A stretch of 32,311 bases of DNA from positions 1 to 32,311 of the IMG/VR virus record IMGVR_UViG_3300036651_000178. One strand, written 5' to 3'. Positions 1-32,311 of the stretch are shown one piece after another. Position 1 is the first letter of the stretch. Each line of letters starts with the position of its first letter. Origin of the DNA: a virus. A program made the position numbers and the translations under genes. The notes under the pieces are model-generated. The model saw only the letters and a program-made list of their open reading frames with translations. It was not told the origin of the DNA and did not search any database.

Positions 1-1077
1 GCCTTGCGGACCCGGGTCACCCTTCGGACCCGGAGGACCTTGAATGCCTTGCGGACCCGGAGGACCCGCAGGACCGGGGGTGCCGTTATCGTTGATTTGG
101 AACACGCCCGGGGACAGCTCATCAATGACGATGTTGGGACCTGCCAGAATCTGTAGGTCACCCGTCCGTGCGTTGACAGAGGTGACGCCAGTGTTTGTGA
201 AGAGCGTGGTCTGGCTATCGGGCTGGGAGAGGCCGATGCCGTTGCCTGCTAGGAAGCGCAACACGCCCGTCTGCCCGCCCAACGAGGTTACGCCTTCGTT
301 CGTGATGGTGAGGTTGCCGGCATTGTCGAACGTCGCATTGATGCCTGCGCCGCTCTCAATGGTGACTGCACCCGTGACGCCGTTGATGCTCGTGATACCG
401 AGGTTCTTCAGAACCAGTTGGCCAGCCCCTGGCGATGAGATGCTGATTCCCGTTCCCGTCACGTTGATGGCGCCCGTGACGCCATTGATGCCCGACACCA
501 ACGCGCCCACGACCGTGTCGAACAGGGACTGCATGGACGGTAGAAGGTACTGGATGTTAGCCGCCGTTACCGCAGGCGCACCCGGACCCACCGTGATTTG
601 GGCGAACGGAGTGAAGCCTACCGGGGCCGCAGTCGTACCCGGAGAGTACTGATAGGTGATGCTTTCATTGACCGAGTACACCGTGCCGCCGCTGATGACG
701 CCCGTTTCACTCTCAATGTCGCGTGGCTGCGGGTTCGTCTGCGCCTGCGCGTACTGCACGGAAATGAGGTCAACACGCGGGGTCGAACCCGTGTTAGGCG
801 TCAGCGGGATGACCTGCGCGGGGCACGTGTCGATGACGCGCTGATTGAGGAACAACGTCTGGCCCTGCCCGCCGATGGTGATACCCAAGGCGTTAGAGGC
901 CGGGACGATGGTCAGCGGGCCAGTGCCGTTCCCCGGCTGGGGCATAGCACTCGTCGCACCGAGCAGGACCGTGAGAGCAGCTGCAACCAGCTGACGGTTA
1001 GCGTCAATGTCTTGGTCCAGGTCTGAGCTGAGGACCAATTCACCGTCGCCATACGTGCGGAACATTACACTAGACAC
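1..1077 (-). CDS. Tail fibre protein with collagen-like domain, 3' end outside window
   Basis: Adhesin or fibre that follows the baseplate genes, so probably attached to the baseplate and used for host binding. 359 codons are visible and the gene runs off the left edge. Residues 1-185 are a non-repetitive N-terminal region, likely the attachment domain. Residues 196-330 hold four repeats of about 35 residues around the pattern GVTSxNGxTGxVxI, as in many phage fibre shafts. From residue 332 the protein becomes Gly-X-Y triplets (GPAGPPGPQG and on), nine of them up to the edge, which is a collagen-like triple helix. I chose the GTG at 1077 because AAGGAG lies 8 bases upstream; the in-frame ATG at 1065 is too far from it. 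The receptor-binding tip is not in the window. Fibre identity is secure, receptor unknown. Confidence 0.85.
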   Translation of the reverse strand, partial: MSSVMFRTYGDGELVLSSDLDQDIDANRQLVAAALTVLLGATSAMPQPGNGTGPLTIVPASNALGITIGGQGQTLFLNQRVIDTCPAQVIPLTPNTGSTPRVDLISVQYAQAQTNPQPRDIESETGVISGGTVYSVNESITYQYSPGTTAAPVGFTPFAQITVGPGAPAVTAANIQYLLPSMQSLFDTVVGALVSGINGVTGAINVTGTGISISSPGAGQLVLKNLGITSINGVTGAVTIESGAGINATFDNAGNLTITNEGVTSLGGQTGVLRFLAGNGIGLSQPDSQTTLFTNTGVTSVNARTGDLQILAGPNIVIDELSPGVFQINDNGTPGPAGPPGPQGIQGPPGPKGDPGPQG

Positions 1078-1089
1078 TGATTAGACTCC

Positions 1090-1869
1090 TTACGATACAC
1101 GGTTGTCGGCATAGACAGGTTGAAATCCGGTTGCTTTGATGCTGTTCACCAGAGCGCCCACGCTGGGCGTCAGCGGGCCAGGCAGCACTCGAATGACGGG
1201 GTTAAGCAACATGGTGCCCCCGCCAGTTTCACGGCTAACATGCGACCGTCCCAGGAAGAAGCCTGACTGGGTCAAGCCGCCATAGCTGAAGAGGACGCAG
1301 AATTGGCCGCTAGTGAGACCCACCTTGGCCGCCATCTTAGGGTTGCTCTGAATGTCGAAGCACACCACGGTAGGCAGTTCAGGAACGTCCTGGGGCCGTC
1401 CGTCAAGGGCGCCATAGCTGTCGATGCCGCCTGCAGAGTCAGCGCCCAGCAACTGCGCGTTGAGCGCCTCAGACGCCTGGTAGAAGTCGTTGAGGTAGGA
1501 CTGCACGCGGGTCTGGATAGCGTAGAGCGTATTCCGTCCGGCAATGACCGCCTGTTGAATGCGAAGCGCATAGCTGGCGTCCGTTTCAGCCTGAAAGTTG
1601 CCGTTGACTAACACCGTACCACGCGGGAACCCGCCTGGGCCGAAGAAGTCATTGGCGATGGCTTCTAGGTTTGTGTCGGTTGCAGTCAACAGCCGTTTTT
1701 GCAGACCAACATAGTCAATCTGCTCCTTCGAGGTCTGCAACGGCACCGCAAGGCTGTTCATCAGCGCGTAGGTATTGCCTCCCGGCTTCAGAGCACCGTC
1801 TGAGAACCACGATTGGGGCAACAGCTTCGTGATGCGACTGGTGAAGTCGGCAAGGTCATAGAAGGCCAT
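1090..1869 (-). CDS. Putative baseplate wedge protein (gpI / Mu gp48 position)
   Basis: 259-residue protein beginning MAFYDLADF. It lies directly downstream of the gpJ-like gene, with a TAATG stop/start overlap at 1869, and upstream of the fibre gene. In P2- and Mu-type phages that slot is held by the wedge protein that links gpJ to the fibres (gpI or gp48). The N-terminal half contains phrases typical of these proteins, such as TSRITKLLPQSWF and an aromatic, Leu-rich helix. I see no enzymatic motif. The assignment rests mainly on gene order, since sequence similarity within this family is low. It could be another baseplate-to-fibre adaptor. Confidence 0.6.
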   Translation of the reverse strand: MAFYDLADFTSRITKLLPQSWFSDGALKPGGNTYALMNSLAVPLQTSKEQIDYVGLQKRLLTATDTNLEAIANDFFGPGGFPRGTVLVNGNFQAETDASYALRIQQAVIAGRNTLYAIQTRVQSYLNDFYQASEALNAQLLGADSAGGIDSYGALDGRPQDVPELPTVVCFDIQSNPKMAAKVGLTSGQFCVLFSYGGLTQSGFFLGRSHVSRETGGGTMLLNPVIRVLPGPLTPSVGALVNSIKATGFQPVYADNRVS

Positions 1870-2993
1870 TAGGAGAAGGTCACCGTTCCAACTTGGGCCA
1901 ACTGCGTTTGCGTGATGGTTACATCAGCCGCCACGCCGTTCAGCGTCAAGCCTGAGTACGAGAACACGCCCGGGACATTCTGAATGACGTTGCCAATGTT
2001 GACGTAGTGGCAGGTGTTTCCAACACCGAGCGTGTTGATATACGTCTTCAATGCGGCCGCTACGGCAGCCTGCACCGCCGAGAGCGAACCTGTGGTTGAC
2101 GTGGAAATGCTGACGGATACGTTCACCGCTACGTTGGTTGGCTTCTGTACTTCAAACTGAGCGCCTGCGGCACGGACCTTCTCAACCGCACTCTGGACAG
2201 CGCCCGTCACCGATGTGCTAGCGTTGCCCGTGCCGTCGTCCACGACAACGGTGAACCCGGAGGGGAAGGCCGTTCCGTCAAAGTGCTTGTACTCAATAAT
2301 CTGATACGTCAGGTTCGGCTGCACGCCCGTGATGGCCGATGCGACAGCCGCCCAGTCAGCGGAGGCCAGTGACTGGATGTAGTCAATAAAGCGAATCTTG
2401 AGGGCCGCATCCGTTTCCTGGTCCTCGCCATTGACGAAGTTGGAGGCGTTCGTTACGGAGTTGACGCCTTGGAAACCGGACACGATTTGGGAAATGGTGC
2501 CTTGCGCCACTTTGCCCGATGCGCCCGTCAGAACCGCCTGGACACGAACCTGGATGGAATTCACGCCGGGAGGGAAGTAGTACACCTGCCGAACGGGGTC
2601 CCAGCTGTTGAGGCCCGTCGTATCCGCAATGAGCGTGAACTGAATTTGCGATACCGGGGTCTGCACGGTGCCGCCTAGATTGACCAGCAACTCGTTGGTC
2701 GTGATTTGACGCGTCAACGTCACCAGGCCGCTGGAGGAGACAGCCGGGAGGCGTTTCATACCCCAGTCCGCAACGTACGAGTCAACGTCAACGCCCTTGG
2801 AGCTGCCTAGACGGTTCGTGTTGTAAACGTGCGCAATCATCTGCTGCAGGATGAGCGTGTTGGCTGCAACCGCCTGGATGAAGGCAAGGGCTACAGAACC
2901 CGAACGGAGGTTGTTGACCTTCGCAGTACTGTTCGACAACTGCGTCGTCATAGCGTTGACGTACGTGTTGAAACTGTTTAGAGTAAGCGGCAA
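1869..2993 (-). CDS. Baseplate J-like wedge protein
   Basis: 374-residue baseplate wedge component of the P2 gpJ / Mu gp47 / T4 gp6 type, forming the ring around the central hub. The reading shows the family layout: an N-terminal helical part containing LRSGSVALAFIQAVAAN, a middle beta-rich domain around residues 90-190, the hallmark segment GEDQETDAALKIRFIDYIQS near residue 190, and a C-terminal domain ending in repeated beta strands. The start is TTG at 2993, directly after the TAA of the upstream gp25-like gene, so translation is probably coupled. No ATG lies close by in frame. It sits between gp25-like and gpI-like genes, the standard contractile-tail order. Confidence 0.88.
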   Translation of the reverse strand: MPLTLNSFNTYVNAMTTQLSNSTAKVNNLRSGSVALAFIQAVAANTLILQQMIAHVYNTNRLGSSKGVDVDSYVADWGMKRLPAVSSSGLVTLTRQITTNELLVNLGGTVQTPVSQIQFTLIADTTGLNSWDPVRQVYYFPPGVNSIQVRVQAVLTGASGKVAQGTISQIVSGFQGVNSVTNASNFVNGEDQETDAALKIRFIDYIQSLASADWAAVASAITGVQPNLTYQIIEYKHFDGTAFPSGFTVVVDDGTGNASTSVTGAVQSAVEKVRAAGAQFEVQKPTNVAVNVSVSISTSTTGSLSAVQAAVAAALKTYINTLGVGNTCHYVNIGNVIQNVPGVFSYSGLTLNGVAADVTITQTQLAQVGTVTFS

Positions 2994-3401
2994 TTAACTG
3001 ACCTCAAGCTGCGGAATCAACACGACAGAGCCATCCGCCAACGGGATGGTTGCGTTGATTATGATGACGTTCTTGTTCTGCTCGACATCGATGGTTGGGA
3101 CGTTTACCGCCGAGGGCGGCACTTCCTTAGCAACCTGGTCTGCAAGGCGTTTTTGAATGGCCTGCACGACTTCGCCATTGGCGAGGGTATCCACGTAACT
3201 GCGGACGTTCCCGCCGTAGGTGCGGTCAAAGATGTATTCAGCAGGCGTAGGCTTTACGGCGGAACCCGGGGCCACATAGGCGTTGGTGAGCATACGTCGA
3301 ACAACGCGCTCAGATACCTCATCAGTCTTGTCAACTGTAAGGAAGTCGCCAGTCTCATCAAGGGAAATATCCCCTCCCCAAGGTAACGAGAGGTCCGCCA
3401 T
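2994..3401 (-). CDS. Baseplate wedge protein, gp25 / Mu gp46-like
   Basis: 135-residue small wedge protein that connects hub, sheath initiation and the gpJ ring in contractile tails. The sequence starts MADLSLPWGGDISLDETGDF, continues with a helix containing ERVVRRMLTNAYVAPGS and ends with a beta hairpin (VIIINATIPLADGSVVLIPQ). This matches the length and build of T4 gp25, P2 gpW and Mu gp46 proteins. The ATG at 3401 has the purine-rich AGAAGAAGGG a few bases upstream. The gene is followed at once by the TTG of the gpJ-like gene. The family call rests on size, residue pattern and position between spike and gpJ. Confidence 0.78.
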   Translation of the reverse strand: MADLSLPWGGDISLDETGDFLTVDKTDEVSERVVRRMLTNAYVAPGSAVKPTPAEYIFDRTYGGNVRSYVDTLANGEVVQAIQKRLADQVAKEVPPSAVNVPTIDVEQNKNVIIINATIPLADGSVVLIPQLEVS

Positions 3402-3444
3402 GGTTTCCCTTCTTCTTTCGATGGCGGAGGTTCAGTTACCTTGG

Positions 3445-4368
3445 TTACTTGATTTTTACTACAGATGAGCCTGACGGAATCGGGACATCAACGAGCGAAG
3501 CCAATTGGGCCAGAACTGCACCCGCGTTCGGTACACCCGCCGCCACCATAGCGGTCGCAAACTTCGTGAGGTCATCCAAGCGTTTGCTCTTCAGGTCATT
3601 CTCGAATTGCGTGAGGTGCGACTTGTTGAGTGCAGCGTGGGTGCTGTCGAGGTTCGCCACAATGTCGCCCAGACCCACATTCGGGGCAATATGGCTAATC
3701 TCACTCGTGGCGTCTGACGCCAGGGTCTTGAGGCCGCCAGCCGTTACATGGCTAATTGCGCGTCCCACGTCATCGTACAGAGTGTAGTGACCGCCAGCCG
3801 ATAGATGCTTAAGGAGCTTGTTAGCATCATCCATAAGAATGACGTGACCGCCAGCCGAGAGGTGCTTGACGACCTTGTTGATGTCGTCTTGAATTATGTT
3901 ATGGCCGCCAGAAGTGCCGTGGGTCGTGTAGGCTGCACCTTGTACGTGCGCCCCGCCCTTCCCGTCACCGGGAGTAGGGCCGTCATCAGTCGTGGTATGG
4001 CTTGAGCCGTTCTTATCCTTCCAGCCGTTCGTCTTGCCGTCCGTGAACGGTGGCGTCTCAACATCGTTGAATAGGAAGATGGCGCCCAGCGGCAGAATAT
4101 TGTGCATGTCGATGAAGAACAGCACGGCCTGACCGTTCTGCGGTGGGACAAACTGGGCCCCGTAGCCTGGCCCGTTCTGCGGTGTGCCAATCTGCACCCA
4201 CCCCGTTTCAATGGGGTTGCCGCCCTTATCGGGGAACAAGGGCAGTGTGAATTTGCCGAGGTGGCGCGTGGCGTCGTAGGCCGTCAACTCACCGACAGTG
4301 CAAGACAGCGTGCGAGGTGCAGCGTCTGCGTGTGCACGCATAGCTGCGAAGAAGTCCATGTAAGACAT
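3445..4368 (-). CDS. Baseplate central spike protein, gpV-like
   Basis: 307-residue cell-puncturing spike of the contractile tail (P2 gpV / Mu gp45 role), probably a trimer at the tail tip. Residues 1-110 form the OB-fold region: VGELTAYDATRHLGKFTLPL, GWVQIGTPQNGPGYG and FVPPQNGQAVLFFIDMHNIL are typical strands. Residues 150-225 hold four tandem 19-residue repeats of the type HLSAGGHxxLxDDxxKxxK, read as rungs of the needle-like beta helix. The C-terminal 75 residues are helical and end in SGSSVVKIK. The gene begins with a TGATG overlap with the hub gene. No lysozyme domain is present. Confidence 0.85.
   Translation of the reverse strand: MSYMDFFAAMRAHADAAPRTLSCTVGELTAYDATRHLGKFTLPLFPDKGGNPIETGWVQIGTPQNGPGYGAQFVPPQNGQAVLFFIDMHNILPLGAIFLFNDVETPPFTDGKTNGWKDKNGSSHTTTDDGPTPGDGKGGAHVQGAAYTTHGTSGGHNIIQDDINKVVKHLSAGGHVILMDDANKLLKHLSAGGHYTLYDDVGRAISHVTAGGLKTLASDATSEISHIAPNVGLGDIVANLDSTHAALNKSHLTQFENDLKSKRLDDLTKFATAMVAAGVPNAGAVLAQLASLVDVPIPSGSSVVKIK
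3694..3921 (-). repeat. Four tandem 19-residue repeats inside the spike gene
   Basis: Codons 150-225 of the spike gene encode four head-to-tail units of 19 residues, starting at H150, H169, H188 and H207. Units two and three begin HLSAGGH; unit one begins HGTSGGH and unit four HVTAGGL, so the edges are more diverged. Each keeps Gly-Gly at positions 5-6 and an acidic residue near position 12. The DNA copies are diverged too, so the repeat is old and kept at protein level. Confidence 0.8.
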
Positions 4369-5549
4369 CAGTCGTTCGCCAACCCTCCGGTATTTTGCGG
4401 CAGCACGTGATTCACCGCCAGAATGTTAATTTTGAGACCACCCTCAACGCTCCAGTGCCAGGACACGCGCCGGGGATGATACGTCTGGTTATGGGAGCCT
4501 TGCGACGCACCCGTCAGCTTGAACAGAAACTCAGGACCGTTCTGGGCCAGGAACGCGACATCAGCCTGGGTGGGGCTGAACTCTACTTCCAGGATGAACT
4601 CGTGACGGCTCAACTCCTCTTGAATCTGCTGCGCCTTGAGTATGCAGGCATCCTTCGACAGTCCCGGCCAGCTGAACACGTACTCCTCCGTGTCCGTATC
4701 TGCAGGCTGGGCACCTGAGATTGACGCGCTCTGTTTTCCCGATGGCGTCTTGGCCTGCGAGGGCGATTGAGTAGTAGGTACATCCAGGGTCTGCCCGTTC
4801 AGCAGGTAGGCGTACTTCTGATTGAAGTCAGTGGTGTGCTTTGCCTTGTTGTGGAGAAGGTAAGACGTAACTTTAACGTGGATGTTATGGGCGTGCAGCG
4901 CGGAGTGCTTCACCTTACATTCCAACAGGTCGCCTTTGCCTTGGCTCTTCACCGTAGTAGGTAGATTGGCGCTGGTAGTGCCCGGAGGACCGACAATGAC
5001 TGTCTGGCCCACAACTCTTGTCTTCCAACCCACGCCGTTTGCCAAGGCGTTGATGTAGTCCATGCGCTTCATCACTGTGGACATCGAAGCGTAGTCGTCA
5101 GCGAGAACCTTGCCCACGTCAACGCCTGCATGCCCGACTTGCGCTGTCAACCCGACATCCGTGATGACCTTCCTGATGACGTCGCCTACGTCCACGTTTT
5201 GGTCAGCCTTGATGGTCATCTTCTTGTCGATGAGCAGCGCAAGGATACCACGCGTGGTCATGTCGATGGTATCAGCCTTGTAGTCGGTGTTGATTTCATC
5301 CAGGTACGAATACAGCACCTGATTCGGCAGGAGCGTCTTGCCGACTTCGCCAGCCTTAATGATGACCGGGATATACTTGCCCTGCTGCGACATCGCACCG
5401 TAGTCTGGAGAGCCGTCGCAAGGGGTGATGAGGGTTGCAGTGTCCGCATTGCCGTAGGCCGTCTGCTCAACTGTGATTTCAGACGTAGGCACGAAGTTGC
5501 CGCCCAGGTACGCTGCAAGGCGTGGGAAGAAGGCACCCGACTTAGACAT
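4368..5549 (-). CDS. Baseplate hub protein, gpD / gp27-like
   Basis: 393-residue tail hub protein (P2 gpD, Mu gp44 or T4 gp27 role) that forms the trimeric base on which the spike sits. It lies directly upstream of the spike gene, with a TGATG overlap at 4368, as in P2- and Mu-type tails. The N-terminal part has strands such as VEQTAYGNADTATLITPC. A middle helical domain contains the SMSTVMKRMDYINALANGVG segment. A low-complexity linker (residues about 265-290, rich in Ser, Gln and Thr) precedes a C-terminal beta domain. The ATG at 5549 overlaps the stop of the preceding gene as TAATG. Assignment is by layout and size. Confidence 0.78.
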   Translation of the reverse strand: MSKSGAFFPRLAAYLGGNFVPTSEITVEQTAYGNADTATLITPCDGSPDYGAMSQQGKYIPVIIKAGEVGKTLLPNQVLYSYLDEINTDYKADTIDMTTRGILALLIDKKMTIKADQNVDVGDVIRKVITDVGLTAQVGHAGVDVGKVLADDYASMSTVMKRMDYINALANGVGWKTRVVGQTVIVGPPGTTSANLPTTVKSQGKGDLLECKVKHSALHAHNIHVKVTSYLLHNKAKHTTDFNQKYAYLLNGQTLDVPTTQSPSQAKTPSGKQSASISGAQPADTDTEEYVFSWPGLSKDACILKAQQIQEELSRHEFILEVEFSPTQADVAFLAQNGPEFLFKLTGASQGSHNQTYHPRRVSWHWSVEGGLKINILAVNHVLPQNTGGLAND

Positions 5550-6469
5550 TAGCTGAATACCGGAGGAAGGTGGATATCCGTAGGCGTGTTGATGAAGAAG
5601 TCCTCCAGGTTATTGGCGGTCGCAATGGAAGGCGCAACGTCCGTTGGGTCTACCTCAGGGTAGTAGATTGAAGCCAAGTCGAACAGGTTGCCCATGTACT
5701 GCGGAATGGTGCGAACGTAGGGGCCTGCGCCCGCAAGCTGGGCCAGGTTCTGACGCATCAACCCGTAGTTGCCGAGGGCCTGGAGAGAGGCGTTCAACTT
5801 CGCCATATCTGCTTCCAGCACGGCAGTGCTCATCAGCGGATTGACGTAGGAATCCAGCTCAGAGAGGAGCGTGTCCAACGAACCCAGCACGGTCAAGAGG
5901 TTGACCAGGGGCTGCACGTTTAACGGAAAAAACTCAGACAGCAGGGTGTCCACCTGCGTTGCAGCGTCAATGCAGACCAGAGGAAACTCAGCATCAGCCG
6001 CCGCAGCCGCCTGGATAGCCGCTTGACCGTTTGAATAGAACTGCTGTACACCTACATCAAAGGGTACAATATAATCTTGAGCGTATACAGCGCCATTGCG
6101 GTTCTCCAGAACCACAAGCTCAATCTCGTACTGAAGCTCAAATTGTCCTCCTGCCGGGGTAGCCTTGAAGCGTTTGATGATGCAGTTGTACTGCAAGGGT
6201 CCGTAGACCCATAAAACTTCTTGCTGGGCCGTACAAAGGCGGTCAAGCTGTTCTGCACGGCTGAGGGCGTTCGCCCCAAACAACGTGGCGTTCCAGGTTG
6301 TAGGCAGCGGGAACGCGCCTTGGGTGTGGACCTTGACGACGGGGGCACCGCTCTCAGAAATGAGTTTGTGCTCGGCCATCATCAACTCGTGGCCAATATC
6401 AAACTTCTCCGGCACCTCAAACTTCGTGAGGACGATGTTGCCGAGGCTGAATGTTAGCCGTTGTGCCAT
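5549..6469 (-). CDS. Putative baseplate hub / tube-initiation protein
   Basis: 306-residue protein between the tape measure and the hub genes. That slot in Mu-like and related contractile tails holds the protein that joins tube, tape measure and hub. The N-terminal 130 residues fit a compact beta domain seen in such proteins: a start IVLTKFEVPEKFDIG, a middle TTWNATLFGANALSRAEQLD, then strands VLWVYGPLQYNCIIKRF and FELQYEIELVV. The rest is helical, rich in Ala and Leu. Both ends overlap the neighbours as TAATG. I do not see a LysM or peptidase motif. Function is inferred from position and the N-terminal pattern. Confidence 0.6.
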   Translation of the reverse strand: MAQRLTFSLGNIVLTKFEVPEKFDIGHELMMAEHKLISESGAPVVKVHTQGAFPLPTTWNATLFGANALSRAEQLDRLCTAQQEVLWVYGPLQYNCIIKRFKATPAGGQFELQYEIELVVLENRNGAVYAQDYIVPFDVGVQQFYSNGQAAIQAAAAADAEFPLVCIDAATQVDTLLSEFFPLNVQPLVNLLTVLGSLDTLLSELDSYVNPLMSTAVLEADMAKLNASLQALGNYGLMRQNLAQLAGAGPYVRTIPQYMGNLFDLASIYYPEVDPTDVAPSIATANNLEDFFINTPTDIHLPPVFS

Positions 6470-8736
6470 TATTGGGCCCTCTTGAGCATAGCGTCAAACA
6501 ACAGAGGTGAGGCCGTGTTGCCACCCATAGCGCGTGCTGCACTTCCTGCTCTGCTCGTCAGACCTTTGACGACATGCGTCTGCGTGTGCTTCGCAACGTC
6601 CTTGCCGTCAATCTGAACCGTGATATTGTTCTGCACCGGGACCTGGAGGCCGCCCAGCGGGTTGTTCTGCTCCATGACCGGACGAACCTGGGACGGGTAC
6701 ACGACGTTATAGCCGCCGTTGACCGTGCCCTGACGTACCATACCGTCATTGGCCTGGTTGAACGCCTGCCCGAAGTTTTGGAAGCCTGCGCCGACATCCT
6801 TGAACCACTGCATGATGCCGCCGCCAGCGTGGACCCAGTTAGACGGGTTCAGCATCCACTTGACCATGTTTAAAATCATCTGCCCGACAGCCTGCATACC
6901 TACCTGCACGCCGTGGACGATGCCCGGCCACAGCTGCGTTCGCATCCAGCGAACCAGTGTGCCGAGAACCCAGCCAATGTCCGTCGCATGCGCCTTGAAC
7001 AAGTTCAACGCGTCAATGGCGAGCATGACCCAACCCACAAACGGAACAAACTTGGAGCCAACGCGCAGAACCAAGCCTATGATGTCCGCCAGCGCACCGC
7101 CTAGACCCGTCTTGAGGATGACCCGGAGTGCAGCCATAGGCGAACGAAACACGCCCTTGAAAAGGTCGCCCAACGCTTCGCTGAGAGGCTGGATGGCTTC
7201 ACGAAGGAAGTTGCCGAGTTTGCCGCCATTGCCGAGGAGGCCGCGCTCATTCATAACGTAGCCACCACCCGGACGAGCGAACCCGGACCCGAACAGCCTG
7301 GTGGGGAGGCCCTTAAACATGGACCAGCCGCCCTTCAACAGGTCTAGACCCAGGACAGCACCGATAACACGCCCGATTACACCACCTTTGCCCCCGGCGA
7401 CAGTGGCAATTGCGGCTGCATCTTCAGCTACGGCCGCACGACCCGCCGAACCCGCCAAGACGTTGATGGCTGCGTTGAGCGCCCAGATTTGACGACCTGC
7501 AATAACAGCTGCGCCGACGAACGCCGTCATGCCGCCTGCGACAAGGGCCAGCGTGCCTGCCAGCGCTGCTTGAGGGTGGTCGTTCATCCACATCGTCAGA
7601 TGCGACAACGCGTCAGCGAAGCGCGCCAAGTACGGGGTTGCGACTTTGGCCAGCGGTAAGAACGTCGCCTCAATCAAGGAGTTGAAGTTAGTGCCGATGA
7701 GAGACACGATGCCAGCATAGTTGCCCTTTACAATCATGTCCTGAATCTTCTGGATGGTGGGAATCTGAGCCATATGGGCTTTGTTCCGCAACATCTGCTC
7801 CGCTGCAGCCTGGTTCGTGATAGCCGCCATGAACGTGCCGCCTGGTTTGCCGAACGCAGCAATCAGCATGTTCGTGTACTTGATGGGGTCCGTGTTGGCC
7901 GCAACCTTCTGCAGGTGCTTAATCATCGCATCCCACTGAAGTTTGTGGTCCTTCTGGTAAATCATGTGACCGTTACGGTCCACGATGCCGAGGCCCACGT
8001 CAGCCGCAAGCTGTTTGCCTTGACGCGAGTTAGTCATGGCTGCTGCGTTGATTGCTCCCAGCAAGTCATTCTGCATGCTGGAACCGCCACGGCCCGAGAG
8101 GAAGCCTGTCTGACCCATCGTGGCCAGCGCACCGCCAATTTGGTCGATGTTGAGGCCGAGAGTCGAGGCAAGAGGGCCGAAGTACTTCAGCTGGGTGACA
8201 ACCTTGTTGAGGTCGCCGCCAGAGTAGCTAATCTTGTTGAACCACTCCAACATCTTGTCGGTGTCTTTGGTGCTGTACGCCTTCAGCAAGTGAGCCGCTT
8301 GGATAGCGAGGCCCACAGAATCGGTGGCGTCATGATGGAACGCATACTGCTGCACGTCAGCAAATGCGGCAAACTTCGGAAGCAGGGCCGCTACCTGGTC
8401 TTTGTTGAGACCCTTCTTAGCCATCATGGCCGCCTCACTCGCAATGGTGGAGGCCGATTGACCCGTATTCGCAGAAACCTGGAACACCTGGCGCTGGAAG
8501 GCCGCCATCTCATCTGCGTTCGCACCCGTCGCAATCTGGAGGTTGGTCAAAGCCTGTTGAAGCTGACCTGCACGCTCCAGTCCGTGGGCCACGAAGGCCG
8601 TGACTGCAACGCCTGCCCCGGCGAGGCCGACAGCCGCAGCGGTTCCAAGACCGGACATGATGTTTTTGAGACGCAATGAAGCAGACTCAGCCTGTTGGGC
8701 TGAGGCAACGAAAGAAGCGAACGCTGGGCCCGTCAT
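6469..8736 (-). CDS. Tail tape measure protein
   Basis: Sets tail length and fills the tube lumen. 755 residues are counted from the ATG at 8736, which for a roughly helical protein suggests a tail near 110-120 nm. Residues about 70-260 match the TP901-type tape measure core: TGQSASTIASEAAMMAKKG, YSTKDTDKMLEWFNKISY and LNIDQIGGALATMGQTGFLS. Several hydrophobic segments follow (around residues 30-50 and 385-440, and others near 560), as expected for a protein that inserts in the host membrane. I see no murein hydrolase domain. The reading frame stays open upstream of the ATG to a TAG at 8794-8796, and the extra residues look like family N-terminus, so the true start may be a non-AUG codon at 8781 (see findings). 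Confidence 0.9.
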   Translation of the reverse strand: MTGPAFASFVASAQQAESASLRLKNIMSGLGTAAAVGLAGAGVAVTAFVAHGLERAGQLQQALTNLQIATGANADEMAAFQRQVFQVSANTGQSASTIASEAAMMAKKGLNKDQVAALLPKFAAFADVQQYAFHHDATDSVGLAIQAAHLLKAYSTKDTDKMLEWFNKISYSGGDLNKVVTQLKYFGPLASTLGLNIDQIGGALATMGQTGFLSGRGGSSMQNDLLGAINAAAMTNSRQGKQLAADVGLGIVDRNGHMIYQKDHKLQWDAMIKHLQKVAANTDPIKYTNMLIAAFGKPGGTFMAAITNQAAAEQMLRNKAHMAQIPTIQKIQDMIVKGNYAGIVSLIGTNFNSLIEATFLPLAKVATPYLARFADALSHLTMWMNDHPQAALAGTLALVAGGMTAFVGAAVIAGRQIWALNAAINVLAGSAGRAAVAEDAAAIATVAGGKGGVIGRVIGAVLGLDLLKGGWSMFKGLPTRLFGSGFARPGGGYVMNERGLLGNGGKLGNFLREAIQPLSEALGDLFKGVFRSPMAALRVILKTGLGGALADIIGLVLRVGSKFVPFVGWVMLAIDALNLFKAHATDIGWVLGTLVRWMRTQLWPGIVHGVQVGMQAVGQMILNMVKWMLNPSNWVHAGGGIMQWFKDVGAGFQNFGQAFNQANDGMVRQGTVNGGYNVVYPSQVRPVMEQNNPLGGLQVPVQNNITVQIDGKDVAKHTQTHVVKGLTSRAGSAARAMGGNTASPLLFDAMLKRAQ

Positions 8737-8800
8737 GTTGCGGGCTGAAAGTAGGACCGCTACTTTCCAGGATGCGTAGATTAGACCACCGCCTCTCTAG

Positions 8801-9298
8801 TCACGAGCGCCGACTAACCAGGGATGAGTAAGCCTTGCTAACGCCCCGCCCGTAAATGAGGGCTGCTTCCAAGCTGATGCCGGTCAACTTGAACAACTTC
8901 TCCTCATTCTCTGCGAAAGCCAAGCCCACCGTAGGACGTGCAGGCACGTTCTTAGCGGGGTCGCCTACTTCCATACCGAGTGCCTTGTCGAGGTCCGACC
9001 CGACACCGCCTTCCAGACCTTCCACCTGTTTGTAGTACGAGTCACGCAACTCGCCCGTTCGCAACAGAGGTTCATCTGGGCTGAACCCGCGTGCTTCCCG
9101 GTCCGCAATGGTGGCCGAAGCAAGAGGGGGCCAAGGCTGAAACGGTCCAGCCCCGCCCTGATACTCGCCAAACTTTTCACGGGTGTCGTGCAGCAGCTTT
9201 GCAGTGATGGCTTCCATGCCTTCGTGCAGCACTTCTTCCATAACCTCTGCCAAGCCTACCGCATGTTCGATAAGCTCACCGAACCCGTGAAACTCCAT
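8801..9298 (-). CDS. HK97 gp10-like / virion morphogenesis (tail completion) protein
   Basis: 165-residue protein with the signature of HK97 gp10 / Mu gpG-type tail completion proteins: an N-terminal helix with EAITAKLLHDTREKFGEY, then PWPPLASATIADREARGF, then the typical LLRTGELRDSYY. These proteins sit at the head-tail or tail-terminator interface. Its place here, between the tail chaperones and the tape measure, is unusual because it normally lies upstream of the sheath. The ATG at 9298 starts 1 base after the stop of the preceding gene. Role in this tail is therefore uncertain, but family membership looks sound. Confidence 0.7.
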   Translation of the reverse strand: MEFHGFGELIEHAVGLAEVMEEVLHEGMEAITAKLLHDTREKFGEYQGGAGPFQPWPPLASATIADREARGFSPDEPLLRTGELRDSYYKQVEGLEGGVGSDLDKALGMEVGDPAKNVPARPTVGLAFAENEEKLFKLTGISLEAALIYGRGVSKAYSSLVSRRS

Positions 9299-9299
9299 C

Positions 9300-9488
9300 T
9301 CACTTCTTCTTTTCGACCATAGACTGCCAAACCCCTTGAATTTGTTGCCCGGTTTCGGGGTCTACCCATATCTTGTCCCACAGAAACTTGTCGCCATTCA
9401 CTTCACCCTTGACGATGTTGATAGCATCAAGTTCAAGTGGGCTCATTGATTGGACCTCAGCCCACGTGGGACTGGCCACGGCAGCCAT
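9300..9488 (-). CDS. Putative second tail assembly chaperone (gpT-like)
   Basis: 62-residue protein in the slot just before the tape measure region, after the larger chaperone. Such T domains bind the tape measure during tail assembly and are often made by ribosomal frameshifting. It contains SPTWAEVQSMSPLELDAINI followed by a Gly-Asp-Lys-Phe and a Trp-rich end, similar in feel to T domains. The frame is -1 relative to the upstream gene and stays open upstream of the ATG to a TAA at 9525-9527; the extra codons (LTSDPSFRA) also look coding. No good Shine-Dalgarno precedes the ATG, so the true start or a frameshift is unresolved. Confidence 0.55.
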   Translation of the reverse strand: MAAVASPTWAEVQSMSPLELDAINIVKGEVNGDKFLWDKIWVDPETGQQIQGVWQSMVEKKK

Positions 9489-9511
9489 GGCTCTGAAGCT
9501 GGGGTCCGAGG

Positions 9512-9979
9512 TCAGTCCCGCAGTTTAGCGCGTTTTTCAGCCTCCAGCTTGAAGATACGTTCCGTGATACGGTCCTGAATCTCATCAGGGTTGAGGTTCT
9601 CAGCGGCTGCCTCTTTGAGCACTTCCTCAATAGCCGACATCATGCCGGGGTTCACCAGCTGCTGATACTCGTTCATGAACTCGTCCAGCAACTCGTCGCT
9701 GCCGAATCGGTCCATGAGGGCCGCAAACGTGTTGTAGCTGTGGAGGAGGACGGGCTGGCCGCCGACCGAGCGAATGCTGAGGAATGCAGTCGCAATGTTG
9801 ACCAACTCTTGGTCTTTCAGTTGGTCTGAGGAGAGAATCTCACGAAGCCTGAGTTTCATGACGCCCTGCGGTTTGCCGCACACCACAACTGCACCGTCAG
9901 GGAGTTTGAGGCTGAACGTAGGTTCGTCAGTGGTGGTCTGCTCCACCTTCTTAGCCGCTACGACTTTGGCTTGAGCCAT
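9512..9979 (-). CDS. Tail assembly chaperone (gpG-like)
   Basis: 155-residue protein between the tail tube terminator and the tape measure region, the standard place for the first tail assembly chaperone. It opens with a Lys-Ala rich stretch, then a compact domain with TFSLKLPDGAVVVCGKPQGV and repeated helices (MKLRLREILSSDQLKDQELV), and ends with a charged helix (ITERIFKLEAEKRAKLRD). ATG at 9979 has AAAGG just upstream. It may also be made as a longer product fused to the following 62-residue frame, although I could not find a standard slippery site. Recognised by size and position rather than by strong sequence match. Confidence 0.6.
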   Translation of the reverse strand: MAQAKVVAAKKVEQTTTDEPTFSLKLPDGAVVVCGKPQGVMKLRLREILSSDQLKDQELVNIATAFLSIRSVGGQPVLLHSYNTFAALMDRFGSDELLDEFMNEYQQLVNPGMMSAIEEVLKEAAAENLNPDEIQDRITERIFKLEAEKRAKLRD

Positions 9980-9995
9980 TTGTACCTTTCGATAG

Positions 9996-10024
9996 AAAAA
10001 ATCAGAGGAGCATTTCTGCTCCTC
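9996..10024 (-). terminator. Intrinsic terminator after the tail tube gene
   Basis: On the minus strand, GAGGAGCA and TGCTCCTC pair as a perfect 8-bp stem (10017-10024 with 10005-10012) closed by a GAAA tetraloop, followed by TGATTTTTTC. This is a textbook rho-independent terminator about 33 bases after the tube stop. It would make sheath and tube transcripts more abundant than chaperone and tape measure transcripts. Confidence 0.88.
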
Positions 10025-10057
10025 CTAGTTTCGTGACTGCTGAGGGAAGGTCCTGTC

Positions 10058-10531
10058 TTAGACCAGACCTTGCCCGCCGAGGGTCAGTGTCGAACCGATG
10101 CCGACCGATTCACGCTCTGGGAAGAAGAACTTGAATGTCTGGTTGACTTCGTCCACACCCTTAAACGAACCGCCATCCGTAGGGATGATGGTGCCGTTGA
10201 TGTAGTTGTACTGGTTGCGGCTGCCGTCCGAGTTGACGACCGTTTCCAGCATGCTGATATCCGGGTCTGCACCGCCTGCCTTGAAGTTGTCTTCCAACCA
10301 CTGGGCAAGGTCGTCGCCCACGCCGTTGACGCGAGCAAACTGGAGCGTGACTTCGTAGCCGCCGAAGATGGCGCGTGCAACGAAGACACCGCCGTTGTTC
10401 GTGGGCCGCACCTTCGCCTCAGTCCATTGCGGCGTGAAGTGCGTGTCGATATGCAGTCCAAACTGCTGAATGACGTTACCGTTCACGCTGACGCTGATGG
10501 TAAGGTCCCGGCCAATGTTAAACTTTGCCAC
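10058..10531 (-). CDS. Tail tube protein
   Basis: 157-residue major tail tube protein, which polymerises inside the sheath and carries DNA during injection. It directly follows the sheath gene, as in nearly all contractile tails, and the length is normal for the family. The start MAKFNIGRDLTISVSVNG and the beta-rich middle (GGYEVTLQFARVNGVGDDL and QYNYINGTIIPTDGGSFK) agree with a tube fold. The initiation codon is GTG at 10531, with AAGGGGAG about 10 bases upstream, just after the TAA of the sheath gene. A strong terminator follows. Confidence is high from context and size. Confidence 0.85.
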   Translation of the reverse strand: MAKFNIGRDLTISVSVNGNVIQQFGLHIDTHFTPQWTEAKVRPTNNGGVFVARAIFGGYEVTLQFARVNGVGDDLAQWLEDNFKAGGADPDISMLETVVNSDGSRNQYNYINGTIIPTDGGSFKGVDEVNQTFKFFFPERESVGIGSTLTLGGQGLV

Positions 10532-10547
10532 TTACTTGATGCTCCCC

Positions 10548-12092
10548 TTATGACCCAGCGGGTTTGGACGATTGGCTGATGATGCTGACCGTCTGTCCAG
10601 CCGTGACGTTGACGACCAGGCGGTTGACGACCGACATGAACTCTACGACGATGTCCACGCGGCAGATGCCCGCTTTAATGTTGGCCACAGGATTGTTCGA
10701 CAGGTTGCACGTGACGTCGTAGTCGTCAATCTTGAATGCCTTCTTCTGCGGCCCGAAGTAGGCACGGAGTGCAGCCTCAACGCCGTTACGCAACGGGTCC
10801 GGGTCACGCGTGGTCTGCAGCCGATTGACGAACTGACCGAGCGTTGGGCCCGAGAGGTCGCGCAGGATGGAGTTGAGTTTGCGCGTGTACGCAATCTCAC
10901 TCGTTGCCTGGTTAGACGAGGTGTTCTTGCCGTGACGCACACCGATAGCCTTAGCACCCGGAATCGGGTACGCAAGGAAGATGATGCCGTTGGCTTCGAG
11001 CATCGCCATGTCGCTGGCAGAGTACGGCTGCGGGTTCGCACCCATCGTGGTGTCCGTGCCCAGGATGCCGTACACCGGGTTATTGCCCGGGGATTGCTCT
11101 GGGTCAACCGACAGCGCCACACCCGCGATAACGCCCGTAGTTGGGAGCGTCACGTTGGTGTTGAGGTACGTGTCGAGGTACGTCACCGTGCCGAGGCAGA
11201 GAATCAGGTCAGGGTCCGAGACACCCGCCGTGTTCTTAGCTGCAACCGCTGCAGTAGGCGTCATGGCGCCCATGCCGGCGTACGCAGCCGCCGATTCACT
11301 CTTGGCGAACGCCAGAAGCGTGGACCAAGCCGTGGAATCCGTGCTACCCGCAAGCATAACGCCGTCGATGCCAGTGCCGCGAAGGGCATACATGCCTGTG
11401 CGCGCACCTGCACCGCCATCCGTGCCGAGCAGTTTGGCCGTGTTGAGAGTGGCCACGCCGTCCAGACCGCCCGTCAGTACGATGGTTTCACCCGTCGCTG
11501 GAGGGAGGACCGTGCTAGGCGTGCCCGGGAGTGCTAGCTTGACGAGTTGCGACGCAGCGTTGACTGCGTTCATGATGTTCGTCCAAACCGTGGCACCCGC
11601 GTTGCCGTCAATGCGGTCGAAAACTTCCGTCACCGAACCGAGGGTGACGAGCACCTTCCAGGTGAGGTTTCCGGTAACGCTGTTGCTGCCGGGCAAGAGG
11701 GACAGTTGAATCTTGTCGCCGTAGCTGCCCGTGTAGAAGGCCGTCGCCAACAGGCCCGGGGCTGGAGTGCCCGTTGAGTCGCTGAGCGTGCCCGTTGCGG
11801 CTGCATCCGTGCCGTCCGTATCACGGACTGCCGTCACGCCACCCTGGGGCTGCTGCGCGAGGAAAAGCGAACCTACCTGAACGATGTCGTGGCCCGAATT
11901 AATCGGAGGACCCCACGTGGTCAGAAGGTCTTGGGGCGTGTTCTTGGTGACCGGCACACCGACCGGACCCCACGACGCACCACCTGACAGGCCCAGGTTC
12001 ATTAGGTCCTGTGCATTCGTAAGGATAGGCTGGGGCGGGTTTACTCCAAGGTAAACGTCGTCAACCCCGGTGCCGTTCGACAGTAACGCCAT
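10548..12092 (-). CDS. Tail sheath protein
   Basis: 514-residue contractile sheath subunit that drives the tube through the host envelope. Sheath landmarks can be read: an N-terminal segment GVPVTKNTPQDLLTTWGPP, a central variable domain with GETIVLTGGLDGVATLNTAK, and the conserved C-terminal core with NGIIFLAYPIPGAKAIGVRH, LNSILRDLSGPTLGQFVNRL and a final strand VVEFMSVVNRLVVNVTAGQ. Length is within the usual 480-660 range. AAGGAG lies about 12 bases before the ATG. The tube gene follows after 16 bases, so the two are co-transcribed. This gene defines the phage as a myovirus. Confidence 0.95.
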   Translation of the reverse strand: MALLSNGTGVDDVYLGVNPPQPILTNAQDLMNLGLSGGASWGPVGVPVTKNTPQDLLTTWGPPINSGHDIVQVGSLFLAQQPQGGVTAVRDTDGTDAAATGTLSDSTGTPAPGLLATAFYTGSYGDKIQLSLLPGSNSVTGNLTWKVLVTLGSVTEVFDRIDGNAGATVWTNIMNAVNAASQLVKLALPGTPSTVLPPATGETIVLTGGLDGVATLNTAKLLGTDGGAGARTGMYALRGTGIDGVMLAGSTDSTAWSTLLAFAKSESAAAYAGMGAMTPTAAVAAKNTAGVSDPDLILCLGTVTYLDTYLNTNVTLPTTGVIAGVALSVDPEQSPGNNPVYGILGTDTTMGANPQPYSASDMAMLEANGIIFLAYPIPGAKAIGVRHGKNTSSNQATSEIAYTRKLNSILRDLSGPTLGQFVNRLQTTRDPDPLRNGVEAALRAYFGPQKKAFKIDDYDVTCNLSNNPVANIKAGICRVDIVVEFMSVVNRLVVNVTAGQTVSIISQSSKPAGS

Positions 12093-12101
12093 CTGTTTTG
12101 G

Positions 12102-12338
12102 TTACTCCTTCGGAGGTGTTTGACTAGGACCTTTTGGGCCTTTTGTATCAGCTATGTTCTTCGTCGCGCCATTATGGGGTCCCTTGTTTTCAATGGGAGC
12201 TGGTGCAAGCACCTTGACGCCGAAGTTGTGGTTGCGGAATTGCTCCTCCACATCGTCCCAGTCTAGCACATCCCCCGGCTTATGCGGGCCGAACGGGAAG
12301 CGCACCTGAAACTTGAACTTGGGAATCTTCAAAGCCAT
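12102..12338 (-). CDS. Small protein between tail terminator and sheath, unknown function
   Basis: 78-residue protein that I do not recognise. The N-terminal half is ordered and basic (MALKIPKFKFQVRFPFGPHK), followed by an acidic-aromatic stretch DVLDWDDVEEQFRNH. The C-terminal 30 residues are low complexity, rich in Lys, Gly and Pro, and probably disordered. The start overlaps the stop of the upstream gene as TAATG and the sheath gene starts 9 bases after its stop, so all three are translated from one message. Small open frames are common in this place in Mu-type tail modules; a minor tail or assembly role is inferred only from position. Confidence 0.7.
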   Translation of the reverse strand: MALKIPKFKFQVRFPFGPHKPGDVLDWDDVEEQFRNHNFGVKVLAPAPIENKGPHNGATKNIADTKGPKGPSQTPPKE

Positions 12339-12976
12339 TAGTTACCGCCTTTGTTTACTAGGAGTAGGCCCAGAGGCTGGCTGTCGAGTGCAGCGTAGAG
12401 GTCAACCTCAGACACCGTGTAGGCGGCTGTGGCGTCACCTTGCGGCACTTGCGTGACCGTGAAATCAGCCATATAGCTCATCTGGGCAATGTAAATGGAA
12501 TCTGTTTGCTCGTCGTCAAACTCCAGGATGTTTGAGAACGTGACGGCCGTAACCGTCGTGTCTGTCTCCGTCTGCCTGAAGAAGTCCGTCAGCCCTGCAC
12601 GGATACGGTCTTGAATGGCGCGACGGGTCGCACGGTCGTAGGACCACGCCTCAACGATGACTTGCTTCTTGGACCGCCCCACTTCGTAGACTGCCTGGTT
12701 AGTCTGTCCTACGACCGGGATGCTGTCGTAGTTGTCGATGAAAGGCACCAGCTGCTCCACCTTGCCGGAGTAGACTGCAACCTGCGCCATGTGGTTCTCC
12801 AGCCGTTCCGTCACCTTGACCTGAATCGGGTGGCCGGGGGTCACGAGGGTAGCGGGAATCTGGCCAGCCGTCGTGGTGAGGTTGACGTAGTTTGGTGGTA
12901 TGCTAGGCTGGAACGGTGCGAGGACGTTTGCGACCGTTGCTGCTAGGTTGTCGAGGACATCATCAATGAACGCCAT
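12338..12976 (-). CDS. Putative tail terminator / tail completion protein
   Basis: 212-residue protein just upstream of the sheath cluster, where contractile phages keep the protein that caps the tail tube at the head end. After an N-terminal helix (MAFIDDVLDNLAATVANVL) it reads as an alpha-beta protein: a strand HPIQVKVTERLENHMAQVAVY, then VIVEAWSYDRATRRAIQDRI and IYIAQMSYMADFTVTQVPQG, consistent with the tail-terminator fold. I took ATG 12976, which has GCAGG upstream, rather than the longer TTG start at 13000, which lies inside the preceding gene and lacks a ribosome site. It overlaps the receiver gene by 14 bases. Role is inferred from order and fold-like pattern. Confidence 0.6.
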   Translation of the reverse strand: MAFIDDVLDNLAATVANVLAPFQPSIPPNYVNLTTTAGQIPATLVTPGHPIQVKVTERLENHMAQVAVYSGKVEQLVPFIDNYDSIPVVGQTNQAVYEVGRSKKQVIVEAWSYDRATRRAIQDRIRAGLTDFFRQTETDTTVTAVTFSNILEFDDEQTDSIYIAQMSYMADFTVTQVPQGDATAAYTVSEVDLYAALDSQPLGLLLVNKGGN

Positions 12977-13307
12977 GAGCACCTGCCAATGCCATCTCAA
13001 CGAGCATCTTGGTGAGCGGTTTGATAGCGTGCGGACGGTCCTTCAGTGCAGCCTGCTGGCCCATCGAGGTCGTCAACACGACGTAGGTATTTAGGCCCGC
13101 AGCCTTAACGGCATCTGCAACCTCACCGCCCGTCATGTTCGGCATGATATAGTCGAGCATGGCCACATCCGGTTTGTGCTCCTGGATAGCCTTCCACGCT
13201 GCACTGCCATCGTTGCACTCAGCCACGACTTCGTAGCCCAACTTCAACATGATGCGTTTGCACACATCCAGCATCAGCGGGCTGTCGTCAGCGATAACTG
13301 CCTTCAT
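12963..13307 (-). CDS. Stand-alone CheY-like response regulator receiver protein
   Basis: 114-residue single-domain receiver. All residues needed for phosphotransfer can be seen: the acidic pair D7-D8 (MKAVIADDSP), phosphoacceptor D52 in DVAMLDYIMPNMTGGE, the switch position T80 in VVLTTSMGQQ, and K96 followed by Pro in HAIKPL. The SMGQQ phrase is close to that of chemotaxis CheY proteins. There is no output domain, so it must act by binding a partner or as a phosphate sink. I chose ATG 13307, with a purine-rich GGAAGAAGAG just upstream; the longer frame to 13367 lies in the neighbour. It overlaps the upstream gene by 20 bases and the downstream tail gene by 14, so it is a fixed member of the late operon. 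Receiver family is secure, target unknown. Confidence 0.9.
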   Translation of the reverse strand: MKAVIADDSPLMLDVCKRIMLKLGYEVVAECNDGSAAWKAIQEHKPDVAMLDYIMPNMTGGEVADAVKAAGLNTYVVLTTSMGQQAALKDRPHAIKPLTKMLVEMALAGAHGVH

Positions 13308-13545
13308 ACTCTTCTTCCAACTCCTCCATAAGAGTGATGTACTTCTGTTCGATGTCTCTGCACTCACTCTCCAGCATAGACCAGATGCGTGTCGAAGTCC
13401 AGTAGGGGAGGAACCCCAGCGAACCCGCAGACGTCAGACGTTTGGAGCAACGGGCCTCAGCCTCAATTATCTCCCGTGACTGCGCCTCTTGGAGCGCCAC
13501 CGCCTTGGCGATGAACTCCTGTTCCTTAGATGAATACGCTTTCAC
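13288..13545 (-). CDS. Helical protein of unknown function, upstream partner of the receiver gene
   Basis: 85-residue charged helical protein that I do not recognise. Two predicted helices are visible: residues 1-35 (KEQEFIAKAVALQEAQSREI) and about 50-83, ending in a strongly acidic MEELEEEYEGS tail that could form a coiled coil. A short aromatic loop, GFLPYWTSTRIW, joins them. The likely start is GTG at 13545 with AGG about 7 bases before it; it overlaps the end of the upstream connector gene by 20 bases. It also overlaps the receiver start by 20 bases, which hints at joint expression and perhaps interaction. The longer frame to 13596 is Arg-rich and looks like shadow sequence. Confidence 0.6.
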   Translation of the reverse strand: MKAYSSKEQEFIAKAVALQEAQSREIIEAEARCSKRLTSAGSLGFLPYWTSTRIWSMLESECRDIEQKYITLMEELEEEYEGSYR

Positions 13546-14290
13546 AGATTGCCTGATAGCCTTGCAGACCTGACGTGAACGCCGACACCGTCTCAATCTT
13601 GAACCTGTTCCCGTTCTGGTCGCTAACCATGTCGCCAGGCATAATCTGCACGCCAGGCAGTAGCGGGATGTACGCGAAGTGCGTAGAGCGGTGGGTAGCG
13701 GTGGGGAACTTCAATTCTTGCGCTGGCCCGAGGCGGGAGTAGGGCTGCAATCCCATAGGGATAACGGCAGCGGTTCCCGTCCCCGCGACATCGTACATGC
13801 CGTTGTCGAGAACGTAGAGCCATTCGTCCTTCTTGGACTGGCCCTGGTATACGCCAAGACCCAGCACAGGGTCATCTGTCTGGGAGGGGCCGTTGGGGCG
13901 CGTGAGGCTCCCCATAATTTCGGTGCGAGCGAAGACAGCAGGCATGAGAGGCTGCACGTCAGAAAGGACGTACGCACGACCGTCCGGTGAACCCGCCAGT
14001 GTGGGACCCGTTTCAACCAGTACGTCGCCAATCTTGAGTGAACGAACGTCGCAGATGCCGCCGTACAGCATCTTGTAGATGGGCTCATTCTCCAGCGTGG
14101 ACTTCGGGAGGCCCAGGGTGATACGCGCCGGGAATGACTCGTTGACGAGGTTCAGTGGGTCGATGATGCTGGTTGCTGCGTTTGCAGTACCGCTCAGGCC
14201 GCCCAGACGATAGACCTTGTAGGTGGAGGCGATAGGCTTGATGCGACCCAGACCACGACGAAGGGCGCTATCAACTTGAGACAGACCCAT
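13526..14290 (-). CDS. Putative neck / head-tail connector protein
   Basis: 254-residue protein in the region between major capsid and sheath genes, where head completion and neck proteins are encoded. The start MGLSQVDSALRRGLGRIKPI is followed by alternating beta segments (PARITLGLPKSTLENEPIYK, GDVLVETGPTLAGSPDGRAY), and the C-terminus GDMVSDQNGNRFKIETVSAF looks like an SH3-like or stopper-type beta domain that carries a residue-binding loop. I cannot name the exact family. The gene begins 3 bases after the preceding connector gene, so the two are co-translated. A virion role is inferred from position and beta-rich make-up. Confidence 0.6.
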   Translation of the reverse strand: MGLSQVDSALRRGLGRIKPIASTYKVYRLGGLSGTANAATSIIDPLNLVNESFPARITLGLPKSTLENEPIYKMLYGGICDVRSLKIGDVLVETGPTLAGSPDGRAYVLSDVQPLMPAVFARTEIMGSLTRPNGPSQTDDPVLGLGVYQGQSKKDEWLYVLDNGMYDVAGTGTAAVIPMGLQPYSRLGPAQELKFPTATHRSTHFAYIPLLPGVQIMPGDMVSDQNGNRFKIETVSAFTSGLQGYQAICESVFI

Positions 14291-14293
14291 GGC

Positions 14294-15094
14294 TTACACC
14301 GAGTATTGGGTAGTTTTGATACCCGACTGCGCGTTGGGCGGGTAGAACGCCAGCATGACGCCCATCTCATAGCGATAGCGCGCAAGAAGGTTGTTGCGAA
14401 CCTTCAACTCATCAGGACGGAACACCGCCTGACCGAGGCTTTCAGAACCTACCTGACTGAATCCGAGGTTCTGGCTTGCGGACAGTAGCTGGGCTTCCAG
14501 CGCATCGCAAACCGGGAGGAGGCCGTAGGCCACCTGCGCGGCTGCAGCGTTGCCGTTGCCGTCGTCAACCACGTACATGGGCGACGGAAGTGAGGTGCCG
14601 TTAGCTACTACCACAACATTGCTCACCGGAGTGATGCTGAACGTCGTGGAGCCGTTGGCCGGCAAAAGTGAGAACTGAATGGCGGTGGACGTCACCAGTC
14701 CCAGCCCATTGTTGAGGGCTGAGATAGTCGCACTCTGGGCCAAATAGCCGTTCAGGTTCTGACGAATCTGAGTCAAGAGGCCGTTGGCGACCGACATCAA
14801 AGGGTCAACTGCAACGGTGTCGCTGGCCTGGACCGTGTACGATACCGTGGTTGAGCCGATGGTGAACGAATAGACTGCACCGACATTCGCCGGGGAGTAG
14901 ATGATGAACGCCCCGTAAGGCTTGCCGAGCAGCAGGGACTCCTCCTCAGGCTGAAGCACGTTCATGTAAAACTCCAACTCACCAGCGCGGGTGACTGCAC
15001 GCAGACCCATCGTGGTGTTAGAATCAATACGACCCGCCGCAGGGATACCCAGGTGGCGACGGATAGACGCCTTCTGCTGAAGAGTTAGAGCCAA
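14294..15094 (-). CDS. Putative head-tail adaptor with inserted beta domain
   Basis: 266-residue protein. The N-terminal 50 residues (MALTLQQKASIRRHLGIPAA and on) and the C-terminal 60 (LKVRNNLLARYRYEMGVMLA) are helical and look like the two halves of a small adaptor protein that binds the portal. Between them, residues about 60-185 form a beta-rich insert with TIGSTTVSYTVQASDTVAVD, a pattern met in decorated phage structural proteins. The start is TTG at 15094, one base after the TAA of the upstream gene, so coupling is probable. It precedes the neck gene at 14290. Adaptor function is an inference. Confidence 0.6.
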   Translation of the reverse strand: MALTLQQKASIRRHLGIPAAGRIDSNTTMGLRAVTRAGELEFYMNVLQPEEESLLLGKPYGAFIIYSPANVGAVYSFTIGSTTVSYTVQASDTVAVDPLMSVANGLLTQIRQNLNGYLAQSATISALNNGLGLVTSTAIQFSLLPANGSTTFSITPVSNVVVVANGTSLPSPMYVVDDGNGNAAAAQVAYGLLPVCDALEAQLLSASQNLGFSQVGSESLGQAVFRPDELKVRNNLLARYRYEMGVMLAFYPPNAQSGIKTTQYSV

Positions 15095-15095
15095 A

Positions 15096-15380
15096 TTATC
15101 TTACAGGGACGAGGTGCGCCCCTGCCTCACGGAGTGCGTTGAGCAGGATGGGGCTGGCGACTTCTTGGCCGCTACGAATCAGAATAGGGCCGCTGGCGTG
15201 CGTCGCAATGGAGGTGTCCTTGAGAGGCGTCCATACGGTGGCCTTCTCTGGGTCCACGCCAATTGCAGCTGCGCGTGCCGCTCCTGCACCGTAGGTGTCC
15301 TGGAGCAACTTCTGGGCCGCCATCTGACCGACAACGTCTGTTGCCGGGGCCTTGGGCTTGTTAGGAACGCCTCTAGGCAT
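15096..15380 (-). CDS. Small protein in head module, unknown function
   Basis: 94-residue protein that I do not recognise. It starts with a basic, Pro-rich tail (MPRGVPNKPKAPATDVV), contains an Ala-rich helix (AAQKLLQDTYGAGAARAAAI) and ends with a compact stretch PILIRSGQEVASPILLNALR. The C-terminal phrase with GQEV resembles short beta-turn motifs seen in head decoration or fibre-like small virion proteins. Its start overlaps the upstream stop as TAATG and the next gene begins one base after its stop. A virion or assembly role is suggested only by place in the head operon. Confidence 0.6.
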   Translation of the reverse strand: MPRGVPNKPKAPATDVVGQMAAQKLLQDTYGAGAARAAAIGVDPEKATVWTPLKDTSIATHASGPILIRSGQEVASPILLNALREAGAHLVPVR

Positions 15381-15622
15381 TAGCTAACCAACCCTGCTGC
15401 CGTTAGTGCAGCCTTGACCCCCGGCGAAACCACTACGGGCATGCCCTTGTAGAAGGTCTTGCTGGAGCCGTCCGGCATGACGTACGGGAACGTGCTGTTT
15501 GGCGTCACGAGGTTCGGGTCACTATAACCCTTCTCGTCAAACGCGCCCGAAGTCGTGGCCACTGCAGTGGTTTGCGGGTTCGTTGCCGGGAACCCGGGCG
15601 ATACGTCTTTAGGTAAACTCAT
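15380..15622 (-). CDS. Small protein downstream of major capsid, unknown function
   Basis: 80-residue protein with a disordered N-terminal half rich in Thr, Ser and Pro (PGFPATNPQTTAVATTSG) and a C-terminal part with FPYVMPDGSSKTFYKGMPVV, ending in an Ala-rich helix. Its end resembles that of the following 94-residue protein in layout (beta turn, then VVSPGVKAALTAAG), so the two may be distant relatives. It is the first gene after the capsid terminator, with AAAGGAAAAGG upstream of the ATG. I do not recognise the family; a head decoration role is possible but not shown. Confidence 0.6.
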   Translation of the reverse strand: MSLPKDVSPGFPATNPQTTAVATTSGAFDEKGYSDPNLVTPNSTFPYVMPDGSSKTFYKGMPVVVSPGVKAALTAAGLVS

Positions 15623-15663
15623 GGTCCTTTTCCTTTCGCTGCGAAGGCTTGGTTGCCCTCTTA

Positions 15664-15703
15664 GAAAACAGAAGAGGCCAGGGCGTTAGCCCCAGCCCCT
15701 CTT
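15664..15703 (-). terminator. Intrinsic terminator after the major capsid gene
   Basis: On the minus strand, AAGAGG (15698-15703) pairs with CCTCTT (15672-15677), and an inner GGGC-TAAC-GCCC hairpin (15681-15692) closes the top. TGTTTTCTA follows. The stem has an internal loop, so it is weaker than the one after the tube gene, but the place directly after the most abundant protein's gene supports the call. Confidence 0.65.
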
Positions 15704-15721
15704 ACCTGGTTCTGGTTGCGA

Positions 15722-17131
15722 TTATCGCGCCGAGGCGACTTGGAGAGCAACTGCACGCTTGTAACGTGCCGCGCTGGCCGAAGGAACCACGATGTTGTTG
15801 ATAGTCGCATCCGTAGGACACGCGTACCCGCCGATGTAGTACCAGCCCATGCTCAGGATTTGGCCTGCGCGGTCGAGCGGCATACGGTTGACGAACACGA
15901 TGTCGTCCACGATGTCGAACTTCTGGATACCCATGTCCGGCATCGAGCGGATGGCTTCAGCCGTACCCGCGAACGGGGACTGCTGCACGTACTTCTCGCC
16001 CGTGATGATTGCATGGCGAACCGTCAGCTGTTTGCCGGCGTGGTTCGTGATGCTGAACGACGGGCTGTTGGTGGTCGGTACGAACGTCACACCGAAGTTG
16101 CGGTTGATGCGCGCCCCCTTGAACTCGGCAGAATCAACCGTGCCTTGCGACATGATTTGGTACTGCGGGTCCGTGAAGAACTGAGCGTCAACAATCGGGT
16201 CGATGTAGCACGGATAGGTGCCATCGGCCAGAGGCGACTTCACGCCGTTCGCACGCAGCTCAGACACCGCGTTGATGACGAGTTGGGCACCGATGGTGTC
16301 CGTCGCATCAAGCGCCAGTGCGCTGGCTTTGCCGTTCGGACGATAGACCTTCGCACCGTCGAACGCCGTGATGACGTCGCCAACTGCAAGGGTTTCGTTC
16401 GCAGCGAACGTGACCGTGCCGCTGACGCCGAGGCTGCCCATGCTGGAGGTGCTAGGCGTATCCGGGGTCCATCCGACGATGGTGGCCGCCGAAGTGCTGC
16501 CGTCCGCAGCCTTGATGATGGTGACGTTGAGCGGGTTCGATGGGCTCACCGCCTGCGGCGCACCCGTTGGGAACGTGTTGCCGTTGATGGTGATGGTAGC
16601 GAACGCCGTGTTCAGACCGAGGACGTTGTCCACATGCGCCGTGGTCTGGGCCGTGGTGGCCGCCGTGGCGAAGCTGGAGCCAGCGAGGTACGCCTGGAAC
16701 GCCGTCTGCATGACGCGAAGGTCAAGCGACAGTGCCGCGTTCTCACCGATGTTGTCCACGTTCTGCTTGAACAGGTCCGCAATGACTTCCTTCTCTTGAA
16801 CGAGGTTCAGGTCAAGGAAGTAAGGCGACATGCCGATGCCGACCGACCACTGTTCGAACGGATAGGTGGGGTTACCCGCACCGACACCGCCGATGCCCGT
16901 CACGCCGTTGTCGAGGCCCGTGTTGGCCGAAGGCGCCAGGTCAGAGAGAACAGGGCTGATGCGGCCCGCACGCGAATACGTGATGCTTTCGCCCGAGCGA
17001 ACCGGGACCGGGAGGCGGAACGCCGTCTTGCGGTAGGCGTTCTTCGCGCCCAACTGCATCTCATAACGACGAGCCAGCATGTTCTGCTGGAAAATGCCTT
17101 GGAGCGCGGTTGGAAAGTTTTCAAATGCCAT
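15722..17131 (-). CDS. Major capsid protein
   Basis: 469-residue shell protein. It lies after scaffold and prohead protease genes and before a terminator, has a strong ribosome site (AAGGAG) and starts MAFENFPTALQGIFQQNMLA. HK97-fold features can be read: an N-terminal arm, a long helix VIADLFKQNVDNIGENAALS, and a C-terminal part with AEAIRSMPDMGIQKFDIVDD. Between residues about 165 and 270 there is a Thr-, Ser- and Gly-rich beta insertion (TFPTGAPQAVSPSNPLNVTI and on) that probably projects from the capsomer as a decoration domain. No other gene in the window fits the role. Confidence 0.9.
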   Translation of the reverse strand: MAFENFPTALQGIFQQNMLARRYEMQLGAKNAYRKTAFRLPVPVRSGESITYSRAGRISPVLSDLAPSANTGLDNGVTGIGGVGAGNPTYPFEQWSVGIGMSPYFLDLNLVQEKEVIADLFKQNVDNIGENAALSLDLRVMQTAFQAYLAGSSFATAATTAQTTAHVDNVLGLNTAFATITINGNTFPTGAPQAVSPSNPLNVTIIKAADGSTSAATIVGWTPDTPSTSSMGSLGVSGTVTFAANETLAVGDVITAFDGAKVYRPNGKASALALDATDTIGAQLVINAVSELRANGVKSPLADGTYPCYIDPIVDAQFFTDPQYQIMSQGTVDSAEFKGARINRNFGVTFVPTTNSPSFSITNHAGKQLTVRHAIITGEKYVQQSPFAGTAEAIRSMPDMGIQKFDIVDDIVFVNRMPLDRAGQILSMGWYYIGGYACPTDATINNIVVPSASAARYKRAVALQVASAR

Positions 17132-17239
17132 GTTGGCGATGACTCCTTAGTCGTGAGTGTCTTTTCGAGGCTAACAGCGTCAACGGCTCAACCGTGGTTT
17201 TCGCCACTACCCCCAAACTCACAGAGTCATCTGACTATC

Positions 17240-17286
17240 GCTATGGGGTGGTCCGCTGCCTCAGCATACAGACCATTCCCCATAGC
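17240..17286 (-). promoter_or_regulatory. Long stem-loop in the capsid gene leader
   Basis: In the 185-base gap before the capsid gene, three nested stems can be drawn: 17240-17248 with 17278-17286 (9 bp, perfect), 17249-17253 with 17271-17275 (5 bp) and 17255-17258 with 17262-17265 (4 bp). On the minus-strand transcript a second CCATAG copy (17296-17301) can pair with the CTATGG arm instead, giving two exclusive folds. On the plus strand the hairpin is followed by TTCGTTTTTC, so it may also end antisense transcripts. It could be a processing site, attenuator or stability element. Confidence 0.6.
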
Positions 17287-17316
17287 TTCGTTTTTCTATG
17301 GTGGACTCCCTTTTAT

Positions 17317-18015
17317 TTAACTGTAGGGACTTTTGACGACCTCATCCACCAGGTTCTCATCAAACGCTTCCTGGGCCGTAAGGTACACCTCACGCCGTTT
17401 GTAGCGGTCTGCCCAGTACTCAGCAGGCTTGCCGGTACGCTCTGCATAGATGTTGTTGATGACGGCCATCATCTTGTCGCCACCCTCCATGTAATCCTTG
17501 AACTCCCGGTACTTGCCGTAAAACTCGTCACGGTACTCATGAATCATGAATATGGCTGTGGAGTCAATGAGGCGACGGGTTGCAGCCTGGGTGATGATGG
17601 TTCCCATGCTTGACGCCTCACCCATGATGTGGACGTTGACTGGCCGACCTTCGCGCTGAATCTTGTTCATGATACCCATGACGCCGAGGCCTGAGGATAG
17701 GCTGCCCCCGGGTGACGTCAGGAACATCGTGATGGGATGGCCCTTCTTCAGGGTTAGGTGCGCGCTCAGCAACTCGTGCTGCATCTCAGTGCAGCTGTTC
17801 TCCTCAACCTCACCGTGGAAGAACAGAAACCCCTCTTGGTGCGCCAGGTTCTCTTCAAAAGCACCGTCTGGGATAGCCTTCTCCATGATGGTCCACACTA
17901 TCTCATCGATAAGCGTGCCCACGTTCTTGAGGCGACGAGGCCGCAGGTGCTCCGTCACTGCGACCCGTATCTTGTAGTCTAGGGCTTCGTGGGTGAGTTT
18001 GCCTGTATCAGACAC
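17317..18015 (-). CDS. ClpP-like prohead protease
   Basis: 232-residue S14-type serine protease, expected to cleave scaffold and capsid protein in the prohead. The ClpP pattern is clear: an oxyanion-type turn in TSPGGSLSSGLGVM, the nucleophile S136 in IMGEASSMGTI and the catalytic H159 in FMIHEYRDEF. The N-terminal 60 residues are an added helical region not found in bacterial ClpP. The start is GTG at 18015, with GGAG 8 bases upstream, overlapping the end of the exonuclease gene by 8 bases. Its place just before the capsid gene supports a maturation role rather than housekeeping proteolysis. Confidence 0.88.
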   Translation of the reverse strand: MSDTGKLTHEALDYKIRVAVTEHLRPRRLKNVGTLIDEIVWTIMEKAIPDGAFEENLAHQEGFLFFHGEVEENSCTEMQHELLSAHLTLKKGHPITMFLTSPGGSLSSGLGVMGIMNKIQREGRPVNVHIMGEASSMGTIITQAATRRLIDSTAIFMIHEYRDEFYGKYREFKDYMEGGDKMMAVINNIYAERTGKPAEYWADRYKRREVYLTAQEAFDENLVDEVVKSPYS

Positions 18016-18649
18016 TCAACATTCTCCGCAATTTAAGGGGTGTTAGGGTGGGGACGTTTAGATGCCAGGGGAGCAGTTTCCGGTAGACTTTCTCAAGCAG
18101 GACAACGTCCTGGGCGTTGTACTTCCGCATGAGGGACCACGCAGCAGGGTCGCCTGAGATACACTTGCTCCACAACTCCCATCCCGTATGCTGCACCTTG
18201 GAGCCAAGGCCCAGGAATTTGGCGATGTAGCTGAGTTTGTTCGAGTTGAACTTGAAGTGTCTGCGAGCAATCTTGAGCGTGTCGATGGTTCGGAAAGGCG
18301 ACGTTGGGCCGAAGCCATGAGCGATGAATCGCGCATGAGCCTTGCGTATATCGTGACGGTCACCATTGTGCGCGATGATGACGTCAGCTTCGTCAAAGAC
18401 CTTCCACAACTCCCAAGCCAATGCCCGGTCGTTCATTTTGTCTTTGGCGTAGCCCTTGAAGTCTGGGAGGGCGTAGGTGTGAACCTTTGATTCACCCTCC
18501 CAGCGCACGGAGAAGCTGAGCAGCTGCCATTCCGTGTTAACGTCAATGACGTTCTGCTCGTAATAGTCCCAAACCCACGCTAGGTTCGGGGCGTTCTCAA
18601 TGTCGAGGAACGCTATGCGGAGGTTATGCTTTTGACCAGGCGTCTTCAA
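18008..18649 (-). CDS. DEDDy-type 3'-5' exonuclease
   Basis: 213-residue RNase H-fold nuclease. The exonuclease motifs are readable: Exo I with D16 and E18 (IAFLDIENAPN), Exo II with HNGDRHDIRKAHARF around D100, and Exo III with YNAQDVVLLE, where Y177 and D181 put it in the DEDDy class of polymerase-type proofreading domains. No polymerase domain is attached. The most likely start is TTG at 18649, which lies inside the scaffold gene's end (26-base overlap); the longer frame upstream is basic low-complexity shadow of scaffold. Its substrate is unknown. Lying between scaffold and protease, it may act on DNA during packaging or head maturation, which is inference. Confidence 0.75.
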   Translation of the reverse strand: MKTPGQKHNLRIAFLDIENAPNLAWVWDYYEQNVIDVNTEWQLLSFSVRWEGESKVHTYALPDFKGYAKDKMNDRALAWELWKVFDEADVIIAHNGDRHDIRKAHARFIAHGFGPTSPFRTIDTLKIARRHFKFNSNKLSYIAKFLGLGSKVQHTGWELWSKCISGDPAAWSLMRKYNAQDVVLLEKVYRKLLPWHLNVPTLTPLKLRRMLSV

Positions 18650-19280
18650 ACGCTTCGTCTGTGACCGTCTTGTCCGAGAAGTCGGTGGGCTTGCCTTGTG
18701 CGCGGTTGTTCGTGCCCGGGGTGATTTTTGCGCCTTCGGTCTTGCCACCTTTATCTCCCTTGTCGCCCTCGTTGGCGCTGGTGTCGGCTGCAGTCTTGAA
18801 TTTGTGCGGTTTTGCAGCCTTGAATGCGTCAATAGCGGCTTTGGCGCCGATGACTTCACCGTCGTCATCAACCGTGACGTCTTTCACGTCAAGCAGCTTG
18901 ATGTCATCGATGTCGAGGATACCCGCTTCACGGGCCAGCGACCGGAGTTCAGCGCGGATGAGGCGCTGGTTAGTGTTGGCCGTAGCGTCCGCCAGCTTCT
19001 TCTCAGCTTCCTTCGCACGCTTCTCGGCCAGTTCAGCGACCTTTTTCTGGTCGTCTTTGGCTTTGGCCTCGTCAGCTTCGCGCTGGGCGGCTGCGTCCTC
19101 TAGCGCCTTGGCGCGGTCCTTTGCAGCCTTGGCTTCGTTGCGGAGGCGCTCAACGTACTCCCGGCTGAACTTCTCGTCATCCGGTTTGTTCTTGTTTGCG
19201 GCCTCAGCTGCTGCTGCATCCGCTGCGGCTTTGTCGGCAGACGCTTTGGCGTCAGCTGCTGCTTGCTCTTCAGGGGTCAT
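18624..19280 (-). CDS. Head scaffolding protein
   Basis: 218-residue highly charged helical protein located between the portal and the protease, the normal place for a scaffold. Residues 1-110 are Ala-, Lys- and Glu-rich coiled coil (EQAAADAKASADKAAADAAA and on, then EKRAKEAEKKLADA). A small ordered part follows (NQRLIRAELRSLAREAGILD, VDDDGEVIGAKAAIDAFKAA), then a Gly- and Lys-rich linker and a C-terminal helix that should bind the capsid protein. This is the gp20/phi29-like scaffold layout. The stop is TAA; its last 26 bases overlap the start of the exonuclease gene in another frame. Confidence 0.85.
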   Translation of the reverse strand: MTPEEQAAADAKASADKAAADAAAAEAANKNKPDDEKFSREYVERLRNEAKAAKDRAKALEDAAAQREADEAKAKDDQKKVAELAEKRAKEAEKKLADATANTNQRLIRAELRSLAREAGILDIDDIKLLDVKDVTVDDDGEVIGAKAAIDAFKAAKPHKFKTAADTSANEGDKGDKGGKTEGAKITPGTNNRAQGKPTDFSDKTVTDEAFEDAWSKA

Positions 19281-19306
19281 TTAGTACCCAATTCTCCTTA
19301 GGGAAG

Positions 19307-21043
19307 TTATGAAGTAGTTTTCGCTGTTGCGTGCGCTTTCGCCTTCGCCGCAGCTACCGTTGAGTTGTCTTTAACCTTGCCGGCAGTGATAGTTTTCTGG
19401 TTCTCAATGTCGGCAGAAGTCTTTTGCTTGTCTAACTCGTGTTTGTGCTTCATTTCCTGCTCCTTCTGCTTCTGGTCTGCTTCGTGAGCTTCACGTGCAG
19501 TCAGGGGCGGGTTCTCCTTGTGCTCAGAGGCCAGTTCAGCCGCAATGCGGTTCTGGTCGCTGATGCCGACAACGCTTGCCGCCTTCTGGGCGATAACGCT
19601 GATTGGGAGAATCGGAACAGGGAATTGCGGGGTGCTTCCAGCCGCCGTCGCCAACGCTTGCAGCTCAGAGAGCATGTCTGCGCCAGACGGAGTGCTCCAC
19701 TGCGGCCAAACAAGACGCAGCGGTGTGTCCGCATCCAACAAGGAGGCGTCCACGTTAGGAATCTGAATGGAGCCGTCCGACAGTCCACGGAGGACCATGC
19801 GAAGCAACTCAAGGTAGCCGCGCACGCCGTAGGATGTGCGGAACCGTTCGACAAGCCACACCAGCGCCTGATGCAGCATATGAAGTGCAGTGCCCGATTG
19901 CGGTCCACGGCTATTCTCGCTATCAGCTTTCATGCCGCTGAGAATCTCCATGGCGTACTCGCGCAGTTGCTTGACATGCTCGCCTGCACCGCGCAGACCC
20001 TCACCGCTGATTTCAAGCACGGACATATCGCCGTCCACCTTCATCATGCGGGCTGGGCTCTTGACGACCTTGGTCTCATTTGCAGGGTCCGAACCCATGA
20101 TAGGGATAGTCGTACTGAGCGGGCTATTCTTCTCCACCATGAGCGGGTCAGCCGTGTAACGGTAGCCGCGCCCAATCTGGGACATCAGGTATGAAATCTC
20201 AATGACCATATCGGACACGGCCTCAAAGGTACACTCACCGTCCAGGCTGTTGCGGTTCGGCAGATTCTTCAGCCAAACCACGTTGATGAAGCCTAGCGGG
20301 TTGGTGTAGCTGCGCTCCTCGTCCTTCTCCCAGCGCACGACTTCTTCACGGCCCGTTTCCTCGTTGACGACCTTCTCGCCCAGCCTGAGGTACTTGTCCT
20401 CACGCAATGGGAGCGAAGCCAACACACGTTCCTTAGTGTACGTGACCTTGAGGTAGTACAGCTTGGTGTCGTCGTACTTGCCTTCGTACCCTGCAAGTCG
20501 CAAGTCCTCAGCCGTGACCGAGTAAACTTGGTCCATCTGGACCAGCTTGCGCGGGTCGCGTGGGTCAAACTTCGGGGTGCAGTATTTGCCCTCGACAATG
20601 TCTATCCACGGCATCTTGTCTGGGAGGACACGCAGGATGCAGGCCACCGAGCCAACGGCACCCTTCTGCATGGCTTCCAGCATGATGGCGTCCAGTTCCA
20701 GCGCCTCAACGATACGCTCAAACTGCTCGTGCTTGTCGGCCAACTCCTCCGGGTCAGTATCCTCAGCCTGCTCGCTGATGCGAACGGCAGGAGAATGCGC
20801 CTCACCGAACGTGAGCGCAGAGGTGTGGTCAACGATAATCTTCGGCAGCTGATACTTGACGCTTGGGCGACGTTCCGTCAGCTCAATGTAATTGCCCGGC
20901 CCGTTCTCCTCTTTGTCGAACGGGTACGGCAGTACGTCGTAGATAGTGCCGTCTAACAGACGCTCAAGGGCGTTTAGCCGCTTGAACCGTTCGGTCGTAC
21001 CCTTCGGGTAATCAATCCGGTTTGCGAGGTCTTGAAAACTCAC
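19307..21043 (-). CDS. Portal protein
   Basis: 578-residue portal subunit, a dodecameric ring at one vertex through which DNA passes. It follows the large terminase and precedes the scaffold. The core has typical portal passages: the N-terminal YQLPKIIVDHTSALTFGEA, the middle GFINVVWLKNLPNRNSLDGE and SDMVIEISYLMSQIGRGYRY, and the stem and crown helices around residues 350-440. The C-terminal 70 residues are a Lys-, Gln- and Ala-rich coiled coil. The start is GTG at 21043 with GGAG 5 bases upstream, reading through the terminase stop region. Length fits SPP1/P22-type portals. Confidence 0.9.
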   Translation of the reverse strand: MSFQDLANRIDYPKGTTERFKRLNALERLLDGTIYDVLPYPFDKEENGPGNYIELTERRPSVKYQLPKIIVDHTSALTFGEAHSPAVRISEQAEDTDPEELADKHEQFERIVEALELDAIMLEAMQKGAVGSVACILRVLPDKMPWIDIVEGKYCTPKFDPRDPRKLVQMDQVYSVTAEDLRLAGYEGKYDDTKLYYLKVTYTKERVLASLPLREDKYLRLGEKVVNEETGREEVVRWEKDEERSYTNPLGFINVVWLKNLPNRNSLDGECTFEAVSDMVIEISYLMSQIGRGYRYTADPLMVEKNSPLSTTIPIMGSDPANETKVVKSPARMMKVDGDMSVLEISGEGLRGAGEHVKQLREYAMEILSGMKADSENSRGPQSGTALHMLHQALVWLVERFRTSYGVRGYLELLRMVLRGLSDGSIQIPNVDASLLDADTPLRLVWPQWSTPSGADMLSELQALATAAGSTPQFPVPILPISVIAQKAASVVGISDQNRIAAELASEHKENPPLTAREAHEADQKQKEQEMKHKHELDKQKTSADIENQKTITAGKVKDNSTVAAAKAKAHATAKTTS

Positions 21044-21045
21044 TT

Positions 21046-22509
21046 CTACTCCAATGAACGCCTGAACTCAACGGGCTGACGCTTGGACAAGGTGCGCTCC
21101 ACCCAAATCAAATAACCCAATGCGTCAGACAAGTGGGTCATCTTATCATCTTCTTTGTCGATGTCGTTCGTGCCTTCTTTCCATCGCACTGCTTCCAGGT
21201 CCGTTACCAAATACGGTGCCTGTTTAGCGTCGATGAAGAGGCCCTTGCCGTCCTTCGTGAAAATCTGCGCCTTGACTTCGTTCACGCGGTCCATGACCGA
21301 TGGGTTCTGGGTCTGGACGCGAAACTCTACCCGGATGCCTTCACGCTGCAACGCCTGGACGATGATAGCCCAGTTGGAGCGTGCAGCGGAGGTTGACGAC
21401 ATAGACTGCGAACGAGCGCCACCGGAGGCGTCACCATAGAGGATGACTCCTGTGCGCTTGGCGAGTGCGCCAAACTCCTTGATGAATGCGTCCGCAACGT
21501 CAGGAGCACCTGCGTTTGCTAGGCGAAACTCCTTCAGGATATAGAGAAGTGCGTGCTGGTAGTCCGGGGCCAGCAGCGTAGTTGAATCTTGCAGGTGGTG
21601 GACTTTCGACATGCCCGGCAGCTGTTGAAGATGCGGGGCGTAGTTGGCCCCCGCCTTCACGATGCGCTGCTGTTGATGCATCTGGCCCACGACCGAACAC
21701 ATCAGACCTACGTTGAAGTCCAACGACCATAGCAACGGTTTGTTGGGGTCGATGGCTAACGGCGGCAGAGGTGCAGGAGGCTCAACGCAACAGATGTTTC
21801 GGCTGAAACCCTTATACACGGTTCCGACCGTCGTGCTTCCCCAGTTACCGTCGATGAGATAGGGCCACAAGTCGGGGGACATCGAACGCTCCTGGCGGTC
21901 GATGTAGTTTTCCAGCTCAGGCATGAGGTAGTTTTCACGCAGGGACACGTTCCAGCACTTGCAATAACCGCGCTCCACGATGAGTTCATAAAGCCACGAC
22001 CCAATGGCGGAGGGGTTCGTGGTGATGCGGAGTTGCGGCTTCATCCCATACTTGGCGTACTGTTTCCCGTTCGGGCTGTAACGCAGACGAGGCGCTAGAT
22101 AGCGCGTGAAAGCAATGTCTGCGCTAGGTCCCCAGTCTGCAATTTCATCGCACCAGATGGTATCAGCTTCAAGTGCGCGGAAGCCTAGGTAGTTTTGCGC
22201 GGACAGAATCTTGATGCGGCAGCCGTTGGATAGCGTAATTTCACCAGTGGATTGGTTATAGGAATATTCCACATTCCTTTGGTCTAAGACACCTTTGAGG
22301 GTAGCGATTGGACCCCGCTTTGCCTGAGGTAGGTCCTTAGCCGCAATACAGTGGGTTCCCTCCGGGTACATGAGACAACGGTCTGCGAACCAGTTGGCTG
22401 CAATGAACGACTTGCCGCATGCGAAACCGCCGACAACGCAAGCAATGTCGTCATCGCACTCCAGAAACTCATACTGCCAGGGTAGGATTTCAGTGTCTAG
22501 GACTGCCAT
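21046..22509 (-). CDS. Terminase large subunit
   Basis: 487-residue packaging motor with ATPase and nuclease domains. The ATPase shows a Walker A motif GGFACGKS at residues 27-34 and a Walker B with catalytic acids DTIWCDEIAD at about 116-125. The C-terminal RNase H-like nuclease has its metal-binding acids in LLWSLDFNVG (D264), LYGDASGGA (D360) and THLSDALGYL (D461). All expected residues are present, so the enzyme should be active. It starts at ATG 22509, 3 bases after the small subunit gene, and is followed by the portal gene. It is the best marker gene in the window for placing the phage in a tree. Confidence 0.95.
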   Translation of the reverse strand: MAVLDTEILPWQYEFLECDDDIACVVGGFACGKSFIAANWFADRCLMYPEGTHCIAAKDLPQAKRGPIATLKGVLDQRNVEYSYNQSTGEITLSNGCRIKILSAQNYLGFRALEADTIWCDEIADWGPSADIAFTRYLAPRLRYSPNGKQYAKYGMKPQLRITTNPSAIGSWLYELIVERGYCKCWNVSLRENYLMPELENYIDRQERSMSPDLWPYLIDGNWGSTTVGTVYKGFSRNICCVEPPAPLPPLAIDPNKPLLWSLDFNVGLMCSVVGQMHQQQRIVKAGANYAPHLQQLPGMSKVHHLQDSTTLLAPDYQHALLYILKEFRLANAGAPDVADAFIKEFGALAKRTGVILYGDASGGARSQSMSSTSAARSNWAIIVQALQREGIRVEFRVQTQNPSVMDRVNEVKAQIFTKDGKGLFIDAKQAPYLVTDLEAVRWKEGTNDIDKEDDKMTHLSDALGYLIWVERTLSKRQPVEFRRSLE

Positions 22510-22512
22510 GGG

Positions 22513-22986
22513 TTAGCCGAGGGCCTGCTTTACCGCCCTCTCACGACGTACAATATACCTTATGCCCACTTCTTCGCCTGCATCGGGCTGGGCCGATGGC
22601 GCGGTGGACTTGATGCCGTGAACCTTGCGTGCGATATCAATGGCGATATCTTGCATCTCAGCGACCATCTTGAGCGTCTCAACACGGTCCTTGATTTCAG
22701 CGCGTTCGCCCCTGGACAGGGTCTTGTCTTCCAGCTGTACGACCATTTCATCAATCATAAGCTGAAGTTTGCGCGCCTTCTCACTGTGCTGTGCCAGCAC
22801 GTCATTAGCGTCTACTGTCTTCTTGCGCGCTAAAAACTGTTGACGCTGGGAGGCCCAATCGTCTTTCGTGCAGTGCGCTTGTAGAACAAAAATGGCGGCG
22901 TCCAACGAGACAGCAATGTCGGGGATTGCCCGCCCTTGCTCTACGTATAGACGCCGCGCCAGTTCTACCTTATCGTCCGAGGCCAT
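22513..22986 (-). CDS. Putative terminase small subunit
   Basis: 157-residue protein directly before the large terminase gene. Small subunits recognise the packaging site on DNA. The N-terminal 60 residues read as a helix-turn-helix: VELARRLYVEQGRAIPDIAV, then SLDAAIFVLQAHCTKDDWAS. The middle (residues 70-130) is a long coiled coil (LMIDEMVVQLEDKTLSRGER and on), which fits the oligomerisation domain of the family. The C-terminus is basic. Size, domain order and position agree with TerS, although such proteins are poorly conserved. Confidence 0.75.
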   Translation of the reverse strand: MASDDKVELARRLYVEQGRAIPDIAVSLDAAIFVLQAHCTKDDWASQRQQFLARKKTVDANDVLAQHSEKARKLQLMIDEMVVQLEDKTLSRGERAEIKDRVETLKMVAEMQDIAIDIARKVHGIKSTAPSAQPDAGEEVGIRYIVRRERAVKQALG

Positions 22987-23015
22987 TTACAGCCCCATTC
23001 GATGCGTATGGCTGT

Positions 23016-23606
23016 TTAGCCTCTTTCTAAGGTCTCAACCAACAGCCTACTAGCCTCACCGAAGGTGCAATCCAGCACTCTGTAGCCGCCGTCCAGGTAG
23101 CGTTCCCGGCAACGCCGCAGCATCTGCACCTTCTTGTCGAACAAGTCCTCTTTGAAGGGGCCGCGCACGACCTTCGATGACTTGCGACGTTCAGCTATGT
23201 TGGCGAAGGACTGCTCACGTGAGGTGGAGAGGAAGGCGAACACCATGTTCTCTTTGCCGACATAGTCGGCCATGTCTGCCCAGCGCTGGAACGTGATGGA
23301 GGCTAGGATGCCCTCGAACAACACGTGGTAGCCGGCATCGTGATACCGCTGAACCCGTTGAGTGATGTAGTCCTGCGTCTTGACTGCATCGCAACCGCCT
23401 GTGGGACGGTCGTAGGTGCCCACGATGTAGATAGGCTTGCCTTGCGCGGTTGCAGCGCACTCAATGCCGATGACCTCTTTGGGGCCAGTCGCCATGATGG
23501 GGTCGCCCGTCGTTAGACGACGCAGCTCACCGCCGAAGTGGCTCATCACACCACGGATTGCAGTTGACTTGCCGGAACCGTGGTTGCCTCTAACCTGTAT
23601 AATCAT
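23016..23606 (-). CDS. P-loop kinase, resembles 5-hydroxymethyluracil DNA kinase
   Basis: 196-residue P-loop kinase. Walker A is GNHGSGKS at residues 7-14. The segment IVGTYDRPTGGCDAVKTQDY at about 61-80 and HVLFEGILAS at 94-103 match, as I recall it, the pattern of the phage 5-hmU DNA kinase family, which phosphorylates hydroxymethyluracil already in DNA as the first step towards hypermodified thymine. The start is ATG 23606 with GGAG 6 bases upstream; a TTG one codon earlier is less likely. It overlaps the upstream gene by 17 bases. That partner also looks like a thymine-modification protein, which supports the reading. A general nucleotide kinase remains possible. Confidence 0.65.
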   Translation of the reverse strand: MIIQVRGNHGSGKSTAIRGVMSHFGGELRRLTTGDPIMATGPKEVIGIECAATAQGKPIYIVGTYDRPTGGCDAVKTQDYITQRVQRYHDAGYHVLFEGILASITFQRWADMADYVGKENMVFAFLSTSREQSFANIAERRKSSKVVRGPFKEDLFDKKVQMLRRCRERYLDGGYRVLDCTFGEASRLLVETLERG

Positions 23607-24438
23607 CAAACTCTCCTGCTTTGAACATTGCGCGGGCTATTCTGGAATCCCGTCCGTGGTTACGGAGGTCGTGGAACGCTTCCACCTTGTCGTCGCCTAC
23701 CTTGTACGTGCCGCGTGCCCACTTTTTGTAGCGGCAGAACAATGTCTCTATTTCCTGCATCTCAAGGTTGCGACCGTACACCTTGACGTGCTTTAGCTCC
23801 TCCAGGAGCCGTCGCGTTGTTGCTAGGATATCTTCGCCGGGTAGTGCGAGAATCCTGGCTCCAGCCTGCGGTGACTCGTAGAGTTCAATTTCAGTTGTGG
23901 GTATGAATGCGAGGTTCAGATGCTCCAGACCGTTCTGGGCCATATCGTAGATTAGGAACCGGATGTAGGGGCCCATCATCTTTACGTCCTGCACGGTCGA
24001 ACAGAACGAGTCCCAGTCACCGCCCGCAAACCAACTCCTGAGCCCTTTCCCGGGTGATTCTGGATGCTTCTCCCGGTGGTCCAGGATTGCGAGGCGACCC
24101 TTATCGCCACGGAAGTGACGCCGTTCAAACGCTCTATGGAAGGCGGGGTACTCGGCAAGCACTGCGTCGTACTGCTGCGACGGTGGGAGTGACGCTATGT
24201 AGGCTGCAACCCCCGCCGACATGAACCAGGAGTACACGGCCAAGAATGACTCACGCTCCTCCGGGGTGATGTCTGCGTCGCGCATCAGCTTGATGACATA
24301 ATCGTGGTCACTCGCCGGGAACATTGTCTCTGCGAGTTCACGAGCGGATTGTTGGTGGTCGTAGATTATCGGTGCGCTCTTGCGGGCCTTTGCGACTGGC
24401 GGGAGGGCACCCATAGGGAGGGGGAGGGCTAGGGCCAA
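23590..24438 (-). CDS. Putative thymine hypermodification protein (aGPT-pyrophosphorylase / amino acid:DNA transferase-like)
   Basis: 282-residue mainly helical protein. The region VKMMGPYIRFLIYDMAQNGL (residues 152-171) and the C-terminal segment QEIETLFCRYKKWARGTYKV (228-247) resemble conserved parts of the alpha-glutamyl/putrescinyl thymine pyrophosphorylase group, which replaces the pyrophosphate on modified thymine with an amine or amino acid. This is recalled pattern similarity, not a search result. The start is TTG at 24438, immediately after the TAG of the helicase gene. The kinase gene overlaps its end by 17 bases, and that pairing is the main support. Residues 60-120 have no motif I can name. 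Confidence 0.5.
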   Translation of the reverse strand: MALALPLPMGALPPVAKARKSAPIIYDHQQSARELAETMFPASDHDYVIKLMRDADITPEERESFLAVYSWFMSAGVAAYIASLPPSQQYDAVLAEYPAFHRAFERRHFRGDKGRLAILDHREKHPESPGKGLRSWFAGGDWDSFCSTVQDVKMMGPYIRFLIYDMAQNGLEHLNLAFIPTTEIELYESPQAGARILALPGEDILATTRRLLEELKHVKVYGRNLEMQEIETLFCRYKKWARGTYKVGDDKVEAFHDLRNHGRDSRIARAMFKAGEFDDYTG

Positions 24439-25902
24439 CTATTTCTCACTTTCCACGAAGTAGAGTTCAGACTTGGGGCGGGTGAGGGCCACGTACTTGA
24501 GGTTCATTTCCTGCTGAAACTCCCAATCGCGCTGGCCCTTCCACGTGAGCGGCAGCTTCTCCGGCACGATGATGAACACGCGATTCTCTTCCAGACCTTT
24601 GGCGCGGTGGATGGTGGAGAGCATCACGCTGGCGCGGCCATCCGAGAACAGCCCTTCAATCTCTTCGCAGAGGTCGTTGACCGAGAGGCAGCCGAAGGTC
24701 TCATAGCAGACCTGGATACCCTGGATGCGGTCGTTGTGGGCTTCCAGTGCAGCCTCGTGGTGCTTGGCGCGCTGAATCTTCTCTTGCTCTTTACCGCTCC
24801 ACACCGTGAGGAGGTCCAGGTTGAATTCGCCACGGTTGGCCTTGGCCACCTTGCGGATGATGCTCGTGAGGCTCTTGGCGATGTCGCGGCCACGCACGCG
24901 GGCAGGCTTGCGGTGGCGAATCATCTTGATGCACTCTTTGATGAGCGGTGCAGTCAGGCGGCAGAGAACCAGGTCACCCTCGTTGGCCTTCTCCGCCAGG
25001 TCCTCAGACTTGATGTACTCCACGACACCTTCCGGTGCGTCCGGTCGTGCTTCGATGTGGGGGACGATTTGGCGGGCCAGGTCCAGGGCCTTGGTGTGGC
25101 AACGGTAGTTGATGCTGAGCGGTAGTTCCAGGGCGTTGAGGCGTTCTTTGATGTTGTAGAACGAGTTGCAGTCAGCGCCTGCGAACCCGTAGATGCTCTG
25201 GAACGGGTCGCCTACGAACAGCATACGTCCACCCTTGGAGCGTGCCTTGAGGACCAGTTCCAGCTGAGCCGGGGAGAGGTCCTGCGCCTCGTCCACGAGC
25301 ACGAAGTCAAACTTGCGCGGCTGCAGACCCATCGAAGTGGGGAGCCAAATCATGTCGGTGAAGTCGATGACGCCTACGCGGCCCATCGCCACGCCCGTCG
25401 CCAGCGCCTGCGGGAGGGCTGCTACCATTTCAGCGGTGATGTCTTCGATGTTGTGGTGAGCGATGAGGTCCCACACTGCTTCGTTGTCGGTGGGGCTGGT
25501 AAGGCTCACGCGCACTTTGTCGAGGAGGTCAGCGAAACGGTTAGCCTCATTGCGGTCCTGGAACATCGTCTGCGCGATGTCCTTGTATTTGTACTCCTGC
25601 ACGTTCACACGCTTGCCCTTCGGCAGGCTGAACGCAATCGCACCGTAGCCGAGGCTGTGGATGGTCTTGACTTCCACGTGCGTAAGGCCCATCGCCGCAA
25701 TCTTGCCTTGAATCTCTTTGGCGATGTGGGCGTTGAAGGCCAGGAGAATCACTTGACCGTGAATGTAGCGGAGTGATTCGAGCAGGGTGGTGGTTTTGCC
25801 GCTACCCGCGACAGCGTTGATGACCGCGTCACCCGAGCCAGTGCGGACCCAGTTGAACACGCCTTCTTGATACACCGAGGGTTTGAACGTCGTCGTAGCC
25901 AT
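24439..25902 (-). CDS. UvrD-like SF1 DNA helicase
   Basis: 487-residue superfamily 1 helicase with all core motifs: Walker A AVAGSGKTTT (30-39), Walker B VDEAQD (203-208), motif III GDPFQSIYGFAGA (231-243), motif IV with SINYRCHT, motif V STIHRAKGLE (429-438) and motif VI YVALTRPK (470-477). It should unwind DNA 3' to 5' in replication or recombination. It is smaller than bacterial UvrD and lacks large 1B/2B insertions. I chose ATG 25902; a TTG at 25914 sits right on the AAAGG ribosome site. A sigma70-like promoter ends about 35 bases upstream, so this gene likely heads an operon with the modification genes. Confidence 0.92.
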   Translation of the reverse strand: MATTTFKPSVYQEGVFNWVRTGSGDAVINAVAGSGKTTTLLESLRYIHGQVILLAFNAHIAKEIQGKIAAMGLTHVEVKTIHSLGYGAIAFSLPKGKRVNVQEYKYKDIAQTMFQDRNEANRFADLLDKVRVSLTSPTDNEAVWDLIAHHNIEDITAEMVAALPQALATGVAMGRVGVIDFTDMIWLPTSMGLQPRKFDFVLVDEAQDLSPAQLELVLKARSKGGRMLFVGDPFQSIYGFAGADCNSFYNIKERLNALELPLSINYRCHTKALDLARQIVPHIEARPDAPEGVVEYIKSEDLAEKANEGDLVLCRLTAPLIKECIKMIRHRKPARVRGRDIAKSLTSIIRKVAKANRGEFNLDLLTVWSGKEQEKIQRAKHHEAALEAHNDRIQGIQVCYETFGCLSVNDLCEEIEGLFSDGRASVMLSTIHRAKGLEENRVFIIVPEKLPLTWKGQRDWEFQQEMNLKYVALTRPKSELYFVESEK

Positions 25903-25942
25903 TTCTGATTTCAACCTTTCACTGAGTAGCGATTACACCCTA

Positions 25943-25971
25943 ATCATAGCGCCATTGCGCGCTCAGTTCAA
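25943..25971 (-). promoter_or_regulatory. Sigma70-type promoter upstream of the helicase operon
   Basis: On the minus strand TTGAAC (25966-25971) and TATGAT (25943-25948) are separated by exactly 17 bases, both one step from consensus. Transcription would start near 25936, giving a leader of about 35 bases before the helicase ATG. The -35 box overlaps the stop codon of the preceding small gene. It is the only well-formed promoter I could read in the window and suggests use of the host RNA polymerase. Confidence 0.75.
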
Positions 25972-26108
25972 TAGGTTCGGCAAATAATTTTTGAGACCTG
26001 CCGCCTGCGCTTTGAGGTCTTACGTTTCCACATGCGTCGTGGACCTGGAACGTGTACGCCCCACTCCTTGTTGAGTTTCTGGTTCTCTGCGTTGCCGAGT
26101 TGCGCCAT
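25968..26108 (-). CDS. Short basic protein, unknown function
   Basis: 46-residue open frame that starts in a TGATG overlap with the stop of the upstream gene, a strong sign of coupled translation. The N-terminus is MAQLGNAENQKLNKEWGVHV; the C-terminal half (RRMWKRKTSKRRRQVSKI) carries many Lys and Arg residues, so nucleic-acid binding is conceivable. No domain is recognised. It fills the space up to the helicase promoter, whose -35 element covers its stop codon. Confidence 0.5.
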   Translation of the reverse strand: MAQLGNAENQKLNKEWGVHVPGPRRMWKRKTSKRRRQVSKIICRTY

Positions 26109-26326
26109 CAGGGCAACTGCTGCAGGAGCCAGAGGCCGATGTTTTTGAGGTTTGCGGGGGTCAGCGCGTCCCGGTTGTCGAGGTCCAGGTAGAAGGACTT
26201 GCTTACGCCGTTCTGGAGGTTGCGGGCGAACACCAGGTAGTAGCGGGGCGTGGCTTGTGATACGTTTATGCCCAGCTTGGTGCCGGTTGTGGTGATGATG
26301 TTGTCCGCAACCTCAGAACACGTCAT
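26108..26326 (-). CDS. Small protein, unknown function
   Basis: 72-residue protein that I do not recognise. The middle reads as two beta strands (ATPRYYLVFARNLQNGVSKS and FYLDLDN) followed by a C-terminal helix (TPANLKNIGLWLLQQL), a compact alpha-beta build. It lies in a run of small unknown genes between the nuclease gene and the helicase promoter and starts 4 bases after the preceding stop codon. Its TGA overlaps the start of the 46-residue gene. Confidence 0.65.
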   Translation of the reverse strand: MTCSEVADNIITTTGTKLGINVSQATPRYYLVFARNLQNGVSKSFYLDLDNRDALTPANLKNIGLWLLQQLP

Positions 26327-26330
26327 GGAG

Positions 26331-26681
26331 TTAGAGCGCCAGCGCCTCTGCCTGGAGTTTGGCTGCGACCGTTTGCAGTGCAGTCACGACTGTCGGCACG
26401 AGTTGGGCACTGCCCTGCGCGAGCAACGCCGTCAACTCTTGGTTGATGAGCGGTGCGTACGAGTTGAGCGTGCCGTTGATGAACGCCGACTCTGCCGGGC
26501 CCATCGAGGCATCAGCCTTCTCAATCGCTGCGATGAGGGTTGCGACCGTTTTAGGCGCAGCCGCATCGACAGCCGCTTCCAGCGCCGGGGCGTTGCTGTT
26601 AAGCGAATTGGCCGCCATGTTGGCGAACGCCGCTTCAGCAAACTTGACCTCACGGGCCAAGAACGTGGTGAAAGTGGACAT
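26331..26681 (-). CDS. Ala-rich helical protein, unknown function
   Basis: 116-residue protein, strongly helical and rich in Ala, Leu and Thr (FAEAAFANMAANSLNSNAPA, KTVATLIAAIEKADASMGPA). No cysteine or catalytic motif is seen. The start is ATG 26681 with AAAGGAAG three bases upstream; the open frame extends to 26882 but that part is shadow of the next gene. The Ala-rich periodicity suggests a helical bundle. It could be a small virion-associated or host-interaction protein, but nothing in the sequence decides. Confidence 0.65.
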   Translation of the reverse strand: MSTFTTFLAREVKFAEAAFANMAANSLNSNAPALEAAVDAAAPKTVATLIAAIEKADASMGPAESAFINGTLNSYAPLINQELTALLAQGSAQLVPTVVTALQTVAAKLQAEALAL

Positions 26682-26721
26682 TGACTTCCTTTCGGTAGGA
26701 GTTACAGTTACTAGTTTCGTG

Positions 26722-27078
26722 TTAGCCGCCAGCGACTCCTGCGTAGTCGTCGTCAACGGTGTCGTTGAGTGTGGCGATAACCGCCTCAACATTGAGATAA
26801 TCGGTGTCAGCAGGCGCAATTGCAAGAGCGTCCCCTTCCGGTGCGCCGACTTCGATGGACCATCCACCGTTATCGTACACAACCAGTTCAGCGCCTTCTG
26901 GAAGGTGGACGAGGAACGGGTATGCAGCCTGGGCTGCCGATTCGATGAGAATTTGTCGGTGCCGAATGTCGTGCGCGCACGGTTGGCAACCTTCGTACTT
27001 CGTATGGCTGCACTGCGCGAGGACTGCGGCTGCTTCTTCTTTAGCCGACAACTCCTGAAGTTTGAACGTGGGGGTCAT
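26722..27078 (-). CDS. Small acidic protein with possible metal site, unknown function
   Basis: 118-residue protein. Residues 20-45 contain CSHTKYEGCQPCAHDIRHRQ, with three Cys and three His close together, which could bind zinc. The rest is acidic, including GAELVVYDNGGWSIEVGAPE and a C-terminal acidic tail (LNDTVDDDYAGVAGG). The start is ATG 27078 with AGGA about 6 bases upstream; the longer frame to 27279 overlaps the HNH gene and is not credible. Family not recognised. Confidence 0.65.
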   Translation of the reverse strand: MTPTFKLQELSAKEEAAAVLAQCSHTKYEGCQPCAHDIRHRQILIESAAQAAYPFLVHLPEGAELVVYDNGGWSIEVGAPEGDALAIAPADTDYLNVEAVIATLNDTVDDDYAGVAGG

Positions 27079-27107
27079 GGACGGTCCTATGCCGCCGTAT
27101 GCAGTTG

Positions 27108-27599
27108 TTATTTCGCACCTCCAAATATCTGATTGTACATTTGAATCCAGTTGGTTGAGATGCCCTTCTGGGCGTCTTGCAGCGTGATTTGCCCGGCGCA
27201 GACCATCTTGTGGAGGCGGTTCTCCAGCTTGTCCTTGATATGCGCATTGTAGGGCGTGGACACGTAGGACTGGGGCCAAAGGTTCTTGATGTCGTTTGTC
27301 CCACCCAGCTCAAGGCTGATGAGGTGGTCCACTTCGTACTTGCTCGTGTTGCGACCGTTCACCACGACCGTTTGCGGCGTGAGGCCGTACTCCTTGTACA
27401 CGGCCCGCTTCTCTGACTCCGGCACGTTACGAACCGTGGTCGTATGGAAGTGAGGGTCGCACAGCTGCGCGCTGGTGCGGTCGCTGACTGCACCGGGGGT
27501 GAGCGTAGCATTTGGAATCTGTGGGTCTGTGGGCCCCGCGAGGGCCGCTGTCGCGGAAAGGAGGAAACACGACAGCAGCCCTATGATGACGTTGCGCAT
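27108..27599 (-). CDS. Secreted HNH-family endonuclease
   Basis: 163-residue nuclease with an N-terminal signal peptide (MRNVIIGLLSCFLLSATAAL, cleavage likely after Ala-21), so it should be exported to the periplasm. The HNH-like core is YEVDHLISLELGGTNDIKNL (residues 88-107), followed by NLWP and the helix HIKDKLENRLHKMVC (120-134). H92 and N102 are likely active-site residues. The start overlaps the stop of the RNA ligase gene as TAATG. Such proteins occur in proteobacteria and some phages. Possible roles are destroying DNA of competing phages at injection or scavenging nucleotides; both are inference. Confidence 0.75.
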   Translation of the reverse strand: MRNVIIGLLSCFLLSATAALAGPTDPQIPNATLTPGAVSDRTSAQLCDPHFHTTTVRNVPESEKRAVYKEYGLTPQTVVVNGRNTSKYEVDHLISLELGGTNDIKNLWPQSYVSTPYNAHIKDKLENRLHKMVCAGQITLQDAQKGISTNWIQMYNQIFGGAK

Positions 27600-28726
27600 T
27601 AGTGAAACTCCGTCTGGTCTTTGAGCAGATACTCGTCGCTGATGAGTTTGAGGACCTTGCGACCGAGCATCGGGTGAGTTGTTTCTTTGACAGGTTTGAC
27701 GACCACGCCCTCACGCACCTTCGTGCTGGGGTCTAGGTTTGACGGCCCTGTCGCCATCGACTTCACGTAGGAGGTGTCGTACACACCCGCGTGCAGGATG
27801 GGGACTGCCGGCAGGCCCATGATGTCGCAGCGGTCAAATAACGCATCCGGGTCCTCGTAGCGCCCGTCAATCATGATGTCGAACAGCGCCAGTTTGTGCT
27901 CGCCTTCGGCGCATCCGTAGGCGTAGTTCTTCTGAATCTTGTCGCCGTAGATTTCACCGTAGACGACAAGTGACTTCAGACCAAACCGTTCCATGTGCTC
28001 TTTGAGCTTGTCTTTGAGGCTGTACTTGCGTACAATCTCAGCGTAGACGTTGGAATCATAGAACGTCTTGGGGTTGATGCGGTCCTGCAACTGCACCTGG
28101 CTGCTGCCGTACACAAACTCCACGGCTGGAAGCAACCGGAGGAGCCGTTTGATGCGCTTCCACAGCGTGTTGCAGTTGGTCGGCACGAAGCCTGCGCGGA
28201 AGTTGGTGCCGTGAATCTTCTCGGTGACGAAGACAGGCTCACCATCCACGAACACGCCGGGATAGTTCTTGGCGTTCTCCAGGTCCGTGTACTTGAAGAA
28301 GTGCGGGTTGGTCTCCTTCACCGTCGCCTTGCGACCGTTGAGCGCAGACGGCACATGGGCCGCAGGCGGTTCGTACTTCTTGACGCCTAAACGCTCAGTC
28401 AGGTCGTAACCCTCAAAGAGGTCAAACCCGAACCCGAGGGTGCGAGGCTCCACCACGAGGCCCTGACTGATGGCGCCGCGCAGTTTGATAGTCTTGATGC
28501 GGTGATTCGTCAGCTTGACCTTCGCATCAGGCCCAAAGATGAGGTCCTCCACGCTCTGCGGAAGGATGCTGTCGATGGGGAAGTAGACGCATAGGTCACC
28601 TTCCTTGAATGCGCCCTTCTGGGCGACGCACCGCCAGTCTAAAACTTGAACGAGGTCCAGGCGGTCTGCGTTGGGATGCGGCTCAACAGAGCGAATGCGC
28701 TCCACTTTGACGGCTAATGTACTCAG
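27599..28726 (-). CDS. RNA ligase (Rnl5 / DraRnl-like)
   Basis: 375-residue ATP-dependent RNA ligase with an N-terminal OB-type domain (residues 1-115, VKVERIRSVEPHPNADRLDL) and a nucleotidyltransferase domain. Motif I is TEKIHGTN with the AMP-accepting K170; motif III is VVYGEIYGD (255-262); motif IIIa is ALFDIMIDG; motif IV is REGVVVKP (338-345); motif V is KVLKLIS (357-363). All needed residues are present. The best start is CTG at 28726, 5 bases after AAAGGAG; earlier codons fall in the tRNA-Trp gene. Standing next to tRNA genes, it may mend tRNAs cut by host anticodon nucleases, which is inference. Confidence 0.85.
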   Translation of the reverse strand: MSTLAVKVERIRSVEPHPNADRLDLVQVLDWRCVAQKGAFKEGDLCVYFPIDSILPQSVEDLIFGPDAKVKLTNHRIKTIKLRGAISQGLVVEPRTLGFGFDLFEGYDLTERLGVKKYEPPAAHVPSALNGRKATVKETNPHFFKYTDLENAKNYPGVFVDGEPVFVTEKIHGTNFRAGFVPTNCNTLWKRIKRLLRLLPAVEFVYGSSQVQLQDRINPKTFYDSNVYAEIVRKYSLKDKLKEHMERFGLKSLVVYGEIYGDKIQKNYAYGCAEGEHKLALFDIMIDGRYEDPDALFDRCDIMGLPAVPILHAGVYDTSYVKSMATGPSNLDPSTKVREGVVVKPVKETTHPMLGRKVLKLISDEYLLKDQTEFH

Positions 28727-28743
28727 ATTTGCTCCTTTGAATT

Positions 28744-28815
28744 TGGCAAGGGAGGTGGGGATTGAACCCACCAAGTCCGGTTTTGGAGACCAGACCGCGC
28801 ACCAGCGCCTCCGAT
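28744..28815 (-). tRNA. tRNA-Trp (CCA), irregular structure
   Basis: Minus-strand cloverleaf. The T arm GTGGG-TTCAATC-CCCAC and the anticodon arm CTGGT-CTCCAAA-ACCGG are excellent; the anticodon is CCA, read as Trp, with T33 in place. The discriminator is G and CCA is encoded. The 5' half is odd: acceptor ATCGGAG against CTCCCTT has mismatches at 2:71 and 3:70, and the D arm is only GCGC-TGGT-GCGC with no linker at 8-9. Total length is 72 instead of about 76. It could be functional but reduced, or decaying. Confidence 0.75.
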
Positions 28816-28830
28816 TATTGAAGGATTCGC

Positions 28831-29100
28831 CTAAACCGGGGTTTGTCCTTCCCGGTACGGTGCAGTTGCGGGCTGCGGGTCCGAGGCCACGCCTTGCAGG
28901 GCGGTTGAGAGGGCCGCTGCGTTAGCGTAGGAGTTGCCGCTGGGTAGCTGGGCGAGGACCGTATAGGGTGCGAAGTTTTTAGTGCGGTCCAGGACCCACT
29001 GCCCGTTCACGAACAGGGTTAGGTAGTAACCCGTTGGCGCGGCAGCGTATGCAGCGTAGGCCGCGTTGGCACAGGTTGTGCACTTATCCGCAATCGCCAT
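28831..29100 (-). CDS. Small protein, unknown function
   Basis: 89-residue protein lying between the two tRNA genes. The start holds CTTCANAAYAAYAAAPTGYY, with two Cys in a C-x-x-C spacing, then a beta-like stretch LTLFVNGQWVLDRTKNFAPY and an Ala- and Asn-rich helix. The C-terminal end is Pro-rich and looks disordered. The start codon directly follows the TAA of the upstream gene. I do not recognise the family. Confidence 0.6.
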   Translation of the reverse strand: MAIADKCTTCANAAYAAYAAAPTGYYLTLFVNGQWVLDRTKNFAPYTVLAQLPSGNSYANAAALSTALQGVASDPQPATAPYREGQTPV

Positions 29101-29289
29101 TTACTGCTTCGTCAGCGTCATCTTGAAGCTGGCGATGTCCACGCGCACCTTGCCGAGGCCGTATTCCGACAGGTCCGACACGGTGCTTGACGCCGGAACC
29201 TCAACGGTTACTGGCTTCTTGCCTTCAAATGCGGCGACATCCGACAGGACTGCGCCAATCATACGAAGGGATGCGAGTGGGTTTTCCAT
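29101..29289 (-). CDS. Small protein, unknown function
   Basis: 62-residue protein starting MENPLASLRMIGAVLSDVAA, with a predicted helix and then beta strands (KKPVTVEVPASSTVSDLSEY, GKVRVDIASFKMTLTKQ). AAGGAG precedes the ATG by 5 bases. It begins about 13 bases after the 3' end of tRNA-Pro on the same strand, so it is probably transcribed with the tRNA and released by tRNA processing. No family recognised. Confidence 0.65.
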   Translation of the reverse strand: MENPLASLRMIGAVLSDVAAFEGKKPVTVEVPASSTVSDLSEYGLGKVRVDIASFKMTLTKQ

Positions 29290-29302
29290 GGTTCTCCTTA
29301 AA

Positions 29303-29380
29303 TGGTCTGAGCTGCTGGATTTGAACCAGCGACCTCATGTTTCCAAAACACGCGGGGACTCCAGACTCCCCCAAGCCCAG
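29303..29380 (-). tRNA. tRNA-Pro (TGG)
   Basis: Complete minus-strand cloverleaf of 78 bases including encoded CCA. Acceptor CTGGGCT pairs with AGCTCAG (one G-U pair); D stem GGGG/CCCC with a 10-base loop containing GG; anticodon arm CGTGT-TTTGGAA-ACATG with anticodon TGG; T arm GCTGG-TTCAAAT-CCAGC; discriminator A. The C1-G72 first pair and A73 are typical of bacterial proline tRNA. It likely helps translation of CCA/CCG-type proline codons in phage messages. Confidence 0.92.
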
Positions 29381-29383
29381 ATG

Positions 29384-29414
29384 AACGGGGTTAGCCTTAT
29401 AGACTTCCCCCGTT
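29384..29414 (-). other. Hairpin just upstream of tRNA-Pro
   Basis: AACGGGG (29408-29414, minus strand) pairs with CCCCGTT (29384-29390) around a 17-base loop, ending 4 bases before the tRNA-Pro 5' end. There is no T-run, so it is not a clear terminator. It may guide processing of the tRNA precursor or separate the tRNA from the exonuclease message. Confidence 0.4.
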
Positions 29415-29432
29415 TGTGGCTAGATTCCTGCC

Positions 29433-30089
29433 TTAGATGAGCGCGGAGGTCAGGAACGGCAGGCGGGAACGATAGACGCTCAGCGGCTGCATCTCAAGGC
29501 GGATGCGTTTGCTGAGGCGGTGAAATATCTTGCTCGCCGTCATGGCGTCCGCAAGAGCGTCATGGGCATCGTTGTTCTTGATGCCAAGTCTGCTCGCCAA
29601 CTTCGCCTGACCGAGGCATTCACCGTAGACTGCGTAACCGAGCGTGACGTTGTCGATGACGCGACGGAACACGCTGGGTTCGTAGCCGAACCGTCTGAAC
29701 TCCTTGATGAGCCAGGCCACATCAAACGGGGTGTTCTGGCCGACGATGATGACTTCACCCTCGTTCTGCGTGTACTTCTGGAGGAAGGCATTGAAGTCGC
29801 GCAACGTGTCGCTGAAGATTTCAGCCTTGTCGATGCGCGCCGGGGTGAACCCGTTGCACTCAAACGCCTTGCTGTCGTACTGCACCTGGTGGACGCCTTT
29901 GGTGCTGAAGTTGGGGTCCGTGTCTCGCACGAAGTAACCCTTGAAGTGGTCCTCCGTGTCGCCCGTGGCGAAGGCGCCAATCTGGACAATGCCGTGTTTC
30001 GTGCTGTCCAGGCCCGTGGTTTCGAGGTCCAGGGCGATGAAAGTCTTAGCTCCCAATTCGTTCTCCATTTCTATGGTAGGTGAGTTCAT
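29433..30089 (-). CDS. DnaQ-like DEDDh 3'-5' exonuclease
   Basis: Exonuclease of the DnaQ / RNase T type. Exo I is TFIALDLETTGLD (D and E of the DEDD set), Exo II is IIVGQNTPFDVAWLIKEFRR, and Exo III is NNDAHDALADA with the His and Asp of the DEDDh class. No polymerase is attached. 218 residues are counted from ATG 30089; a second in-frame ATG at 30068 is equally possible, as neither has a strong ribosome site. It overlaps the upstream HD gene by 44 bases. A role in DNA or RNA trimming is expected; whether it proofreads for a phage polymerase elsewhere is unknown. Confidence 0.88.
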   Translation of the reverse strand: MNSPTIEMENELGAKTFIALDLETTGLDSTKHGIVQIGAFATGDTEDHFKGYFVRDTDPNFSTKGVHQVQYDSKAFECNGFTPARIDKAEIFSDTLRDFNAFLQKYTQNEGEVIIVGQNTPFDVAWLIKEFRRFGYEPSVFRRVIDNVTLGYAVYGECLGQAKLASRLGIKNNDAHDALADAMTASKIFHRLSKRIRLEMQPLSVYRSRLPFLTSALI

Positions 30090-30816
30090 TGAACCGTTTG
30101 ATGTACTCGTACTTCGCCACAGAGGGCGGCATGGCAATCAACTGCAAGTCACGACGGGGAATGTCGTGCGTCCAGTTATCCACGATGACCGGCAGGAAGT
30201 TATCAGCCTCAATGGCCAACGCCTCCGCATCTGCACGACGAACGCTGGACGGCATAACCGTTTCCAGGCCTGCCCAGGCGGCAATGACTCCCTGCAACTT
30301 GTCTTCAGCCGTACGGTAGAAGCTGAAGCGCGGGTCCTTCTTGATGGGGCTGGGGATGTCCACCAGATACGCCTCAGACGCATCGTGAAGCAGACCCGCC
30401 AGCGCGTCCTCCGGGTCGCAGATGCGGCTCACAAGGAGGCAGTGCTGGGCGACGGAGTAGAACTGGCTGATGTGACCCGCATAACGACACTGCATCGACA
30501 GCGAGTGCGCTATGGCCTCCAGCGTGAGGTCCTCTTTGCGCGGGTCCAGGGCCTCAAACTTCTGGCCGGGGTAAACCTGAATCCAGGTTGCATCGTACTT
30601 CGCTTTATCTACAGTCGCCGCATCTTTCGGCTGTTCCGTCGCCAGCGCGTCTGCTCGAACGCAAACCGTTTTCCCGGCTACGATAAGCATGACGCCCGCA
30701 ACGTAGCCGGGTCCGTCGTCGTTTGCGTAGTCAATCTCTTTGACGTACTCCGCTTCGATAAGGACTTTCTGCCCCTCGCGGAATGGCAATGAGGTCGCGT
30801 TAGATTCCTTTGTCAT
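30046..30816 (-). CDS. HD-domain phosphohydrolase (YfbR-like nucleotidase)
   Basis: 256-residue protein with two parts. Residues 10-65 are a small beta domain of unknown role (REGQKVLIEAEYVKEIDYAN). From about 95 on is an HD domain: RYAGHISQFYSVAQHCLLVS with H125, LLHDASEAYLVDIPSPIK with H144-D145, and a downstream Asp in VRRADAEALAIEAD. This pattern is common in phage HD hydrolases related to 5'-deoxynucleotidases, which act on nucleotide pools. I chose ATG 30816 with GGAG 6 bases upstream. The start lies inside the end of the preceding gene. Substrate is inferred, not shown. Confidence 0.8.
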   Translation of the reverse strand: MTKESNATSLPFREGQKVLIEAEYVKEIDYANDDGPGYVAGVMLIVAGKTVCVRADALATEQPKDAATVDKAKYDATWIQVYPGQKFEALDPRKEDLTLEAIAHSLSMQCRYAGHISQFYSVAQHCLLVSRICDPEDALAGLLHDASEAYLVDIPSPIKKDPRFSFYRTAEDKLQGVIAAWAGLETVMPSSVRRADAEALAIEADNFLPVIVDNWTHDIPRRDLQLIAMPPSVAKYEYIKRFNELTYHRNGERIGS

Positions 30817-30973
30817 GCAATTCTCCAATCTTACACTCCACGACGTAGGTTCCACTGGAAGCGAACCACTGTCCGTGCGCTGCTGCTTTGGCCGCTTCTT
30901 CGGTTGCGAATACGCCGAAACACATTTTCCCGTCGTAGCCCCAATCGGCCATGAGAACGAACACGGATTTCAT
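30800..30973 (-). CDS. Small protein, unknown function
   Basis: 57-residue protein starting MKSVFVLMADWGYDGKMCFG, with helix FATEEAAKAAAHGQWFASSG and a final strand TYVVECKIGELHDKG. The beta-alpha-beta order and aromatic residues resemble short phage proteins of the type found near nucleotide-metabolism genes, but I cannot name the family. ATG 30973 overlaps the TGA of the 22-residue frame as ATGA; a GTG eight codons earlier is an alternative start. It overlaps the HD gene by 17 bases. Confidence 0.6.
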   Translation of the reverse strand: MKSVFVLMADWGYDGKMCFGVFATEEAAKAAAHGQWFASSGTYVVECKIGELHDKGI

Positions 30974-31038
30974 ACGGCGTAGTTTGCCCGCCAGCACGCG
31001 ACCAGATTAATCGTCTGATTGATGTTCAGCGTCGTCAT
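30970..31038 (-). CDS. 22-residue micro-ORF, coupled to both neighbours
   Basis: Encodes a 22-residue peptide starting MTTLNINQTINLVACWRANY. Its ATG overlaps the stop of the zinc-ribbon gene as ATGA, and its own TGA overlaps the next start as ATGA. GGAGAGG lies 10 bases before the start. Without it there would be an unexplained 61-base gap in a tightly packed operon. It may be a real micro-protein or only a device that carries ribosomes to the next gene. Confidence 0.35.
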   Translation of the reverse strand: MTTLNINQTINLVACWRANYAV

Positions 31039-31295
31039 GCGCGCTGCGCCTCTCCGTTGACGATGACGACGCGTACGGGTTTGTCTCGTTTCAGGACTAG
31101 ACGCTTGCGGATGGCCTTGCCGATGTCGTTGAACCAACGTCCGCACGTGTGGCACTGATACGCCTGGCTCAGCCCGCCTGCGAGAGGTCCCGCAATAAGG
31201 AACATGCCGATGTTATGCGTCGTGCTCTTGTTCGTCCACAACACGGGTGCGTTACACTTGGCGCAAATGAGTTCAGAGTTGTCGCTAAACATCAT
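31035..31295 (-). CDS. Zinc-ribbon protein, unknown function
   Basis: 86-residue protein with two Cys pairs, ICAKC near residue 10 and CHTC near residue 48, which can bind one zinc ion. Between them lies a Gly- and Leu-rich stretch IGMFLIAGPLAGGLSQAYQ that is fairly hydrophobic but short for a membrane span. The C-terminus is basic (KAIRKRLVLKRDKPVRVV), so RNA or DNA binding is plausible. Two ATGs in a row begin the gene, overlapping the stop of the micro-ORF upstream. Family not named. Confidence 0.65.
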   Translation of the reverse strand: MMFSDNSELICAKCNAPVLWTNKSTTHNIGMFLIAGPLAGGLSQAYQCHTCGRWFNDIGKAIRKRLVLKRDKPVRVVIVNGEAQRA

Positions 31296-31354
31296 TCGGC
31301 TGACTCCGCTCGGGCAGTAATCAACTCATTGCGAACCTCAGTACCCTCTGGCAT
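31292..31354 (-). CDS. 20-residue micro-ORF
   Basis: Encodes MPEGTEVRNELITARAESAE. GAGGAG sits 4 bases before the ATG, a very good ribosome site, and the TGA overlaps the first ATG of the zinc-ribbon gene. A longer version from ATG 31366 (24 residues) overlaps the stop of the upstream gene as ATGA. It fills the only gap between those genes. It may be a real peptide or a coupling leader. Confidence 0.35.
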   Translation of the reverse strand: MPEGTEVRNELITARAESAE

Positions 31355-31362
31355 TTCGCTCC

Positions 31363-31872
31363 TCATTTGTGGCCGGCACAAGTCTTGACGTGATGTTCGA
31401 TGTCCTGCAGGTTGTTGCCGCCGCTACCGCACTCGCACTTCCACCACTTGGAGGTGTGCTCAATGGCGACGATACGGCCCGCACGGTTGTACGCACGGTA
31501 GGTTAAGACCGAGGCTACGCGTTTCCCCAAGGCGCATTTACGGTATGTCGCCTTCTCCGGTTTGTCCTTCGGTGCGTCGTAGAGGCGACGGAGGTAGGCG
31601 AACACGGCGCGGTAGTTGATACCGTCCACCACGCTGTCCTCTTTGTACGGCCCAATCATGCGTGCGTCTTTAACGTCAATGAGGGCCGCCATTTGAATCA
31701 GGCGCAGCTGTTCGTCAGTGACCTTGATGCCAAATGATTCGAGCGTGGAGCGGGTGAAGGTGGAAACGAGGTTGCCGAGCGCCCACGAATCACCATACTC
31801 ACCACCACGTTGCGTGGCGATAGCCACGCCTTCGCCCAGGATGGTTTCGATACCTTTTTCAAATGTCGCCAT
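31363..31872 (-). CDS. DUF6378-like protein with C-terminal zinc-binding tail
   Basis: 169-residue protein. The N-terminal 95 residues fit a phage family I recall as DUF6378: GVAIATQRGGEYGDSWALGN with the RGxEYGDSW core, then a helix with DEQLRLIQMAALIDVKDARM and DSVVDGINYRAVFAYLRRLY. The C-terminal 35 residues (KWWKCECGSGGNNLQDIEHH and a final Cys and His) look like a zinc-binding tail added to the domain. Function is unknown; related domains occur near nucleotide metabolism genes. It starts in a TAATG overlap with the upstream gene. Confidence 0.65.
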   Translation of the reverse strand: MATFEKGIETILGEGVAIATQRGGEYGDSWALGNLVSTFTRSTLESFGIKVTDEQLRLIQMAALIDVKDARMIGPYKEDSVVDGINYRAVFAYLRRLYDAPKDKPEKATYRKCALGKRVASVLTYRAYNRAGRIVAIEHTSKWWKCECGSGGNNLQDIEHHVKTCAGHK

Positions 31873-32162
31873 TATGCCTCCCGGGGCTGCACGACGGTCA
31901 CGCGGCCCAATTCCTTGAGCGTTACGACCTGGTTGCGGCTATTCTTCAGTTCACGCTCACGCCAGCCTTGCGCGTGTACGCGAAGAACCTTGAGCGTAGG
32001 CTGCACTTCGCCACGCCAGTCCTTCTTCTCGTTGATTTCCAGGATGATTGCCTCGTTCATCCAGTGCGAGGACCCGGAACGGCCCGGGTAGACTACGGTC
32101 TGCCCTACCTGGAGGGGGTTTCCCCGCCAGTCCGTGGGGCTAGAAGGCTGGGAAGCGGGCAT
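31872..32162 (-). CDS. Small protein with SH3-like barrel features, unknown function
   Basis: 96-residue protein. It reads as a small beta barrel: GNPLQVGQTVVYPGRSGSSH, then NEAIILEINEKKDW, TLKVLRVHAQGW and a final strand. The QVGQTVVYP opening is typical of SH3/KOW-like phage proteins. AAGGAGG lies 4 bases before the ATG at 32162. It overlaps the preceding frame by 23 bases and the next gene as TAATG. The first 15 residues are Pro- and Ser-rich and likely disordered. No function can be assigned. Confidence 0.65.
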   Translation of the reverse strand: MPASQPSSPTDWRGNPLQVGQTVVYPGRSGSSHWMNEAIILEINEKKDWRGEVQPTLKVLRVHAQGWRERELKNSRNQVVTLKELGRVTVVQPREA

Positions 32163-32235
32163 GTGCCTCCTTGAGCGCCTGACGTTTGGTGTGTTTTACC
32201 TGCTCTGCAAGCAACTCACCGCTGTGTCGGCACAT
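32140..32235 (-). CDS. Possible small gene at right edge, start uncertain
   Basis: The frame that stops at TAG 32140 stays open up to a TGA near 32308 and reads QTHTARYTISLIQDKATLFE and then MCRHSGELLAEQVKHTKRQA. The composition looks coding. The only ATG in this frame is at 32235, which gives 31 residues; a non-AUG start further upstream would give up to 55. It overlaps the SH3-like gene by 23 bases. No family recognised. Confidence 0.4.
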   Translation of the reverse strand: MCRHSGELLAEQVKHTKRQALKEAHARFPAF

Positions 32236-32311
32236 TTCAAACAGCGTAGCCTTATCCTGGATGAGGCTAATCGTGTAGCGTGCCGTGTGCGTCTGGCGGG
32301 TTTCTCATTTC

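Follow-up and report, generated by a model that had tools for sequence, protein, structure and literature searches.

The window, that is, the whole stretch of DNA analyzed here, is a linear fragment of 32,311 bases from an uncultured tailed phage (IMG/VR virus record IMGVR_UViG_3300036651_000178), and nearly all of its genes lie on the minus strand. Its left part holds the genes for tail and baseplate, and the structural genes include a contractile sheath (10548-12092), the capsid (15722-17131), a portal gene listed between the capsid and the large terminase, the large terminase itself (TerL, 21046-22509) and a candidate small terminase (TerS, 22513-22986) directly before the TerL gene. The two genes under study are a P-loop homologue of the 5-hydroxymethyl-dU DNA kinases (23016-23606, minus strand) and an all-helical, 282-residue homologue of the amino acid:DNA transferases (ADDT, aGPT-Pplase2 clade; 23590-24438, minus strand). 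A UvrD-family helicase (24439-25914, minus strand; Pfam UvrD-helicase, E = 2.6e-24) lies directly upstream of the transferase, and beyond it we found HNH, RNA ligase, DnaQ-like exonuclease and HD phosphatase genes. The order of transcription is helicase, transferase, kinase, small terminase and large terminase.

An earlier, sequence-only reading of this DNA had proposed an overlapping gene pair at 23016-24438, and the observation is real: two minus-strand open reading frames occupy these positions and overlap. When taken from its first start codon (TTG at 23609), the kinase covers 23016-23609 and 197 amino acids; the ATG at 23606, with AGGAG shortly before it, is a better start and gives 196 amino acids. 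With the latter, the end of the transferase gene and the start of the kinase gene share 17 bases (23590-23606, minus strand), and the AGGAG, similar to a ribosome-binding sequence, falls within the transferase gene. Together, the overlap and the AGGAG suggest that translation of the two genes is coupled. The transferase frame opens with a TTG directly past the helicase stop codon and contains an ATG at 24414. As two other lineages carry both frames unbroken and in the same order, the pair is not a product of chance.

Several other features of the window were recorded. A stand-alone response-regulator receiver domain (12963-13367, minus strand; PF00072, E = 5e-16) lies among the head-tail genes, an odd location for a signalling domain, and is also present in the sister contig L139 (12855-13238; PF00072, 7.5e-11; 42% identity). 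Two DnaQ/RNase H-fold exonuclease-like proteins are encoded (18008-18871 and 29433-30137, minus strand), one of them within the head gene cluster and adjoining a Clp-type protease (17317-18015). A single tRNA-Pro with anticodon TGG (29303-29380, minus strand) is located between the DnaQ-like exonuclease and small open reading frames, and the RNA ligase (27599-28774, minus strand) has a PHA02142-type OB-fold domain and is kept in both sister lineages (70% and 55% identity).

Identity of the kinase and the transferase

The sequence-only reading had named the first protein a 5-hmU DNA kinase, and a profile search supports that identity. The profile was built from the kinases of Pam3, RHph_TM26, YuA and PaMx11, all from TS-bearing modification clusters, with the window excluded, and it matched the window kinase with E = 2.2e-23. 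The Pfam family for 5-hmdU DNA kinases (PF18748) matched with E = 0.0012 and 18.9 bits, under its curated 27-bit cut-off, and tblastn retrieved 50 phage records at 22-33% identity, the majority of them Yuavirus/M6-like or PaMx11-like. All 11 family invariants, defined from 57 diverse members, are kept (G8, G11, G13, K14, G64, Y66, G72, D74, E99, G100 and R141), and the protein shows the Walker A motif GxxGSGK (P-loop G8, G11, G13 and K14), GGxD, EG and a late Arg. The GGCD and FEG segments singled out earlier are conserved family motifs, with G72 and D74 invariant in the former and E99 and G100 in the latter. The AlphaFold model (pLDDT 93) has a nucleotide-kinase fold, and Foldseek listed adenylate, thymidylate and deoxynucleoside kinases among its matches. 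As a sequence search with PaMx11 gp49 found no solved structure of a 5-hmdU DNA kinase, a fold search cannot name this family; the predicted fold fits a DNA kinase and an ordinary nucleotide kinase alike and is uninformative on the substrate.

For the helical protein, the earlier wording of "aGPT-pyrophosphorylase-like or transferase" holds in its second part: the protein belongs with the amino acid:DNA transferases (Pfam ADDT, clade aGPT-Pplase2) and not with aGPT-Pplase1. A profile of four aGPT-Pplase2 proteins, again with the window excluded, matched it with E = 7.8e-22, and an aGPT-Pplase1 profile gave no match to it; similarly, BLASTP linked it to PaMx11 gp46 and Pam3_47, both aGPT-Pplase2, and not to aGPT-Pplase1 proteins. 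Pfam PF18724 (ADDT) matched with E = 1.1e-4 and 22.4 bits, under the curated cut-off of 26.2 bits, and phmmer found the PDB entry 8z2m, "Glycinyltransferase" (E = 3e-7), which corresponds to PaMx11 gp46 over its full length. With both Pfam scores below their cut-offs, routine annotation would miss both enzymes. A tblastn search of 50,697 phage records at E 1e-5 gave no match to the transferase, but this reflects a limit of sensitivity, as BLASTP against chosen proteins does find relatives.

The AlphaFold model of the transferase (pLDDT 90) matched solely 8z2n/8z2m in the PDB (PaMx11 gp46/PUGT, a 5-PmdU glycinyltransferase; TM 0.78, E = 4e-11), the next unrelated fold having E = 0.42; the alignment that went into the model consisted of 64 family members, so this match and the sequence evidence are not independent. 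The 11 invariants defined from 64 relatives are all present (D44, D46, R102, E105, R106, R107, G156, D165, E231, C235 and Y245), as are H108, R110, E229, T232 and K238, giving the family pattern DxD, RxxERRHxR, G, D, ExETxxCxxK and Y. The MGPYIRF and ETLFCRYKKW segments, pointed out before any search was made, are likewise conserved motifs, with the family forms G-P-W-I-x-F-K and E-T-x-L-C-K-W-K.

Sister lineages and known systems

IMG/VR scans with TerL and the kinase recovered just two sister lineages, L066/L067 and L139-L141, whose TerL proteins are 83% and 64% identical to that of the window and whose contigs are, like the window, incomplete fragments. Identity within each of the two sets is >99.7%; a further contig, L002, shares 4,937 bases with the window at 100% identity and thus says nothing on selection. 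All sister contigs (L066, L067, L139, L140 and L141) have the order transferase, kinase, TerS and TerL, and share the RNA ligase and the HD phosphatase with the window; the UvrD-family helicase is kept in L067 and missing at that place in L139-L141. Scans of IMG/VR with TerL, the kinase and the SNF2-helicase returned no complete genome, only the same three fragment lineages and distant phages, and GTDB genome scans gave no relative and identified no prophage or host. Komagataeibacter phage phiKX1 matched the sheath at 29.6% and has no annotated modification genes among the genes listed.

The transferase of the window is 39% identical to that of L067 and 30% to that of the L139 lineage, and the kinase 45% and 44%, respectively. 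Against L067, these are the least conserved among the main neighbors compared: identity is 55% for TerS, 58% for HNH, 59% for DnaQ, 61% for the helicase, 68% for HD, 70% for the RNA ligase, 79% for the portal and 83% for TerL. The transferases of the three lineages form a supported (96%), long-branched clade, and it is possible that the fast divergence reflects pressure from the host to change the chemistry. At the residue level, K162, found in 79 of 80 relatives, is Leu in the window, Gln in L067 and Lys in L139, and the near-invariant W158 is Tyr in both the window and L067. The near-invariant W158 and K162, against which the glycine-specific 5-PmdU glycinyltransferase function of PaMx11 gp46 was assessed, are thus Y158 and L162 in the window transferase. 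In addition, K236 is Arg in all three lineages, and the window shows P47 to Tyr and Y49 to Ile. With the near-invariant lysine replaced, the substrate may be other than glycine.

Both families are found together in characterized phages. In the Pseudomonas phage PaMx11, gp46 (PUGT; PDB 8z2m/8z2n) shares clade and fold (TM 0.78) with the window transferase, and gp49, in the same cluster, belongs to the family of the window kinase; identities to the window proteins are about 20-26%, and gp46 differs from the window transferase in having the near-invariant lysine. The PaMx11 cluster includes a FAD enzyme (gp47) and an acetyltransferase (gp48); it also has aGPT-Pplase1, TS, HD, dCMP deaminase and DNA polymerase, of which the window has only the HD protein. 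The Pseudanabaena phage Pam3, a myovirus and so contractile-tailed like the window phage, encodes Pam3_47 (aGPT-Pplase2) and Pam3_49 (kinase), each 27% identical to its window counterpart. Genes similar to Pam3 gp33 and gp34 are present in a sister of the window, whereas the structural genes and gene order of Pam3 differ from those of the window, and its cluster holds aGPT-Pplase1, Nmad5, TS, radical SAM and PLP genes that the window lacks. The Yuavirus/M6-like Pseudomonas phages (YuA gp10 and gp13) have the same kinase and aGPT-Pplase2 families, the kinase being 29% identical, but there PLP and radical SAM genes separate the transferase from the kinase, whereas the two adjoin and overlap in the window.

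A probable thymidine hypermodification pathway

In M6, ViI and PaMx11, 5-hmdU enters the DNA through the nucleotide pool and is phosphorylated in DNA by the kinase, with a reported preference for TG/TC; the phosphate is then replaced by an amino acid, sometimes with later tailoring, and M6 DNA contains 5-NedU. The modified thymidines of M6, ViI and phi W-14 and their restriction resistance have been published (PMC6449724). We consider it highly probable that the window pair performs two central steps of such thymidine hypermodification, and the proposal of a thymine hypermodification pair made in the sequence-only reading is supported. From the homology, the transferase fold, the conserved positions, the conserved pairing and the gene order, we infer both activities. 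The kinase would use ATP to convert 5-hydroxymethyl-dU in phage DNA to 5-phosphomethyl-dU, and the helical transferase would then swap the phosphate for an amino acid or a similar amine, giving a modified product that would shield the DNA from host nucleases. Glycine, the amino acid added by PaMx11 gp46, is the default guess for the added group, but the altered near-invariant residues make another nucleophile possible. The pair is most likely a divergent member of the known system in a fast-changing, previously unseen lineage, and an uncultured lineage of phages with contractile tails would thereby join those known to protect their DNA by this chemistry.

The other components expected of such a pathway were compared with related loci. 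IMG/VR scans covered 59 transferase loci and the best 80 of 139 kinase stretches. A kinase is present in 87 of 90 IMG/VR transferase loci outside this lineage; these loci usually also hold aGPT-Pplase1, a TS-family protein, HD and DNA polymerase A, and further either a FAD enzyme or radical SAM and PLP enzymes. In the window and the sister contigs, all of them fragments, nothing matched the profiles for PF00303/TS, PF12851 (TET/JBP oxygenase), aGPT-Pplase1, Nmad5, FAD (lyase), radical SAM or PLP. The window does encode a homologue of HD-domain deoxyribonucleoside 5'-monophosphate phosphatases (30046-30855, minus strand; phrog_318, E = 2.9e-60), which has a weak match to YuA gp18 and matches an HD profile of hypermodification loci with E = 0.004. 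The HD family is widespread, and the protein may have an accessory role in removing dTMP.

The sequence-only reading had placed a dUMP hydroxymethylase outside the window; the window indeed has no TS gene, but a TET/JBP-type oxygenase is an alternative source of the hydroxymethyl group. Such an enzyme would act on thymine in the DNA and supply the same gene pair, a route described for Rhodococcus phage Tonitrus (PMC11955845). PF12851 occurs in two records that bear the kinase or the transferase but lack TS (L136, in G018, 42 kb; L012, in G020, 15 kb), and these likely reach hydroxymethyluracil by this different route. For the window we consider it unlikely: PF12851 is absent here and in the sisters, and TS-family (PF00303) proteins are encoded by 44/44 of the searched virus records that bear the kinase and are at least 45 kb long, a count that is descriptive and not an independent test, as the TS of many records was already known from the fetched flanks. 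The end of a 35-kb sister contig, with a dCMP deaminase, an SNF2-type helicase and Pam3 gp33- and gp34-like genes, also fits the TS route better. In Pam3, gp33 and gp34 are followed, further on, by the TS-containing modification cluster, and this gene order suggests that the missing hydroxymethyl-source gene plausibly lies just beyond the contig ends.

Other readings of the kinase itself are far less probable. The PHROG that it matches best, phrog_800 (E = 1.3e-17), carries the name "terminase small subunit", and a single gene stands between the kinase gene and the large terminase; the same label, however, is attached to RefSeq YuA gp13 and PaMx11 gp49, which are P-loop kinases within thymidine modification clusters, and TerL is directly preceded by another gene, at 22513-22986. 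We thus rejected the small terminase assignment, which has next to no chance of being correct; the name looks like an annotation error, and a misleading one, as phrog_800 contains 5-hmdU DNA kinase homologues. That the gene encodes an ordinary nucleotide kinase, beside a helical protein unrelated to DNA modification, could be argued from the Foldseek matches to adenylate, thymidylate and deoxynucleoside kinases and from the weak Pfam match to the 5-hmdU kinase family. Those fold matches come from a search in which a 5-hmdU DNA kinase could not appear, none being found among solved structures, whereas the family profile, the GGxD and EG motifs, the constant pairing with the transferase and the fold of the latter all point to DNA modification, and we regard this reading as very improbable.

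More weight goes to the reading that the transferase has changed its substrate or lost its activity, so that it attaches something different from glycine, or that the pair is drifting. The changes K162L, W158Y, K236R, P47Y and Y49I are consistent with this, as is the identity to L067 of only 39% for the transferase and 45% for the kinase against 55-83% for their neighbors. On the other hand, every family invariant and the fold are kept, neither frame is broken in any of the three lineages, and the third of them, L139, retains K162; the intact frames and kept invariants argue against decay, and we judge this reading unlikely. In a fairly unlikely variant, the pair would be a two-gene module detached from its usual cluster, attaching an amine other than glycine with no later tailoring enzymes and producing a thymine modification without precedent; the basis for this is a transferase in which the near-invariant Lys and Trp have been replaced and whose divergence outpaces that of its neighbors. 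With altered residues in an otherwise intact protein, this transferase is well suited for testing what determines which amino acid is added.
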